DNA of 64,000 nt from Pseudomonas sp. PA15(2017) (GTDB lineage Bacteria > Pseudomonadota > Gammaproteobacteria > Pseudomonadales > Pseudomonadaceae): the NCBI RefSeq assembly GCF_001945395.1, contig NZ_MSXV01000007.1, positions 62,001-126,000 on the forward strand, written 5' to 3'. The notes under the pieces were generated by a model. The model did no database searches. It had not been told where the DNA came from and was given only the letters and a program-made list of their open reading frames with translations. The translations under genes were made by a program, and so were the position numbers. This document shows positions 1 to 64,000 of the stretch, one piece after another (positions within the stretch are counted from its first letter, which is position 1; each line of letters begins with the position of its first letter).

Positions 1-444
1 ATCCTGCAGTGGGTCACCTTCCGTCTGGACAACGAGACCTACGGCATCAACGTGATGCAGGTGCAGGAAGTGCTGCGTTACACCGAGATCGCCCCGGTAC
101 CGGGCGCGCCGAGCTACGTGCTGGGGATCATCAACCTGCGCGGCAACGTGGTCACCGTCATCGACACACGCCAGCGTTTCGGCCTGGACTCCTCGGACGT
201 CACCGACAACACCCGCATCGTCATCATCGAGGCCGACAAGCAGGTGGTGGGCATTCTGGTCGACAGCGTGGCCGAAGTCGTTTACCTGCGTCAGTCCGAG
301 GTGGAAACCGCTCCGAACGTCGGTAACGACGAGTCGGCCAAGTTCATCCAGGGCGTGTGCAACAAGAACGGCGAGCTGCTGATCCTGGTCGAGCTGGACA
401 AGATGATGACCGAGGAGGAGTGGTCGGAGCTGGAGAGCATCTGA
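1..444 (+). CDS. cheW: Chemotaxis coupling protein CheW (5' end outside window)
   Basis: CheW is the cytoplasmic adaptor that links the histidine kinase CheA to methyl-accepting chemoreceptors. The reading frame is open from base 1 and gives 147 residues before TGA, so only about a dozen N-terminal residues are missing against the usual length of about 160. Visible family features are the start of the SH3-like fold (WVTFRLDNETYGI), the stretch IAPVPGAPSYVLGIINLRGNVVTV written here in part as GIINLRGNVVTVID, and the later VGILVDSVAEV. The DUF2802 gene begins one base after the stop, the arrangement at the distal end of the Pseudomonas flagellar/chemotaxis operon. An internal ATG at 52 is not the start, because conserved sequence lies upstream of it. 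Confidence 0.95.
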   Translation: MLQWVTFRLDNETYGINVMQVQEVLRYTEIAPVPGAPSYVLGIINLRGNVVTVIDTRQRFGLDSSDVTDNTRIVIIEADKQVVGILVDSVAEVVYLRQSEVETAPNVGNDESAKFIQGVCNKNGELLILVELDKMMTEEEWSELESI

Positions 445-445
445 G

Positions 446-844
446 GTGCTCGAAGCCGCACTCATCGTTCTCGCCCTGGTCTGTGCCGGGCTGGTGGGTA
501 CCTGCGTCTGGCTCGCCGGGCGTTTGCGCCTGGCCAGCCAACTGCAGGCCGAACGCGATGCTCAGCGTGACCAGCGCATCCGCGAGCTGGGCAAACGCCT
601 GGACACCTACCTGACGGGCAGCATCCGCATGGGCGAAGAGCTCCATGAGCTGCGTCGCACCGTGGCGCCGCTGCCTGACAAGCTGACCCAGATCGAACAG
701 CGCGACCCCACCAGTCTGTCCTTCACCCAGGCCGCCCGCCTGGTCGGTATGGGCGCCAGCGCCGACGACCTCACCCAGTCCTGCGGCCTCAGCAAGGCCG
801 AAGCGGAACTGGTCGCCAAGTTACATCAGGCGCGCCGCTCCTGA
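446..844 (+). CDS. DUF2802 membrane-anchored protein downstream of cheW
   Basis: This 132-residue protein has no assigned biochemical function. It starts with GTG one base after the cheW stop, with purine-rich GGAGAG just upstream, so translation is probably coupled. Residues 3-22 form one hydrophobic segment and suggest an N-terminal membrane anchor. A charged, probably helical region follows. The C-terminal 35 residues (AARLVGMGASADDLTQSCGL onward) look like a small helix-turn-helix-like DUF2802 module. The family is found after cheW in polar-flagellated gammaproteobacteria, so a link to chemotaxis or polar flagella is inferred from position only. Confidence 0.85.
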   Translation: MLEAALIVLALVCAGLVGTCVWLAGRLRLASQLQAERDAQRDQRIRELGKRLDTYLTGSIRMGEELHELRRTVAPLPDKLTQIEQRDPTSLSFTQAARLVGMGASADDLTQSCGLSKAEAELVAKLHQARRS

Positions 845-871
845 GCATTCGTTTTTTCTGCCAATCTCGCC

Positions 872-978
872 CCTGGGTATCGCTTTGCCCGACCCAGGCT
901 ACGTGTGGAAGTCTGTTCCTAATCCAAGGGTGTGAGACGACCTGAGTCGTAGCCCGGGTTGAGCGAAGCGATACCCGC
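872..978. repeat. REP doublet (inverted pair) between convergent genes
   Basis: Two copies of a roughly 32-bp element face each other. 872-903 reads CCTGGGTATCGCTTTGCCCG and onward to GGCTACG. 948-978 is its near reverse complement, starting CGTAGCCCGGGTTGAGCG. Each copy is itself a short imperfect palindrome. The same family recurs at 11357-11438, 13827-13858 and 58500-58572. The pair lies between the 3' ends of two convergent genes, the usual place for Pseudomonas REP/REPIN elements. Confidence 0.8.
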
Positions 979-998
979 AAGAGCGATCGTCCGGCGAT

Positions 999-1340
999 CT
1001 AACGCTTGCCACTCTTGCCAGCGGGCCCTTCGAGCATCAACGGCTCATCCTTCGGCTTGCCCCGTGGGTCGAAGCCGGCCGGGAACTTGCCTTTCAGGTA
1101 CCAGGCGAAGGCGATGATTTCCGCGATGCAGCGGTACAGCTGCTCGGGGATCGCTTCGCCCAGCTCCAGGCGCGCGAGCAGGCGCACCAACTCGGCATTC
1201 TCGTAGATCGGCACATCATGGGCGCGGGCAATGGCGAGTATGGCTTCGGCCAGCTCGTCGTCGCCCTTGGCGCTGAGGGTGGGGGCATTCTGGCCGTCGT
1301 AGGTGAGGGCGATGGCCTGGCGTGTGGCTTTACTGCTCAT
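999..1340 (-). CDS. FlhB C-terminal-domain-like protein (FhlB type)
   Basis: The 113-residue protein matches the cytoplasmic C-terminal domain of FlhB/YscU type III export switch proteins: the pattern ALTYDGQNAP...SAKG near residues 11-26 and the helical AEAILAIARAHDVPIYEN region. It lacks the four membrane helices of FlhB and the autocleavage motif NPTH, so it cannot be the export-gate FlhB. Such stand-alone domains are known beside FliK-like genes in many bacteria, and one has been shown elsewhere to substitute partly for the FlhB C-terminal domain. It overlaps the upstream fliK-like gene by 4 nt, so the two are co-translated and probably act together in flagellar export. Confidence 0.85.
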   Translation of the reverse strand: MSSKATRQAIALTYDGQNAPTLSAKGDDELAEAILAIARAHDVPIYENAELVRLLARLELGEAIPEQLYRCIAEIIAFAWYLKGKFPAGFDPRGKPKDEPLMLEGPAGKSGKR

Positions 1341-2884
1341 GCGGTTTCATCGACCCAGCGTTGTTCCAGAGAGGTTTTCGGGCCTTGCGGCGGCGTGCCC
1401 TGGCTGCAGGCGAGTTCACCAACGGTAAGGCCGGCGGCGACCAGGCGCTCGCGCAGGTTGCCCAGCTCGCGGTCGATTAGCCCGGCGGTGCTGGCGCGTT
1501 CCGCCCACAGCTGGCTGGACAGGCTGCCTTGGGCCAGCTGCGCCTGAACCTGCAACGGCCCCAGCGGATCGAGGTCGAACGCCAGGTCGATCCGCCATAA
1601 CGCTTCCTTGGGATCCTGCTTGGCGGAAGGCGCCGGCTCCTCGTGTTGAATCTTCACCTGCAGCGGCACCAGCTCGTGCTGATTGCGCATCGGTACTTCC
1701 ATCTGCCAGGTGGTCAACAGCTGGCCCTCGGGGCCGACCTGGCTTTGCGAAAGGCTCGACAACTGGTGCGTCTGCAGGCGCGAAATGGCGGCCGCTGCGA
1801 GCTTGAGCAGCGCTTCCAGGTCTGCCTCTTCATCCATCGATTGCAGCAGGCGGCTGGGTAGGGGAAAGTTCATCGCCTGCTGGCGGCCGCTGCTCTGGCC
1901 AATGTTGCCCAGCATGTTGCGGGCGAAAGCCGGCAATGCCTGGGTCATGGCGCTGGCCGAGGCGGTCGCCGCTGCCAGGGGGGCAGCACCGGGCAGCAGC
2001 GGCAGCAACTGGCTGACCAGGCGCAGCAGGTTGGCCTTCATGTCGGTGCCCAGGCCGCCAGTCTGGCCGGCCAGTAGCTTGCTCTCGAGAAACAGCCCGC
2101 TGTTTTCCAGCGCCTGCATCAGGCTCTTGCCGTTGCTCATCTGCTCGCCGGTCGGCAGGCCTGCCAGCAACTTGTCGATGCTGCCTTTCAAGCCATCGGG
2201 CAGCCCACCTTGGCCACCCATGCCCTTGAGCGCAGCCATCAGCCCCTCCAGTGAGCCCTGGCGACTTTGCTGGTTGCCGAGCTGCTGCAGCAGTGCCAAT
2301 TGGTCGAGGCGGCCGCTGAGGGGCAGGAAGGCCAGGGACTGGTCACCCTGCACCCGGGCGCTGAGCAGGCTGCCGGGTGGCAGGTCGAGGGTGGTTTCCA
2401 GGCTCAGGGTGTTGCCGGCCAGCCCGGTGTTGAGCAGATTGACCAGCACTTTGAAAACGGTCGCCTGGGCAACCTGTACGGGCATCGCCTCGCGGGTGAC
2501 CACCTTGCCTTGCAGCAGGGTGCCAACGGGCAATTGTTCGAGGTCGATGCTGGTCAGCGGTTTGTTGCCACCGGCCAGTACGGCCAATGCCAGGCGGCTG
2601 TCGGAGAGCGCCGTGACCGCCAGCGCCGTGCCTTGGGCGAGTGGCTGTGGGCTGCTGGCCTGTACCGTCGCCTGGCGACCGCCATCCAGGTTCAGGCGCA
2701 GCATGAGCTGGAAGTTCTGCGCCACCTCCTTGGTTCCAACCACCTCGGCTTCGGCGCTTTCCCCGGCCATCATCAGGCCGTCGAGTGGCTTGAGCAGCTT
2801 CACAGCCAGGTCGGCGGCGCTCACCGCCGGTCTATTGGTGGCGGGAGGCGGTGCAATAGGACGCGATCCACTGATCTCGGTCAT
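1337..2884 (-). CDS. FliK-like flagellar hook-length control protein
   Basis: This 515-residue protein is low in complexity and rich in Leu, Gln, Gly and Ala through its middle. It carries a recognisable FliK C-terminal (Flg_hook) domain at about residues 415-500, with the marks LDPLGPLQVQAQL, LWAERASTAGLI and LRERLVAAGLTVGEL. FliK measures hook length and switches the export gate from rod/hook to filament substrates. In Pseudomonas the canonical fliK usually lies in the fliKLMNOPQR-flhB operon. This copy sits instead beside the ccm operon with an FlhB-like partner, so it is best called FliK-like. It starts 129 bp from the divergent ccmA. The Shine-Dalgarno sequence is weak. Confidence 0.85.
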   Translation of the reverse strand: MTEISGSRPIAPPPATNRPAVSAADLAVKLLKPLDGLMMAGESAEAEVVGTKEVAQNFQLMLRLNLDGGRQATVQASSPQPLAQGTALAVTALSDSRLALAVLAGGNKPLTSIDLEQLPVGTLLQGKVVTREAMPVQVAQATVFKVLVNLLNTGLAGNTLSLETTLDLPPGSLLSARVQGDQSLAFLPLSGRLDQLALLQQLGNQQSRQGSLEGLMAALKGMGGQGGLPDGLKGSIDKLLAGLPTGEQMSNGKSLMQALENSGLFLESKLLAGQTGGLGTDMKANLLRLVSQLLPLLPGAAPLAAATASASAMTQALPAFARNMLGNIGQSSGRQQAMNFPLPSRLLQSMDEEADLEALLKLAAAAISRLQTHQLSSLSQSQVGPEGQLLTTWQMEVPMRNQHELVPLQVKIQHEEPAPSAKQDPKEALWRIDLAFDLDPLGPLQVQAQLAQGSLSSQLWAERASTAGLIDRELGNLRERLVAAGLTVGELACSQGTPPQGPKTSLEQRWVDETA

Positions 2885-2913
2885 TAAGTCTCATACTCTG
2901 GGCCCACGCACGC

Positions 2914-2942
2914 TGCGGGTGAGCAGGGCGGGCATGTATACT
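2914..2942 (+). promoter_or_regulatory. Possible -10 element for the ccm operon
   Basis: TATACT at 2937-2942 lies about 70 bp upstream of the ccmA GTG start, in the 129-bp gap between divergent fliK-like and ccmA genes. No good -35 hexamer is visible 16-18 bp upstream. Because GTATAC is palindromic, the same bases could serve the opposite strand. This is a weak call from motif and position only. Confidence 0.3.
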
Positions 2943-3013
2943 CGCGGCCAATCCGAACGTCCGCAAGAGTATAGCGGCCGCCATCGTCTCGACTTGAACC
3001 AGGTGCCCGCGTT

Positions 3014-3637
3014 GTGAGCAGTCCCTTTCTCGAAGCAACTGCGCTGTCCTGCGAGCGGGACTGGCGCCTGCTGTTCGAGAACCTCGACATCAGCCTGGAT
3101 GCCGGGCAGATGCTGCAGGTTTCCGGGCCCAACGGCAGCGGCAAGACCAGCCTGCTGCGCGTGCTCGCCGGTCTCATGCCGCCCACCAGCGGCACCGTGC
3201 GCCTCAATGGCCAGCCTCTCGTCAGTCGCAGCAGTGAGCTGCTGTGGATCGGCCATGCCGCGGGAATAAAGGGGCTGCTCAGCGCCGAAGAAAACCTCGC
3301 CTGGCTGTGCGCCCTGCATCGCCCGGCGAGCCGTGAACGGATCTGGCAGGCTCTGCAGGCCGTCGGGCTGCGCGGTTTCGAAGATGTGCCTTGCCACACG
3401 CTGTCCGCCGGCCAGCAACGCCGCGTAGCCCTGGCTCGGCTGTATCTGGACGGCCCGCCTTTGTGGATTCTCGACGAACCCTTTACCGCGCTGGACAAAC
3501 AGGCAGTGAGCCAGCTCGAAGACCACCTGGCCGCGCATTGCCGCAGTGGCGGCCTGGTCGTGCTCACCACGCACCATTCCCTGAGCCGCGTTCCGGACGG
3601 CTATCGCGACCTTGATCTGGGACAGCATGCCGCATGA
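3014..3637 (+). CDS. ccmA: Heme exporter ATP-binding protein CcmA
   Basis: CcmA is the ATPase of the CcmABCD complex. ATP hydrolysis releases heme-loaded CcmE in cytochrome c maturation. The 207-residue sequence has Walker A GPNGSGKT at residues 38-45, the ABC signature LSAGQQRR near 130 and Walker B LWILDEP near 150. The start is GTG at 3014. Its last codons overlap ccmB by 4 nt (ATGA), the first of a chain of such overlaps running through the operon, so the genes are translated together. Confidence 0.97.
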
Positions 3638-4305
3638 ATAGCCTGTTTATGCTGCTGGTCGTGCGCGAGGCGCGGTTGCTGTGTCGCCGCCCCGCAGAGC
3701 TGGCCAATCCATTGGTGTTCTTCGCTATCGTCATCGCCCTGTTCCCGCTGGCCGTCGGGCCGCAAACGCAATTGCTGCAGAGCCTCTCGCCAGGTTTGGT
3801 GTGGGTCGCGGCGCTGCTGGCAGTGCTGCTCTCGCTCGATGGCCTGTTTCGCAGCGACTTCGAAGACGGCTCCCTGGAGCAATGGCTGCTTTCCTCGCAC
3901 CCCTTGCCGGTGCTGGTGTTGGCCAAGGTCGCGGCGCACTGGTTGTTTTCCGGCCTGGCTCTGGTGCTGCTGTCGCCCTTGCTGGCATTGATGCTGGGCC
4001 TGCCGGGCCGTTGCCTGCCAGTGCTGTTGGCCTCTCTGTTGCTTGGCACGCCCATCCTTAGTTTGCTGGGCGCTATCGGCGCCGCGCTTACGGTTGGCCT
4101 CAAGCGTGGCGGGCTGCTGCTGGCGCTGCTCATTTTGCCTTTGTACATCCCGGTGCTGATTCTCGGCAGCGGGGCCTTGCAGGCGAGTCTGCAAGGGTTG
4201 CCGGTAGCCGGGCACCTGCTCTGGCTGGCCAGCCTCGCGGCGTTGACGGTAACCCTGACACCCTTCGCCATAGCCGCCGGCCTGACTATCAGCGTCAGCG
4301 AATGA
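3634..4305 (+). CDS. ccmB: Heme exporter membrane protein CcmB
   Basis: CcmB is the six-helix membrane subunit that pairs with CcmA. The 223-residue sequence is very hydrophobic, with about six predicted helices, and opens with [19 protein letters not shown], typical of CcmB N-termini. The conserved region [20 protein letters not shown] lies in the first cytoplasmic part. It overlaps ccmA by 4 nt upstream, and its TGA overlaps the long ccmC reading frame. Confidence 0.97.
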
Positions 4306-4352
4306 TTGAACGTGCTACCGAGGATGGCCGCCGGCCCTTACCTCGGAGAATG

Positions 4353-5120
4353 ATGAGTGACCTGATGAACTGGACATGGTTTCACAAACTGGGCTCGCCC
4401 AAATGGTTCTACGAAATCAGCGGCCGCTGGCTGCCGGGGCTGGCCATTGCCGCTGCCGTGCTGCTGGCCGTGGGCGCTGTCTGGGGCTTGGCCTTCGCGC
4501 CGCCTGACTACCAGCAGGGCAATAGTTTCCGAATCATCTACATCCATGTGCCGGCGGCATTCCTGGCCCAGTCGATCTACGTGATGCTGGCGGTGGCCGG
4601 GGTGGTCGGCCTGGTGTGGAAGATGAAACTGGCCGACGTCGCCCTGCAGCAGGCTGCCCCCGTGGGCGCCTGGATGACCGCCATTGCGCTGATCACCGGC
4701 GCCGTATGGGGCAAGCCGACCTGGGGCACTTACTGGATCTGGGATGCGCGCCTGACCTCGATGCTGATCCTGCTGTTCCTGTACTTCGGCGTCATTGCCC
4801 TCGGCCAGGCGATCAGCAACCGCGACAGCGCCGCCAAGGCCTGCGCGGTGCTGGCGGTGGTCGGCGTCATCAACATCCCGATCATCAAGTACTCGGTGGA
4901 GTGGTGGAACACCCTGCACCAGCCGGCCACCTTCAGCGTCATCGAAAAACCGGCGATGCCGGTGCAGATGTGGCTGCCGCTGCTGATCATGGTGCTGGGC
5001 TTCTACTGCTTCTTCGCGGCGGTGCTGCTGATGCGCATGCGCCTCGAAGTGCTACGCCGGGAAGCGCGCAGCAGTTGGGTGAAAACCGAGATCCGCGCGC
5101 TGGTGGAGGGCAAACGATGA
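4353..5120 (+). CDS. ccmC: Heme delivery protein CcmC
   Basis: CcmC is the membrane protein that presents heme to CcmE. The frame is open from 4302, but family proteins begin near [15 protein letters not shown], so the start is one of the ATGs at 4350, 4353 or 4365. I chose 4353, with GGAG at 4345-4348, giving 255 residues. The tryptophan-rich periplasmic signature [13 protein letters not shown] is present. Two candidate heme-ligand histidines lie in IYIHVPAAF and [11 protein letters not shown]. It overlaps ccmD by 4 nt. Confidence 0.95.
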
Positions 5121-5293
5121 GCTTCGCGTCATTCGCCGATTTTCTCGCCATGGGCAACCACGGCCCCTATGTGTGGTCGGCCTACGGTATCTGCCTGGTG
5201 GTGCTGGTGCTCAACGTGCTGCTGCCGCTACGGGCCAGACGCCGCTACTTGCAGGATGAGGCGCGCCGTATGCGCCGGGAGGAGTCACGTTGA
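5117..5293 (+). CDS. ccmD: Heme exporter small subunit CcmD
   Basis: CcmD is a small membrane protein needed to release holo-CcmE from CcmABC. The 58-residue product has one transmembrane helix ([14 protein letters not shown]) followed by a basic cytoplasmic tail ([18 protein letters not shown]), the usual CcmD architecture. The preceding [13 protein letters not shown] matches the conserved G-x-H-x-x-Y/F-V-W motif of the family. It overlaps ccmC by 4 nt and its stop overlaps the TTG start of ccmE. Confidence 0.95.
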
Positions 5294-5754
5294 ACGCCGT
5301 TCGCAAGAAGCGTCTGCTTATCGTCCTGGCGATCGTCGCTGGCGTCGGTATAGCCGTGGCGCTCGCCCTGAGCGCCCTGCAGCAGAACATCAACCTGTTC
5401 TACACCCCCACGCAGATCGCCAACGGCGAGGCGCCGGTCGATACCCGCATCCGCGCAGGCGGGCTGGTGGAGAAGGGCTCGGTAAAGCGCTCCAGCGATT
5501 CGCTTCAAACCGACTTCGTGGTCACCGATGGCGCGGCGCGGGTGACCATCCGCTTCCACGGCATCCTGCCGGATCTGTTCCGCGAGGGGCAGGGCATCGT
5601 CGCCATGGGCAAGGTCGATGACGCCGGCCTGCTGCAAGCCGATGAAGTGCTCGCCAAGCACGACGAGAACTACATGCCACCGGAGGTCAAGCAGGCCCTG
5701 GAGCAGAGCGGCATGAACAAGCATTACGAGAAAACCGGGGAGGCCGCGCGATGA
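5290..5754 (+). CDS. ccmE: Cytochrome c-type biogenesis heme chaperone CcmE
   Basis: CcmE is the periplasmic, membrane-anchored heme chaperone. It binds heme covalently through a histidine and hands it to the CcmF/CcmH ligase. In this 154-residue protein the signal anchor is residues 8-30. The heme-binding motif HDENY places His124 and Tyr128, matching the family's HxxxY site. The start is TTG at 5290, embedded in the ccmD stop (TTGA), so translation probably depends on coupling from ccmD. The last bases overlap ccmF. Confidence 0.96.
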
Positions 5755-7724
5755 TTCCCGAACTCGGCCACGTGGCGATGATTCTGGCCCTGTGCCTGGC
5801 GCTGGTGCAGGCGACGCTACCGCTGATCGGCGCCTGGCGCGGCGACCGCCAGTGGATGAGCCTGGCGCAACCGGCCGCCTGGGGGCAGTTCGCCTTTCTG
5901 GCGTTCGCCTTCGCCTGCCTCACGTACTCCTTCATGGTCGATGACTTTTCCGTGGCCTACGTGGCGCAGAACTCCAACACCGCGTTGCCCTGGTACTACA
6001 AGTTCAGCGCCGTGTGGGGCGCTCACGAAGGCTCGCTGCTGCTCTGGGCCCTGATTCTCGGCGGCTGGACCTTTGCCGTGGCGGTCTTCTCGCGGCAGTT
6101 GCCCGAGGAAATGCTCGCCCGTGTGCTGGGCGTGATGGGCATCATCAGCGTCGGCTTCCTGCTGTTTCTGATCGTCACCTCCAACCCCTTCACCCGCCTG
6201 CTGCCGAACGTGCCGGCCGATGGCCGCGACCTCAATCCGCTGTTGCAGGACTTCGGCCTGATCATTCACCCGCCGATGCTGTACATGGGTTACGTAGGCT
6301 TCTCGGTGGCCTTCGCCTTCGCCATCGCCGCGTTGCTCGGCGGTAAGCTGGACGCCGCCTGGGCGCGCTGGTCGCGGCCGTGGACCATCATCGCCTGGGC
6401 CTTTCTCGGCATCGGCATCGCCCTGGGTTCCTGGTGGGCCTATTACGAGCTGGGCTGGGGCGGCTGGTGGTTCTGGGACCCGGTGGAGAACGCCTCGTTC
6501 ATGCCCTGGCTGGTCGGCACGGCGCTGATCCACTCCCTGGCGGTGACCGAGAAGCGCGGCGTGTTCAAGAGCTGGACGGTGCTGCTGGCCATCGCCGCGT
6601 TCTCACTCAGCCTGCTGGGCACCTTCCTGGTACGCTCGGGTGTGCTGACTTCGGTGCATGCCTTCGCCAGCGATCCGGAGCGCGGCGTGTTCATTCTAGC
6701 CTTCCTGCTGCTGGTGGTCGGCGGTTCGTTGACCCTGTTCGCCCTGCGTGCGCCGGTGGTGCGCAGCCAGGTCGGCTTCGGCCTGTGGTCGCGGGAAACC
6801 CTGCTGCTGGCCAACAACCTGATTCTGGTAGTGGCCGCCTCGATGATCCTGCTCGGCACCCTCTATCCGCTGGTGCTCGATGCCTTGAGCGGCGCCAAAC
6901 TGTCGGTCGGCCCGCCATATTTCAATGCGCTGTTCGTGCCGCTGATGGGCCTGCTGATGGCCGTGCTCGCGGTCGGCGTGCTGGTGCGCTGGAAGGATAC
7001 GCCGCTGCGCTGGCTGATCGGCATGCTCATCCCGGTGCTGGTCGCCAGTGTGGCACTGGCGTTGCTGGCCAGCCTGCTATGGGGCGATTTCCACTGGGCT
7101 GTGCTCGGCGTCTGCCTGCTGGCTGCCTGGGTAACGCTGGCCGGGCTGCGCGACATCCAGGACAAGACCCGCCACAAGGGCTTTTTCAGAGGCATGGCCA
7201 GCCTGGGCCGCAGCTACTGGGGCATGCAGCTGGCGCACCTGGGGCTGGCCGTGTGCGCGCTGGGCGTGATCCTCACCAGCCTCGGCAGCTTCGAGCGAGA
7301 CATGCGCATGGCGCCGGGCGAGGCGGTGGAACTGGGTGGCTATCGCTTCGTGTTCGAAGGGGCAGCGCACCATGAAGGGCCGAACTTCATTTCCGACCGC
7401 GGCACGGTGCGCATCTTCGATGGCGAAAAGCAGATCGCCGTGCTGCACCCGGAAAAGCGCCTGTACACCGTGCAGCAGTCGGTGATGACCGAAGCCGGCA
7501 TCGACGCCGGGCTGACCCGTGACCTGTTCGTGGCTCTCGGTGAGCCGCTGGGGCAGGGCGCCTGGGCGGTGCGCATCCATATCAAACCCTTCGTTCGCTG
7601 GATCTGGCTGGGCGCCCTGATGATGGGCTTCGGCGGCTTTCTCGCTGCTGCCGACAAGCGCTACCGGATGAAAGTCAAAGCCCGCGTGCGTGACGCGCTG
7701 GGCCTGCAGGAGGCACGCGCATGA
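5751..7724 (+). CDS. ccmF: Heme lyase CcmF
   Basis: CcmF is the large membrane subunit of the heme ligase that attaches heme to the CXXCH motif of apocytochrome c. It has 657 residues and about 14-15 helices. The periplasmic tryptophan-rich signature [19 protein letters not shown] lies near residues 236-254. Conserved histidines follow in ALIHSLAV and in HAFASDP. Length and composition are normal for the family. It overlaps both neighbours by 4 nt. Confidence 0.97.
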
Positions 7725-8257
7725 GACGTCTGATCTTGTTGCTACCGCTGGTGATCTTTCTCGGCGTGGCGGTGTTTCTCTACCGCGGGCTGTTTCTCGA
7801 CCCGTCCGAACTGCCATCGGCGCTGATCGACAAACCTTTCCCGGCCTTCTCGCTGCCGGCGGTGGAGGGCGATCAACTGATCACCCAGCAGAACCTGCTC
7901 GGCAAACCGTCGTTGGTCAACGTCTGGGCCACCTGGTGCGTGGCCTGCAAGGTCGAGCACCCGGTGCTCAACAAGCTGGCGTCCATGGGCGTGAACATCC
8001 ATGGTGTCAACTACAAGGACGACAACGCCGCCGCGCAGAAATGGCTGAGCGAATTCCATGACCCGTACCAGCTCAATATCAGCGACCCCAAGGGCACGCT
8101 GGGCCTGGATCTCGGCGTGTACGGCGCGCCGGAGACCTTCTTCGTCGATGCCAAGGGCATCATTCGCCACAAGTTCGTCGGCGTGATCGACGAGGCGATC
8201 TGGCGCGAGAAGCTGGCGCCGCTGTACCAGCAGATGGTCGACGAGGCCGGGCAATGA
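7721..8257 (+). CDS. ccmG: Thiol:disulfide interchange protein CcmG/DsbE
   Basis: CcmG is the membrane-tethered periplasmic thioredoxin-like protein that helps reduce apocytochrome c or CcmH. Its 178 residues comprise an N-terminal anchor (residues 4-20) and a thioredoxin fold with active site WCVAC (Cys73 and Cys76) inside NVWATWCVACKVEHP. The cis-proline region GAPETFFVD comes later. The dipeptide between the cysteines is Val-Ala, unlike the more usual Pro-Thr or Pro-Ser; this is a conservative oddity. ccmF and ccmH overlap it by 4 nt each. Confidence 0.96.
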   Translation: MRRLILLLPLVIFLGVAVFLYRGLFLDPSELPSALIDKPFPAFSLPAVEGDQLITQQNLLGKPSLVNVWATWCVACKVEHPVLNKLASMGVNIHGVNYKDDNAAAQKWLSEFHDPYQLNISDPKGTLGLDLGVYGAPETFFVDAKGIIRHKFVGVIDEAIWREKLAPLYQQMVDEAGQ

Positions 8258-8739
8258 CGCGCCTGCTTAGCGGCCTGGTTCTGCTGCTGGCGCTGGGCGG
8301 CGTCGCTCAGGCGGCCATCGACACCTACGAGTTCGCCAGCGAAGCCGAGCGCGCCCGCTACCGCCAGCTCACCGAAGAGCTGCGCTGCCCGAAGTGCCAG
8401 AACCAGAACATCGCCGATTCCGATGCGCCGATCGCCATGGACCTGCGCGCCGAGATCTACCGCATGCTCGACGCCGGTGACAGCAATGCGCAGATCATCG
8501 ATTACCTGGTCGCCCGCTATGGTGATTTCGTGCTCTACAAGCCGCCGGTCAGCGGCCGCACGCTGCTGCTCTGGTATGGCCCTGCGGCGCTGTTGGTCGG
8601 CGGTTTCATCGTGCTCGCGGTGATCGTTCGCCGTCGTCGCAGGAGTGACGGGCCGGCCGCCACCGGCCTTACCCGCGAAGAACAGCAGTGTCTGGCACAC
8701 CTGCTCGAACAGGCGTCTGAGGATAAGAAAGCCCCATGA
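8254..8739 (+). CDS. ccmH: Cytochrome c-type biogenesis protein CcmH (N-terminal type)
   Basis: CcmH is a periplasmic oxidoreductase with a three-helix bundle that handles the apocytochrome CXXCH thiols. The 161-residue protein has a signal peptide (residues 1-20). The family motif [17 protein letters not shown] contains Cys45 and Cys48, and one C-terminal membrane helix lies near residues 105-125. This is the short CcmH form. The TPR part found fused in E. coli CcmH is the separate ccmI gene next door. Confidence 0.96.
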
Positions 8740-9947
8740 TCGAATTCTGGTTGTCCGCTGGCCTGCTGTGCCTGGTCGCGGTGAGTTTCCTGCTCATCCC
8801 GCTGCTGCGCGGGCGCAAGGTGCAGGCCGAGGAAGATCGCACCGCCCTGAACGTCACCCTCTATCAGGAGCGCCTGCGCGAGCTGGAGCAGCAGCATCAG
8901 GCCGGTACTCTGAATGCAGCGCAATGGCAGGCAGCCCGTGATGAAGCGGCCCGCGAGCTGCTGGCCGACACCGAGGGCAGCGACGCTCGCCAGGCGCGTC
9001 GCCTCGGCCGTGCCGTGCCGCTGCTGGCGGTGCTGCTGGTGCCCGTATTGGCCGTGTCGCTGTATATGCAGTGGGGCGCCATCGACCAGGTCGAGCAGGC
9101 GCGTACCTTCGCCGGTGAGCCGCACAGCATCGAAGAGATGACCGCGCGCCTGGAGCAGGCCGTGCAGAACAATCCCGAGTCCGCCGAGGGTTGGTATTTC
9201 CTCGGTCGCAGCTATATGGCCCAGCAACGCGCGGCGGATGCGGCCAGGGCCTTCGGGCAGGCGGTCAAGGTTGCCGGGCGCGAGCCGGAGCTGCTCGGCC
9301 AGTGGGCTCAGGCGCTGTATTTTGCTGCTGACAAGCAGTGGAGCCCGCAGCTGGATGCCCTGACCAGCGAAGCCTTGAAAGCGGACCCGGAGGAGGTGAC
9401 CAGCCTGGGCCTGCTGGGTATCGCCGCCTACGAGGAGCAGCGCTTCGCGGACGCCATTGGCTACTGGGAGCGACTGGTCGCCGTGTTGCCCCCTGGCGAC
9501 CCCTCTCGGCAGGCGATTGCCGGTGGTATCGAGCGCGCCCGCCAGGAACTGGGTTCGTCGGCCGAAAGTGCTGCCAGCGCCGCACCGCCACAAGCCACGG
9601 CTGGGTTGCAGGTGCGTGTCGAGTTGGCCGAGGCGCTGCGCGACAAGGTGCAGCCGGGCGACGCGGTGTTCGTCTTCGCCCGGGCCGCTTCCGGGCCGCC
9701 GATGCCGCTGGCGGCCAAGCGCCTGACGGTGGCTGACCTGCCAGTGCAGCTCAGCTTGTCCGACAGCGATGCGATGATGCCGCAACTGAAACTTTCCGCG
9801 TTCGACCAGGTTCAACTGGTAGCGCGCATTTCGCGCGCCGGCGATGCGAAAAACGGCGAGTGGATCGGCCAGGGGCAACCGGTGGCCAGCAGCACCCAGG
9901 ACGTGCAACGCCTTGTCATCGATAGCCCTGACGGCACACCACCATGA
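8736..9947 (+). CDS. ccmI: Cytochrome c-type biogenesis TPR protein CcmI
   Basis: CcmI (CycH) binds the C-terminal helix of apocytochromes c and delivers them to CcmFH. Two membrane helices (about residues 4-20 and 92-112) frame a cytoplasmic leucine-zipper-like loop ([18 protein letters not shown]). The periplasmic part has TPR-like helices ([20 protein letters not shown] and others). A C-terminal beta-rich domain follows from about residue 285. The length of 403 residues is normal for Pseudomonas CcmI. It overlaps ccmH and the next lipoprotein gene by 4 nt. Confidence 0.94.
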
Positions 9948-10294
9948 ACAGACTGATTTCGGCTGCCTTGGCAGCCACCTTGCTGAGCCTCGCTGGCTGT
10001 ACCCTGCATAGCCCGGCGCCTGGCAAGCCCGACGGCGGCCCTTCGGCCCCTACGGGTTCACCGACGGTGAGCAAATCCCATCCCCGCTTCGCGCCGCCGC
10101 CGGGCGTCTCCAGCCACTGGAACGGCACGCTGGGCGTTTACCAGATCGACTCCGAGCGCGATACCTATTACCGCGAGCGCACCTTCTACCGCTGGCAGGA
10201 CGGCTGGAGCTGGGCGGGCACTCTGCAGGGGCCCTGGGAGCCGGTCGACAGCACCGGTGTGCCGCCTGCGTTGTACCGCCACCACGCGCAGTAA
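9944..10294 (+). CDS. Small lipoprotein at the end of the ccm operon, function unknown
   Basis: The 116-residue product begins with a lipoprotein signal peptide ending in the lipobox LAGC (lipidated Cys19). The mature part is short, starts with a Pro/Gly/Ser-rich linker, and has a Trp/Tyr-rich core ([20 protein letters not shown]). I do not recognise a named family. It overlaps ccmI by 4 nt (ATGA) and is followed by the operon terminator, so it is co-expressed with cytochrome c maturation. A role there is inferred from position only. Confidence 0.8.
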
Positions 10295-10338
10295 GCCGTC
10301 GCAGCCCAAGCTCGCTGCATTCGCATCGATAAACCGAG

Positions 10339-10376
10339 CCGCCCTGGAGACTCCGTCCCAGGGCGGTTTGCTTTCT
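10339..10376 (+). terminator. Intrinsic terminator of the ccm operon
   Basis: CCGCCCTGG at 10339-10347 pairs with CCAGGGCGG at 10358-10366 across a 10-nt loop. The stem is followed by TTTGCTTTC, a moderate U-tract. It lies 44 bp after the last gene of the operon. Confidence 0.85.
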
Positions 10377-10447
10377 GATGCCCATTCCATGTGCTCTTAG
10401 CAGCCTGCCCCTGACCGAGCGCATGCTCTTTAGCTGTATGCTGTCTT

Positions 10448-10477
10448 GCGATTATCGAACCGTCGTTCGATAATCGC
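10448..10477. promoter_or_regulatory. Perfect palindromic PcaR-type operator
   Basis: GCGATTATCGAAC (10448-10460) and GTTCGATAATCGC (10465-10477) form a perfect 13-bp inverted repeat with a 4-bp spacer. The right arm matches, from memory, the PcaR recognition sequence GTTCGATAATCGCAC described for the P. putida pca regulon. It lies 29 bp upstream of the pcaR start codon, so autoregulation is likely. Confidence 0.8.
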
Positions 10478-10505
10478 GCATACCATCTGGACGAGTGACA
10501 GTGCC

Positions 10506-11345
10506 ATGCCTGAATCCCGTTCCGTGCCCAGCTCGATGGCGCCGCCGATCATCGCGTCGCCGGCCAAGCGTATCGAAGCCTTTACCGGCGATCCTAATTT
10601 CATGACCTCGCTGGCCCGGGGCCTGGCGGTCATCCATGCGTTTCAGGAGCGCAAGCGCCACCTGACCATCGCCCAGATCAGCCACCGTACCGAGATCCCC
10701 CGTGCGGCAGTGCGTCGTTGTTTGCACACGCTGATGAAGCTCGGCTACGTGACGACCGATGGGCGCGTCTACTCGCTGCTGCCCAAGGTGCTGACTTTGG
10801 GCCACGCGTATCTGTCCTCGACGCCAATGGCCGTCACCGCACAGCCGATTCTCGATCGCCTCAGCGAACAGCTGCACGAGGCCTGTTCGATGGCCACCCT
10901 GGAGGGCGACGAAATTCTCTACATCGCGCGCTCGGCGACGCCGCAGCGGCTGATCTCCGTCGACCTGAGCGTGGGCAGCCGTTTGCCGGCCTACTGCACC
11001 TCGATGGGCCGTATCCTGCTGGCCGCGCTGGATGATGCCGCGCTGGACGACTACCTGAGCCATGCGGATCTGCAGGTGAAAACCAGCCGCACCCTGCACA
11101 CCCCCGAAGACCTGCGTGCCAATATCGAGGAAATCCGCCGGCAGGGCTGGGTGATCATCGACCAGGAGCTGGAAGTCAGCCTGCGCTCCATCGCCGTGCC
11201 GTTGAAGGATTCTGCCGGCCAGGTTCTGGCCGCGCTCAATGTCGGCACCCATGTGGGGCGCGTGTCGCGCCAGGAGCTGGAGAGCCGCTTCCTGCCCATC
11301 CTGCTCGAAGCCAGCCACGAACTGAGCACACGACTGTTTCAGTAG
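10506..11345 (+). CDS. pcaR: Pca regulon transcriptional regulator PcaR (IclR family)
   Basis: PcaR activates the protocatechuate (beta-ketoadipate) pathway genes in response to beta-ketoadipate. The 279-residue protein has an N-terminal winged helix-turn-helix (about residues 38-100: FMTSLARGLAVIHAFQERKR, then HRTEIPRAAVRRCLHTL). An IclR effector domain follows, with LPAYCTSMGRILLAA and RSIAVPLKDSAGQVLAALNV. The sequence closely follows my memory of Pseudomonas PcaR/PobR-group regulators. The start ATG at 10506 was chosen over a GTG/other start at 10446 because the latter would place coding sequence across the operator. No pca catabolic genes are in the window. Confidence 0.88.
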   Translation: MPESRSVPSSMAPPIIASPAKRIEAFTGDPNFMTSLARGLAVIHAFQERKRHLTIAQISHRTEIPRAAVRRCLHTLMKLGYVTTDGRVYSLLPKVLTLGHAYLSSTPMAVTAQPILDRLSEQLHEACSMATLEGDEILYIARSATPQRLISVDLSVGSRLPAYCTSMGRILLAALDDAALDDYLSHADLQVKTSRTLHTPEDLRANIEEIRRQGWVIIDQELEVSLRSIAVPLKDSAGQVLAALNVGTHVGRVSRQELESRFLPILLEASHELSTRLFQ

Positions 11346-11356
11346 CGCTCTGAACT

Positions 11357-11438
11357 CCCGGGTGTCGCTACGCTCGACCCGGGCTACGTAGCAGTGATCC
11401 CAGAACCGTAGCCTGGGTTGAGCGAAGCGATACCCAGG
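11357..11438. repeat. REP doublet after pcaR
   Basis: An inverted pair of the same REP family as at 872-978: CCCGGGTGTCGCTACGCTCG and onward (11357-11388), then its inverted partner CGTAGCCTGGGTTGAGCGAA and onward (11407-11438), with 18 bp between. It starts 12 bp after the pcaR stop. Confidence 0.8.
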
Positions 11439-11551
11439 ACGCCATACCCACCCCGCGGTGCACCCATTCAACAACCTGATGATGGCTGGGCGCTGCCCGC
11501 GCCTTCGCTACACTCGGGCTGTCTTTCATTGGCCAGCAGGGCAGGTTGAGC

Positions 11552-12379
11552 ATGAGCAATCGCATGATGATCACAGGGGCCGGCTCCGGTCTGGGGCGCG
11601 AATTGGCGCTGCGCTGGGCGCGCGAGGGCTGGCGCCTGGCGTTGTCGGACGTCAACGACGCCGGGCTGGCAGAAACCCTGCGCCTGGTGCGCGAGGCGGG
11701 CGGCGACGGCTTCACCCTGCGCTGCGACGTGCGTGACTACAGCCAGCTGACTGCCCTGGCGCAGGCCTGCGAAGAGAAATTCGGCGGCATCGACATCATC
11801 ATCAACAACGCCGGCGTCGCCTCGGGCGGCTTCTTCGCCGAGCTGTCGCTCGAGGATTGGGACTGGCAGCTGTCGATCAACCTGATGGGCGTGGTCAAAG
11901 GCTGCAAGGCGTTCCTGCCGTTGCTCGAGCGTAGCCGCGGGCGCATCGTCAACATCGCCTCCATGGCGGCGCTGATGCAGGGCCCCGGCATGAGCAACTA
12001 CAACGTCGCCAAGGCCGGGGTGGTGGCGCTGTCGGAAAGCCTGCTGGCCGAGCTCAAGCCGCTGCAAGTCGGCGTGCACGTGGTGTGCCCGTCGTTCTTC
12101 CAGACCAACCTGCTCGACTCGTTCCGCGGGCCGACGCCCGCCATGAAGGCCCAGGTCGGCAAATTGCTGGAAAGCTCGCCGATCAATGCCGAGTTCATCG
12201 CCGACTACATCTTCAAGGCCGTCGCCGACGGCGAGTTCATGATCCTGCCCCACGAGCAGGGCCGTCAGGCCTGGGCGCTGAAGCAGAAGAACCCGCAGCT
12301 GCTGTATGACGAGATGACCCTGATGTGCGAAAAGATGCGCGCCAAGGCTGCCGGGCAGCGCGAAGCGAAGACGCCTTGA
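11552..12379 (+). CDS. SDR family oxidoreductase
   Basis: A 275-residue classical short-chain dehydrogenase/reductase using NAD(P)(H). The cofactor-binding motif TGAGSGLG is near residues 7-14, NNAG near 87-90, the catalytic serine region NIASMAALM near 135, and the YxxxK pair in NYNVAKAG near residues 149-153. The substrate cannot be told from the sequence. Start ATG 11552 has GCAGG seven bases upstream; a TTG at 11546 is the alternative. It is a single gene after the pcaR repeat region, with a palindromic element beginning at its stop codon. Confidence 0.92.
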   Translation: MSNRMMITGAGSGLGRELALRWAREGWRLALSDVNDAGLAETLRLVREAGGDGFTLRCDVRDYSQLTALAQACEEKFGGIDIIINNAGVASGGFFAELSLEDWDWQLSINLMGVVKGCKAFLPLLERSRGRIVNIASMAALMQGPGMSNYNVAKAGVVALSESLLAELKPLQVGVHVVCPSFFQTNLLDSFRGPTPAMKAQVGKLLESSPINAEFIADYIFKAVADGEFMILPHEQGRQAWALKQKNPQLLYDEMTLMCEKMRAKAAGQREAKTP

Positions 12380-12548
12380 AGCTGTTCACGAGCTTTGGGT
12401 TTTTGCGAGCTTGTATCCGGTGAATCGACTGCAAAAGCGGACATCAATGCAGCACCTGTGGGAACGGGCCATGCCCGTGATTTTTTCGCGGGCATGGTCC
12501 GCTTCCACAGATAGCGGTAATCACGGCGAATGATTGAACAGGTTCTTG
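12376..12548. repeat. Palindromic element with nested REP, beginning at a stop codon
   Basis: The ends are related inverted sequences: TTGAAGCTGTTCA at 12376-12388 and TTGAACAGGTTCTT near 12534-12547. Nested inside is a second hairpin, CTGTGGGAACGGGCCATGCC (12456 onward) opposite GGGCATGGTCCGCTTCCACA (to 12509). The TGA of the SDR gene is inside the left end. The internal sequence GGACATCAATGCAGCACCTG resembles the matching part of the element at 59214-59423. Confidence 0.6.
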
Positions 12549-12649
12549 GGCCATTGCACGGGACAGCATGCGGTCGCGCTTGCCCTAACCGAAGCGCACG
12601 AGTAGGGTTGCCGCCTCGGCTGAACCTGGCCACCTGATCAGGAACTCGT

Positions 12650-13813
12650 GTGAAACCCGTCTCCCGCGCTTTACTGCTGCTGGCCCTGGTGGCTGCAGCG
12701 GTGAACTTGCGACCCGGCATTACCTCGCTGGCGCCGCTTATCGAACGCATCGCTCAGGAGCTTTCCCTGAGCCGCGGCTTTATCAGCCTGACCACCGCAC
12801 TGCCAGTGCTGTGCATGGGCCTGCTGGCGCCCCTTGCGCCCCGCCTGGCCGTGCGCTTCGGTCTCGAACGTACCATCAACCTGTGCCTGGGGGCGATCGC
12901 TCTGGCGCTAGCGCTGCGCGTGGTTGGCCACTCCAGCACGATTTTGGTCGGCAGCGCAGTACTGCTTGGCGCCGCCATCGCCATCGCCGGGCCTTTGCTG
13001 TCGGGCTTCATCAAACGTCATTTTGCGGGCCGCATGGGCCAGGTGCTGGCCTGGTACTCGCTGAGCATGGCCATTGGTGGCGCGATTGGCGTGGTGCTGA
13101 CCATGCCGGTCACCCAGCTGTTCGGCGATGACTGGAGCTACGGCCTGGCGATCTGGTCGGTGCCAGCGATAGTGGCGGTTGTCATCTGGTGCTGCCTGCC
13201 CAAGCAGCAGGCCGAGCCGCTGAGCCGCGAAGACGCGTCCGCCGGCTTGCCCTGGCGCGAAGGGCGGGCGTGGTTGATCAGCGCCTATTTTGCCCTGCAG
13301 GCTGGCTTGTTCTACGCCGTGGCGACCTGGACGGTGGCGCGCTACCAGGAGGCCGGGCTGTCGGCGATGCACAGCAATACGCTGTTCAGCCTGGCCATGC
13401 TGATGGGCTTGCCGAGTTCTTTCGTTCTGCCGATGCTGGTGCAGCGCATGAACCGTTACCTGCTGATGGTCGCCTGCGGCAGCTTGACCCTGGTCAGCCT
13501 GGTGATGATCACCTTGGTGCCCAGGTTCATCCCGGAATTCTGGGCATTGACCCTTGGCTTCGGCATGAGCGGCTCCTTTGCCTTGTCGCTGCTTTTGCCC
13601 ATCTACGAGGCCGGCTCGCCGTTAGCGGTCAGCCGCTGGACGGCAATGATGCTCGGCTCGGGCTACAGCGTGGCGTGCCTGAGCCCGGTGCTTAGTGGCT
13701 TGGCGCGGGATATGTCGGGAACCTACCAGGTGCCTTTCATGGTGCTGACCGGGATGGCGGTGGTGATGGTGCTGCTGGCATGGCTGATGCGTAAGGGCCC
13801 GCGCCGCCCTTAG
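12650..13813 (+). CDS. MFS transporter, CynX/NimT family
   Basis: A 387-residue inner-membrane transporter of the major facilitator superfamily with about 12 helices. The N-terminus LRPGITSLAPLIERI, with NLRPGI right after the first helix, and the later RTINLCLGAIALALALRVVG segment are typical of the CynX (cyanate) / NimT (2-nitroimidazole) family. The substrate is not predictable. The start is GTG at 12650. It stands alone between two palindromic repeats. Confidence 0.88.
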   Translation: MKPVSRALLLLALVAAAVNLRPGITSLAPLIERIAQELSLSRGFISLTTALPVLCMGLLAPLAPRLAVRFGLERTINLCLGAIALALALRVVGHSSTILVGSAVLLGAAIAIAGPLLSGFIKRHFAGRMGQVLAWYSLSMAIGGAIGVVLTMPVTQLFGDDWSYGLAIWSVPAIVAVVIWCCLPKQQAEPLSREDASAGLPWREGRAWLISAYFALQAGLFYAVATWTVARYQEAGLSAMHSNTLFSLAMLMGLPSSFVLPMLVQRMNRYLLMVACGSLTLVSLVMITLVPRFIPEFWALTLGFGMSGSFALSLLLPIYEAGSPLAVSRWTAMMLGSGYSVACLSPVLSGLARDMSGTYQVPFMVLTGMAVVMVLLAWLMRKGPRRP

Positions 13814-13826
13814 GTGTGAATACTCG

Positions 13827-13858
13827 GTAGCCTGGGTAGAGCCAAGCGAAACCCGGGC
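13827..13858. repeat. Single REP element
   Basis: GTAGCCTGGGTAGAGCCAAG and onward (13827-13858), an imperfect palindrome of the same family as the doublets at 872-978 and 11357-11438, here as a single copy 14 bp after the MFS gene. Confidence 0.7.
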
Positions 13859-13987
13859 GCATGGCTAACCCGTGAACCCAGGCGATTGAATCACCCCATC
13901 ACTGTCCTGACTGGCCGTTCTGCCCGTGGCATTCCCCTGCATCGCGGGCTGTGATAGAAGGCTGCCAGTTTTTAGCGGAGTGCCCCC

Positions 13988-14422
13988 GTGGTATCGGAAT
14001 CCATCGTCTACGGCAACATTCGTGACTGGCCGTCGGACAGCCCCTCGGAGAGTCGCCTGCGCCGCCTGCTCAACAGGCAGGTGCTCGATGCATTGCCGAC
14101 CGGCGATGCCTGGCCATTTCTGGGGCGCGAGATGTTTGCATGCTGCCAGCAACCCGGCAGTGGTCTTTACCAGACCCAGGTCATTCATTTCGGCGCCAGT
14201 TACCAGACCATCGAGTACGAATGGAAATTGTGGGTCGCTGAGTTCGAGGCGCTGCTCAAGCGCCTCTACTGGGCCAGCGCCGTAGTGCACCTGGAGACCG
14301 AACTGAACGGTACCCATACCTTTCGCTGGGAGTCGGACTCGGAGAGCGGCCTGCACAGCCCGCAGGACGGCGCGTTGCGCGTGCGCTGCGCCTGGGAAAG
14401 GGAAGGGGGCTTGCGCGGCTAA
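13988..14422 (+). CDS. Conserved hypothetical protein, 144 residues
   Basis: A soluble 144-residue protein that I do not recognise by name. It has no signal peptide or membrane helix, is acidic, and is rich in Trp (WPSDSP, WPFLGRE, YEWKLW, LYWAS, FRWESD, CAWER). Start GTG 13988 is supported by GCGGAG at 13975-13980. Codon use and GC match the neighbours, so it appears to be a genuine resident gene. Function unknown. Confidence 0.7.
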   Translation: MVSESIVYGNIRDWPSDSPSESRLRRLLNRQVLDALPTGDAWPFLGREMFACCQQPGSGLYQTQVIHFGASYQTIEYEWKLWVAEFEALLKRLYWASAVVHLETELNGTHTFRWESDSESGLHSPQDGALRVRCAWEREGGLRG

Positions 14423-14484
14423 CGCGGTGACCGAAGCAGTTGCAGCAGGGCGCGGCTCCCGCTTATCAGGCGCCACGGCCAGCC

Positions 14485-14718
14485 TTAATCCTCCTCCAGC
14501 CATTCCTTCGGCACGTCCCGCTTGAGCGCCAACTGGCACTGCTGGCTCTCCGGGTCGAACACGATTACCGCTTCGCCTTTATCCAGCGCGCGACGTACGC
14601 GGGTTACCCGGGTATCCAGCGGTGTTTCGTCACCGTTGTCAGTGCCGTCGCGGGTGACGAAATCTTCGATCAGACGGGTAAGGGTATCTGCCTCGAGCAG
14701 ATTGGCGGGGATCAGCAA
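14485..14718 (-). CDS. YheU family protein (UPF0270)
   Basis: Small YheU/UPF0270 protein of 77 residues: LLIPANLLEADTLTRLIEDF, then TRDGTDNGDE, then VIVFDPESQQCQLAL. The frame is open further upstream, but the family starts at M-(L)-IP-x-x-LL. That makes the initiation codon TTG (CAA at 14716-14718 on the plus strand), with AGGAG ideally spaced 7 nt upstream. The molecular function is unknown. It is convergent with the upstream hypothetical gene. Confidence 0.85.
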   Translation of the reverse strand: MLIPANLLEADTLTRLIEDFVTRDGTDNGDETPLDTRVTRVRRALDKGEAVIVFDPESQQCQLALKRDVPKEWLEED

Positions 14719-15022
14719 GATTTTCTCCTGAGGCGCTGGCAGCCTCTGATCTCTGAATGTATAGGTTTCGTTGGACGGCGCCCGCGAGCATTTGATCACC
14801 TTTCGTGCGCCAAGCGTGCAGACCATGAGTGCCAATCACCGGCTTTGCCAACAATGCAGTGCAGTCAACGACTTACCTTCACCAGCCCGAATCGCTGGTG
14901 ATCGATTCAAGACGCCAGGCACATTTTCGAAGCTGGTGATTTTTTAGGCTGTTCAAAAGCTGATCAGCGTGCTACAACCTTCCCATCGAGTGACATAGCC
15001 GCTTGAAAACGAAGGGAAAAGT
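14719..15022. other. Intergenic region between yheU-like gene and ihfB
   Basis: About 300 bp with no convincing gene. It should hold the divergent promoters of both flanking genes. TTTTTAGGCTGTTCAAAAGC near 14941-14960 resembles the end sequence (CTGTTCA) of the palindromic elements seen elsewhere in the window. No remnant of rpsA, the usual upstream neighbour of ihfB, is visible. Confidence 0.5.
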
Positions 15023-15310
15023 ATGACCAAGTCGGAGTTGATCGAAAGAATCGTCACCCACCAAGGGCAGCTTTCAAACAAAGATGTCGAGCTGGCCATC
15101 AAGACCATGCTGGAACAGATGTCCCAGGCGCTGGCGACTGGCGATCGCATCGAGATCCGCGGCTTCGGCAGTTTCTCCCTCCACTACCGCGCCCCGCGCG
15201 TGGGCCGTAACCCCAAGACGGGGCAGTCGGTACGTCTGGACGGCAAGTTCGTTCCGCACTTCAAACCCGGTAAGGAGTTGCGTGATCGGGTGAACGAAGA
15301 GGACGAGTGA
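15023..15310 (+). CDS. ihfB: Integration host factor subunit beta
   Basis: IHF-beta pairs with IHF-alpha to bend DNA sharply at specific sites in transcription, recombination and replication. The 95-residue sequence is essentially the Pseudomonas Ihf[18 protein letters not shown] at the start and the DNA-binding beta-arm [12 protein letters not shown], with the intercalating proline in RNPKTG. The C-terminal helix ends [18 protein letters not shown] lies upstream of the ATG. It marks one end of the O-antigen region, as in other pseudomonads, but rpsA is not adjacent. Confidence 0.95.
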
Positions 15311-15524
15311 TCCTCTTAGGCGTCTCTACCATCTCAATTCCTTCCCCTGGCCTACTGCCGACCGCATTCATTGCGCCGTGCTGATAGCGGTACCACCAGG
15401 CCTCGCTTTTCTGAAATAAAGTTTTACATCCCTCTTCAGGCCGGTTCAGGGCTGTCGATAAGGTGGTGATGCCGCCGATTATCGGTGATGCAGCTCATCT
15501 CCATCCCTTCGTGCAGGCCTGCAT

Positions 15525-17165
15525 ATGAACTGGTTCTACGACGCCAAGATATCAACCAAGCTGTATCTTGCATTCGCGCTCTGCGCCTGTATCACCTTGA
15601 TCGTTGGGATCCTCGGCAGCCAGGGAATCGGCTCGTTGTCTTCGAGCTTGCAATCGGTGTTTTCCAACAACCTCGTTTCCGTCGCAAAAACTGCCGAGGC
15701 CCGTTCCAACGCGGTTGCGCAAAGCCGCGACCTGTATCGTTTGCTGGCCGCTGCCACGGCTGGCGGCGACGCCGCCGAGCGAAGCGCCATCCTCGCCTCG
15801 ATGAAGGAGAATCGTCAGACCAGCGAGCGTGCATACGCCGTGTACCGTGCCACGCCCCTGGCAGACGACGAACGCGCCGCTGGCGACCGCATGGACAAAG
15901 ACTGGCCGGCCTATCAGGCGATCATCGACCGTGCAGTGGCGGCCATCGAACGTGGCGACCTGGCAGGCGCCAAGCAGTTGATGTCCGGTGAGCTGCATCA
16001 GGCCTATCGCACCGTCATCGATGAGATAGGCATCATGGTCGAGTCCAATAACCGGCAGATCGGCGAGGGCGCCCAGGCTGCGCGCGAAAGCGAGGCGGCG
16101 GCCAAGCTCAACCTTTACATCGGTATCGGTGTCGCCTTCATCGCCGCCGTTCTGCTGGGCATGTTCATCAGCCGGGCGATCAGTACACCTATCGCATCGG
16201 CCGTTCGCAACGCCGAGCGAATCGCGGGCGGCGACCTGACCAAGACCATCGAAAGCGGCCATCGAGATGAAGCTGGCCAGCTGTTGACCGCCCTTGGTGC
16301 GATGCAGAACGGCCTCAAGGGTACCATTCAACAGATCGCCAGCGCGGCCGACCAGCTGGCCTCGGCCGCCGAAGAACTCAACGCGGTGACCGAGGAGAGC
16401 AGCCGTGGGCTGACTCGTCAGAACGACGAGATCCAGCTGGCGGCTACTGCCGTTACCGAAATGAGTGCTGCAGTCGACGAAGTGGCCCGCAACGCCACCT
16501 CGACCTCCGAGGCGTCCCGGCAAACCAGCAAGGAAGCATCCAGCGGCCGTGACCAGGCGCGTGAGGCGGTCAAGGCCATTACCAGCGTGAATAATGAAAT
16601 CGGCCAGTCGACCGTAATCGTCGATGAGCTGGCCGGTAGCGTGCGGGATATCGCCAAGGTGCTCGACGTCATTCGCGGCATCGCCGAGCAGACCAACCTG
16701 CTGGCGCTCAACGCGGCCATCGAAGCGGCGCGGGCGGGCGAGCAGGGCCGTGGGTTCGCCGTGGTGGCGGACGAAGTGCGGGCCCTGGCGGCGCGCACCC
16801 AAGCCTCCACAGGGGAAATCGAGGCAATGATCGCCAGCGTGCAGTCGCGCGCCGACGACGCGGTCAAGGCCATGGGCAACAGCCGCACGCTGGCCAACAG
16901 CACCCAGGAACTGGCCAAGGCAACGGGCGAATCCCTCGAACGCATCGCCCAGAACATCGCCGAGATCAACGACCGCAACATGCTGATCGCCACCGCTTCC
17001 GAGGAGCAGGCCAACGTCGCCCGAGAGGTCGATCGCAACCTGATCAATATCCAGGACCTGTCCACCCAAACCGCTGCCGGCGCCAACCAGACCAGCGCAT
17101 CCAGCCAGGAGCTGTCGCGCCTGGCCGTGTCGTTCAACAACCTGGTCAGCACCTTCAAGCTATAG
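15525..17165 (+). CDS. Methyl-accepting chemotaxis protein
   Basis: A 546-residue transmembrane chemoreceptor. TM1 is residues 12-30. The periplasmic domain of about 165 residues looks like a four-helix bundle (4HB_MCP type, with RDLYRLLAAATAGG). TM2 is about 195-213, followed by a HAMP domain. The cytoplasmic signalling hairpin carries the tip motif EQTNLLALNAAIEAARAGE near residue 388 onward. No CheR/CheB pentapeptide tether is at the C-terminus (it ends NLVSTFKL). The ligand is unknown. Transcribed alone between ihfB and a gene remnant. Confidence 0.95.
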   Translation: MNWFYDAKISTKLYLAFALCACITLIVGILGSQGIGSLSSSLQSVFSNNLVSVAKTAEARSNAVAQSRDLYRLLAAATAGGDAAERSAILASMKENRQTSERAYAVYRATPLADDERAAGDRMDKDWPAYQAIIDRAVAAIERGDLAGAKQLMSGELHQAYRTVIDEIGIMVESNNRQIGEGAQAARESEAAAKLNLYIGIGVAFIAAVLLGMFISRAISTPIASAVRNAERIAGGDLTKTIESGHRDEAGQLLTALGAMQNGLKGTIQQIASAADQLASAAEELNAVTEESSRGLTRQNDEIQLAATAVTEMSAAVDEVARNATSTSEASRQTSKEASSGRDQAREAVKAITSVNNEIGQSTVIVDELAGSVRDIAKVLDVIRGIAEQTNLLALNAAIEAARAGEQGRGFAVVADEVRALAARTQASTGEIEAMIASVQSRADDAVKAMGNSRTLANSTQELAKATGESLERIAQNIAEINDRNMLIATASEEQANVAREVDRNLINIQDLSTQTAAGANQTSASSQELSRLAVSFNNLVSTFKL

Positions 17166-17235
17166 AGCTATCGCGGTCTTGCAGGCCAGTGGGCGGCAGC
17201 CAAGCGCAGGCTGCCGTCCGGCCCTCAAACATGGA

Positions 17236-17260
17236 TGTGGGAGCGGGCCACGCCCGCAAA
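17236..17260. repeat. Single REP-like palindrome (GTGGGAGCGGGC family)
   Basis: TGTGGGAGCGGGCCACGCCC and onward is an imperfect palindrome of the common Pseudomonas GTGGGAGCGGGC...GCCCGC repeat family. Related copies are nested in the elements at 12376-12548 and 59214-59423, and a partial one is at 40158-40176. Confidence 0.6.
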
Positions 17261-17310
17261 CATTCTGAAACCGCACCAAGTGCCCCCTGCAGAAACCGAC
17301 TGACCCCGCC

Positions 17311-17753
17311 TGCCCATCATCCTCGACCCACCCCTGACCAGCAGCGCCCGGCCCGCCATCGTTATCGCCGGCAACGGCATGTGCTCCAGCGGCCGCATCG
17401 TCAATTATCTGAAGGCGATGCTCGGCGACCCACGGCACGACGTGCTGTTCGTTGGCTACCAGGCCAGGGGAACGCCCGGCCATGCCATCCAGCGCTTCGG
17501 GCCGCGCAATGGCTATGTGGAGTTCGATGGCCAGCGCTATGACATCCGCGCCGCTGTGCATAGCATCGGCGGGTATTCGGCGCATGCCGATCAGGCGGGG
17601 TTGGTCGAGTTCGTGACGGGGATGGGGCAGTGGCCGAATGACATTCGGCTGGTGCATGGGGAGGTGGCGGCAAAAGCCGCACTGCAACGAGTGTTGCTGA
17701 CGCGATACGCCCAAAAAGGACTATCGCTGCATTTCAATGCAGAAGGCACATAG
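17311..17753 (+). pseudogene. C-terminal remnant of an MBL-fold (beta-CASP/RMMBL) RNA hydrolase
   Basis: The frame encodes PIILDPPLTSSARPAIVIAG, then NGMCSSGRIVNYLKAMLGDP, FVGYQARGTPGHAIQ, and HSIGGYSAHADQAGLVEFV. These are the last motifs of bacterial beta-CASP/RMMBL metallo-hydrolases, including GYSAHAD and the FVGYQA-GT-G motif. The N-terminal HxHxDH metal-binding half is absent. PIILDPPL is followed at once by ARPAIVIAG, while intact relatives have a long stretch between, so an internal deletion is likely too. It would not be a functional nuclease. A second decayed piece of a related gene lies beyond the autotransporter at 21238-21330. Confidence 0.75.
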
Positions 17754-17875
17754 CCTGGACGCCGCAGACATCGGCAAAGCTTTACCTTGAAAAAGCTACT
17801 CGATGAGTTCGGGCTGAATACCACTCGAGGCAAAGCTGCCCAGAGCGATCACCCAGCCCGATGCTGCATTTACGG

Positions 17876-20800
17876 TCAGAAGCGGACAGTCACCCCCGCA
17901 TTAACCGAATGGAAGCGAGTGTCGGAGCCGAACTGCCCTTGATAGGACAGGCCAAGGTCGGTCTGCCGATTCAAGCGAAGCTTCGCGCCAACTTCGGTCA
18001 GGGCCATGTCGCGAGTTTGCGCAACGCCTTGTACTTCGAAGCTCGGACCGCCCGCAAACGACTGGTCGCTTCGCGGATCCAGATCACCATAGGCACGTCG
18101 CCATCCCAGTGAGCCGTAGACCTGCGTATCGAGGTTCGCGACACGCGTGTGGGTCGATGCGCGCAGGCCCACTGTCGAGAAGACGGTATTCTGTTTGTCG
18201 CTGGAAACATCCAGAGCGGCCGCTCCACCTTTTTCATGCAGGTCGTCGGCATCGTAGCGCACGTAGGAAAGACCGACGAAAGGCTCCAGCACCACACTGC
18301 CAACCGGCAAGCGGTAGGCTGCCTCACCGTTCGCTTGCAGCGACTGGGCGTCGCGTTTGCCGGTCAGGCGATCGCTGAATCCGGCAAACGCAACATTGCG
18401 CTCGCTCTCCAGACGGTGCCAGGTGTAACCAAGGTCGGCACTGAGGCGCAGGGCATCGATCTCGCCGCCGGTATACAGGCCCAGGTGATAGTTGTCGCTG
18501 TGGCCCTCGGCATTACGCTTGTCGGCATCGAAACTCGAGCGGCTGTAACCACCATAGACACCGCCACGCCAATCCGGGGTAAAGCTACCGTCGGCACCGA
18601 ACAGCAAGCCGCCCGTGCTCTGACGCAGGCCATCGGCGCCTTTGTTACCGCTTACCTTGGTCCAGTTGCCGAATGGCTGCACCCAAGCGCCGTTTTCGCT
18701 GGGTGGCGTGCTGGGCATAAAGCTCAGGGCCATGGCTGGCAGGCGCACAGATCCGCTGTCCAGCAGATTACGCACGCGAGTCCCTACCACGCCTGACACC
18801 ATCTGGCTGTTGGCAATCAGCGCGGTCGAGGTGCTGCTGAGAGAGTCGCCTGACAGCTGATCTGCTGCGTCACGCGCACTTTCGGCATCCAGAATCAGCA
18901 GGTTGTTGTAGAGGCGCAGCGATTCGCCGCTTTGCTCCAATACACTCAGTGCGCCGGCAGTATTGAACTGGTTTTCAGTCAGCATGACTGTCTGAAAGAT
19001 ACCCAGAGAGGGTTCTGGGGTCGGCGTTGGCGTTGGCGTCGGAGTAGGTTCAGGTGTTGGTGTTGGTTCGGGAGTAGGTGTCGGTGTCGGTGTCGGTTCG
19101 GGAGTAGGCGTCGGTGTCGGCTCTGGAGTCGGCGTCGGGGTCGGTTCGGGAGTAGGCGTCGGTGTCGGCTCTGGAGTCGGCGTCGGGGTCGGCTCAGGAG
19201 TTGGCGTCGGAGTGGGTGTCGGTGCTGTACTCTTTTGCTCGATGGTCAGATTCAGATCATTGGCAGTACGCTGCAGCCCGACGTTCAGGAACGCCGAATT
19301 GGTAAACGCCTGGGCATAAGCGGTGCCTGCAGCGGCGCCATCAACCAACCCGCCTTGAGCTGAGAGCAAGGTATAGGTTCTGCCACTCTGGTAACTCTGC
19401 GCGGAATCCAGGGCCGTCACGTTGACCTGCGTGCCACGCAGGGTAGCCGTGCCGCTCACGTTGATCCGATCTGCGCCGCCATTGCCGGCAATATCCGCGG
19501 CGTAACGCGAGCCGGCGGCCATGTCGAGGTCGCCCTGTATGGCCAACGCACCGATGGCACTTTCACCGGGCGATAACGTACCGCCGGCGGCTACTTCGGT
19601 AGTGCCCACTTGACCGACGCCGGCCAGAACGCCTCCGTCCAATACCTGGGTCGTGTTGGTATAGACCCCGAATTGATTGCGCCCCACGGTACCGTTCACC
19701 ACCAGGGTGCCGTTGCCGACGTTCAACCGCGAAAGACTTTGGGTGGTAGCCGTATTGCCGCGCTGATTGACCTGGTCGACATCACCCGATAGCACCAGTC
19801 GTCCGCCGCGTACAACCACGCTACCGGCCAGCCCGGTAAGGTCGCCGCTCAGAGTGGTATTGCCGTTGAACGCATACACGCGGCCCGTTCCGCTCACGGT
19901 GTTGGCCACTTGGAGATCGGTGTCCGTGTGGTTGAACGCCAGATGCCCGTTGCTGGTGCCGAAACGGATGGCGGTTTGCGGGTCCAGCCGGCCGGCCGCC
20001 TGAGCGGCTCCGGCGGTGACGGAATCGATGTCGGTACGGGTAGGGTCGGCCACCACCGAGCCACCCACCGACAGCGTACCGCGTGTCGCACTATTGATAT
20101 CGTTTATGGTGCTGATGAGGATGCCGTTGGTGGCGCTCAACTCGGCGCCGTCCGATAGTGTCAGGTACGTGCGGGTGGTGCTGGTGCCGAGTGTCATGCT
20201 CTGGGCCGCAAGGCGTGTGCCTTGTCCGGAAACAGTCACCTGATTGCTGCGGCTGCTGACGGCCGAGCTCAACAAGAGTGAATTGGTCGTCAGTACGGCA
20301 CCACTTTCGAGCGTCAGATCGTTTCTGTTCCTGAAAACCCCCGCGTTGTCCCAGCGGGTTCCCGCATCGGAGAGCTTGACGACGGAGTCGATGTCTACCT
20401 GCTGGCTGTTGATCTTGCCGCCATCGTTGGCCGTTACACTCGATCGGTAGACGAATACCCCACCAGCCTCGAGGTTGACCGCGTCGACCAGGGAGTTTTG
20501 GCCGCTCACCAGCAGCTGCGCGTTCGAAAAAGCATTGGAGCGCGAACCGTTGACTTCGCCCAGATCCAGATCCCGCACCGATACCTGGCCGCCGTTTCGC
20601 ACGGTCAGGTCGCCTTGACCGACGCCACCGACAACGATGGTGTTACCCAGCACGAATGGTGTGCGGGGCACCACCCAGCGTGAACCCGCGCCGTCGACCA
20701 CGACACTGGCCTGGGCCGGATTGACCCCCGTGCTGGTGGGTTGACCAACAATGCTGCCACCTTCACTGGTCAAGGTTGCGCCATTGTTGATAGTCAGGCT

Positions 20801-20968
20801 GGAGGTGTTGCCGTCGGTTGACCGGACGTTGACCGAACCATCGATGACGCGGTTACTGCTGAAGGTTTCCTGGGCATCGGTGAGCGTGTAGTCCGCTGCC
20901 TGAGCCTCTGGAAGCAGTGCGAGCGTAATCGCAAAAGCAAGAGGGGATATTCTGAATAAGGGGTTCAT
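17876..20968 (-). CDS. Autotransporter with beta-barrel domain and Pro-Thr-Glu repeat linker
   Basis: A 1030-residue type V secretion protein. The start is the ATG at 20966-20968 ([20 protein letters not shown], then a cleavage site near AQA-AD), with GGAG upstream. An in-frame upstream start at 21097 lacks these signals. The signal peptide is residues 1-23. The passenger (about 24-575) is a repetitive beta-helix-like region rich in Gly, Thr, Asn and Ser with passenger-associated repeats ([32 protein letters not shown]). A linker of PEPTPTPT octads occupies about residues 580-652. The C-terminal about 280 residues form the autotransporter barrel ([21 protein letters not shown]) and end in GVTVRF with terminal Phe. 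The catalytic or adhesive role is unknown; no protease or lipase motif is seen. Confidence 0.92.
19016..19226. repeat. 24-bp tandem repeats encoding the PEPTPTPT linker
   Basis: About eight imperfect 24-bp units (for example GGAGTAGGCGTCGGTGTCGG plus 4 bases on the plus strand), each encoding eight residues of the Pro-Thr-Glu linker on the minus strand. The units keep reading frame, so gain or loss changes linker length without breaking the gene. Confidence 0.85.
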
Positions 20969-21947
20969 AGCGGCTCCAGATACTCCATAAAGGCCACAAG
21001 GGTGGCTGCCGGCCCAGAAGGCCAAGGCGTTTCCGTTAGGCAGGTTGCTAACGACGGGAGTATCAGGAGGCGCAATCTTGGTGGGTATAGTACGCATGCA
21101 CTAACGCCCGCACCCCATAGAGCTGGGAGCAAGGCAGGGGCCCTAGCACCTGCGCGAACGATGACCCCTGACGCGTCCGTGCAATCGCATCGCAAGCAGT
21201 CGAGCACTGCACGACGGGGTGTAAGGCGACATCTCGTAGCGCTGGTCAATTTCGTGACGGGGATGGAGCAGTGACCGGAGGAGATTGCCTCGGCGCGCGG
21301 CGAGGAGGGCGCCAAGGCGTCATCGATCCGAACCTTGCTAGACGCTTGCGCGCGCGGGTTGATTCTGTGCTTCACGCCACCGCGTATGCGGCGGCGGAAA
21401 AACAACGCGAAAATATGAAGATTTGTTCACATTAATGGTAGTGGATTGGCAAAGAATGGTTAGAATGCGCGCTCGATAGGGCAACGGCCTGCCCACGTCA
21501 ATGCTGTTGATTTGGCATCAGGCCGATCCATTCAGTACCAGATTTTTGAAAAGTACTCCGATTGATGCGAGTCAGCGGTCATTCGGGGCGCGATGCCACA
21601 GCTTGCAATGCGTTGCAGGTTTTACAGGAGTGTAGTGAAGGCAACGATTGCCGGATCCGGTTATGAGAATGTTCAACCCAGCCCTATCGGCGCCCAGCCG
21701 CCCGTATAACGAGTGTGAACCTGCCGACGCCATTTTGAGTGGGCGGGTTTTGCTGCCGTGCCTATCAGCACTCGCGCGCTCCGGGCCTTTGTGCCACCGG
21801 CCGCTTCAACCTTTGTCTCCCCGGTCGCCCGCAGTGGCATCCTCGCCATCGGCATGACGTACCGACCTGAATTTATCATCTGCGCAGCACGCCAATGCGA
21901 TCGCGTTTTTTCGTGCCTCGAATTTCTCTTGCCCGTCTTGAAACAGG
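20969..21947. other. Long intergenic region between autotransporter and wzz
   Basis: About 980 bp with no intact gene. The part next to the autotransporter (20969-21110) contains several short potential stems on the minus strand and a TATAC-like sequence near 21085-21091, probably its leader and promoter. 21238-21330 is a decayed gene fragment annotated separately. From about 21420 the sequence is more AT-rich, with an extended -10-like TGGTTAGAAT at 21457-21466 but no clear -35. This is the likely promoter region of the O-antigen operon. Confidence 0.5.
21238..21330 (+). pseudogene. Short decayed fragment of the same MBL-fold gene family
   Basis: In one frame the DNA reads ALVNFVTGMEQ, stop, PEEIASARGEEGAKA. 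This aligns with GLVEFVTGMGQWPNDIRLVHGEVAAKA in the remnant at 17311-17753, written here in two parts: GLVEFVTGMGQW and PNDIRLVHGEVAAKA. The Trp codon TGG has become TGA. Core nucleotides (TTCGTGACGGGGATGG) are identical. Only about 90 bp are recognisable. Confidence 0.6.
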
Positions 21948-23246
21948 ATGACTGAGCCCATGTCGCAAGTCCCAACCGCCCGTTCGCAGAACGACGAAAT
22001 CGATCTCGGCGAGCTAATGCGCGCACTGTGGGAGCGCAAAAAGCTGATCATCGGCGTCGCCGCCGTTGTCACGCTGTTGGCCGTTGCATATGCATTGTTG
22101 GCAACCAAGTACTACCGGACCCAGAGTATCCTGCGGCCTGTGGCGATGAACGTGCTGGATGAGCTCAACGCGTCTGGCCTTTATACACTGACGCCCGAAG
22201 AAGCGTTACAGCGAGTTGGTGCAGGTATCAGCTCCTACGAGTATCGCCTGGAGTACTTCAATGCCAACCAGGAACTGTTCGGGCCGGACGCCATGAGCGA
22301 TGGGCAGACGCCTGAGCAGGCACTGAACCAGATCATTGAAGATTTCGAAATCCTCCGGCCTGCCGCCAACCGTACGGATGGAGGATTTTCCTACGTGGGC
22401 CTCGCTTACACCTATCCGTGGGGTGTGAAAGGCGCGGATATCGTCAATGGGTTGATCCAATACGTCATTCAGCAGGAGCGTGCCGCGCTGGCTGAGGATG
22501 TAGAGGTGATCATCCGTAACCGCCTGGCCAAACTGGAGCAGCGTATGACTGCCGAGCGGGCCGCGTATCAAGCGGACAAACAGGCGAAAATTGCCTCTCT
22601 TTCCGAAGCTGACGCCTTAAAACGAGCCCAGCTCGAGGACGAGCTGAATTCGTTGCGCAAGGAGCTGCGTACACGCCGTGATAACCGCATCGCTCAGCTG
22701 AACGAAGCCATCGTGATTGCCAAGTCACTGGGTATCGAAAAACCAAGCACGCCGTCTACCCTCGCCGATAGCGCGCCGGTATCCGGTTCGGGCAACGTCA
22801 TTCGCACTGAAGTCAACAATCAGCAGATCCCCTTGTACTTCATGGGCACTGAGGCGCTCGAGGCAGAACGCAATGCGCTGCAAAAGCGCCGGTCGGATGA
22901 GTTCACCGAACCGCGTATTGCCGAGATTCAGGCTGATTTACAACGGCTGGAGCGAAATCGCGAAGTGGAACTGCTCAAACAGCGAGCCGATGAGGACGTA
23001 TACATCGAGAACTATGCCAAGTGGAGCCAGGAAGCTGCAGAACTCAAGGGGCTGAACCTGAATTTGTCCAATCTCGACCTCGTCAGTGTAGATCGTCAAG
23101 CCGTTTATCCCCGCTCGGCGATCAAGCCGAAGCGCGCCCTGGTACTGGTGCTGGGGATTGCCCTAGGTCTCATGTTGGGCGTCTTTATCGCATTGGTTCA
23201 GGTTCTTACCAGTAATGATCGACCCAATCGCGAGCGGCGGATTTAG
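21948..23246 (+). CDS. wzz: O-antigen chain length determinant Wzz
   Basis: Wzz is an inner-membrane co-polymerase that sets O-antigen chain length with Wzy. In this 432-residue protein TM1 lies near residues 34-54 (KLIIGVAAVVTLLAVAYALL) and TM2 near 396-420 (LVLVLGIALGLMLGVFIALV), preceded by a proline-rich segment (AVYPRSAIKPKRA) as usual. Between them is a large periplasmic coiled-coil region. ATG at 21948 or 21960 could be the start; neither has a strong Shine-Dalgarno. It is the first gene of the O-antigen cluster after ihfB, as in other Pseudomonas. Confidence 0.93.
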   Translation: MTEPMSQVPTARSQNDEIDLGELMRALWERKKLIIGVAAVVTLLAVAYALLATKYYRTQSILRPVAMNVLDELNASGLYTLTPEEALQRVGAGISSYEYRLEYFNANQELFGPDAMSDGQTPEQALNQIIEDFEILRPAANRTDGGFSYVGLAYTYPWGVKGADIVNGLIQYVIQQERAALAEDVEVIIRNRLAKLEQRMTAERAAYQADKQAKIASLSEADALKRAQLEDELNSLRKELRTRRDNRIAQLNEAIVIAKSLGIEKPSTPSTLADSAPVSGSGNVIRTEVNNQQIPLYFMGTEALEAERNALQKRRSDEFTEPRIAEIQADLQRLERNREVELLKQRADEDVYIENYAKWSQEAAELKGLNLNLSNLDLVSVDRQAVYPRSAIKPKRALVLVLGIALGLMLGVFIALVQVLTSNDRPNRERRI

Positions 23247-23553
23247 GCTGATGGAATTGGTGCATCTCGTATCGGTGTAATTAGGGGCAGTTACAATGTG
23301 GCGGGAAGTGGCTCGCCAGCATTACGGCATTCGAAAATGCCTTAGTCGATTTCCTTTAGGCAACTCAGATGGTAAGAGGTTGTGGTAGTGGCATTGCTGT
23401 AAGTTGTTGAGTGCATTCTGATACGCTCTTGGTAGCGGGAATACCCACGTGGCAGATGAAGATGTGTTGAGCTGCAGAACTCGCTCCTAGCTGGCAAGAA
23501 CAAAAAACATAGTTGAGTAGTCGTGTTCATTACCCTAACTGGATGATTGTGGT
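23247..23553. other. AT-richer gap between wzz and wzy
   Basis: About 307 bp without a supported gene; short frames lack family signals. The base composition drops from the wzz level to the lower GC of the wzy-wbpV block, so this is where the variable part of the O-antigen locus begins. Confidence 0.5.
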
Positions 23554-24726
23554 TTGCCCTTAACTCTTTTCACCTTCGGAATCGCACTGGTTGCTTTGGG
23601 CGACCTGCGCAATGTTATCACTCCTCTAGGATACTGGTTGTTTTGGGGGCTGTGGTCTGGACTGTCTTTTATCGTCGCGCTACGGCACTGGGGTTCCAAT
23701 GCCTTGATGCCAGCTGACATGAAGTATAATGCACCATTGTTGATGGTGATGTTGATGCTCTTGCTGATGATGGCATTTGCGCTGGTCAGCCTGTTAACTT
23801 CGAATATGTACAGCTTTTATCAGGCGATCAAAATATTAGCCATTTTTTGGATGGGCTATAATTTTTGCTTGCTGGGTTCATTGTGCGGTCACCGTCAGCA
23901 GGTGATCTCCGTTATTGTGGTGTTATTTGGCTGTGTGGCTTTATTTCTTCTATCTAAGTTCTTATTGGTTCGTTTTTACGTCGAGCTTGGCGATGGACGC
24001 AGTGGAACTGAAATTTTCTACCCTGGCGTAATGTGGAAAATAGGTGCACTATTTCTGCCTTTAATAATCGCCGCACGGATACAGGATGCAATCGGTAACC
24101 TCCTGTTTGTGTGTGCCTGCCTTTGCGCTGGGTTCCTAGTGTTGGTCGATGGCAGCCGGACGGCGCTGCTCTATGTGCTGGCCGTTGGCCTATGGGTATT
24201 AATTATTTACCTCAAAGGCAGCCGTTTGACGAGGCTGAAGCTGTTCGCTCTGGCCGGGTTTGCCATCGCCATCTGTGTGACTCCCTTTTATTTGATACAG
24301 TCGGAGGGTGCTGGGCTACTGGTTGTCGAACGCCTGATGGAGGGTGACCCAATCCGGATGGCCATGTTGAGCGCCGGTATCGAACATGCTATCGAGTGCT
24401 TTCCGCTGGGTTGCGGCTTCGGCACTTCGGTGGCCCATACCGGCGCCGGTACGATGGTCGTTCACAATGCCTATATCGCGGCGCTTGGTGAAATCGGAGT
24501 ACTAGGGCTAACTGCGTTCGTCTGCGTCTTGCTTATCGGTATGCTCAAAGCGATAGACAGTCGATCCCCGGCAACTTTCATGGTGTTGGTTGGGGTGGTC
24601 TTTTTGTTCTCGCTCCACCCCTTCAGCACCGAAATGTCGGAGTGGGGCTGGTATTGGCTGGCCTGGGTATGGGCTGTAGCCAAGCGAGATCCAGGTCTCG
24701 AAGCTGTCGCGCAGCGCTCACTTTAA
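23554..24726 (+). CDS. wzy: O-antigen polymerase/ligase family protein, probable Wzy
   Basis: A 390-residue polytopic membrane protein with about 10-11 helices. It has the Wzy_C-type periplasmic loop and motif VHNAYIAALGEIGVLGLTAF near residues 305-325, and a conserved Arg region (DGSRTALLYVLAVG) in the middle. Between wzz and wzx this is most likely the polymerase Wzy, not the WaaL ligase, which usually lies with the core genes. The start appears to be TTG at 23554, because the upstream ATG at 23543 is in a frame that stops at once. GC is lower than in the flanking chromosome. Confidence 0.8.
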   Translation: MPLTLFTFGIALVALGDLRNVITPLGYWLFWGLWSGLSFIVALRHWGSNALMPADMKYNAPLLMVMLMLLLMMAFALVSLLTSNMYSFYQAIKILAIFWMGYNFCLLGSLCGHRQQVISVIVVLFGCVALFLLSKFLLVRFYVELGDGRSGTEIFYPGVMWKIGALFLPLIIAARIQDAIGNLLFVCACLCAGFLVLVDGSRTALLYVLAVGLWVLIIYLKGSRLTRLKLFALAGFAIAICVTPFYLIQSEGAGLLVVERLMEGDPIRMAMLSAGIEHAIECFPLGCGFGTSVAHTGAGTMVVHNAYIAALGEIGVLGLTAFVCVLLIGMLKAIDSRSPATFMVLVGVVFLFSLHPFSTEMSEWGWYWLAWVWAVAKRDPGLEAVAQRSL

Positions 24727-24733
24727 GGCGTCG

Positions 24734-25939
24734 ATGATGTCCACCAAAAAAAATACAGTATTCAATAATGCGCTTTGGCTCAGTGTGGTTCATTTCTCGA
24801 GTTATATCATTCCCCTTCTTGAAGTACCCATTTTGGCTCGCGCTCTGGGCGCAGAGGCCTATGGCTCGGTAGTGGTTGCGATTTCGATGGCCTTGATGAT
24901 GTCCATATTTGTCGAGTTCGGCTTCAACATCAGCGCCGCCAGGGCAGTGGCCTGCAAGTCGCCCAGCGAACATGGATCGATAATCGGCAACGTGCTGGCA
25001 GCGAAGTTCGTGCTGTTCCTGCTGGCCACTTGCATTGTCGCCCCGGTGGCCTGGTTCTCTGCGTTCGAGTCGACCTTGATCGCACCCGCCTTGTTGTACT
25101 TTTTTGCTTTCGCCTTCAGCCCTTTCTGGTACTTTCAGGGTGTTCAGCAAATGATATTGCCGGCGATGATCAACTTTTTTATGCGGGTTCTTAGTCTGCT
25201 GTTGATTTTTTTGATTGTGACTGAGCCAGCAGACGCCGTATTGGCGCTCTATATACTGGCGCTTTGTGGTCTGACCAATACTCTAGTGACAATGGTCATG
25301 ATGTGGGTGAAGGTCACCTCTGTGACTTTCACCCTAGCCGGGCTGAGAGGCAAGCTAGCAGAAGGCTGGCACGCATTTCTATACCGTAGCTCTGGCGATA
25401 TGATAGGTACCTTGTCGCCCTTGGTGCTGGGTGCAACGGCAGGCCCATATGCGGTAGGTATGTACACGCCAGCCGATAAGATAGTCAGGGCGGTCGCCTC
25501 GCTGCAGACGCCGGTGTTGATGGCGTTCTTTCCCTACCTCTCCAAGGTGATTCATGACTCCCGCCGCGAGTCCTTTTTGTTGGTTGGATCTGTTGTAGGT
25601 GCCAGCCTGGTTATCGCGCTGTCTCTGTACTTTCTGATCCCCTATGTCATCGTGCTATTCGTCGGCGAGGGATTCGCGGATGCCATCGTGCTAGCTAAAT
25701 ACCTGCTACTCATCATTCCGCTACGAATGTTCAATCAATCGATTGTCATGGCAGTTTTCATGCCCAGTGGCAAAGACAGGGTGGCCGGTTACCCCATGGC
25801 CCTCGCTGTGCTTTGGGTGGCATCGGCAGGTTATGTACTAGCTTCCGGTTTTGGAGCCCTAGGCATGGTCTGGGCACTGATCAGCTGCGAATTCTTTCTC
25901 GCTGTCTATTTCTTGATCCTAGCAAGGAGGCTGACTTGA
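24734..25939 (+). CDS. wzx: O-unit flippase Wzx
   Basis: A 401-residue MATE/MOP-type polysaccharide flippase with about 12 helices. The N-terminal pattern SYIIPLLEVPILARALGAEAYG and the mid-protein RSSGDMIGTLSPLVLGATAGPYAVGMYTPADKIVRA are the standard Wzx/RfbX signatures (given here as pieces: LEVPILARALGAEAYG; GPYAVGMYTPADKI). Wzx moves undecaprenyl-linked O-units across the inner membrane. It starts 7 nt after the wzy stop and is followed by a strong AAGGAGG for the next gene. Confidence 0.9.
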   Translation: MMSTKKNTVFNNALWLSVVHFSSYIIPLLEVPILARALGAEAYGSVVVAISMALMMSIFVEFGFNISAARAVACKSPSEHGSIIGNVLAAKFVLFLLATCIVAPVAWFSAFESTLIAPALLYFFAFAFSPFWYFQGVQQMILPAMINFFMRVLSLLLIFLIVTEPADAVLALYILALCGLTNTLVTMVMMWVKVTSVTFTLAGLRGKLAEGWHAFLYRSSGDMIGTLSPLVLGATAGPYAVGMYTPADKIVRAVASLQTPVLMAFFPYLSKVIHDSRRESFLLVGSVVGASLVIALSLYFLIPYVIVLFVGEGFADAIVLAKYLLLIIPLRMFNQSIVMAVFMPSGKDRVAGYPMALAVLWVASAGYVLASGFGALGMVWALISCEFFLAVYFLILARRLT

Positions 25940-26722
25940 ATGATTACTGTGCTAACAGCAACCTACAATCGCGCGCATACGCTAACTAGACTTTACGAAA
26001 GCTTGTCGACCCAGGCTGATACGGATTTCATCTGGCTGATCGTCGATGATGGTAGTAGTGATGAAACAGCCCAATTGATCGAGAGCTTTATCGCCTCAAG
26101 CGCCATCAATATTGTCTATCTTCGTAAGGCCAATGGCGGTAAGCACTCTGCACTTAACACAGGCGTCGAGTCTTTGTCCGATGGCTGGGTATTGATTGTG
26201 GACAGCGATGACGCGCTGGCTCCCCACGCCATTGCGAACATTCGGTCAGCAATCTGCGAACAGTCATCCCGCAATTATGCGGGACTTTGCTTTCGCAAAG
26301 CATTTTTCGACGGAAAAGTCGTGGGCCGTGACGATGCATTAAGCCGCGTACGAAAGGAAATGCTTCCCGCTAAAGCAGGTGAGATTTTTCGTGGCGACCT
26401 CGCATATATGTTTCGCGTAAAGGTGATCAAAAAGTACTTGTTTCCCATTATTCCTGGCGAAAATTTTGTTCCGGAATTATATATTTGGAACAAGGTCGCC
26501 GAAGATGGCGGAGTGTTCTATTACGGTGATCTTGCCATCTACTGTTGTGAGTACTTGGAGGGCGGTTATAGTGCTGGCTTCGAATCCAACTTGCGGCGGA
26601 ATCCTCTGGGTTTCCTAATTTTCTATGTTTCGCAAATTCGTCGAGAGCCCACCTGGCTTCGCAAATTAAAGTGCATAATTCGGGTCGGCCAGTGCCTGGT
26701 GTTCGCATCGAGGCGCAGCTAG
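25940..26722 (+). CDS. Glycosyltransferase family 2
   Basis: A 260-residue GT-A fold glycosyltransferase that uses a nucleotide-sugar donor. The N-terminus ITVLTATYNRAHTLTRLYES and the LIVDDGSSDETAQLIESF region are typical GT2. The DxD-type metal site is VLIVDSDDALAP near residue 90. The ATG directly follows the wzx stop, with AAGGAGG at 25924-25930. Presumed to add one residue of the O-unit; donor and acceptor cannot be read from sequence. Confidence 0.9.
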   Translation: MITVLTATYNRAHTLTRLYESLSTQADTDFIWLIVDDGSSDETAQLIESFIASSAINIVYLRKANGGKHSALNTGVESLSDGWVLIVDSDDALAPHAIANIRSAICEQSSRNYAGLCFRKAFFDGKVVGRDDALSRVRKEMLPAKAGEIFRGDLAYMFRVKVIKKYLFPIIPGENFVPELYIWNKVAEDGGVFYYGDLAIYCCEYLEGGYSAGFESNLRRNPLGFLIFYVSQIRREPTWLRKLKCIIRVGQCLVFASRRS

Positions 26723-27804
26723 TGAATATCTTATTTGTCATCACTGGTTTGGGCGTGGGGGGAGCCGAACGTCAGGTCATGGATTTGACGGGACACTTAG
26801 CGTCGCTTGGACACGACGTCACCATCATCAGCATGGTTGGCCAATGCAAGCTATCTGTGCCAGCCGATGTGTATGTGATTAATCTGGAAATGTCTAAGTC
26901 GATGGGCAGTTTGTGGCGTGGCTGTCTTAACTATTTGCGGACGGTAAAGCGTGTCCGACCTGATGTTGTACACAGCCATATGGTCCATGCGAATATCTTC
27001 GCGAGACTGCTCAGACCCTTTACGCCAGTACCTCGATTGATTTGTACCGCCCACAGCGTGAACGAGGGAGGTGCCCTTAGAATGATGGCATACCGGCTTA
27101 CTGATCGCTTATGTGACATATTCACCAACGTAAGTGATGCGGCTGTAAGAGCATTCAAAGAGATGCGGGTGGCGCCTTCAACGCGCATTATCTGTGTACC
27201 CAATGCCATCGATGTCGAGCGGTTCTCGCCTCCCTCCGATAGATTAGTGCTCAAGGCCGAGTTGGGATTAGCTGGGAAAGACGCTCTCGTTTCAGTCGGG
27301 CGCCTTTGCCCTGAGAAGGACTATCCCAATCTGCTCCAGGCACTGAGTATTATCCGGGATTCTGGGCGTAATTTTCACGCCTTGATTATCGGCGATGGCC
27401 CTTCTAAAGCCGAACTTTTAGAGATGGTCGAGCAACTCGGTCTGCAGGGCCATGTTTCCTTTCTTGGCATCCGTCATGATGTTGAACGTTTCATGGGCAG
27501 CGCGGATCTGTTTGTGCTGCCATCGCGCTATGAGGGTTTCGGTTTAGTGGTGGCCGAAGCAATGGCTTGCTATGCCCCGGTTGTAGCCACTGACTGCGGG
27601 GGTGTAGCCGAGGTGATGGGGGGCTTCGGTTCCCTGGTTGAACCTGGGCGACCTACAGCCTTAGCCCGTGCCGTCCTAGCAGCCCTTGATCTATCTGAGA
27701 GCGATAGGCAGGCGCAGGTCGAGAGTGCGAGAGAGCATGTCGTTGAGCGTTTCGGCCTGGATCGAGTGGTCGAACGGTGGCTTAGCCTTTATAAGGCTGG
27801 ATAA
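26722..27804 (+). CDS. Glycosyltransferase family 4 (GT-B fold)
   Basis: A 360-residue GT4 enzyme. It opens with NILFVITGLGVGGAERQVMD, the GxGGAERQ donor-site start of many O-antigen GT4s. VSVGRLCPEKDYPNLLQAL marks the second Rossmann domain, and the EX7E-like motif is PSRYEGFGLVVAEAMAC near residues 262-278. The start is taken as GTG at 26722, overlapping the TAG of the previous gene by one base. The longer frame from 26671 lies inside the GT2 gene. Confidence 0.9.
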   Translation: MNILFVITGLGVGGAERQVMDLTGHLASLGHDVTIISMVGQCKLSVPADVYVINLEMSKSMGSLWRGCLNYLRTVKRVRPDVVHSHMVHANIFARLLRPFTPVPRLICTAHSVNEGGALRMMAYRLTDRLCDIFTNVSDAAVRAFKEMRVAPSTRIICVPNAIDVERFSPPSDRLVLKAELGLAGKDALVSVGRLCPEKDYPNLLQALSIIRDSGRNFHALIIGDGPSKAELLEMVEQLGLQGHVSFLGIRHDVERFMGSADLFVLPSRYEGFGLVVAEAMACYAPVVATDCGGVAEVMGGFGSLVEPGRPTALARAVLAALDLSESDRQAQVESAREHVVERFGLDRVVERWLSLYKAG

Positions 27805-27831
27805 TTTGTTAAATTTTTGGCGGTAAATGAT

Positions 27832-28983
27832 ATGCGGGTCGCGTTGATTGGAACTACTGCAGGGTGCGTCATTAATTTTAGGGGGGATTTGATTCGTTAC
27901 CTTTCCGATCTGGGGTGCGTTGTTTACGCTTTTGCCATTGATTATGACGCCGAGACCTCACGACTAGTCGAAGAGCTGGGCGGTATCGCTGTCTCCTATA
28001 ACCTTGATCGTACGGGGATCGCCCCAGTTGCTGATATTGTCAGCACGCTACGATTGGCCAAACAATTGAGGGCTTTGAAACTCGACCTGGTATTTTCGTA
28101 TTTCACCAAGCCGGTGATATTTGCCACGGTTGCCGCCAAGCTGGCAGGGGTGCGACGACGAGTGGGTATGCTGGAAGGGCTAGGGCACTCCTTTACAAAA
28201 ACTCCTAATGGGCCTTCTACCAGTGCTCGGCTGGTCAAGCTGATTCAACTGTGCCTGTATAGCCTTACCTTTCCTTTGCTTGAGCGATTGATCGTCCTCA
28301 ATCGTGATGATGCCAAAGAGCTCTCCGCCTTCAGGTTTTTGCGTTGTCCGCAGGTCAGCGTATTGGGCGGTATAGGCGTCGATCTGACAGTGTTCGAACA
28401 AATGCCTCCGTCTGGTCAACCCACATTCATTTTTGTCGGGCGATTGTTGGCTGAAAAGGGGATATTCGAGTACGTCGGTGCTGCCAGACTCCTCAAAGCC
28501 AGATTTCCCCAAGCTGAATGTTATCTGCTTGGCGCCGAAGATAAATCCAACCCCGGTAGTTTGAGTTCGGAGCAGCTCAGCGAGTTGGTCAAAGATGGCA
28601 TCGTCAATTATGTTGGCGAGGTGGACGATGTGCGTCCATGGTTGAGCAAAAGCTCGGTATTCGTATTGCCTTCCTACCGTGAGGGCGTTCCGAAAAGTAC
28701 TCAGGAAGCACTGGCGACCGGACGGGCCGTGGTAACAACGGACGTCCCAGGTTGCCGGGACACTGTAGTCGATGGCGTGAATGGGTTCTTGGTCGCTCCG
28801 TGGTCTGCCCAGGCACTGTTCGAAAAAATGGTCTATTTCGTTGAGAACCCTGAGGCTATTTTTTCCATGGGTCGCGCCTCGCGAGAGCTAGCAGAAAAAA
28901 ACTTTGACGTAGTCAAAATCAATGAACACCTCGGCACTCTTTTATTGGGTAGTGCGCAAAACCTAAATAGGCCGTTCAAATGA
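27832..28983 (+). CDS. Glycosyltransferase family 4 (second)
   Basis: A 383-residue GT-B glycosyltransferase. Family marks are the N-terminal VALIGTTAGCVINFRGDLIR, then GMLEGLGHSFT in the linker to the donor domain. The donor-binding PSYREGVPKSTQEALATGRA and TTDVPGCRDTV near residues 280-308 resemble WbpH/PglA-type HexNAc transferases. ATG 27832 is preferred over TTG 27817. The last bases overlap the epimerase gene (ATGA). Likely adds an inner residue of the O-unit; the linkage is unknown. Confidence 0.88.
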   Translation: MRVALIGTTAGCVINFRGDLIRYLSDLGCVVYAFAIDYDAETSRLVEELGGIAVSYNLDRTGIAPVADIVSTLRLAKQLRALKLDLVFSYFTKPVIFATVAAKLAGVRRRVGMLEGLGHSFTKTPNGPSTSARLVKLIQLCLYSLTFPLLERLIVLNRDDAKELSAFRFLRCPQVSVLGGIGVDLTVFEQMPPSGQPTFIFVGRLLAEKGIFEYVGAARLLKARFPQAECYLLGAEDKSNPGSLSSEQLSELVKDGIVNYVGEVDDVRPWLSKSSVFVLPSYREGVPKSTQEALATGRAVVTTDVPGCRDTVVDGVNGFLVAPWSAQALFEKMVYFVENPEAIFSMGRASRELAEKNFDVVKINEHLGTLLLGSAQNLNRPFK

Positions 28984-29927
28984 TAATGTTGACAGGCGCG
29001 GCTGGGTTTGTTGGGGCAGCACTCCGGAAGAGGCTCGTATATGAGCGCCGTGCTTTGAAACTTGTGCTTCGTCGTGCAGACCCTGTTATCAGTAACGCAT
29101 GTTCTGTTCATCTGGCTTCTGACTTCAGCGATGCTTCAATATGGGCGGGAGCGTTCGAGGATGTGGACGTGGTTGTTCACGGTGCGGCTCGCGTTCATGT
29201 GATGAACGACACGGCTGCCGATCCGCTCGTGGAGTTTCGCAAGGCCAATGTCGATGGCACCCTGAGCCTGGCCAAGCAGGCTGCCGCAGCGGGGGTACAG
29301 CGTTTCATCTTCATCAGTTCGATCAAGGTCAATGGTGAGGGTACTGAGCTGGGCCACCCTTACCGCGCGGATGACACGCCCGACCCTCAGGATCCCTACG
29401 GCATCTCCAAGATGGAGGCCGAACAGGGCTTGCGGGCGCTGGCAAGCGAGACCGGTATGGAAGTGGTGATCATCAGGCCGGTGCTCGTTTACGGCCCCGG
29501 CGTGAAAGCCAATTTCCGTAGCATGATGAGTTGGTTGCGCAAGGGTATCCCGCTCCCTCTGGGCGCCACGGGAAACAAACGTAGCCTGGTGGCCGTGGAT
29601 AACCTGGTGGACCTCATTGTCACCTGTATCGATCACCCCGCGGCGGCCAACCAGACATTCCTGGTCAGCGATGGTGAGGATCTATCCACGACGCAACTGT
29701 TGCAGCGCATGGGCAAGGCGTTGGGCCGGCCAGCCAGGTTGTTGCCGGTTCCTGCCAGCCTGCTGCAAGCCGGCGCGGCAGTATTGGGTAAACGCGCCAT
29801 TGCACAGCGGCTCTGCGGCTCCCTGCAGGTGGATATTGGTAAAACCCGTGAGCTATTGGGTTGGGCGCCGCCTGTTAGCGTCGATGATGCATTGCGCAAA
29901 ACCGCCCGAGCTTTCGAGGCTGGCTGA
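28980..29927 (+). CDS. NAD-dependent epimerase/reductase, WbpV-like
   Basis: A 315-residue extended SDR with TGAAGFVG at residues 4-11 and the catalytic Tyr/Lys in DPYGISKMEAE near residues 138-148. The sequence is of the WbpV/WbjF type found before wbpL in Pseudomonas O-antigen loci. Those enzymes reduce or epimerise C4 of the 4-keto-6-deoxy-HexNAc made by WbpM, giving UDP-QuiNAc or a FucNAc-type donor. Which product is made cannot be decided here. From this gene on, GC rises back toward the genome level, so it belongs to the conserved end of the locus. Confidence 0.85.
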   Translation: MIMLTGAAGFVGAALRKRLVYERRALKLVLRRADPVISNACSVHLASDFSDASIWAGAFEDVDVVVHGAARVHVMNDTAADPLVEFRKANVDGTLSLAKQAAAAGVQRFIFISSIKVNGEGTELGHPYRADDTPDPQDPYGISKMEAEQGLRALASETGMEVVIIRPVLVYGPGVKANFRSMMSWLRKGIPLPLGATGNKRSLVAVDNLVDLIVTCIDHPAAANQTFLVSDGEDLSTTQLLQRMGKALGRPARLLPVPASLLQAGAAVLGKRAIAQRLCGSLQVDIGKTRELLGWAPPVSVDDALRKTARAFEAG

Positions 29928-29970
29928 CCGGCAATACCCACCGTGATTGGTAGGGGTTAGGAGAAGTTAC

Positions 29971-30987
29971 TTGTTGATCATCGTGTTGCTGGTCATTGCC
30001 AGCCTGTCGTGTTTGCTGACCTGGTTGTTGAGGCGTTATGCACTGGCGAGCAGCCTTATGGATATTCCCAACGCCCGTAGCTCTCACTCGATACCCACGC
30101 CGCGTGGTGGTGGCGTTGCCATCGTGCTGTGCTTTATTTTCGCAGTGCTTGGCCTGGCCATGCTTGGCCAGATAGAGAGTACCGTAGCGTTCGCCTTGTG
30201 TGGCGCGGGTGGGCTGGTGGCCGTGATCGGCTTTCTTGACGATCATGGGCACATCGCCGCCCGCTGGCGTTTGCTCGGGCATTTTGCGGCTGCCGGCTGG
30301 GCGTTGTTCTGGCTGGGCGGGCTGCCGGCGATCAGCCTGTTCGGCACCCTGGTCGATCTCGGCTGGTTTGGCCACCTGCTGGCAGCGATCTATCTGGTCT
30401 GGTTGCTCAATCTCTACAACTTCATGGATGGCATCGACGGTATCGCCAGTGTGGAGGCTATTTGCGTCTGTATCGGCGGCGCGTTGCTGTATGCCTGGCT
30501 TGGCGATACCTACGGCGCACTGCTGACCGTGTTGTCCCTGGCTGCTGCGGTGCTTGGCTTTCTGATCTGGAACTTTCCACCGGCGCGCATTTTCATGGGC
30601 GATGCCGGCAGTGGTTTCTTGGGCATTACGCTTGGCATTCTCTCGCTGCAGGCCGCAGCGGCGTCGCCTGAGCTGTTGTGGGCCTGGCTGATATTGCTCG
30701 GCGTTTTCATCGTCGACGCCACCTACACGCTGTTGCGGCGGCTGTTGCGCGGCGATCGCGTTTACGAGGCCCATAGAAGCCATGCGTATCAGTATGCCTC
30801 ACGTCATTGCGGCCGCCATTTGCCCGTCACCTCGGCGGTTACCGCCATCAACCTGTTATGGCTGCTGCCTATAGCTCTGTGGGTCGGCTTCGGTGGCGTG
30901 GACGGTGCCATCGGTTTGTTGATCGCATATCTTCCGCTGGTTTCTCTGGCAGCCAGGTTCAAGGCTGGGGCATTGGAGTTAAAATGA
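29971..30987 (+). CDS. wbpL: Undecaprenyl-phosphate HexNAc-1-phosphate transferase WbpL
   Basis: WbpL starts the O-unit by moving a HexNAc-1-phosphate (QuiNAc, FucNAc or GlcNAc) from UDP to undecaprenyl phosphate. The 338-residue membrane protein (about 10-11 helices) has the WecA/MraY-family motifs DIPNARSSHSIPTPRGGG, VIGFLDDHGH (DDxx metal site), NFMDGIDGIA and NFPPARIFMGDAGSGFLG. The start is taken as TTG 29971, because TTAGGAG lies 7 nt upstream; a TTG at 29947 is possible. The stop overlaps the next ATG (ATGA). Confidence 0.92.
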   Translation: MLIIVLLVIASLSCLLTWLLRRYALASSLMDIPNARSSHSIPTPRGGGVAIVLCFIFAVLGLAMLGQIESTVAFALCGAGGLVAVIGFLDDHGHIAARWRLLGHFAAAGWALFWLGGLPAISLFGTLVDLGWFGHLLAAIYLVWLLNLYNFMDGIDGIASVEAICVCIGGALLYAWLGDTYGALLTVLSLAAAVLGFLIWNFPPARIFMGDAGSGFLGITLGILSLQAAAASPELLWAWLILLGVFIVDATYTLLRRLLRGDRVYEAHRSHAYQYASRHCGRHLPVTSAVTAINLLWLLPIALWVGFGGVDGAIGLLIAYLPLVSLAARFKAGALELK

Positions 30988-31559
30988 AAAACACATTGCT
31001 GATACTGGGCGCTGGTGGGCATGGTAGGGCCGTCGCCGAAGCGGCTTTGCTCTCCGGACATTGGCAGGCCATCTGTTTTCTGGATGACCGATGGCCGGGT
31101 TTGAGCGAGCTTTACGGCATAGCAGTGGTCGGTAAACCGGACGACCTTGCCGCTCACGCCAGCGCCGGCGGTGCAGCGATCGCCGCTGTCGGCAACAATG
31201 CGTTGCGCGAACGATGGAGCCAATTGATCGAGGCTGCCGGGCTGCCTCTTGCGACGGTCATTCATCCGCGAGCCTTCGTCAGTGACGATGCCGAGGTGGG
31301 CCGCGGTGTCGCGGTAATGGCCATGGCGATGGTCGGGGTGGGTGCGGTGCTCGGGCAGGGTGCTATCGTGAACGCCAACGCAACCGTTGATCATGACGCG
31401 GTGCTGGGTGACTTCGCCCACCTGGGCGTTGGCGTACAGTTGGCGGGAGGAGTTAAGGTAGGTGCCAGGGCCTGGCTACAGGCCGGCTGCTGCGCTGGTT
31501 ATCATGTTGTCGTCGAGGACGGCGCGCTGCACGCGCCTGGGACGGTTTTACAGGATTGA
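30984..31559 (+). CDS. PglD/NeuD-type sugar O/N-acetyltransferase
   Basis: A 191-residue acetyltransferase with an N-terminal Rossmann-like sugar-nucleotide domain (LILGAGGHGRAVAEAA) and a C-terminal left-handed beta-helix of hexapeptide repeats (from AEVGRGVAVMAMAMVGVGAV on). The catalytic His of the PglD family fits VDHDAVLGDFAHLG. PglD acetylates the 4-amino group of UDP-4-amino-6-deoxy sugars. The true start ATG 30984 overlaps the wbpL stop. No aminotransferase that would make a 4-amino sugar is in the cluster, so the substrate is uncertain. Confidence 0.88.
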   Translation: MKNTLLILGAGGHGRAVAEAALLSGHWQAICFLDDRWPGLSELYGIAVVGKPDDLAAHASAGGAAIAAVGNNALRERWSQLIEAAGLPLATVIHPRAFVSDDAEVGRGVAVMAMAMVGVGAVLGQGAIVNANATVDHDAVLGDFAHLGVGVQLAGGVKVGARAWLQAGCCAGYHVVVEDGALHAPGTVLQD

Positions 31560-31648
31560 ATAGCGCGTTCTATCTGAACATTCAGGACGTTTTGGAACTA
31601 CTTGCGCTGCCAGCTTTACCCTGGCAAAAGCGCGCTCCAGGGATATGA
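31556..31648 (+). CDS. Possible 30-residue ORF between PglD-like gene and wbpM
   Basis: TTG at 31556 overlaps the PglD-like stop (TTGA, the same overlap style as ccmD-ccmE) and reads MNSAFYLNIQDVLELLALPA, then LPWQKRAPGI, before TGA at 31646-31648. The following GAGG serves the wbpM TTG at 31658. No family is recognised. It could be a genuine small protein, a coupling leader for wbpM, or a remnant of a longer gene. Confidence 0.25.
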   Translation: MNSAFYLNIQDVLELLALPALPWQKRAPGI

Positions 31649-31657
31649 GGTGTTGTT

Positions 31658-33673
31658 TTGTTGAGGTTCGCTGAGCTGCTGCGTACGCGTTTGGTACGGC
31701 TGCGCCGTCGCCAAAAACGGCTGATCCAGGTTGCCATCGACGTGATGTTGGTATGGGCTGCATTGTGGCTGGCCTTTGTCGTTCGCCTGGGGGATTTCAA
31801 CGAAATCTACCCGCTTGACGGCCACCTGTGGCTCTTCGCGCTGGCGCCACTGATTTCCATCCCCCTGTTCATACGCTTTGGCATGTACCGCGCCGTGATG
31901 CGTTATTTCGGTACCGAGGCACTGATCGCCATCACCAAGGCGGTCTCTCTCTCGGCACTGATTCTGGCATTGGCGATCTATTGGCATCAGGATGCGCGGG
32001 CGGTGATTCCCCGTTCCATGGTGTTCAACTATTGGTGGTTGAGCATTATGCTGATCGGCGGGCTGCGCTTGGCCATGCGCCAGTTCTTCATGGGTCATTG
32101 GTTTGCAGCCGACCAGCCCTTCAAGTTCAGTAGCCGCGATGCGGGTGCCCCCGCAGTGGCCATCTATGGCGCTGGTTCAGCTGGCAACCAATTGGCTGCA
32201 TCCCTGCGAATGGGCCGCTCGATGAGGCCTGTCGCGTTCATCGATGACGATTCGAATATTTCCAATCGAATCATCGCCGGCCTGCGCGTTTATTCACCCA
32301 AGCACATCCAGCAGATGATCGATGAAACGGGAGCCGTCGAAATATTGCTCGCACTGCCATCGGTATCCCGCACGCGCCGTCGTTCCATATTGCAATTGCT
32401 CGAAAAATACCCGCTGCACGTACGCTCGGTTCCCGGCTTCATGGATCTGGCCAGCGGCCGGGTGAAGGTCGAAGATGTGCAGGAAGTCGATATTGCCGAC
32501 TTGCTCGGGCGCGATGCCGTACCTCCGCAACGCGAGTTGTTCGAGCGGTGCATTCGTGGCCAAGTGGTGATGGTAACCGGAGCTGGTGGCTCGATCGGCT
32601 CCGAGTTGTGCAGGCAGATACTTGGATCCGGCCCTAAAACGCTGCTGTTGTTCGAGCATAGCGAATTCAATCTCTACGCCATTCATGGCGAGCTGGAGCA
32701 GCGGATCCGTCGTGAGTCGCTGGCAGTGCGTCTGGTGCCGATCCTAGGCTCGGTACGTAACCAACAGCGCCAGGTCGAACTGTTGCGTGCTTGGGATGTG
32801 AATACCGTTTACCACGCTGCCGCTTATAAACATGTGCCCATGGTCGAGCACAATATCGCCGAAGGCGTACTGAATAATGTGCTGGGTTCGCTGCATACGG
32901 CCCAAGCCGCATTGAAGGCTGGTGTCGAGCATTTCGTATTGATTTCCACCGACAAGGCCGTGCGGCCCACCAACGTAATGGGCAGTACCAAGCGCCTGGC
33001 TGAAATGGTGTTGCAGGCGTTAAGCCGCGAAAGCGCCCCCGTGCTGTTTGGCGACAAGGAAGGTGTGCATCAGGTCAACAAGACCCGTTTCACCATGGTG
33101 CGTTTTGGCAATGTGCTCGGTTCTTCGGGGTCGGTGATCCCGCGGTTCTACGAGCAGATTCGCAAAGGCGGCCCGGTTACGGTTACCCATCCCAATATCA
33201 CGCGTTATTTCATGACCATTCCCGAAGCGGCCCAATTGGTGATTCAGGCCGGTTCCATGGGGCAGGGCGGCGATGTGTTCGTGCTGGACATGGGGAAGCC
33301 GGTGAAGATCGCCGAGCTGGCCGAGAAGATGATCCACCTGACCGGCCTCAGTGTCTGCACCGACAGCAACCCCAGCGGTGATATCTCCATTGAGTACACG
33401 GGGCTGCGTCCGGGTGAGAAGCTTTATGAGGAGTTGCTGATTGGCGACAACGTGAGTCCGACCGAGCATCCGATGATCATGCGTGCCAATGAGGAGCATC
33501 TGCCGTGGGAGACTTTCAAAGGGACCATGGCCGATCTGCTTGGAGCTGTGGAGCAGGATGACTATGATCGGGTCCGTCAGCTGCTGCGTGCCACGGTGTG
33601 CGGTTATACCCCAGAGGGTGAAATCGTCGACTGGATGCACCAGCGCCGTGCTGCTAACAAGCCAATGGAGTAA
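31658..33673 (+). CDS. wbpM: UDP-HexNAc 4,6-dehydratase WbpM
   Basis: WbpM converts UDP-GlcNAc to UDP-4-keto-6-deoxy-HexNAc, the precursor of QuiNAc and FucNAc. The 671 residues comprise four N-terminal membrane helices (about residues 20-130), a regulatory Rossmann domain (AIYGAGSAGNQLAASL near 166) and the catalytic SDR domain with VTGAGGSIGSELCRQI near residue 306. The family's unusual Ser-Met-Lys triad is visible in LISTDKAVRPTNVMGSTKR, where Met replaces the normal Tyr. The start is TTG 31658 with GAGG 7 nt before. It closes the O-antigen locus, as in other Pseudomonas. Confidence 0.95.
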   Translation: MLRFAELLRTRLVRLRRRQKRLIQVAIDVMLVWAALWLAFVVRLGDFNEIYPLDGHLWLFALAPLISIPLFIRFGMYRAVMRYFGTEALIAITKAVSLSALILALAIYWHQDARAVIPRSMVFNYWWLSIMLIGGLRLAMRQFFMGHWFAADQPFKFSSRDAGAPAVAIYGAGSAGNQLAASLRMGRSMRPVAFIDDDSNISNRIIAGLRVYSPKHIQQMIDETGAVEILLALPSVSRTRRRSILQLLEKYPLHVRSVPGFMDLASGRVKVEDVQEVDIADLLGRDAVPPQRELFERCIRGQVVMVTGAGGSIGSELCRQILGSGPKTLLLFEHSEFNLYAIHGELEQRIRRESLAVRLVPILGSVRNQQRQVELLRAWDVNTVYHAAAYKHVPMVEHNIAEGVLNNVLGSLHTAQAALKAGVEHFVLISTDKAVRPTNVMGSTKRLAEMVLQALSRESAPVLFGDKEGVHQVNKTRFTMVRFGNVLGSSGSVIPRFYEQIRKGGPVTVTHPNITRYFMTIPEAAQLVIQAGSMGQGGDVFVLDMGKPVKIAELAEKMIHLTGLSVCTDSNPSGDISIEYTGLRPGEKLYEELLIGDNVSPTEHPMIMRANEEHLPWETFKGTMADLLGAVEQDDYDRVRQLLRATVCGYTPEGEIVDWMHQRRAANKPME

Positions 33674-33698
33674 TCAATCAAGGCTTGGTCAGTGAGTA

Positions 33699-33726
33699 GC
33701 GATACCCACGGCTAGGTGGGTATCGC
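33699..33726. repeat. Perfect hairpin after wbpM
   Basis: GCGATACCCAC (33699-33709) and GTGGGTATCGC (33716-33726) form a perfect 11-bp stem with a 6-nt loop, flanked by a second short pairing (CTTGG and CCAAG). There is no U-tract. It sits between convergent genes and may end transcription from both sides. The GCGATACCC core also occurs in the window's REP family. Confidence 0.6.
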
Positions 33727-33734
33727 CCAAGGCT

Positions 33735-34001
33735 CTACGTCTTGTCCGAAAGGCTTACGCCTTGATGTAAGCGGCTCAGAAACCCCACTTCAAAGGCACG
33801 GCGTTGTATCTCCGCAGGTATCTCTTCCCGTTCGAAAATCAGGGCGGCCCATAACCAGTTTCTGCGGTTGCCGGTCAGCCAGGCCTGGACCGCTTGAACG
33901 CCCTGGTTGAAGGCGGGGCGGCAATCCTGCGCCCAGGCGATAGTCAACCCGGGGTGGCCCTGGTAGCTGGGCAGCGTGGTGGCGATGATTCCCTTATTCA
34001 T
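33735..34001 (-). CDS. Hypothetical protein, third ORF of Ash-like module
   Basis: An 88-residue soluble protein without a recognised family: MNKGIIATTLPSYQGHPGLT at the start, a Trp-rich centre (VQAWLTGNRRNWLWAALIF) and a charged end. It overlaps the upstream small gene by 8 bp, so the two are co-translated. No signal peptide or membrane helix. Convergent with wbpM. Function unknown; small paired genes of this sort follow Ash/Icd-like leaders in proteobacterial genomes. Confidence 0.65.
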   Translation of the reverse strand: MNKGIIATTLPSYQGHPGLTIAWAQDCRPAFNQGVQAVQAWLTGNRRNWLWAALIFEREEIPAEIQRRAFEVGFLSRLHQGVSLSDKT

Positions 34002-34269
34002 GGCTGCTTCTTCCCTGAAGCTGGGACAGTGCCCTGCGGTACAGCACTACCAATTCGTCCAGCAGGTCATTGGCGGCCAGTGTTGCCAAACGTATTCGCA
34101 GCCGGTCGGTGCTGTGCTCTGCATGGCTGGTGAGATCTTCCAGTAGCTCTCGCAGTAGGGCGGCACGCAATTCGGCATCGCCTTGAGCGTTTTGGGCTTG
34201 GTAGTCGGCGGCGGGGATTGGGCTTGGGCGCCTTGGAAATGGCAGGACGCGACCTTGCGGATTAGCCAT
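33994..34269 (-). CDS. Hypothetical protein, second ORF of Ash-like module
   Basis: A 91-residue protein with a Pro-rich start (NPQGRVLPFPRRPSPIPAAD) and a helical remainder (LRAALLRELLEDLTSHAEHS, then LRIRLATLAANDLLDELVVL). It has the strongest Shine-Dalgarno of the region, AAGGAGGTGT before the ATG. It overlaps the upstream leader ORF by 8 bp and the downstream ORF by 8 bp. Family not recognised. Confidence 0.7.
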   Translation of the reverse strand: MANPQGRVLPFPRRPSPIPAADYQAQNAQGDAELRAALLRELLEDLTSHAEHSTDRLRIRLATLAANDLLDELVVLYRRALSQLQGRSSHE

Positions 34270-34525
34270 GGCACACCTCCTTCATGGAGGTTTCGACAGG
34301 TGCTGGTTGGGCAAGGAGGTGCCCTTGCATAAAAGCTGGATAGCGCATTTTCCTTATGCTCCTTGGTTTGGTTAAGGAGCCGTCACCGCCGTTGCTACGC
34401 GGGAATGGTGACGGACCGCACGGGGGTAGCAAACCGGAAACCAAGGGAACCGGCCAGGCCGAAGCCTGCCCCGTACGGCCCGCCATAGAAATGCGGTAGC
34501 ACGGTAACGGGCACCGGCTAGGCAA
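34262..34525 (-). CDS. Ash/Icd-like leader ORF (candidate)
   Basis: The frame encodes SMAGRTGQASAWPVPLVSGL in its first half and ends EVCHG, overlapping the next gene's ATG. These marks recall, from memory, Ash / 'host cell division inhibitor Icd-like' ORFs that stand in front of P4-satellite immunity-type loci: S-M-x-x-R-x-G-Q-x-x-x-WPxP-x-V-x-G at the start and a C-terminal E-V-x-H-G. The DNA is packed with short stems, for example CCGTCACC (34380-34387) and GGTGACGG (34407-34414). It may act mainly as RNA. Treat as a candidate. Confidence 0.4.
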   Translation of the reverse strand: MPSRCPLPCYRISMAGRTGQASAWPVPLVSGLLPPCGPSPFPRSNGGDGSLTKPRSIRKMRYPAFMQGHLLAQPAPVETSMKEVCHG

Positions 34526-34809
34526 TTACGACGCACCGCGTCTTGGTTTCTCAGGTTGCTACACCCGGCCACGGTACCAACCGTGACAGCGGCACTTTAG
34601 CTTGCAGGATGGAAGGTGGCAACCGCTGAGGCGCCAGATAGAGCGGGTGACAATCACAAAGTGTCGGTAACGGGCTTCCAGTAGAGGTGGATGAGCCACC
34701 ATCGCTGGAGCTGCATGTTACGAGGTGAGGAGGCCTGGGTACCGCCGTGCTTGGCCCAGGCCGGGAAACGCAACTTATCGCCGTTATCGGCTGATGGCGC
34801 TGCAGAGCT
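34526..34809. other. Upstream region of the Ash-like module
   Basis: About 280 bp with no supported gene, between the Ash-like module and the M42 peptidase gene (both on the minus strand). It contains further short inverted repeats (for example CGGTACC near 34572 and CCTGGGTACC near 34734). It probably holds the module's promoter and a structured transcript. Confidence 0.4.
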
Positions 34810-36000
34810 TTAACTTTCCTTCTCCCGATTCCCCACCAAACTATCAACCGTCGGCACCCGCGTCTCCGGCTCCATCTGCGCGTCATGTTCCAGCTGATGG
34901 CTGAAGCGCTCCAGCGAGCCGTTTTCCGGTTGCGCATCGCTGGCGAATACCGGTGGGCTGAGCAGGTAGGCGCCGAGCAGGCGGGAGAGGGCAGCGAGGC
35001 TGTCGATGTGTGTGCGTTCATAACCATGGGTAGCATCGCAGCCGAAGGCGATCAGCGCGGTGCGGATGTCATGGCCGGCAGTGACGGCTGATTGTGCGTC
35101 GCTGTGGTAGTAGCGGAACAGGTCGCGGCGCACCGGGATTTCGTTTTCGCTGGCCAGGCGCAGTAGTTGGCGGGACAGGTGATAGTCGTAGGGGCCGCCG
35201 GAGTCGTGCATGGCCACGCTGACGGTGTGCTCGGTGGAGCGCTGGCCGGCGGCGACCGGGGCGATGTCGATGCCCACGAACTCACTGACGTCCCAGGGCA
35301 GCGCAGCCGCCGCACCGGAGCCGACTTCTTCGGTGATGGTGAACAGTGGATGGCAGTCGATAGGCGGCTCCTGGCCGCTTTCCACCACCGCCTTCAGTGC
35401 CGCGAGCAGGGCGGCGACACCGGCCTTGTCGTCCAGGTGGCGGGCGCTGATATGGCCGCTTTCGGTGAACTCGGGCAGCGGGTCGAAGGCTACGAAATCG
35501 CCCACCGACACGCCCAGGCTTTCGCAGTCGGCGCGGCTGGCGACCAGGGCATCGAGGCGCAATTCGACGTGATCCCAGGAAATCGGCATCTGGTCCACTT
35601 CGGTATTGAAGGCGTGCCCAGAGGCCAACAGCGGCAGAACGCTGCCGCGGTAAACACCGTGGTCGCTGAACACGCTGACCCGGCTACCCTCGGCGAAGCG
35701 GCTGGACCAGCAGCCCACAGCGGTCAGGCACAGGCGACCGTTGTCCTTGATCTCACGCACCATGGCACCAATGGTGTCCAGATGCACGGAGACGGCGCGG
35801 TCCGGGCTGTCACGACGGCCCTTCAGGGTGCCACGAATGGTGCCGCGCCGGGTCATTTCGAAGGGGATGCCGATTTCCGTTAGGCGCTCGGCGACATAGC
35901 GCACGATGGTGTCGGTGAAACCGGTGGGGCTGGGAATGGCGAGCATTTCCAGCAGGACTTTTTGCATGTATTCGAGATCGGGTTCTGGAATTTGCGACAT
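34810..36000 (-). CDS. M42 family peptidase of the NAGGN osmoprotectant system
   Basis: A 396-residue metallo-aminopeptidase-like protein. M42 metal ligands are visible as His in SVHLDTIGAMV (near residue 73), Asp in RHLDDKAGVAALLAAL (near 186) and the Glu pair in FTITEEVGSG (near 222). This subfamily always accompanies the genes for N-acetylglutaminylglutamine amide (NAGGN) and is thought to process or recycle the dipeptide. It is the third gene of the asnO-ngg-peptidase set on the minus strand, 264 bp after ngg. Confidence 0.92.
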   Translation of the reverse strand: MSQIPEPDLEYMQKVLLEMLAIPSPTGFTDTIVRYVAERLTEIGIPFEMTRRGTIRGTLKGRRDSPDRAVSVHLDTIGAMVREIKDNGRLCLTAVGCWSSRFAEGSRVSVFSDHGVYRGSVLPLLASGHAFNTEVDQMPISWDHVELRLDALVASRADCESLGVSVGDFVAFDPLPEFTESGHISARHLDDKAGVAALLAALKAVVESGQEPPIDCHPLFTITEEVGSGAAAALPWDVSEFVGIDIAPVAAGQRSTEHTVSVAMHDSGGPYDYHLSRQLLRLASENEIPVRRDLFRYYHSDAQSAVTAGHDIRTALIAFGCDATHGYERTHIDSLAALSRLLGAYLLSPPVFASDAQPENGSLERFSHQLEHDAQMEPETRVPTVDSLVGNREKES

Positions 36001-36264
36001 GGGCTCTCCATCTAGGACGGGGCTGGCCGCCGGGGCGTCTGTCTGCGGTGATTGCGTGACGCCTGTCGACGGACGGAAAATTGCGCTGTGTTACATCCTG
36101 ACCTGTATTTGCCGATAGGGTTTCAACCCTGAGGGGCGGCGTTGTGAGGCCTTATTGCTTGGCGCCGGGCCGGCGCTCCTGCGCGCGAGCTGGGGTAACC
36201 AGAATCGCGCAGGAGCCGCGACCCGCGGCGAGTGGGGCAGCACCGCGGTACCGGCAAGCTTCAG
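36001..36264. repeat. Intergenic region with 11-bp inverted repeat
   Basis: Between ngg and the peptidase gene. GCTCCTGCGCG at 36175-36185 and CGCGCAGGAGC at 36206-36216 form a perfect 11-bp stem. No coding sequence is supported here. The hairpin could end or attenuate transcription from ngg, or stabilise its 3' end. Confidence 0.5.
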
Positions 36265-38007
36265 TCAATCCCCAACGCCATGGCTCAGCGGAAACAGTAG
36301 GTCGATAAAACGTTCTGCGGTCGGCTGCGGTTCATGGTTGGCCAGGCCGGCGCGCTCGTTGGCTTCGATGAACACGTACTCGGGCTGATCCGCCGCAGGC
36401 ACCAGCAGGTCAAGGCCCACCACCGGAATGTCCAGCGCACGGGCAGCTTTGACGGCGGCATCGGCGAGCGTAGGGTGCAGGATACCGGTGACGTCTTCAA
36501 GGATTCCGCCGGTGTGCAGGTTGGCGGTTTTGCGCACGGCCATGCGCTTGCCCTGGGGCAGCACGCTGTCGTAGTCGTAACCAGCGGCGTGCAAGGTGCG
36601 CAGGGTTTCGGCGTCTTTGGGGATACGGCTTTCGCCGCCGGTTGCCGCTTGGCGACGGCGGCTTTGTGCGTCGATCAGCTCGCCAATGGTATGGCGGCCA
36701 TCGCCAAGGATTTCTGCTGGGCGTCGGATTGCCGCCGCCACTACTTCGAAACCGATGACCACGATGCGCAGGTCGAAGCCTTCGTGGTAGCTCTCCAGCA
36801 ATACACGTTCATCGAAGGGGCGGGCACGTTCGATAGCGGCCTGCACATCGGCAGGCGTACGCAGGTCGACGGCAACCCCCTGGCCTTGCTCACCGTCCAC
36901 CGGCTTGACCACCAGACTGCCATGCTCGGCCAGAAACGCCGCGTTGTCTTCGGCGCTGCCTGCCAGGCGCTGCGCGGGCAGGCTCAGGCCGGCACGGCTG
37001 AGGGTGCGGTGGGTAAGGCGCTTGTCCTGACAGAGAGTCATGGTCACGGCGCTGGTCAGGTCGGTCAGCGACTCGCGGCAGCGGATGCGTCGGCCACCCT
37101 GGCTCAGGGTGAACAGGCCGGCTTCGGCGTCGTCGATCTGCGCATCGATGCCACGACGACGGGCCTCGTCGACGATGATGCGCGCATAGGGGTTGAGCTT
37201 GTCGTCCGGCCCTGGGCCGAGGAACAGCGGCTGGTTGATGCCGTTCTTGCGCTTGATGCTGAAGGTCTGCAGTTCACGAAAGCCCAGTTTGGCGTACAGC
37301 TTCTTGGCCTGGCCGTTGTCGTGCAGCACTGACAGATCCAGGTGGCTGAGGCCGCGGCTCATGAAGTGTTCGACCAGGTGCCGCACCAGCACTTCGCCCA
37401 CGCCGGGGCGGCTGCAGGCCGGGTCGACGGCCAGGCACCAGAGGCTGCTGCCCAGTTCGGGGTCCTGGTAGGCCTTCTGGTGATTGAGGCCCATCACGCT
37501 GCCGATCACTGCGCCGCTGTCTTCATCTTCAGCCAGCCAGTAGACGGGGCCACCCTGGTGGCGCGGAGTGAGCTTCTCGGGATCGAGCGGCAGCATGCCG
37601 CGGGTCTGGTACAGGCAGTTGATCGCCTGCCAGTCGGCCTCGGTTTGCGCGCGGCGCACGCGAAAGCCGCGAAAGCCGCGGCGTGCCTGGCGATAGTCGC
37701 TGAACCAAAGGCGCAATGTGTCGGAGGGGTCGAGAAACAGCTGCTGCGGGGCGTGGGCCAGCACCTGTTGCGGCGCCGCTACATAGAGTGCGATATCGCG
37801 CTCGCCGGGCTGCTCGCTGAGCAGCTCTTCAGCCAGCACTGCTGCGTCCGGAAAAGTGTGGCCGATCAGCAGACGGCCCCAGCCACAATGGACGATTTGC
37901 GGTTGGCTGATGCCGTCGCCGTGCTCCTCGGCAAACCGTGCCTGCAGGCGCTCGTAGGAGGGGGACTGGCCCCGGAGAAGGCGTTGGTTGTGGGCAGTGG
38001 CTCGCAT
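36265..38007 (-). CDS. ngg: N-acetylglutaminylglutamine synthetase
   Basis: Ngg joins and acetylates two glutamines to give N-acetylglutaminylglutamine, the precursor of the osmoprotectant NAGGN. The 580-residue protein has a GNAT acetyltransferase domain (about residues 110-270, with CLAVDPACSRPGVGEVLVRH for acetyl-CoA) and a C-terminal ATP-grasp ligase (about 300-575, with GSLVVKPVDGEQGQGVAVDL and YVFIEANERAGLANHEPQ). The length is typical. It follows asnO by 131 bp on the same strand. Confidence 0.93.
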   Translation of the reverse strand: MRATAHNQRLLRGQSPSYERLQARFAEEHGDGISQPQIVHCGWGRLLIGHTFPDAAVLAEELLSEQPGERDIALYVAAPQQVLAHAPQQLFLDPSDTLRLWFSDYRQARRGFRGFRVRRAQTEADWQAINCLYQTRGMLPLDPEKLTPRHQGGPVYWLAEDEDSGAVIGSVMGLNHQKAYQDPELGSSLWCLAVDPACSRPGVGEVLVRHLVEHFMSRGLSHLDLSVLHDNGQAKKLYAKLGFRELQTFSIKRKNGINQPLFLGPGPDDKLNPYARIIVDEARRRGIDAQIDDAEAGLFTLSQGGRRIRCRESLTDLTSAVTMTLCQDKRLTHRTLSRAGLSLPAQRLAGSAEDNAAFLAEHGSLVVKPVDGEQGQGVAVDLRTPADVQAAIERARPFDERVLLESYHEGFDLRIVVIGFEVVAAAIRRPAEILGDGRHTIGELIDAQSRRRQAATGGESRIPKDAETLRTLHAAGYDYDSVLPQGKRMAVRKTANLHTGGILEDVTGILHPTLADAAVKAARALDIPVVGLDLLVPAADQPEYVFIEANERAGLANHEPQPTAERFIDLLFPLSHGVGD

Positions 38008-38138
38008 TGAAGAATGTTCCTTTGCTTACGCATGGCCGGCATTGCCGGCTATCGGTTGGCCTGTCTGGTAACCCGCGGCGAGGCGGATACGGCCATTGCA
38101 GTTGGGAGCGGGGGAGCCGTAGCTCCCCCGATTCGTCG

Positions 38139-39908
38139 TTACAGGCCCTGTTCGCTCAGCCACAGGTTCAAGGCCGCCATTTGCCACAGCTTGGAGCCGC
38201 GTAGCGGCGTCAGCTGGCCCTGCGGGTCGGTAAGCAGGCGGTCGAGCATCTGCGGGTTGAAGATGCCGCGATCATGGGCCGGGTCGACCAGCAGGTCGCG
38301 TACCCAGCCCAGTGTGGCGCCTTCCAGGTGCTTGAGGCCTGGTACCGGGAAGTAGCCCTTCTTGCGGTCGATCACCTCGGACGGGATCACCTTACGGGCC
38401 GCTTCCTTGAGCACGTACTTGCCGCCTTCCGGCAGTTTGAACTGGCCGGGGATGCGCGCCGACAATTCCGCCACGCGGTAGTCAAGGAACGGCGTGCGCG
38501 CTTCGAGGCCCCAGGCCATGGTCATGTTATCGACGCGTTTGACCGGGTCGTCGACCAGCATCACCGTGCTGTCCAGGCGCAGCGCCTTGTCCACGGCGGC
38601 GGTCGCGCCTGGCTGGGCGAAGTGCTGGCGGACGAATTCGCCGGATACGTCGTCGGTCAGCCAGGCGGGTTGTACGCAGGCGGCGTATTCATCGTGCTCG
38701 CGGTCGAAGAAGGCCTTGCGATAGGCGCTGTAGGCGTCGTCCGCCCCGTCGACCAGCGGGTACCAGTGATAGCCGGCGAACAGCTCGTCGGCGCCCTGGC
38801 CGCTTTGCACCACCTTGCAGTGCTTGGCCACTTCCCGCGAGAGCAGGTAGAACGCGATGCAGTCGTGGCTGACCATCGGCTCGCTCATGGCGCGGAAGGC
38901 CGCTGGCAGCTGATCGAGAATCTCGTTCTCGCCGATGCGCAGCTGGTGGTGCTGGGTTTCGAAGCGCTTGGCGATTAGGTCCGAATACTGGAATTCGTCG
39001 CCGCGCTCGCCGCCGGCATCCTGGAAACCGATGGAGAAGGTCAGCAGGTTCTCGACGCCGGCCTCACGCAGCAGGCCGACCAGCATGCTTGAGTCGACAC
39101 CGCCGGACAGCAGCACGCCGACATCAACGGCAGCGCGCTGACGGATTTCGACGGCTTCGCGCATGCTGTCGAGGGTGGCGTCGCGCCAGTCTTCGAAGGT
39201 GAAGTTGGCTTCGTCGGCGTTCGGGCCGAAGTTCAGCGTCCACCACACCTTCTGCTCGACCTTGCCGTTGGTGTCGATACGCATCCAGGTTGCTGGCGGC
39301 AGCTTCTCCACGCCGGCGAGAATGGTGCGGGGGGCGGGCACCACGGCATGGAAGTTCAAGTAATTGTTAAGCGCGATGGGGTCGAGCGTCTTGCCGATAT
39401 CGCCGCCTTTCATCAGGGCAGGCAGGCTCGAGGCGAAGCGCAAACGATCCTTGGTCTTGGATAGGTACAACGGCTTGACGCCCAGGCGGTCGCGGGCGAT
39501 GAACAGCTGGCCGCTATCGCGCTCCCAGATGGCGAAAGCGAACATGCCATTGAGCTTGGGCAGCAGGTCGGCGCCCCAGGCGTGATAGCCCTTGAGCAGC
39601 ACCTCGGTGTCGCCACCGGAGAAGAAGCGGTAGCCGAGCCGTTCCAGCTCGCTGCGCAGTTCCGGGTAGTTGTAGATGGCGCCATTGAAGACCATCGACA
39701 GGCCGAGATCGTTATCGATCATCGGCTGGCCCGAGGCTTCTGCAAGATCCATGATCTTCAGCCGGCGATGGCCGAAGGCGACGGGGCCGCGGCTGTGGAA
39801 GCCGTGTGCGTCCGGGCCGCGAGGGGCGAGGTGGTGAGTGATGCGTTCAACGGCAGCCAGATCGGCCGGTTGGTTATCGAATCGAAGTTCGCCTGCTATT
39901 CCGCACAT
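38139..39908 (-). CDS. asnO: N-acetylglutaminylglutamine amidotransferase (AsnB-like)
   Basis: This 589-residue asparagine-synthetase-like enzyme amidates the dipeptide to NAGGN. The N-terminal glutaminase domain starts MCGIAGE with nucleophile Cys2 and has SMVFNGAIYNYPELR. The ATP-pyrophosphatase domain follows, with VGVLLSGGVDSSMLVGLL (PP-loop) near residue 262 and GADELFAGY near 370. No Shine-Dalgarno lies close to the ATG. A strong AAGGAGG on the minus strand is 35 nt further upstream (39944-39950). First gene of the NAGGN set; expression is expected to rise with osmotic stress. Confidence 0.93.
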   Translation of the reverse strand: MCGIAGELRFDNQPADLAAVERITHHLAPRGPDAHGFHSRGPVAFGHRRLKIMDLAEASGQPMIDNDLGLSMVFNGAIYNYPELRSELERLGYRFFSGGDTEVLLKGYHAWGADLLPKLNGMFAFAIWERDSGQLFIARDRLGVKPLYLSKTKDRLRFASSLPALMKGGDIGKTLDPIALNNYLNFHAVVPAPRTILAGVEKLPPATWMRIDTNGKVEQKVWWTLNFGPNADEANFTFEDWRDATLDSMREAVEIRQRAAVDVGVLLSGGVDSSMLVGLLREAGVENLLTFSIGFQDAGGERGDEFQYSDLIAKRFETQHHQLRIGENEILDQLPAAFRAMSEPMVSHDCIAFYLLSREVAKHCKVVQSGQGADELFAGYHWYPLVDGADDAYSAYRKAFFDREHDEYAACVQPAWLTDDVSGEFVRQHFAQPGATAAVDKALRLDSTVMLVDDPVKRVDNMTMAWGLEARTPFLDYRVAELSARIPGQFKLPEGGKYVLKEAARKVIPSEVIDRKKGYFPVPGLKHLEGATLGWVRDLLVDPAHDRGIFNPQMLDRLLTDPQGQLTPLRGSKLWQMAALNLWLSEQGL

Positions 39909-40234
39909 AGTCTATAAAGCCCGCGTATTTCCTGGGCTCTGTTCCTCCTTAACGTCAGTCCGTACCAGTGGTGTACCGGTTCTGAGTTCCAGTGCGCTCC
40001 AGGGCGCGCCGGAGACGATCGAGCAGTGAAAAAGCTGCTGCGCGCAACGGTGCGGCGCAGCAGGCTCGAGTTTTTTCGAGTCCCCATGCGCGGCGAACGT
40101 TCAATGAAATGGCCGGAAACAGGAAGGTCCCGGCTGCCCGGCAAGGCTGCAATCGCTTCGCGGGCCATGCCCGCGAATAGGCAGGCTGCTTTGTTGCAGA
40201 AAATGCGAGGTGGCAGGCGGTACGCTTAGTCCAC
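39909..40234. other. Intergenic region between mnmC and asnO
   Basis: About 326 bp with no gene. It should contain the asnO promoter. Two repeats are visible: a stem near 40037-40064 (CTGCTGCGCGC opposite GCGGCGCAGCAG) and a partial REP palindrome TCGCGGGCCATGCCCGCGA at 40158-40176, which probably terminates or insulates the two genes. Confidence 0.55.
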
Positions 40235-42193
40235 TTACCCCTTGCGAATCAACTGCCGCAACATGAAGCGGTTGGGGTGGCAGCCTTCGGCGACGTCGAT
40301 GGGGACCGGCAGCGGTTCGCCTTCCAGCCAGGCGGCGATCAGTTCGCCGGATAGCGGGGCGGTGATTAGGCCGCGGGAGCCGTGGCCGCTGTTGATGTAC
40401 AGGCCTTGCTGCCAGGGGCAGGGGATCGGCGGTACCTGGCGGGCGTCGCGGGCCAGCACGGCGTAGGCGGTGGCGAACTGCTCGGCGTCGGCCAGCGGCC
40501 CGATGATCGGCAGGTAATCCGGGCTGGTGCAGCGAAAGGCGGCGCGGCCCTGCAAGGTGGCCGGGTCGAGGGTGTCAGCGTCGAGGCGCTCGGCCAGGTC
40601 GCTGGAGATTTCCCGCAGCAGATCCAGATTGCTGGCGTGCTCGGCGCTGCTTGGCGTGAGGTCGTCACTGTCGAAGTTGAAGCTGGCGCCCAGGGTGTGT
40701 TCGCCGTGTCGCACCGGCGCGACATAGCCTTCGGCGCACACCACGGTGCTCAGCCCGGTGCTGCTCGGTGACGCCGGCAATCGGCTGATCTGCCCGCGGA
40801 TACGCTTGAGCGGCAGATGCGCACTCTGCCGGAAGCGCAGGGTATCCGCCGCGCTGCAGATCACCACTACCGGCGCTTCGGCCAGTATCTCCCGGCCGCT
40901 CAGCGCCTGCCATCGGCCGTCGACGTGCTCGAGTGCCAGTGCCTCCTGGTGGCACTGCAGGCGGATTGCCGGATGGTCGAGCAGCTGCGCGCACAGCGCC
41001 GGAGGATGCACCCAGCCGGCGTCAGGGTAGAACAAGCCGCCATTGGCCAGGCCGATACCTGCCTGCAATTCGGCCTGCTGGCGGTCCAGCGAGTGCAGCA
41101 GTGTGCTCGGGAAGGCGGCGGCGAGCTTGGCCTGGCGCTGGGCTGCGCGCTCGTCGAAGGCCAGTTGCAGCACGCCGCAGTCGTCCCAATCCTGGCCCTT
41201 GTGGAGGCATTCGAGCAGCCGACGGGTGTAGCCGAAGCCATCGACGATCAACCGCGACAGCGCTGTGCCATGGGCGGACAGCTTGAGGTACAAGACGCCC
41301 TGGGGGTTGCCCGAGGCTTCCTGGGCCGCCGCGCCATGGCGCTCCAGCACGGTGACCTGCCAGCCGCGTTTGGCCAGGCTGGCAGCCGTGGCGCAGCCGG
41401 CCAGCCCGGCGCCGATCACCAGGGCGCGTCGCTCGGCGTGACGATGAGCCGGCCGCGCGAACCAGGGCTTGGCTTGGCTGGAAGCCTGCCCAGTGAAGGT
41501 GCCGCACATCACTTCCCATTTCTTGCCGAGCCCGGGCACGCGCTTCATGGCAAAGCCCGCTGCGATCAGGCCACGGCGCACATAACCGGTGGATGTGAAG
41601 GTGCCCAGGGTGGTGCCTGGCGCGCTCAGCCTGGCCAGTTGCGCGAACAGCTCGGGCGTCCACATCTCGGGGTTTTTCGAGGGCGCGAAACCGTCGAGAA
41701 ACCAGGCATCGATGCGTGCATCGAGCTGCGGCAGCATGGCCGGTGCGTCGCCGACAATCAGCGTCAGCACCACCCGGCCATCATCGAGCACCAGGCGCTG
41801 GAAGCCCGGGTTGAGGCAGCGATAGGCCTGGAGCAACTGCTGGCTGTAGCGCTGCAGGGATGGCCATAGCGCCAGGGCACGGCGCAGATCCGTCTCACTG
41901 AGCGGGTGTTTTTCCACGCTGACGAAATGCAGGCGTGCGCCAGCGGGTGCCTGCTCATCGAACCGCTGCCAGGCGCAAAGGAAATTCAGCCCGGTGCCAA
42001 AGCCGGTTTCGCCGATCACCAACTGCTCGCCCGGTTGCAAGGCGGCCATGCGTCGCGGCAGATCGTTGTTGGTCAAAAACACGTAGCGCGTTTCTTCCAG
42101 GCCGTTTTCCCGGGAAAAGTAGACGTCGTCATACTGGCGCGAGGAGGGCTGGCCCTGTTCGTCCCAGTCGAGTTGTGCGTATTGATCGGCCAT
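40235..42193 (-). CDS. mnmC: Bifunctional tRNA mnm5s2U biosynthesis protein MnmC
   Basis: MnmC performs the last two steps of mnm5s2U34 synthesis in tRNA. The C-terminal FAD domain removes the carboxymethyl group, and the N-terminal domain methylates with SAM. Of 652 residues, about 1-235 are the methyltransferase (QLVIGETGFGTGLNFLCAWQ SAM site near residue 57; DAWFLDGFAPSKNPEMW). About 255-640 are the DAO-type oxidase with the dinucleotide motif VIGAGLAGCATAASLAKRGW. The length is normal. Single gene with its promoter toward pap. Confidence 0.95.
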   Translation of the reverse strand: MADQYAQLDWDEQGQPSSRQYDDVYFSRENGLEETRYVFLTNNDLPRRMAALQPGEQLVIGETGFGTGLNFLCAWQRFDEQAPAGARLHFVSVEKHPLSETDLRRALALWPSLQRYSQQLLQAYRCLNPGFQRLVLDDGRVVLTLIVGDAPAMLPQLDARIDAWFLDGFAPSKNPEMWTPELFAQLARLSAPGTTLGTFTSTGYVRRGLIAAGFAMKRVPGLGKKWEVMCGTFTGQASSQAKPWFARPAHRHAERRALVIGAGLAGCATAASLAKRGWQVTVLERHGAAAQEASGNPQGVLYLKLSAHGTALSRLIVDGFGYTRRLLECLHKGQDWDDCGVLQLAFDERAAQRQAKLAAAFPSTLLHSLDRQQAELQAGIGLANGGLFYPDAGWVHPPALCAQLLDHPAIRLQCHQEALALEHVDGRWQALSGREILAEAPVVVICSAADTLRFRQSAHLPLKRIRGQISRLPASPSSTGLSTVVCAEGYVAPVRHGEHTLGASFNFDSDDLTPSSAEHASNLDLLREISSDLAERLDADTLDPATLQGRAAFRCTSPDYLPIIGPLADAEQFATAYAVLARDARQVPPIPCPWQQGLYINSGHGSRGLITAPLSGELIAAWLEGEPLPVPIDVAEGCHPNRFMLRQLIRKG

Positions 42194-42341
42194 GGTCGGG
42201 TGTCGGTAACGGGCAGGGCGGCGATTCTAGCAGGGCGAGGGCGCAGCCGTGATGCGTCGGCTTGCTAGCGTCGATCGCCGTCACTTGCGCTGGATGGTGA
42301 ACGGCTCCTAGTCTGCATGCACCGTTCAGGAAGAGGTGCTT

Positions 42342-43835
42342 ATGTTCGAGTCCGCCGAGATCGACCACGTTATCGACAAGGCCACGTTCGCCGCCGAAGA
42401 GCAGGTGCTGCGCGAGGCGTTGCTCGAAGTTCAGTACGCGCTGCGCGAGCAGGGCCGGCATGCGGTGATCATCCTGATCAATGGCATCGAGGGCGCTGGC
42501 AAGGGCGAGACGGTGAAGTTGCTCAACGAGTGGATGGACCCGCGCCTGATTCAGGTCAGCACCTTCGACCAGCAGACCGACGAGGAACTGGCCCGCCCGC
42601 CCGCTTGGCGCTACTGGCGACAACTGCCGCCCAAGGGGCGTATCGGCATTTTCTTCGGTAACTGGTACAGCCAGATGCTACAGGGCCGGGTGCATGGCGA
42701 CCTCAAGAAGGATGCGCTCAACGGTGCCATCGAGGGCGCGCTGGGCCTGGAACAGATGCTCTGCAACGAAGGCACGCTGATCTTCAAGTTCTGGTTCCAT
42801 CTGTCCAAGAAACAGATGCTCAAGCGGCTCGAGACGCTGCAGGACGACCCGTTGCACAGCTGGCGCCTGAGCCCGTTGGACTGGCAGCAATCGAAGACCT
42901 ACGACAAGTTCGTGCGCGCCGGCGAAGACGTGCTGCGCCGCACCAGCCGTGATTACGCGCCCTGGTACATCGTGGCGGGCGCCGATGCCAATTACCGCAG
43001 CCTGACGGTCGGGCGCATCCTGCTCGAGGGCTTGCAGGCGGCGCTGCGTGATAGCGCCGAGCGGGCGCCGTTGCCACATACCACGCCGCTGATGACACGC
43101 ACCGACCAGCGCAGCCTGCTCGACAGCCTGGATATGCGCCTGAGCCTTGCCAAGGCCGACTACCGCGAACAGCTGGCGCAGGAGCAGGCGCGCCTGGCGC
43201 AGCTGATGCGCGACAAGCGCATGCGCCGCCACGCGCTGGTCGCGGTGTTCGAGGGCAATGACGCGGCCGGCAAGGGCGGCGCGATTCGCCGTGTGGCGGC
43301 AGCGCTGGACCCGCGCCAATATCGCATCGTGCCGGTCGCCGCGCCGACCGAAGAGGAGCGTGCACAGCCTTATCTGTGGCGGTTCTGGCGGCACATCCCG
43401 GCACGCGGCAAGTTCACGGTGTTCGATCGCTCCTGGTACGGCCGTGTGCTGGTGGAGCGGGTGGAAGGCTTCTGCACGCCCGAGGATTGGTTGCGCGCCT
43501 ATGGCGAGATCAATGATTTCGAGGAGCAGCTGAGCAACGCCGGCGTGGTGCTGGTGAAGTTCTGGCTGGCCATCGACGAGCAGACCCAGCTGCTGCGTTT
43601 TCGCGAGCGCGAGAGCAATCCGGTCAAGCGCTTCAAGATCACCGAAGAAGATTGGCGCAACCGCGAGAAGTGGCCGCTGTACCGCGAGGCGGTTGGCGAC
43701 ATGGTCGACCGTACCAGCACCCGCCTGGCGCCGTGGACGCTGGTCGAGGCCAACGACAAGCAATTTGCCCGGGTCAAGGTGCTGCGCACCATCAACGATG
43801 CGCTGGAGGCGGCGTTCGAGAGGGATGTGCGATAG
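42342..43835 (+). CDS. pap: Polyphosphate:AMP phosphotransferase
   Basis: Pap makes ADP from AMP with polyphosphate as donor. The 497-residue protein is a tandem of two PPK2 domains, as in class II PPK2. The first has Walker A GIEGAGKGE at residues 48-56. The second has EGNDAAGKGG near residues 303-312 plus the lid and Walker B region FDRSWYGRVLVERVEGF. The length and sequence closely follow the Pseudomonas enzyme. Start ATG 42342 has GGAAGAGG just upstream; a GTG at 42336 is less likely. Monocistronic and divergent from mnmC. Confidence 0.95.
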   Translation: MFESAEIDHVIDKATFAAEEQVLREALLEVQYALREQGRHAVIILINGIEGAGKGETVKLLNEWMDPRLIQVSTFDQQTDEELARPPAWRYWRQLPPKGRIGIFFGNWYSQMLQGRVHGDLKKDALNGAIEGALGLEQMLCNEGTLIFKFWFHLSKKQMLKRLETLQDDPLHSWRLSPLDWQQSKTYDKFVRAGEDVLRRTSRDYAPWYIVAGADANYRSLTVGRILLEGLQAALRDSAERAPLPHTTPLMTRTDQRSLLDSLDMRLSLAKADYREQLAQEQARLAQLMRDKRMRRHALVAVFEGNDAAGKGGAIRRVAAALDPRQYRIVPVAAPTEEERAQPYLWRFWRHIPARGKFTVFDRSWYGRVLVERVEGFCTPEDWLRAYGEINDFEEQLSNAGVVLVKFWLAIDEQTQLLRFRERESNPVKRFKITEEDWRNREKWPLYREAVGDMVDRTSTRLAPWTLVEANDKQFARVKVLRTINDALEAAFERDVR

Positions 43836-43936
43836 GCGCGCTATTTGCAGCTCGAGCGCCTTACTGAAGCCCGGCCAGGGGCGTCTTGATGCGGGTCGGC
43901 AGCCATGTGGCGAAAGCGGCCTGTGAACGGAATACT

Positions 43937-44006
43937 TGTAGGAGGGGCTTTAGCGCCGAGCTCTTCGTTTGCCTTGATAGAAAGCTCGGGGCTAAAGCCC
44001 CTCCTA
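43937..44006. repeat. Long perfect-arm hairpin repeat
   Basis: GTAGGAGGGGCTTTAGC (43937-43953) and GCTAAAGCCCCTCCTAC (43990-44006) are perfect 17-bp inverted repeats. Pairing extends inward (CCGAGC 43955-43960 with GCTCGG 43983-43988), leaving a short loop. It lies between convergent pap and ybaN-like genes. The GTAGGAGGGGCTTTAG motif is a dispersed repeat in other Pseudomonas genomes, from memory. Confidence 0.75.
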
Positions 44007-44124
44007 CTGGTTACGCGAACGACTGCTTCTGCCTTCGAGCAACCAATGGGCCCAAGCGCTCGGATGCGCCATCGGATGTGTGACGCCACACGCGCCTTGC
44101 GGTAGAAGCGCTAGCTGTGATCGT

Positions 44125-44526
44125 TCAGCGGCGATCCGGCAGGGTCTTCTGCTTGAGGATGTACAGGCTGACCAATACGGCACTGGTGAGCATGAACAAT
44201 CGCGCCCAGATCAGCGGCACCAGCCAGCAAGAGAGGCCAATGCTCAGCCACATCAGGCTGATGGCGTAGATCTTGGCCTTGCGTGGGATGCCTTCGCCGG
44301 CCAGGTAGTCGCGAATCCACGGACCTAGTCGCGGGTGCTCGACCAGCCACAGATAGAAGCGCTTGGAGCTGCGCATGAAACACGCCGCAGCCAGCAGCAG
44401 GAATGGGGTGGTGGGCAGCAGCGGCAGGAATATGCCGAGCACGCCCAGCGCCACGCTCAGCCAGCCGATGGTCAGCAGGCAATAGCGCAGCAGTGGGTTG
44501 CGGGTCTCGAAGGGTTCGCGCGCCAA
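44125..44526 (-). CDS. YbaN/DUF454 family inner-membrane protein
   Basis: A 133-residue membrane protein with three to four helices. The family signature is clear: GWLSVALGVLGIFLPLLPTT followed by PFLLLAAACFMRSSKRFYLWL and the mid-region PRKAKIYAISLMW. The function is unknown. It is transcribed with the YecA-like gene, which ends 16 bp upstream on the same strand. Confidence 0.88.
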   Translation of the reverse strand: MAREPFETRNPLLRYCLLTIGWLSVALGVLGIFLPLLPTTPFLLLAAACFMRSSKRFYLWLVEHPRLGPWIRDYLAGEGIPRKAKIYAISLMWLSIGLSCWLVPLIWARLFMLTSAVLVSLYILKQKTLPDRR

Positions 44527-44542
44527 GACGATGGCGTCGCTG

Positions 44543-45130
44543 TTAGTGATGGCGGGGCTTGAGCAGCGCCGGCTTCTCGTCGGGAGCGTTGCACAGCAGG
44601 AACAGGGCGGTCAGCAGCTCGGGGATCTGATCGACCATGCTGTCGACCAGGTCGCGGTCACGGGCGATTTCGGCGAATTCCGGCTGTTCGTCGAACAGGC
44701 CCGAACCGACCATGATCGGCAGCAGCAGCTCGCTGACTTCGTCTTCGGCATCGTCGAACCACACGCTCTCGCGCAGGAACACGCCTTCCATGAAACCGAT
44801 GCACCAGCCGCGCAGGTCGGAGTCGTCCGGCTCGTCGCCGAGGTCGAGGTCGCACGGCACTTCCGGCTCGTCGTCGCTGGCCAGTTGACGGGCGATATGG
44901 GCCTGCAGCTGGATCAGGGTGGCTTCGATCTCGTCGCGCTCCTCGTCACTGCGATAGTGCGGTGGCTCGGAGAACAGGGCGTCGATCCACTCGCGCGGCT
45001 CGATCTTTTCCGGGCAGATGGACAGCGCCGTCAGGTAGCCATGGGCGGCGACATAGTCCAGAGCCTCTTCATGCAGATCATCAGCATCGAGAAAGGCTTG
45101 CAGGCGGGACAGTTGCTCGGCGAAGGACAT
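44543..45130 (-). CDS. YecA/YgfB family protein (UPF0149)
   Basis: A 195-residue, strongly acidic, all-helical protein of the YecA/YgfB family. The visible family core is ALDYVAAHGYLTALSICPE near residues 23-41 and DLRGWCIGFMEGVFLRESVW near 105-125. It lacks the C-terminal zinc-binding SEC-C motif found in longer YecA proteins. The molecular role is not established for this member. Confidence 0.85.
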   Translation of the reverse strand: MSFAEQLSRLQAFLDADDLHEEALDYVAAHGYLTALSICPEKIEPREWIDALFSEPPHYRSDEERDEIEATLIQLQAHIARQLASDDEPEVPCDLDLGDEPDDSDLRGWCIGFMEGVFLRESVWFDDAEDEVSELLLPIMVGSGLFDEQPEFAEIARDRDLVDSMVDQIPELLTALFLLCNAPDEKPALLKPRHH

Positions 45131-45367
45131 CAGTGGCTACCTTGAAGAAGAAGTAAACGAGGCTGGATTCTAGCAGGCTGTTGAAAAACTATCTGCGTTG
45201 CCGTTGCCACGCCCGAAACAGGCTGCGGCGGCTTGGTCCGGCTTTTTTCAGCAAGCCTGCAAGTGCAGACCGGCTCCGCCAGCCAGAGTTGCAGGTAAAG
45301 AAAGGCTTCAAGAACGCACCTGGCGGCACAGGTGCGTATAATGCGTCGCTTGATTCGGAGACCCTAC
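45131..45367. other. Intergenic region upstream of recQ
   Basis: About 237 bp. It begins with a GCAGGCTGTTGAAAAACTAT sequence (near 45175), reminiscent of a dispersed Pseudomonas repeat, followed by short GC-rich inverted segments. It ends with the recQ promoter region, which is annotated separately. Confidence 0.45.
45337..45342 (+). promoter_or_regulatory. Probable recQ -10 box
   Basis: A perfect TATAAT at 45337-45342, 25 bp before the recQ ATG. No good -35 is seen at the right distance, so the promoter may need an activator or rely on weak contacts. Transcription would start near 45349, with GGAG at 45357-45360 in the short leader. Confidence 0.5.
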
Positions 45368-47491
<2,124 letters not shown>

Positions 47492-47562
47492 TCGAATAGG
47501 CGACAGGGGTTTGCCTGGTTACGACGGCAACCTTGCTCTCTGCTGAAAGCTATGGTTAGCTC

Positions 47563-47575
47563 ACTAATAATTAGT
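47563..47575. promoter_or_regulatory. Candidate MarR-family operator
   Basis: ACTAAT-A-ATTAGT, a perfect 6-bp inverted repeat, lies 26 bp before the marR-like ATG, in an AT-rich stretch inside a GC-rich region. Small AT-rich palindromes like this are typical MarR sites, so autoregulation of the marR-MFS pair is likely. Confidence 0.55.
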
Positions 47576-47601
47576 TTTTGATAATTCCAAGAGCGGCCTC
47601 C

Positions 47602-48036
47602 ATGTCCCCATCCGAACCCCATCGTTTCGCCATGCAGGTGGCGCAATTATCCCGCGCCTGGCGCGCAGAACTCGACCGTCGCCTCGCCGGACTGGGCCTT
47701 TCCCAGGCCCGCTGGCTGGTACTGTTGCATATCGGTCGTTTCGCCGAGCTGCCGACCCAGCGTGAGCTGGCGCAGAGCGTCGGGGTAGAAGGGCCGACGC
47801 TGGCCCGGCTGCTCGACAGCCTGGAGGCTCAGGGCCTGGTGGTACGCCATGCGGTGCCGGAAGATCGCCGCGCCAAGAAAATCGCCCTGTGTCCGTCCGC
47901 CAAGCCGCTGATCGAGAAGATCGAGGCGATTTCCACGCAATTGCGCGAGGAGTTGTTCGCCGGCATCGACCAGGAAGACCTGCGCCGTTGCCAGCAAGTG
48001 CACGCACGCATTCTGGGTAACCTGGAGCGGCGTTGA
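47602..48036 (+). CDS. MarR family transcriptional regulator
   Basis: A 144-residue winged-helix regulator of the MarR/SlyA type. The DNA-binding core is LPTQRELAQSVGVEGPTLAR followed by LLDSLEAQGLVVRHAVPEDR RAKKI, the classic wing with DxRxKK (its two parts: GLVVRHAVPEDRRAKK). ATG 47602 is chosen; a TTG at 47578 would put coding sequence on the operator. Its stop overlaps the start of the downstream transporter (TGATG), so it probably represses that efflux gene. Confidence 0.9.
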   Translation: MSPSEPHRFAMQVAQLSRAWRAELDRRLAGLGLSQARWLVLLHIGRFAELPTQRELAQSVGVEGPTLARLLDSLEAQGLVVRHAVPEDRRAKKIALCPSAKPLIEKIEAISTQLREELFAGIDQEDLRRCQQVHARILGNLERR

Positions 48037-49436
48037 TGCAGGACCTGTCTCTGTTGCAGAGACGCTACGGGCCACGCTATCCGACTTACCTGCTGATCGT
48101 GCTGATGCTTGGCAGCATGGCGATGATTCTGGCTTCGACCAGCGTCAACGTCGCGCTGCCGGCGATCATGGCCGACTTTCGCATCGGCCGCCCCGTGGCC
48201 CAGTGGCTGTCCACGGGCTTTCTCGCGTCGATGACCTCCGGGCTGCTGCTTTCCGCCTGGGCCCAGGCGCGTTTCGGCGCCAGGGCCACGGCGCAGGCCG
48301 GGCTGGCCGTGTTCATCGTGACCTCGCTGCTCGCCCTGGTCGCCAGCGCGGCCTGGCAACTGATCACCTTGCGCATCATCCAGGGCTTGTGCGCCGGTAT
48401 CGTCCAGCCGCTGGCCATGGTGCTGATCTTCCGGGTGTTCGCGGGCGGCGGCCGCGGCGCTGCACTGGGCGCCTATGGGCTGGGCGTGATGATCGCGCCC
48501 ACCCTGGGGCCGACCATCGGCGGCTATCTGGTCGATATCTTCGGCTGGTACGCGGTGTTCTGGCTGCCCTTGCCGATGTGCTTTCTGGCCATGCTGGCCG
48601 GGCTGTTCCTGATGCCCAGCGAGCGCCAGCGCGACACGCCGTTTCTCGATCTGTGGGCGTTTGTGCTGCTCAACGTCGGCCTGTTCGCCACCCTCGGCGC
48701 CTTGGCCGAAGCCCAGCGTTTCGCCTGGGCCGAGCCACGCGTATGGGCGCCGGGCTTAGTCGGCGTGGCGGCCATCGCCGGTTTTCTGTGGCGCAGCCGC
48801 TTCAGCAGCCAGCCCCTGCTGCCGCTGGCGTTGTGGCGGCACGTCGGTTTTCGCAAGGCCAGTTGGGTGGCGCTGGCACTCGGTATGGGCCTGTACGGCA
48901 CCACCTACATCATCCCACTGCACGTGCAGGCCATCGAGGGCTACAGCGCGGGCTGGGCAGGCCTGCTGCTGTTGCCGACCGGCATCGTGATGGGCATTGC
49001 CTCGTTCATGGGCGGGCGGCTGAGCGATCACCTGTCGACGGCCGTGCTGCTGGTTGCGGGCCTGCTCGCGCTGGTGGTGTCGTCGGTCGGCCTTGGCTGG
49101 CTGGAACCCGGGGCTTCCTTTGTCGTGCTGTGCTTCTGGGCCTGTGTCGGGCGGATCGGCCTCGGTATCCTGCTGCCGGCGCTGACCACTGGCGCCCTGG
49201 ATGCGCTCGACCGTGAGCAGGTGCCCCACGGCGCAGGTGCGATCACCTTCGTGCGGCAACTGGGCGGGGCATTCGGGGTTAACCTTCTGACTTTTTTCCT
49301 GGAGTGGCGGCATCGCCAGGAGGGCGGTGATTTCCCTGCCGAAGTGCTGGCGTTCCAGCAGAGTTTCTGGCTGATGGGCGCGTTGTTCGCACTGACGATA
49401 CTCGCGGCATGGCGCTTGCGGCCGTCACTACGTTGA
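48036..49436 (+). CDS. DHA2-family MFS drug efflux transporter
   Basis: A 466-residue inner-membrane antiporter with about 14 helices, of the EmrB/QacA (DHA2) type. The first helix region reads LGSMAMILASTSVNVALPAI, the typical motif D1 position for this family. The later GAYGLGVMIAPTLGPTIGGYL corresponds to the antiporter motif C. It overlaps the marR gene, which points to regulated export of a toxic compound. No membrane-fusion partner gene is next to it. The substrate is unknown. Confidence 0.9.
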   Translation: MQDLSLLQRRYGPRYPTYLLIVLMLGSMAMILASTSVNVALPAIMADFRIGRPVAQWLSTGFLASMTSGLLLSAWAQARFGARATAQAGLAVFIVTSLLALVASAAWQLITLRIIQGLCAGIVQPLAMVLIFRVFAGGGRGAALGAYGLGVMIAPTLGPTIGGYLVDIFGWYAVFWLPLPMCFLAMLAGLFLMPSERQRDTPFLDLWAFVLLNVGLFATLGALAEAQRFAWAEPRVWAPGLVGVAAIAGFLWRSRFSSQPLLPLALWRHVGFRKASWVALALGMGLYGTTYIIPLHVQAIEGYSAGWAGLLLLPTGIVMGIASFMGGRLSDHLSTAVLLVAGLLALVVSSVGLGWLEPGASFVVLCFWACVGRIGLGILLPALTTGALDALDREQVPHGAGAITFVRQLGGAFGVNLLTFFLEWRHRQEGGDFPAEVLAFQQSFWLMGALFALTILAAWRLRPSLR

Positions 49437-49672
49437 CGGCCATCACATTACTAGCCGTATTTCTGACTTTTTGCGTATGATGGCCAAATGCTCGACCGAT
49501 ATGAGCTGTACGGCTCGAGAAACTCGCAAGTCTTTGAATTATGACCGTACTCACTACTCGGTGGGACAAGGAGCGTTTGCCGAGGCAGCGCTATGCACGC
49601 CGCATATTGCAGAATCGTCGGCCCGGTTAGAGCCGCTGCAACTGTTTTCGAGCGGAGTTATCGGGAGCTTTT

Positions 49673-51781
49673 ATGACTCATGTTCGCCACCTGCTAATCG
49701 GCCTGGCATCGAGCTCGGCGTTCTATTCGGGGCTGGCGCCTGCGCTGGGGCTGGGTGAGATCACCCTGCATTCGGCGCTCAATCAGCCGCTGAACGCTGA
49801 AATCCAGTTGCTGGCGGTGAGCGACGACATGACCGCCTCGGATATCAAGGTGGCGTTGGCGCCAGCCGATGCCTTCAACCGGGCCGGCGTCGATCGCGTC
49901 TATTTCCTCAACGATTTGCGCTTCAGCCCCTTGCTGCGTGGCGGCAAGAGCGTCGTGCGGGTGGTGTCCAACCAGCCTGTGCGCGAACCCTATCTGAACT
50001 TCATCGTCGAGTTGAAGCGCCCCGGCGGGCAGTTGCTGCGCGAGTACACGGTGCTGCTCGATCCGCCGTCTTCGTCCGCCTACAGCAGCCAGGCCGCGCC
50101 GTTGGCCGACCAGCAGTTCACGTCCTACGCGCCACCACGGCGCACGCCGATTGCCAGCCGCGGTGAGCGATACCAGGTGGCCAGCGGCGAGAGCCTGTGG
50201 ACCATCGCTTCCAAGCTGCGCGTCGATGGCGACAAGTCGTCGTTGCAGGATCTGATGCTCGACATCCATGCGCTCAACCCTGATGCGTTCAGCAACGGTG
50301 ATATCCATCGCCTGCGTGCTGGCGCCTCACTGCTGTTGCCCGATCACGCGCGGGTGGCCGAGGCCGCGCGGGCTCAGCCTGCCGACTCCGCCGCGCCTGC
50401 ACAGCCTGCCGCACCAGCGCAGATCATTCCTGACACCGCTCCCCAACAACCTGCCGAACCGCAGGTCGAGGTGCTGGCGCAGATCCGCCGTGTCGAGGAA
50501 GAGGTTGCCAACCGCACCGCCGAGAACCTGCAGCTGCAGCAGGATCTGTTGACCGTGCAGAACCAGCTGAAGGACATGATGACGCGCATGGACGCGCGTG
50601 ATCAGCAGATCGCCCAGTTGCTCGAACAACTGGCTCAGCGCCCGGCAGCTGCGCCGATCACGCCCGCTGAGCCGGCGCCACAAGCCGCCGCGCCAGGCGC
50701 TACCCCACAGCCCGCTCCGGCACCGGCCGCCACCGCGGCGCCGCCGGCTCAGGCAGAGGGTTTCTGGAGCCTTTGGAACATCCTGATGGCTGCCCTGTTG
50801 GGGTTGCTGGCGCTGCTGCTGGTGCTGTTCAAACGCAAGCGCAAAGCCGATCCACAGGTCATTGCCGAGCCGGTGATCGTCGTGCCGCCGGTGCTACAGG
50901 CGCCTGTGGCCGAGCCCGTCGAGCCCGTCGTTGCGCCGCGTGCCGCGGAGGTGGACGTACCGCCGCCGGTGCGAGCGCCGATCGTTCAACGTGCCGATAC
51001 CAGCTCTACCGATCCGCTGGACGCCGCCAATATCTACCTGGCCTATGGCCGCCTGGGCGAAGCGGTATCGGTATTGCGCCAAGCGTCCGAAGCCAACCCG
51101 CAACGCCTGGATATCGGCTTCCGGCTGCTCGAGGTGCTGGCGCAAAAGGGCAATGTCGTCGTCTTCGCCGAAGAAGAAACGCGCTTGCGTCAGGCGGGCT
51201 TCGACGGTGCCCGGATCGACGCGCTCAAGGCGGGCTACCCGGCGCTGTTCGCCCAGCCAGCCGCCGATGAACTGGAGCCGCTGGGGCCGCTGGAAGACCT
51301 GACCCTGGATCTGGATGAGGTTGCGACGACAGCACCTCAGCAAAAACCCCAGGAGGACGACTTCCAGCTCAACCTCGATGACCTGTCGCTGGATGCCGAC
51401 TGGGATCTGGTGAACCCCTTCGAAAACGCGGCGCGCAAGAAGCGCCCTGGTGCCGAGGCGGATACGCCGGGGGTGGCCGAAGAGATGCCAGAAGATATCT
51501 TCGGCCATGACGTGCACAGCCCGTTCGCCGGCACCATGCTGGTCGAGGAGGAGGGGCCGCAGGAGGAATGGCTGGAACTGGACGAGCTGCCGGCAGACCC
51601 GTCCGAGGACGCCGATCGTTTTGTTACCAACCACCAGAACCTCACCAAGCTCAACCTGGCGATGGCCTATATCGAACAGGATGACCTGGAAGCTGCCTGC
51701 GACATCCTCAACGAGGTGATCAACGAAGGCAACGAGCACGAGAAACAGGAAGCCCGCGAGCTGCTTGCGCGTATCGCGTAG
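49673..51781 (+). CDS. FimV-like polar/peptidoglycan-binding protein
   Basis: A 702-residue protein of the FimV/HubP family. It has a signal peptide (residues 1-26), an N-terminal FimV domain (LGEITLHSALNQPLNAEIQL to about 130) and a LysM domain (YQVASGESLWTIASKL, about residues 163-225). A Pro/Ala/Gln-rich coiled coil and one membrane helix near 363-386 come next, then an acidic cytoplasmic part with TPR-like helices. The FimV C-terminal cap is NLTKLNLAMAYIEQDDLEAA near 655. Canonical Pseudomonas FimV is longer (about 900 residues) and followed by truA. Here truA is absent, so this may be a second, shorter FimV. Confidence 0.88.
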   Translation: MTHVRHLLIGLASSSAFYSGLAPALGLGEITLHSALNQPLNAEIQLLAVSDDMTASDIKVALAPADAFNRAGVDRVYFLNDLRFSPLLRGGKSVVRVVSNQPVREPYLNFIVELKRPGGQLLREYTVLLDPPSSSAYSSQAAPLADQQFTSYAPPRRTPIASRGERYQVASGESLWTIASKLRVDGDKSSLQDLMLDIHALNPDAFSNGDIHRLRAGASLLLPDHARVAEAARAQPADSAAPAQPAAPAQIIPDTAPQQPAEPQVEVLAQIRRVEEEVANRTAENLQLQQDLLTVQNQLKDMMTRMDARDQQIAQLLEQLAQRPAAAPITPAEPAPQAAAPGATPQPAPAPAATAAPPAQAEGFWSLWNILMAALLGLLALLLVLFKRKRKADPQVIAEPVIVVPPVLQAPVAEPVEPVVAPRAAEVDVPPPVRAPIVQRADTSSTDPLDAANIYLAYGRLGEAVSVLRQASEANPQRLDIGFRLLEVLAQKGNVVVFAEEETRLRQAGFDGARIDALKAGYPALFAQPAADELEPLGPLEDLTLDLDEVATTAPQQKPQEDDFQLNLDDLSLDADWDLVNPFENAARKKRPGAEADTPGVAEEMPEDIFGHDVHSPFAGTMLVEEEGPQEEWLELDELPADPSEDADRFVTNHQNLTKLNLAMAYIEQDDLEAACDILNEVINEGNEHEKQEARELLARIA

Positions 51782-51939
51782 AGGCACCGGCATCGGCGTG
51801 AGTCTCGCGCAGTAGCGCCAACCTCGGCGCGAAGCGATTGTGGCGCTGCCGCGATGCTGGTGTTCGCACCCACCATCGATCTCGCGCAAGGCAATGCTCT
51901 TCGGCGCTAAGATAGCCGTCTTAGCCGCGGAGACGACCC

Positions 51940-52233
51940 ATGACACCTGACAAAGCCGTAGTGACCATTACCTATTGCACCCAGTGCCAATGGCTGCTGC
52001 GCGCGGCCTGGTTGGCTCAGGAGCTGCTCTCAACCTTCGCCGATGACCTGGCCAGGGTCAGCCTCGAGCCGGCCACCGGCGGCACATTCCGCATCCAGTG
52101 CAACGGCGTGGAGATCTGGGAGCGCAAGGCCGACGGCGGCTATCCCGAGGCCAAAGTGCTCAAGCAGCGGGTACGCGACCGGATCGACCCGGCCCGCGAC
52201 CTGGGCCATAACGATCACCCCGCCAGAAGTTGA
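51940..52233 (+). CDS. SelT/SelW/SelH-family (Rdx) protein, cysteine form
   Basis: A 97-residue thioredoxin-like protein of the SelW family. The redox motif CTQC lies in VTITYCTQCQWLLRAAWLAQ near residues 11-14. Here both positions are Cys, with no selenocysteine codon, so it is the common bacterial non-seleno form. The family fold continues with SLEPATGGTFRIQCNGVEIW and PEAKVLKQRVRD. Role presumed redox; the partner is unknown. Confidence 0.9.
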   Translation: MTPDKAVVTITYCTQCQWLLRAAWLAQELLSTFADDLARVSLEPATGGTFRIQCNGVEIWERKADGGYPEAKVLKQRVRDRIDPARDLGHNDHPARS

Positions 52234-52417
52234 AACGCAGCAGCGCGGCGCCACGCCTCAGTTAGCCGTCGCCTGTGCGTGAAACCAGCACGCCTTGCTT
52301 CATGGTGGCGAGCCGACGAAAGCGCTGACATGGCGAACGCCTCGAGCGGTGGCGCCGCTTTACGCCGTGGGAGACTCTTTGCGCGCACGGGCACGTTAGT
52401 GGGCGGCCAGAACACGG

Positions 52418-52446
52418 TCGTCATCGAATTGCCATGTCGCGTTCAC
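52418..52446 (+). promoter_or_regulatory. Weak Pho-box-like site upstream of plcP
   Basis: Against the PhoB repeat CTGTCAT-N4-CTGTCAT, TCGTCAT (52418-52424) and TTGCCAT (52429-52435) each match 5 of 7 with the correct 4-nt gap. A third, poorer unit CGTTCAC (52440-52446) keeps the 11-bp spacing. It lies 55-83 bp before the plcP start. A functional link (phosphate starvation) makes it worth noting, but the match is weak. Confidence 0.35.
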
Positions 52447-52500
52447 AATCACTTCACCGCGTTCGCGCAAGCTCGGCCAAAATCTGCCGGAGACTGCCCG

Positions 52501-53325
52501 ATGAGCATCGAACCCCTGGTAAGGCCGAGCCGCAAGCAGCGGGTACGTACGCTGTGGATCTCCGACGTGCACCTGGGCACGCGCGATAGCCAGGCCGAGC
52601 ACCTGGCGGCATTTCTCAAACGCTACCAGGCCGAGCGGATCTATTTGGTGGGCGACATCATCGACGGCTGGAAGCTGCGGGGCGGCATCTACTGGCCCCA
52701 GGCGCACACCAACGTGATCCGTCGCCTGCTGACCATGAGCAAGCGCGGTACCGAGGTCATCTACGTCACCGGCAACCACGACGAATTCCTGCGCCGCTAC
52801 TCCACGTTGCTGCTGGGCAACATCCAACTGGTCGACGAAGCCGAGCACGTGACCGCCGATGGTCGCAAGTTGCTGGTCATTCATGGCGACCAGTTCGACG
52901 TCATCACGCGCTACCACCGCTGGCTGGCGTTTCTCGGCGACTCGGCCTACACGGTGACCCTGGTGCTCAACCGCTGGCTCAACCACTGGCGGCGCCGCTA
53001 TGGCTATGGCTACTGGTCATTGTCGGCCTACCTCAAGCACAAGGTGAAGACGGCGGTGAACTTCATCAGCGACTTCGAGGAGGCGATCACCCACGAGTGC
53101 GCGCGCCGGGGGTTCAATGGCGTGGTCTGCGGGCACATCCACCATGCCGAGATCCGCAAGCTGGGTGACGTCGAGTACCTCAATTGCGGCGACTGGGTCG
53201 AGTCCTGCACGGCGCTGATCGAGCACCCGGACGGCCGCATCGAGCTCTACCGCCTGGCCGAGGAACAGCAGCGACTGGCGCAGCTTCAGGCCGACAAGGT
53301 GGCGTTCATCGAGCCGGCGGCATGA
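52501..53325 (+). CDS. plcP: Metallophosphoesterase PlcP-type phospholipase
   Basis: A 274-residue calcineurin-like phosphoesterase. The metal-binding motifs are all present: ISDVHLGTRD, VGDIIDGW, TGNHDEF, VIHGDQFD and CGHIHHAEI. It is often annotated as UDP-2,3-diacylglucosamine diphosphatase-like. With a glycosyltransferase directly behind it, it matches PlcP, which removes phosphate head groups from phospholipids in phosphate starvation so that glycolipids can replace them. Start ATG 52501 follows CCGGAG. Its TGA overlaps the agt start (ATGA). Confidence 0.85.
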   Translation: MSIEPLVRPSRKQRVRTLWISDVHLGTRDSQAEHLAAFLKRYQAERIYLVGDIIDGWKLRGGIYWPQAHTNVIRRLLTMSKRGTEVIYVTGNHDEFLRRYSTLLLGNIQLVDEAEHVTADGRKLLVIHGDQFDVITRYHRWLAFLGDSAYTVTLVLNRWLNHWRRRYGYGYWSLSAYLKHKVKTAVNFISDFEEAITHECARRGFNGVVCGHIHHAEIRKLGDVEYLNCGDWVESCTALIEHPDGRIELYRLAEEQQRLAQLQADKVAFIEPAA

Positions 53326-54365
53326 GGCTGCTGATCGTCAGTGACGCCTGGGCGCCCCAGGTCAACGGCGTGGTCACCAGCCTGCAGGCACTGGTTGGCG
53401 AGTTGCGCGAAATGGGGCACCAGGTCGAGGTGCTGTCGCCGCAGGCTTTTCGCTGCATACCGTGCCCGAGCTATGGGGAAATTCCCCTGGCCTGGAACCT
53501 GTGGCGCGTCGGCCCGGCCATCGAAGCCTTCGCACCGGACTGCGTGCATCTGGCGACCGAGGGCCCGCTGGGCTGGGCCGCCAGGCGCTGGCTACTACGC
53601 AGTGGCCTGGCGTTTTCCAGTGCAGTGCATACGCGCTTTCCCGAGTACCTGACGGCGCGCTGCAGCTGGATCGGGCTGGGCGTGGGCTATGCCTGTTTGC
53701 GCCTGTTCCACCGGCGCAGCCAGGCGGTGCTGGTCAGTACCGAGCGCTTGCGCACCGGGTTGGCCGGGCGCGGGCTCGAGCGTCTGGTGCTGTGGCGCAA
53801 GGGCGTGGATACACGGCGCTTCGCACCCAGGCCGGGGCTCGCTGCGCCGGTAAGTGCGGTCTTCCTGTATGTCGGGCGTATCGCACCGGAGAAAAACCTG
53901 CAGGCGTTTCTCGACCTGCAATTGCCGGGTGAGAAGTGGGTGGTGGGTGATGGCCCGCAACGTCCGATCCTGGAGCAGGCGTATCCGGGGGTTAAGTTCT
54001 TCGGCTATCAGCATGGCGAGGCGCTTGCTGATTTCTATCGGCGCGCCAGCGTGCTGGTGTTTCCGTCGCTTACCGACACCTACGGCCTGGTGATGCTCGA
54101 GGCCCAGGCCTGCGGTACGCCGGTGGCAGCCTTTGCCGTGGCCGGGCCGCTGGATGTGGTAGTGCCGGGCGTCACCGGCGTGCTTGGCAAGGATCTGCGT
54201 GAAGCCTGCCTCGCGGCGCTGGAACTCGACCGCGGACGCTGCGCCAGGGAGGCGGAGCGGCAGTCCTGGCGGGCATCGGCGCTGGAGTTTCTCGCCAGTC
54301 AGCCGCTGCTCAACGGCGCCCCGGCCTGTAGCGAACGCCTGGCGACCGCGGCGCGCAGCTGCTGA
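53322..54365 (+). CDS. agt1: Glycosyltransferase (Agt-type) making glycolipids from diacylglycerol
   Basis: A 347-residue GT-B, family 4 glycosyltransferase. Features are SDAWAPQVNGVVTSLQALVG at the start, LYVGRIAPEKNLQAFLDLQL at the donor domain and the EX7E-like PSLTDTYGLVMLEAQACGTP near 250. The plcP-agt pair in P. aeruginosa (PA3219-PA3218, from memory) makes glycosyl-diacylglycerols under phosphate limitation. This gene has the same partner and the same downstream neighbour cyaB. The sugar donor is not predictable here. Overlaps plcP by 4 nt. Confidence 0.82.
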   Translation: MRLLIVSDAWAPQVNGVVTSLQALVGELREMGHQVEVLSPQAFRCIPCPSYGEIPLAWNLWRVGPAIEAFAPDCVHLATEGPLGWAARRWLLRSGLAFSSAVHTRFPEYLTARCSWIGLGVGYACLRLFHRRSQAVLVSTERLRTGLAGRGLERLVLWRKGVDTRRFAPRPGLAAPVSAVFLYVGRIAPEKNLQAFLDLQLPGEKWVVGDGPQRPILEQAYPGVKFFGYQHGEALADFYRRASVLVFPSLTDTYGLVMLEAQACGTPVAAFAVAGPLDVVVPGVTGVLGKDLREACLAALELDRGRCAREAERQSWRASALEFLASQPLLNGAPACSERLATAARSC

Positions 54366-54378
54366 GCAGCCGCAGGCG

Positions 54379-55767
54379 TCACATGATGATCTTGTCGCGC
54401 AGCTTCTCGGCGGCCTGCTGCAGGGCCTGAATGACCCGTTCCTTGTCGAAGTTCTGGATACCGTTGGTGTCCAGGTACATGGAGAAACCGGGCAGTTCGT
54501 GCTCGACGTAACTGGAGCTGGCACCCAGGTCGCGGCGGAAGTCCACCACCTGGTAGATCTGCACCGGACGGGTGAAGCCCTTGACGTTGATCTGGCCCTT
54601 GTCGCGGCACATGATCACGTCCTTGATCAGCGAATAGGTCTCGTGGGAGATCAGGATCTCGCCGGCTTCAGCGGCGCTCTCTAGGCGGCTGGCGAGGTTC
54701 ACGTCGCGGCCGATGATGGTGTAGTCCATGCGCGTATCGGCGCCGAAGTTGCCCACCGTGCAATAACCGGTGTTGAGGCCCATGCGGATCTCCAATGGCT
54801 TGGTGATGCCCTGGGCACGCCAGTGTTGGCGCAGCACCTTCATGTGCTTGCGCATGGCGATGGCCATCGACACCGCGGCCATGGCGTCCTTCTTGGCGCC
54901 CTGGCTGCTCGGGTCACCGAAGAACACCATCACGCTGTCGCCGATGAACTTGTCGATGGTGCCGCCGAACTTCATGCAGATCTTCGACATCTCGTTGAGA
55001 TAGGTGTTGAGCAGATCCGTCAGGGCCTCGGCTTCCAGCTCTTCGGACAGCTCGGTGAAGCCGCGGATGTCGGAAAAGAACACCGTGAGCTTTTTGCGCT
55101 GGGTTTCCAGGCGCACGTGCTTCTTGCCGCTGAAGATCGACTCCCACACCTGTGGCGACAGGTACTTGGCCAGGCTCCTGGCCAGGCGCGCGGCCTTTTC
55201 CTGCTCACCTTTGATCTGGTTGCGCACCTGCGTCAGGCGGATGCCCTGCTGGTGCACGAAGTAGGCGGAGATGCAGATGTAGAGGGTGGTGAACGTGATG
55301 CTCACCAGGGCCACCAGCGCCGGTGTTTCCGGGGCTATGTGCAGCTCGGTGAGCGAGGCGGTGAGCAATGTGCCGCTGAACGCGACCAGCAGTGCCAGGC
55401 TCATGTCGCGCAAGCCACCGACGATCAGCGTGCTGAAGCTCAGGGTCAGCAGGAACATCAGGCTGGGCACCACGGAAAAGCCCAGCAGCGCGGCGAACGC
55501 CCCACAGTGCAGAGCATCGACGAACAGCAAGGTCATCAGGGTGCGGTGGCGATGGCCGTCGCGAAAGCGCTTGCTCAGCCAGTGCGCCAGGTGCGGATAG
55601 AGCAGTGCGTAAGGCACGATCCACAGCAGGGTGTGGCTGAACGCCTGCACGTAGGTGCCAGCCGCGACGCTGGCGGCCACGGCGAGATAGGCCAGCATGC
55701 GCGAATAATACTCGCGGGTGAGCAGTGACGGCAGGCCATTTGGAATGGTGGGAAGAGTTAGATTCAT
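54379..55767 (-). CDS. cyaB: Membrane adenylate cyclase CyaB (class III, MASE2)
   Basis: CyaB makes cAMP, which activates Vfr in Pseudomonas virulence and twitching control. The 462-residue protein has an N-terminal MASE2 domain of six helices (about residues 20-180), a short linker, and a class III cyclase domain (about 225-400). Metal-binding aspartates lie in VFFSDIRGFTELSE and in FIGDSVMVFFGDP. The substrate-binding IRMGLNTGYCTVGNFG and TIIGRDVNLASRLE follow. Length and architecture match P. aeruginosa CyaB. Its 3' end faces agt with 13 bp between. Confidence 0.93.
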   Translation of the reverse strand: MNLTLPTIPNGLPSLLTREYYSRMLAYLAVAASVAAGTYVQAFSHTLLWIVPYALLYPHLAHWLSKRFRDGHRHRTLMTLLFVDALHCGAFAALLGFSVVPSLMFLLTLSFSTLIVGGLRDMSLALLVAFSGTLLTASLTELHIAPETPALVALVSITFTTLYICISAYFVHQQGIRLTQVRNQIKGEQEKAARLARSLAKYLSPQVWESIFSGKKHVRLETQRKKLTVFFSDIRGFTELSEELEAEALTDLLNTYLNEMSKICMKFGGTIDKFIGDSVMVFFGDPSSQGAKKDAMAAVSMAIAMRKHMKVLRQHWRAQGITKPLEIRMGLNTGYCTVGNFGADTRMDYTIIGRDVNLASRLESAAEAGEILISHETYSLIKDVIMCRDKGQINVKGFTRPVQIYQVVDFRRDLGASSSYVEHELPGFSMYLDTNGIQNFDKERVIQALQQAAEKLRDKIIM

Positions 55768-55943
55768 GCGCTAGCGGCGACCCCTGTTGAAAGTCCGACT
55801 GCATGACCGATCGCCAGGCTGCAAGCGGCGTGCGGACGGGGCCAGCGGAAAGTTGGGATCATATACGCTGCAAGGCCGGGCGGCAAAGGCGCAGTGCCGT
55901 GGCGCCGCCAATCCCTGTGGGGGACGGTGCACCTGGCCGCCGT

Positions 55944-56261
55944 TCAGAAACGAATGCGTCCGGTGAGCATGTCCTTGAGCATCACCCAGTCGCCCATCAG
56001 CGAATACAGCGGGTACTGGAAGGTGGCGGGGCGATTGCGTTCGAAGGCGAAGTGGCCGATCCAGGCAAAGCCATAGCCAATCACCGGCAGGGTCAACAGC
56101 CACAGCCATTGCCCACTGATCAGCGCGCAGCCGAGCACAACCAGCACCAGCAGGCTGCCGACATAATGCAGGCGCCGGCAGGTCGGGTGGCGGTGTTCTT
56201 CCAGGTAGTAGGGATAGAACTCGGCGAAGGAGTTGAAACGCTCACTAGGCTGGCTGCTCAT
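55944..56261 (-). CDS. DUF962 (Mpo1-like) membrane protein
   Basis: A 105-residue membrane protein of the DUF962/YGL010w family. The conserved opening is FAEFYPYYLEEHRHPTCRRLHYVGS and the later FAWIGHFAFERNRPATF (cited in short: YLEEHRHPTCRRLHYVG; GHFAFERNRPATF). The three conserved histidines HRH/H/H are the putative metal ligands of the Mpo1 fatty-acid alpha-dioxygenase family. Activity in bacteria is not established. Two or three helices are predicted. Confidence 0.88.
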   Translation of the reverse strand: MSSQPSERFNSFAEFYPYYLEEHRHPTCRRLHYVGSLLVLVVLGCALISGQWLWLLTLPVIGYGFAWIGHFAFERNRPATFQYPLYSLMGDWVMLKDMLTGRIRF

Positions 56262-56330
56262 CGGCGGCTTCCTGTTGTTGTTATGTCAGGAGAGTTTAGG
56301 CCGATTCCGGGTCGTCTGCAGTGGTCGGGA

Positions 56331-57785
56331 TCAGTGGCGCCAGAACGCCGGCATCAGCAGCACCAGCACGGTGAGGATTTCCAGGCGGCCCATCAGCATG
56401 CCCAGGGTCAGCAGCCACTTGGCCATGTCCGGCAGGCTGGCGTAGGTGCCGGCCGGGCCGATGATCGGGCCCATGCCCGGGCCGACGCCGGCAACGGTGC
56501 TGGCGGCGCCGCTCAGGGCGGTGATCCAGTCCAGGCCGCAGAGGGTCAGGGCCAGGGCCAGCACGGCGATGATGATGGTGAAGAAGAACGAGAAGGTCAG
56601 GATCGAGCGAACGATGTCTTCGTCCAGGCGATGGCGGTTGTATTGCTGCTTGATCACCGCGCGCGGGTGCACCAGTTGCATCAGGTTGGCCTTGAGCAGG
56701 ATGTAGGCGACCTGGAAGCGGAAGATCTTCAAGCCACCGGCGGTGGAGCCCGAGCAGCCGCCGATGAAGCCCAGGTAGAAGAACAGCATCCCGGCGAAGC
56801 CGCCCCACAGCGAGTAGTCACCCAGGGCGAAGCCGGTGGTGGTCATCACCGAGGTGGCATTCACGGCCACGTGGCGCAGGGCATCGAGCCAGTGCAGATC
56901 GGTGGTGAAGTAATACCAGGTGCCCATGCACAGCCAGACGCTCAGCAGGATGCCGAGAAAACCGCGTACCTGCTGGTCGCCCAGCACGGCGCCGAAATTG
57001 CCGCGCAGGGTCGACACGTAGAGCACGAAGGGCAGGCTGCCGAGAATCATCAGTACTACTGCGACCCAGTGCACGGCCGGCTGCGTCCATTTGGCCAAGG
57101 ACAGGTCTGAGGTGGAGAACCCACCCGTGGAAATCGCCGACATGCTGTGGTTGATCGCGTCGAAGACACTCATGCCGGCCAGCCAGAAGGCCAGGCAGCC
57201 GAGCAGGCTGATGCCGAAGTAGGCCACCGCCATGTACTTGGCGACCATGTGCGAGCGCGGCATGACCTTGTCGGAGCGGTCCGAGGATTCGGTCTGGAAC
57301 AGGCGCATGCCGCCGATGCGCAGCATGGGCAGAATCGCCACCGCCATGGCGATGAAGCCGATGCCGCCGAGCCAGTGCAGCATCGAGCGCCAGATCAGGA
57401 TGCCCGGCGACATGTCGTCCAGGCCGATCAGCACCGTGGCGCCGGTGGCGGTGATGCCCGACATGCTTTCGAAGAAGGCATCGGTGTAGCTCATGTGCTG
57501 GGTGAACATGAACGGCAACGCGGCGAAGATGCACACCATCAGCCAGCTCGACACCGTCAGCAGGTACATGTCGCGGGGGCGCAGATGCACGTCCTGGGGC
57601 TTGCCGCGGGCGATCATGGAGAGACCGGCGATGAAGGTGGCCAGGCTCGACCAGGCGAAGGGGCTCACTTCCGTCGCGCGGTCGAAAATGAACAGCGTGA
57701 ACATCGGGCCGATCATGCCGATGGCCAGGGTGATCAGAAAAATGCCATTGATGAACGCGATGAGTCGTAGGGTCGGCCAGGCCAT
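56331..57785 (-). CDS. trkH: Trk system potassium uptake protein TrkH
   Basis: TrkH is the membrane channel subunit for K+ uptake, gated by cytoplasmic TrkA. The 484-residue protein contains four M1-P-M2 repeats. Selectivity-filter segments of the family are seen in SMSGITATGATVLIGLDDMS, SMSAISTGGFST, NATSVMTTTGFALGDY and LSGAASTVAGVGPGMGP. It has the typical C-terminus with LMGRLEILTVLVLLMPAFWR. trkA is not in the window. Single gene. Confidence 0.95.
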   Translation of the reverse strand: MAWPTLRLIAFINGIFLITLAIGMIGPMFTLFIFDRATEVSPFAWSSLATFIAGLSMIARGKPQDVHLRPRDMYLLTVSSWLMVCIFAALPFMFTQHMSYTDAFFESMSGITATGATVLIGLDDMSPGILIWRSMLHWLGGIGFIAMAVAILPMLRIGGMRLFQTESSDRSDKVMPRSHMVAKYMAVAYFGISLLGCLAFWLAGMSVFDAINHSMSAISTGGFSTSDLSLAKWTQPAVHWVAVVLMILGSLPFVLYVSTLRGNFGAVLGDQQVRGFLGILLSVWLCMGTWYYFTTDLHWLDALRHVAVNATSVMTTTGFALGDYSLWGGFAGMLFFYLGFIGGCSGSTAGGLKIFRFQVAYILLKANLMQLVHPRAVIKQQYNRHRLDEDIVRSILTFSFFFTIIIAVLALALTLCGLDWITALSGAASTVAGVGPGMGPIIGPAGTYASLPDMAKWLLTLGMLMGRLEILTVLVLLMPAFWRH

Positions 57786-57953
57786 CGGTCTTATCCGCGA
57801 AAAAGTGGCGCCATTCTACCTGCGCCGGCATTGCTGTAAACCTGTCCATACGGCCCGTGGTCAGGCGCTTTCAGGGCCTCTTTACAAGTGCCTTGCCGTG
57901 CATAGAATACGCCGCCAGGTGCCGGCCCTTGCCGGTTTCTGAGCCCGCTGATC

Positions 57954-58325
57954 ATGTCCGAAAACAATCCCTGTCTCACGTGCGGCGCCTGCTGCGCGTA
58001 TTTTCGTGTGTCCTTCTTCTGGGGCGAATGCCAATCCGCCGGTGGCAGCGTGCCGGACGAGCAGGTCATCCAGATATCTCCGCACCTGGTCGCCATGCGC
58101 GGTACCGAGACCAAGCCCGCGCGCTGTAACGCGCTGCTTGGCGACGTGGGGCAGGGCACGCGCTGCACGCAGTACGCGCAGCGCTCCAGTACCTGCCGCG
58201 ACTTCGAAGCCTCCTGGGCCAATGGCGAGCATAATCCGCGCTGCGACGATGCGCGCGAGGCTTATGGCCTGCCGCCCCTGACGCCGCCGGTGCAGCCGGA
58301 GTTGTCGCCGGATCGGGTGGCCTAA
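57954..58325 (+). CDS. YkgJ family cysteine cluster protein
   Basis: A 123-residue protein with the YkgJ-type zinc or iron-sulfur cluster cysteines: NPCLTCGACCAYFRVSFFWG at the start and later ARCNALLGDVGQGTRCTQYA, STCRDFEAS and NPRCDDAREA. The molecular role is unknown. It follows trkH divergently, as in P. aeruginosa (PA3209-type gene, from memory). Its TAA stop is the first three bases of a terminal-inverted-repeat element. Confidence 0.85.
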   Translation: MSENNPCLTCGACCAYFRVSFFWGECQSAGGSVPDEQVIQISPHLVAMRGTETKPARCNALLGDVGQGTRCTQYAQRSSTCRDFEASWANGEHNPRCDDAREAYGLPPLTPPVQPELSPDRVA

Positions 58326-58468
58326 GAGCCTGTTCAAAGTCTCGCGAGCTAGAGCAATGCAAGGCGAAAACAGGCGAGGACGCGGAGTTTACGAGCTGTA
58401 AATGAGCAGTCCGAGCCTGTTTTTAACGCCGCAGTGCCGACGCGCAGCAGACTTTGAACAGGTTCTAA
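58323..58468. mobile_element. MITE-like element with 20-bp terminal inverted repeats
   Basis: The 146-bp element is bounded by TAAGAGCCTGTTCAAAGTCT (58323-58342) and the inverted AGACTTTGAACAGGTTCTAA (58449-58468), matching at 18 of 20 positions. Inside are further stems, including CGGAGTTTACGAGCTGTAAA (from 58383). It codes for nothing. The left end overlaps the stop codon of the YkgJ-type gene. Confidence 0.7.
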
Positions 58469-58499
58469 GGGCTACCTTCAACTGCTTGATCGCCTTGAC

Positions 58500-58572
58500 G
58501 TGTAGCCGGGTCGAGCGCAGCGACACCCGGGAAATTGCCCTGGGGAGCGCTTCGCTCACCACCAGGCTACGG
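58500..58572. repeat. Divergent REP pair
   Basis: GTGTAGCCGGGTCGAGCGCA and onward (58500-58531) is a REP copy of the 872-978 family. Immediately after it, 58538-58572 (CCCTGGGGAGCGCTTCGCTC and onward to CAGGCTACGG) is a diverged inverted partner. The pair sits between the MITE-like element and the nitroreductase gene. Confidence 0.65.
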
Positions 58573-58643
58573 GCGCGCTGTGGCCTGCGAAGCTCATGCT
58601 CGGCTGGTAGAATCCCTGGCTCTTTTTCTCTGGAGGTGAGCCG

Positions 58644-59216
58644 ATGGATGCCCTCGATGCGCTGATCAACCGTGTTTCCGCACCGCGCCTGATCGAACCG
58701 GCGCCGAGCGCCGAGCAGCGCGAGCGCCTGTTCAAGGCGGCGCTGCGTGCGCCGGATCATGGCCAGCTACGCCCCTGGCGATTTCTCACCGTCGAGGGCG
58801 ATGCCCGCCATGCGCTCGGCGAGCTGTACGCCGAGGCGATTGCCAGCAAGAACCCGCAAGCCGACGAAGAGGCGCTGACCAAGGCGCGCAACATGCCGCT
58901 GCGTGCGCCGCTGATGATCGTGGTCATCGCCCGTATCCAGGAGCACCCCAAGGTGCCGGCCCAGGAGCAGGTGCTGGCTGCCGGCTGCGCTGCCCACGGC
59001 ATCTTGCTTGCCGCCTATGCCCAGGGCATCGGCGCGGTGTGGCGTACCGGCGAACTGTCCCACGACCCGGTTGTGGATGCCGGCCTGGGCCTGGCGGCCA
59101 ACGAGCAGGTGATCGGCTATCTGTACCTGGGCACGCCCCAGCGCGAGTTGCGCGATGCGCCGGCCGTGAACGTCGACGAATTCGTAAGTGGCTGGAAGGG
59201 CAAGGCACAGGGCTAA
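58644..59216 (+). CDS. Nitroreductase family protein (YdjA type)
   Basis: A 190-residue FMN-dependent oxidoreductase. It has the YdjA-like start ALINRVSAPRLIEPAPSAEQ, the FMN site RAPDHGQLRPWRFLTVEGD (near residues 35-53) and GYLYLGTPQRELRDAP near the end. It lacks the insertions of larger NfsA/NfsB types. Native substrate unknown. ATG 58644 follows GGAGGTGA. The TAA stop lies at the edge of the palindromic element at 59214-59423. Confidence 0.9.
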   Translation: MDALDALINRVSAPRLIEPAPSAEQRERLFKAALRAPDHGQLRPWRFLTVEGDARHALGELYAEAIASKNPQADEEALTKARNMPLRAPLMIVVIARIQEHPKVPAQEQVLAAGCAAHGILLAAYAQGIGAVWRTGELSHDPVVDAGLGLAANEQVIGYLYLGTPQRELRDAPAVNVDEFVSGWKGKAQG

Positions 59217-59423
59217 GAATCTGTTCATGATCTTCGGGCCCGGGTTCGCCGATTTCGGCCGCGAATTGCGGGAGAAGGACATCGGTGCAGTGCCTGTGGG
59301 AGCGGGCGGGGACGCCTAGTGCATGCCCGCGATCTTTCGCGCGCATGGCGCGCTCCCACAGTAGATCGGCGAACTGCTTTGTAGTCGCCGCTTCAGGCGG
59401 ATAAAGATCGTGAGCAGGTTCTA
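59214..59423. repeat. Palindromic element with nested REP, bounded by two stop codons
   Basis: Ends are inverted: TAAGAATCTGTTCATGATCT (59214 onward) and AGATCGTGAGCAGGTTCTAA (to about 59424). An inner REP-type hairpin has TGTGGGAGCGGGC (from 59297) opposite GCGCGCTCCCACA (to 59359). The left end contains the nitroreductase TAA. The right end contains the lacI-type gene's stop (CTA at 59421-59423 on the plus strand). It lies exactly between two convergent genes and may terminate both. Confidence 0.65.
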
Positions 59424-60467
59424 ACTGCTTTCCCGCTCGATCAGCTCGCATTGCAGAGGCGCTGGTGCGTCGTTGGCGCTCTCCGTCAGGACGCCGAGTT
59501 TCTGCAGAATGCGTTGCGCCGCCACCTCGCCGATCTGCCGGGCTGGCGGCCTGATGGTCGTCAGGCTGGGCATCAGCATCGGCGCGAAGGCGTAATCGCC
59601 AAACCCCACTACCGCGCAGTCCTGTGGAATGAGCACACCGGCCCGGCGGCCGGCGAGCAGCCCGCCGGCAGCCAGGTTGTCATTGGCGAAGATGATTGCA
59701 TCCGGGCGTTGTGCCGCGTGCATCAGGCTTTCCATGGCCTGTTTGCCCGCTTCGAAAGGTTGCAGGTTCTCGTCCGGCGCGAAAAACCACGGCTCCAGCC
59801 CTGCCGCGCGAACCGTGTCGGCATAGCCGTCGCGACGCTCCAGCGCACTGAAATCCCCAGGTACGCTGTTCTGCACGAAGGCGATGCGCCGATAGCCCTT
59901 GTCCAGTAGATAGCGTGCGGCACTGACGCCCACCTGAGCGTGCAGGAAACCCACCTGCAGCGGAGCACGATCAGGTTGGTAATCCCATACTTCCACCAGC
60001 GGGATATCGGCATCGGCGAGCATTTTCTCGGTGCCAGCGCTATGAAAATGGCTGGTGACGACCAGCGCCGCCGGTGACCAGCCCAGGAAGGCGCGCACCG
60101 CGCTCTCTTCCTGTTCCTCGCTGAAGTAGCTGGAGGCCAGCAGCAACTGATAGCCGTGGCAGGTGAGGGTGTCACTGAAGCCCTGGATGGTCTGGGCGAA
60201 GATCGGCCCCGAGATGTTCGGTATCACCATGCCAACGATGCGCCCCTTCGCCGAGGCGAGCCCGCCAGCCACCAGGTTGGGTACATAACCCATTTCCTCG
60301 ACGGCCATACGGATGCGCTCGCGCAGCTCTTGCGACACCTGATCCGGTTGGTTGAAGTAACGCGAGACGGTAATCGACGACACGCCGATCCGCTCGGCAA
60401 CGGTGCTCAGGGTAACGCGTCCTGCGCCACGTCTCTTGCGCGGCGAATCAGCGGGCGGGCGGGGCAT
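59421..60467 (-). CDS. LacI family transcriptional regulator
   Basis: A 348-residue LacI/GntR-type repressor. The N-terminal helix-turn-helix is VTLSTVAERIGVSSITVSRY with the hinge-region QPDQVSQELRERIRMAVEEM. A periplasmic-binding-protein-like effector domain follows (GRIVGMVIPNISGPIFAQTI near residue 75). The true start is the ATG at 60465-60467 (MPRPPADSPRKRRGAG) with AGGA upstream; the frame is open to 60638 but overlaps the operators. It is divergent from a TonB-dependent receptor, with two identical palindromes between. Confidence 0.92.
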   Translation of the reverse strand: MPRPPADSPRKRRGAGRVTLSTVAERIGVSSITVSRYFNQPDQVSQELRERIRMAVEEMGYVPNLVAGGLASAKGRIVGMVIPNISGPIFAQTIQGFSDTLTCHGYQLLLASSYFSEEQEESAVRAFLGWSPAALVVTSHFHSAGTEKMLADADIPLVEVWDYQPDRAPLQVGFLHAQVGVSAARYLLDKGYRRIAFVQNSVPGDFSALERRDGYADTVRAAGLEPWFFAPDENLQPFEAGKQAMESLMHAAQRPDAIIFANDNLAAGGLLAGRRAGVLIPQDCAVVGFGDYAFAPMLMPSLTTIRPPARQIGEVAAQRILQKLGVLTESANDAPAPLQCELIERESS

Positions 60468-60512
60468 GGGGCAAATCCTGGGGCAGATTCGGGCGGTCAA
60501 ACATACGCCACC

Positions 60513-60524
60513 GTTAGCGCTAAC
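60513..60524. promoter_or_regulatory. Operator 1, GTTAGCGCTAAC
   Basis: Perfect 12-bp palindrome of the LacI/GntR type (central CG), 46 bp upstream of the lacI-type start codon. Its position fits autoregulation. Confidence 0.8.
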
Positions 60525-60587
60525 AAAAGCTTTTTCAGCTCCAGCTTTTGACTGTATTTTTGGAATATAAAAAGCATTTTTTATTAT

Positions 60588-60616
60588 TTGACGATCTTTT
60601 TGCGGCTCTTCACACT
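60588..60616 (+). promoter_or_regulatory. Candidate promoter of the TonB-dependent receptor gene
   Basis: TTGACG (60588-60593), a 17-bp spacer and CACACT (60611-60616). The -10 is weak (3 of 6). Transcription would begin near 60623, so operator 2 at 60625-60636 would cover the start site, the classic repression arrangement. Confidence 0.4.
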
Positions 60617-60624
60617 TTGCTCTT

Positions 60625-60636
60625 GTTAGCGCTAAC
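60625..60636. promoter_or_regulatory. Operator 2, GTTAGCGCTAAC
   Basis: Second identical palindrome, 112 bp from operator 1 and 118 bp before the receptor ATG; symmetry extends to TTGTTAGCGCTAACAA. Two sites at this distance could allow DNA looping by a tetramer or two dimers. Confidence 0.8.
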
Positions 60637-60753
60637 AAGCGCGTCGCACTTCCGTCGCACGACTGCCACTCGCACGAGCGAGACCCGTATCCGACTGTGC
60701 TCAGTACGCTCGCCCTTGGCGAGCATCAATCGGTTAATCAGGCAGTGAACATC

Positions 60754-63003
60754 ATGCACAACGCATTATTACCGGCCGCCCGCAGTGCGCGCCGAATCGG
60801 TGGTTCGATTTCCCTCAACCCCCTGGCCGTCGCCATCGCGCTCGCTTGTGGTGCTGCGCCTTCATGGGCTGCTGAGCCCTCCGAGACGGGCGTCATGGCG
60901 CTGGAGGCGGTCACCGTTACCGCAACCCGTCGTGAGCAGTCCCTGCAGGATGTGCCGGTCGCCGTGTCGGTGGTGGAGGGTGAGCAGCTCGAGCGCGACA
61001 ATCGCAACAACGTCGCCAGCATCGTGCAGCAGGTGCCGACTCTGAACTACCGCAGCGGTGCTTCCAACAAGGACACCTCGCTGTTCATTCGTGGTGTCGG
61101 CACCATCACTACATCACCGGGCATCGAGCCGACCGTAGCCACCGTCATCGATGGCGTGGTGCTCGGGCGCCCTGGTCAGTCGACACTCGATCTGCTGGAT
61201 CTGGAGCGCATCGAAGTGCTGCGCGGCCCACAAGGTACGCTGTTCGGCAAGAATGCTTCGGCGGGTGTGCTGAACATCATTTCCAAGGACATCACCGAGG
61301 AAACCCGTGGCTATGTGGATTACTCGCACTTCGGTGGTGGCAACGAGAACCGCCTGCGCTTCGGCATCGGCGGGCGCCTGACCGATACCTTGAAAGGCTC
61401 GCTGAGCACCTTGCTGGGCAGGTACGACGGTAACGTGAAGAACGAGTTCAACGGTGACGACGTCAACGGCTATGACCGCAAGGGCGCGCGGGGCAAGCTG
61501 GTATTCGAGCCCAACGACGAACTCAAGGTGACCCTGATCGGTGACTACACCCAGGGCAAGGACAGCATCCCCAACGGCGTACTGACCAGAACCAGCGCCG
61601 CCTTTGGCGCCGCGGTGGGCAACAGCTACACGCCAAGCGACCACAACCGCAGCATCAACAGCGACATGAACACCCGCGTCGACGATCGCAATCACGGCCT
61701 TTCCGCCCAGGTCGACTGGTCGCTCGGTGACTACACCCTGACGTCGATCACTGCCTGGCGCGGTTGGAGCAATACCCAGTACCAGGATGGCGACCGCCTG
61801 GCTGGAATCTTTCCCGGGGCGCCGCGCTCGCACGATAAAGGTCAGGTGGATTACAACCAGTATTCGCAGGAAGTGCGCCTGGCATCGCCCAAGGGCGAAT
61901 TCAACGAATACGTGCTCGGTGCGTTCTACATGCATGGCAAGAGCGAAGAGACCTACCAGCGCGAGGTCACGCCGGTCTCGCTGGTGACCGAGCGCGGCCG
62001 CGCCGACTACCAGGCGAGCAATGACAGCTTCGCGCTGTTCGGCGAGAACACCTTCAATTTCACCGATGATTTTCGCGGCATCCTCGGTCTGCGTTGGACC
62101 CACGACGACCTGCACTACAAGCACCAGCGCGTGGTCACGGCCGCCGCCGCCGGCATCCAGCCTAACTATTCCAGCAAGGGGTCGGTGGACGAGGACGGCT
62201 TCACCGGCCGAGCCGGTTTGCAGTACGACATCAACGACAACCTGGCCAGCTACGTGACCTATTCGCGAGGCTACAAAGGTCCGGCCTATAACGTGTTCTT
62301 CAACATGCAGGCCCGCGACACGGATCCGTTGAAGCCGGAAACGTCCAATTCCTGGGAGGCAGGCCTGAAGAGCACGGCCTTCGATGATCGCCTCACGGCC
62401 AATCTGGCGGTGTTCCACACCGAGTATGACAACTACCAGGCCAACTTCTATGACGTGGTCGCCGGCACGGTGGTGACCCGCCTGATCAATGCCGGTAGCG
62501 TGACCACTCAGGGCGTGGAGCTGGACGCAGCCTTCCAGGTCACTCACCAGTTCAAACTCTCTGGAGCGCTGGCCTATACCCGGGCGCGTATCGACGACTT
62601 CAGTTGCCCGGCAAACGCCGCCGCCAACTGCGATGTCAACGGCAAGCCGCTGCCCTTCAGCCCGGACTGGAAAACGTATGTTCGCGCCGACTACAGCATC
62701 CCGCTGGATAACGGCCTGGACATCGAATTGAGCACCGACTACGCCTGGCAGGATCAGGTGCAGTACAGCCTCGACCAGAACCAGAACACCGTGCAGGGCG
62801 CCTATGGCATCTGGAACGCCAGCATCGCCCTGGCCGACTACAGTGACGGCTGGCGTGTGGCCCTGTTGGCCAAGAACCTGACCGACAAGAGTTATTCCAA
62901 CGGCTTGGCCTACAGCGGTTATCCGAACCTGAATTACGCGTCGCGCTCGGTGCCGCGTGATGACCAGCGCTACTTTGGCGTGCAGGTGCGCAAGGATTTC
63001 TGA
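60754..63003 (+). CDS. TonB-dependent outer-membrane receptor
   Basis: A 749-residue receptor. It has a long signal peptide (about 40 residues, ending PSWAAEP) and a TonB-box-like LEAVTVTATRREQSLQDVPV. The plug domain (LFIRGVGTI, IDGVVLGRPGQSTLDL, IEVLRGPQGTLFGKNASAGV) is followed by a 22-strand barrel ending in QVRKDF with terminal Phe. The sequence type (QSLQDVPVAVSVV) is that of receptors for organic substrates found with catabolic genes, and no siderophore genes are nearby. Regulated probably by the divergent LacI-type protein. Start ATG 60754 (GTG 60745 possible). The ligand is unknown. Confidence 0.92.
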   Translation: MHNALLPAARSARRIGGSISLNPLAVAIALACGAAPSWAAEPSETGVMALEAVTVTATRREQSLQDVPVAVSVVEGEQLERDNRNNVASIVQQVPTLNYRSGASNKDTSLFIRGVGTITTSPGIEPTVATVIDGVVLGRPGQSTLDLLDLERIEVLRGPQGTLFGKNASAGVLNIISKDITEETRGYVDYSHFGGGNENRLRFGIGGRLTDTLKGSLSTLLGRYDGNVKNEFNGDDVNGYDRKGARGKLVFEPNDELKVTLIGDYTQGKDSIPNGVLTRTSAAFGAAVGNSYTPSDHNRSINSDMNTRVDDRNHGLSAQVDWSLGDYTLTSITAWRGWSNTQYQDGDRLAGIFPGAPRSHDKGQVDYNQYSQEVRLASPKGEFNEYVLGAFYMHGKSEETYQREVTPVSLVTERGRADYQASNDSFALFGENTFNFTDDFRGILGLRWTHDDLHYKHQRVVTAAAAGIQPNYSSKGSVDEDGFTGRAGLQYDINDNLASYVTYSRGYKGPAYNVFFNMQARDTDPLKPETSNSWEAGLKSTAFDDRLTANLAVFHTEYDNYQANFYDVVAGTVVTRLINAGSVTTQGVELDAAFQVTHQFKLSGALAYTRARIDDFSCPANAAANCDVNGKPLPFSPDWKTYVRADYSIPLDNGLDIELSTDYAWQDQVQYSLDQNQNTVQGAYGIWNASIALADYSDGWRVALLAKNLTDKSYSNGLAYSGYPNLNYASRSVPRDDQRYFGVQVRKDF

Positions 63004-63095
63004 TCCACGGCAGCCAAGCGTGCCCCTGCGTGTGCAATCCGCCCGAGCCGATAGAGAGCGGCAGGGCGGTCAAGTTTTCATCCAGGTGACTCATC

Positions 63096-64000
63096 ATGAC
63101 TCGATCCACCCGCCAGCTCAGCCTCGGCACCTTTCTCATGGCCACCGGGCACCATGTGGCCGCCTGGCGTCACCCCGACGTGCCGGCTGATCCGCTGGAT
63201 TTCTCGGTTTACAAGCGCACCGCGCAGATCGCCGAGGCAGCCTGTTTCGACGCGCTGTTCGTGGCCGACAGCGTGGCTGCACCGACGGACGCCATCGCCA
63301 GCCGCATGCCACGCTCGGCGCATTTCGAACCGTTGACGCTGCTCTCGGCGCTGAGCGCGGTGACCGAGCGCATCGGATTGATCAGCACCGTGACCACCAG
63401 CTACAACGAGCCCTATCACGTGGCCCGCAAGTTCGCTTCCCTCGACCAGCTGTCCGGTGGGCGTGCGGGCTGGAACCTGGTGACCTCGGACGCCGCCGCC
63501 GAGGCTTACAATTTCGGCCGCGACGCGCATATCTCCCACGCCGAGCGCTATGCCCGTGCGCGGGAGTTCCATGAAGTGGTCACCGGCCTGTGGGACAGCT
63601 GGGCGGACGACGCCTTCCTGCATGACAAGGCCAGCGGCCAGTTCTTCGACCCCGCCAAACTGCACGTGCTCGACCACCACGGTGAGCACTTCAAGGTACG
63701 TGGGCCGCTGAACGTCGCCCGCTCGCCCCAGGGTAGGCCGGTGGTCGTTCAGGCAGGCTCTTCGCAAACCGGTCGGCAGCTCGCCGCAGAGACTGCCGAG
63801 GTGGTGTTCACGGCGCAAACCTCGCTGGCCAAGGCCCAGGCGTTCTATGCCGATCTCAAGGGCCGCCTGCACGCCTTCGGGCGCAGCGAGGATTCGCTGA
63901 AGATCATGCCCGGCGTGTTCGTGGTGGTTGGTCAGAGCGAAGGTGAAGCCCGCGAGAAATTCGAGCGTTTCCAGGAACTGGTCGAGCCCGCAGTCGGCAT
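63096..64000 (+). CDS. NtaA/SnaA/DszA-family flavin-dependent monooxygenase (3' end outside window)
   Basis: The first 301 residues of a bacterial-luciferase-like, FMNH2-dependent monooxygenase. Family marks are TRQLSLGTFLMATGHHVAAW at the start, GLISTVTTSYNEPYHVARKF, LDQLSGGRAGWNLVTSDAAA and SPQGRPVVVQAGSS. These enzymes cleave C-N or C-S bonds in chelators (nitrilotriacetate), sulfur heterocycles or sulfonates and need a partner flavin reductase. It lies 92 bp after the receptor gene on the same strand, so the two probably serve uptake and breakdown of one compound. The frame runs off the end at 64000. Confidence 0.9.
   Translation, partial: MTRSTRQLSLGTFLMATGHHVAAWRHPDVPADPLDFSVYKRTAQIAEAACFDALFVADSVAAPTDAIASRMPRSAHFEPLTLLSALSAVTERIGLISTVTTSYNEPYHVARKFASLDQLSGGRAGWNLVTSDAAAEAYNFGRDAHISHAERYARAREFHEVVTGLWDSWADDAFLHDKASGQFFDPAKLHVLDHHGEHFKVRGPLNVARSPQGRPVVVQAGSSQTGRQLAAETAEVVFTAQTSLAKAQAFYADLKGRLHAFGRSEDSLKIMPGVFVVVGQSEGEAREKFERFQELVEPAVG

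Follow-up and report, generated by a model that had tools for sequence, protein, structure and literature searches.

The cassette at this locus, about 0.92 kb of minus-strand DNA flanked by genes for an M42 peptidase and a WbpM-like protein (both assigned by Pfam), raises the question of what so small a module encodes and how its expression might be set. The initial annotation of the window, by which we mean the whole 64-kb stretch of DNA that was analysed, had described three small ORFs with an 8-nt overlap at both junctions and a strong Shine-Dalgarno sequence for the middle gene, and both observations are borne out, the latter being GGAGGTG at 34280-34274, 5' of the ATG of a 91-aa gene. The features of the cassette are as follows, with site letters after phage P1, in which 'a' denotes the 7-nt site and 'b' the Shine-Dalgarno site.

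34594-34622, minus strand: sigma-70-like promoter, TTGCCA-17-TAAAGT, the sole promoter-like site in 33650-34810 (shuffles give a mean of 0.3)
34568-34587, minus strand: 5' hairpin of the predicted transcript, within a sub-threshold c4-a1b1 match
34556-34562, minus strand: upstream 7-nt target (P1 a1 type), GTAGCAA, perfectly complementary to C4 loop 34432-34426
34542-34549, minus strand: upstream second target (P1 b1 type), AAACCAAG, with an 8-nt complement in C4 loop 34449-34438
34525-34262, minus strand: 87-aa ORF with a TTG start, mostly overlying C4
34404-34490, minus strand: C4 antisense RNA, RF01695, 85 bits against a gathering score of 45, with fold and covariation
34438-34449, minus strand: C4 loop for the leader Shine-Dalgarno (P1 b' type), with a 9-nt complement downstream
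34426-34432, minus strand: C4 7-nt specificity loop (P1 a' type), TTGCTAC, complementary to both 7-nt targets
34392-34398, minus strand: downstream 7-nt target (P1 a2 type), the same 7-nt site as upstream
34359-34369, minus strand: downstream second target over the leader Shine-Dalgarno (P1 b2 type); C4 pairs with AAACCAAGG (34369-34361), and AAGGAG occupies 34364-34359
34262-34348, minus strand: 28-aa Icd-like leader ORF, ATG at 34348, its stop overlapping the start of the 91-aa gene by 8 nt
33994-34269, minus strand: gene of a 91-aa protein without known family
33735-34001, minus strand: QslA-family gene, 88 aa
33699-33726, no strand assigned: inverted repeat of 11 bp where qslA and the wbpM-like gene converge, with no T run after the repeat

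Most of what had been taken for a leader ORF is a C4 antisense RNA, which the annotation had missed and which is the sole Rfam family over threshold within the 64-kb window. Its three-stem fold at 34490-34404 has a free energy of -49.9 kcal/mol (z -5.5), and since none of 200 shuffles folds equally well, the short stems that had been noted in the leader DNA exceed chance. The stems also covary, a property on which the annotation had staked its reading of them: when 33 C4 RNAs, taken from the host and from further genomes, are aligned, 15 of 22 pairs have changed on both sides, a number reached by none of 500 shuffles, and standard pairs make up 94.6% of the paired cells. In the sequence, a GG stands at 34484, where the 5' end of a processed C4 would be expected. 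On either flank of C4, and within the same predicted transcript, lies a target pair that complements its loops, although the c4-a1b1 model itself matches the window below threshold (31.9 bits vs. a gathering score of 46.7). A sequence similar to the promoter is seen by eye at the corresponding position of related cassettes. Separately, the 3' arm of a C4 stem (34414-34407) is perfectly complementary over 8 nt to 34387-34380, just past the 7-nt target, and may therefore pair there as an alternative.

The ORF at 34525-34262 does exist as annotated, but the 87-aa, TTG-started version was rejected as the leader gene because peptide conservation is confined to its last 28 codons, and the conserved coding leader is probably only those 28 codons, starting at ATG 34348. 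Leaders of this kind, 27-31 aa long and with the N-terminal pattern M..[P/L].F, are present in 83 of 84 distinct cassettes, and in 82 of the 84 the leader overlaps the next start, by 8 nt in 59 of them and otherwise by 14, 11 or 4 nt. The proposed Ash/Icd character of the leader thus survives in one half only: it is an Icd-type translated leader in an operon of the phage-immunity type, whereas neither the short leader (E up to 10) nor the 87-aa ORF (E up to 0.01) matches any Pfam family, Ash (PF10554) included.

QslA is a P. aeruginosa protein that helps set the quorum-sensing threshold, and it is to this family that the last gene of the cassette belongs. The two downstream proteins had been said to match no known family, which remains true of the 91-aa protein; the 88-aa protein, in contrast, is a QslA with a solved relative, as it matches PF18226 (104 bits vs. 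25, 3.3e-30) and, by sequence, the structure 4ng2. Its AlphaFold2 model (pLDDT 86) has as best PDB match the QslA of the LasR complex (4ng2_E, Foldseek E 4.3e-5, TM 0.81, 1.5 A), so that it shares family and fold with P. aeruginosa QslA at 39% identity. For the 91-aa protein, by contrast, Pfam, NCBIfam and PHROGs yield no family, and matches to LcrG, FMN_bind_2 and EzrA were discarded, all lying far under the cut-offs; its model (pLDDT 77) has two predicted helices, and a fold search against the PDB returned nothing significant (best E 0.2). Judged from comparison with six relatives, both genes are under purifying selection, with dN/dS of 0.17-0.34 for the 91-aa gene and 0.05-0.28 for qslA. 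In six C4-bearing loci from five genomes (L025, L026, L028, L029, L034 and L036), a single protein of ~170-200 aa with a C-terminal QslA starts at the position of the 91-aa gene. The likeness of the 91-aa protein to the N-terminal domain of these long proteins is weak (E 0.0024, probability 12%), and QslA does not match that domain; a 91-aa/QslA fusion is therefore plausible, not proven. The 91-aa protein probably acts together with QslA.

The surroundings of the cassette were also considered. There is no tRNA within the 64-kb window, as the annotation had noted, and Pfam finds no integrase or primase among the six window proteins scanned, which include both direct flanks. A simple scan gave no intrinsic terminator after qslA. 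The 3' neighbour varies, being WbpM-like in the window (33735-33575) and in L148, and RmlB-like by eye in L069 and L159, and the content of the O-antigen cluster therefore changes close to the cassette. On the other side, an M42 peptidase, a GNAT plus ATP-grasp protein and an asparagine synthase follow one another at 34810-39908, a gene row that we take to be the operon for the osmolyte N-acetylglutaminylglutamine amide.

The suspicion that this is a dispersed module proved right: the cassette recurs in many genomes, and in many of them relatives keep the same three-ORF order. Within the host genome there are three QslA genes over the cut-off, each with a C4 upstream, and four further C4 RNAs in loci that are phage- or satellite-like by eye. 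Across 99 genomes of the genus, a same-strand C4 lies upstream of 21 of the 28 QslA matches over the cut-off; the other seven comprise four with unrelated upstream DNA (L021-L024), one decayed (L020), one in which no C4 exceeds the threshold (L027) and one at a contig edge (L035). QslA stands behind a C4 in 66 of the 74 named loci (two of the 66 are cut by a contig end, and three of the eight without C4 are too close to a contig edge to judge), in 32 of 40 further stretches, some of which repeat loci already counted, with eight lacking it, and in all 15 loci of the sister genus that holds the closest relatives of P. aeruginosa QslA. A search of phage records gave no QslA; IMG/VR has three loci with the gene, and for one of the three the contig also encodes an integrase.

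Several side observations accompany this distribution. The QslA genes of L021-L024 form a lineage that has no C4, and C4 is likewise missing at two QslA loci from another genus (L204, L205). C4 RNAs occur in 92 of the 99 genomes, with at least 20 copies in 38 of them when up to 39 candidates were scored per genome. One genome (G097) has 42 C4 RNAs over the cut-off, most of them, by eye, directly before one small gene (L039-L068); five of the small proteins behind them were submitted to Pfam, and one was assigned to DUF6124 and two to DUF3077. DUF6124 gave no match in the host genome, a result that is uninformative because the control gave none either. A contig labelled as a Kaiparowitsia implicata MAG (L070) carries a Pseudomonas-like C4-QslA cassette and is probably contamination in this respect.

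Could the cassette nevertheless be the decaying immunity remnant of a prophage or satellite, in which C4 is still recognisable and the operon no longer functions? C4 operons are a phage property, no phage gene is found by Pfam among the six window proteins scanned, and decayed relatives such as L020 are known, all of which would fit such a remnant. However, the promoter, the target sites, the leader and both genes are intact, the dN/dS values of both genes lie at 0.05-0.34, and key complementarity is preserved at three sites; we therefore regard decay as very unlikely.

A parallel comes from P. aeruginosa itself, in one record, a plasmid-borne copy (NZ_CP131792.1; L219), which contains aprD-aprX-qslA; a stretch of its QslA is 100% identical to the protein that was crystallised. 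Ahead of this qslA lies a gap of 1 kb, and there Rfam detects both c4-a1b1 (66 bits, gathering score 46.7) and C4 (64.8 bits, gathering score 45). A loop of this C4, TCCGTTTC, forms an 8-nt pairing over the qslA Shine-Dalgarno, and its 7-nt loop, CTGTCAA, is complemented on both sides, with a poor upstream b site of 4 nt. The pair CTGTCAA/TTGACAG is exactly the 'a' key of phage P1. In P. aeruginosa, qslA follows directly after C4, whereas in the window the leader peptide and the 91-aa gene intervene. Just upstream of C4, a likeness to isrK (RF01394) is seen in both L219 (2667-2754, 35.1 bits) and the window (34587-34524, 22.5 bits), below the gathering score of 50 in each. The record is that of an 847-kb conjugative plasmid bearing the apr-qslA region, which is presumably chromosomal in P. 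aeruginosa as a rule, and its presence there could be either a real capture or a matter of assembly.

How QslA itself is regulated is not explained in the passages of the QslA literature consulted; a review reports QslA protein to be high in PAO1 and very scarce in PA14 (PMC9607943). A C4 RNA lying antisense to the qslA Shine-Dalgarno offers a concrete and testable answer to this question.

Loops and targets are matched within cassettes. Of 104 cassettes (104 of 134 full-length C4 matches, the 30 omitted being, by eye, re-fetched copies of loci that were kept), 103 have a perfect complement of at least 7 nt to the 7-nt loop just on the downstream side and 100 have one on the upstream side, while non-identical 7-nt loops reach such a complement in only 270 of 9620 comparisons. 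The second loop, that for the Shine-Dalgarno, attains at least 7 nt in 70 of the 104 cassettes and merely 4-6 nt in the other 34, compared with 1311 of 8918 for non-identical loops. The keys differ between cassettes, and about nine keys recur. Lineage as the sole cause of this diversity was rejected, as a tree of 90 cassettes built from coding DNA requires at least 55 changes of the 7-nt key, where shuffled keys require a mean of 62.9 (range 54-70). Even sister pairs on the tree differ in the 7-nt key in 18 of 24 cases, among them seven pairs from single genomes (assigned by eye) that are 0.03-0.27 substitutions per site apart. The C4-QslA cassettes offer a collection of natural antisense keys in which three sites change jointly.

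Since each cassette has its own matching key, most copies within one genome should not silence each other. In the host genome all seven 7-nt keys differ, and with both loops combined the own target is the best in three of the seven cases. In G097 many copies have the 7-nt key in common; there, at 29 of the 30 loci fetched (L051 omitted) out of 43 matches, the second loop pairs over at least 8 nt with its own target in 12 of 29 loci and with a foreign target in 5 of 812 comparisons, and both loops combined favour the own target in 19 of 29. Among 63 loci in 23 multi-copy genomes, 2 of 64 pairs of co-resident cassettes have the same 7-nt key where 7.4 would be expected (P 0.0125, from a shuffle that ignores relatedness), a nominal avoidance within genomes that is not seen for the second loop (9 vs. 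8.6 expected) or for the full key (1 vs. 1.7).

These patterns bear on another explanation, transferred from an idea raised in the consulted parts of a study on Acinetobacter (PMC5320573), in which C4 would serve mainly as immunity in trans against phages or satellites that enter with the same key, and the two proteins, QslA and the 91-aa one, would be secondary cargo. C4 is an immunity RNA in P1, the exact P1 7-nt key stands before P. aeruginosa qslA, and both the diversity of the keys and the deficit of shared 7-nt keys among co-resident cassettes are what such a function might produce. However, every C4 has matched targets within its own leader, the proteins are under purifying selection, and neither the second loop nor the full key shows avoidance. 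Immunity in trans as the main role therefore appears improbable to us, and control of the cassette's own genes the better account of C4.

Which regulator the host QslA would act on is a related question. In excerpts from the literature, QslA binds LasR and prevents its dimerisation (PMC13043044), and it is also reported to act on MvfR (PMC6068238). The LuxR-type receptor domain PF03472 was not found in the host genome, although the E. coli control matched, and it is missing in 7 of the 18 QslA-bearing genomes of the genus sample. Therefore, as far as gene content can tell, LasR is probably not the target in this host, and the QslA family probably has others. One might accordingly picture QslA as regulating a host circuit without LuxR-type receptors, for instance by acting on a LysR-type regulator as reported for MvfR, with C4 setting a low constant level rather than operating a switch. 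The missing receptors and the reported effect on MvfR both agree with this picture, but key diversity at three linked sites would be superfluous for a constant level, and we consider it possible though rather doubtful.

Taken together, the C4 match with its covarying stems, the P1 layout, the matched keys, the QslA family assignment, the recurrence of the cassette, the P. aeruginosa parallel and the dN/dS values make it likely, in our judgement, that the cassette is a P1-type C4 operon with the antiactivator QslA in place of the P1 antirepressor. Against this reading count the missing LuxR-type receptor, the QslA genes without C4, the sub-threshold c4-a1b1 match, the short second-loop pairings in 34 cassettes and the weak likeness of the 91-aa protein to the N-terminal domain of the long QslA proteins. 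In a C4 operon of this type, a transcript of the whole cassette would start from the single promoter, and C4 would be cut out of it, presumably by RNase P as in P1. One C4 loop would then pair with the 7-nt site and another with the Shine-Dalgarno of the 28-aa leader, blocking translation of the leader, and since the reading frames of the leader, the 91-aa protein and QslA overlap in series, this block would lower translation of the whole operon. QslA would thus be kept low as long as C4 is present and would rise once C4 is missing, titrated or outcompeted, whereupon the protein may bind and disable a transcription regulator, as is reported for LasR in P. aeruginosa.

A regulator-disabling protein at the position of P1 Ant suggests, by analogy, that QslA is a recruited antirepressor. 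We would go further only tentatively, with the more speculative proposal, on which we place modest weight, that QslA is an exapted phage-type antirepressor, that the large, dispersed family of C4 cassettes with private keys behaves as a set of immunity groups, and that the P1-keyed one sets the LasR threshold of P. aeruginosa. If so, an incoming phage, satellite or related cassette with C4 or its target sites could shift the QslA level and thereby link infection to quorum sensing.

The closest known system is the immI region of phages P1 and P7. The order annotated in the P1 record (AF234172) is a sigma-70 promoter, a1 (7 nt), b1 (8 nt), C4 (77 nt), a2, b2, icd and ant1/ant2, and the window likewise has promoter, a1 and b1, C4, a2 and b2, a coupled leader and then a product that would disable a regulator. 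The two downstream target sites are 29 nt apart, start to start, in both, and counted from the end of the model match, the two sites and the leader start lie at +6, +35 and +56 in the window and at +1, +30 and +48 in P1. The same C4 model, built without P1, detects the P1 C4 at 60.6 bits. In the window, as in P1 immI, the leader Shine-Dalgarno lies under the downstream target and the leader is coupled to the next gene. According to the annotation of AF234172, the product of ant1/ant2 acts, within a complex, as an antagonist of the C1 repressor, and a note in the same record states that Icd is apparently needed for ant expression. In the consulted parts of PMC5320573, RNase P releases the C4 of P1 and P7 from a longer transcript, and C4 blocks a ribosome site. 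The differences are that Ant is lacking in the window, where the 91-aa gene and QslA stand instead, that the leader has 28 aa vs. 73 aa for Icd, without evident sequence likeness, and that the window cassette is solitary in a chromosome rather than phage-borne.

Ash and P4-type satellites resemble the window in having a small translated leader in an immunity-type operon, but the leader here is without a Pfam match and no satellite genes are present among the scanned neighbours. In the open-access literature searched, the parts, C4 operon and QslA, are known, whereas their combination was not found, although an earlier description is possible; nor does that literature mention PA1244, Pseudomonas aeruginosa and an sRNA jointly. 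The multi-copy C4-like sRNAs of A. baumannii (PMC5320573), as described in the parts consulted, resemble the RNA of the window in being dispersed chromosomal C4 copies with a variable specificity loop that are apparently processed from longer transcripts, and the targets discussed for them there are incoming phages and other bacterial transcripts. By contrast, C4 RNAs of the window type have matched targets in their own leader and an identified cargo, so that the chromosomal C4 RNAs that abound in the genus now acquire cis targets and cargo.
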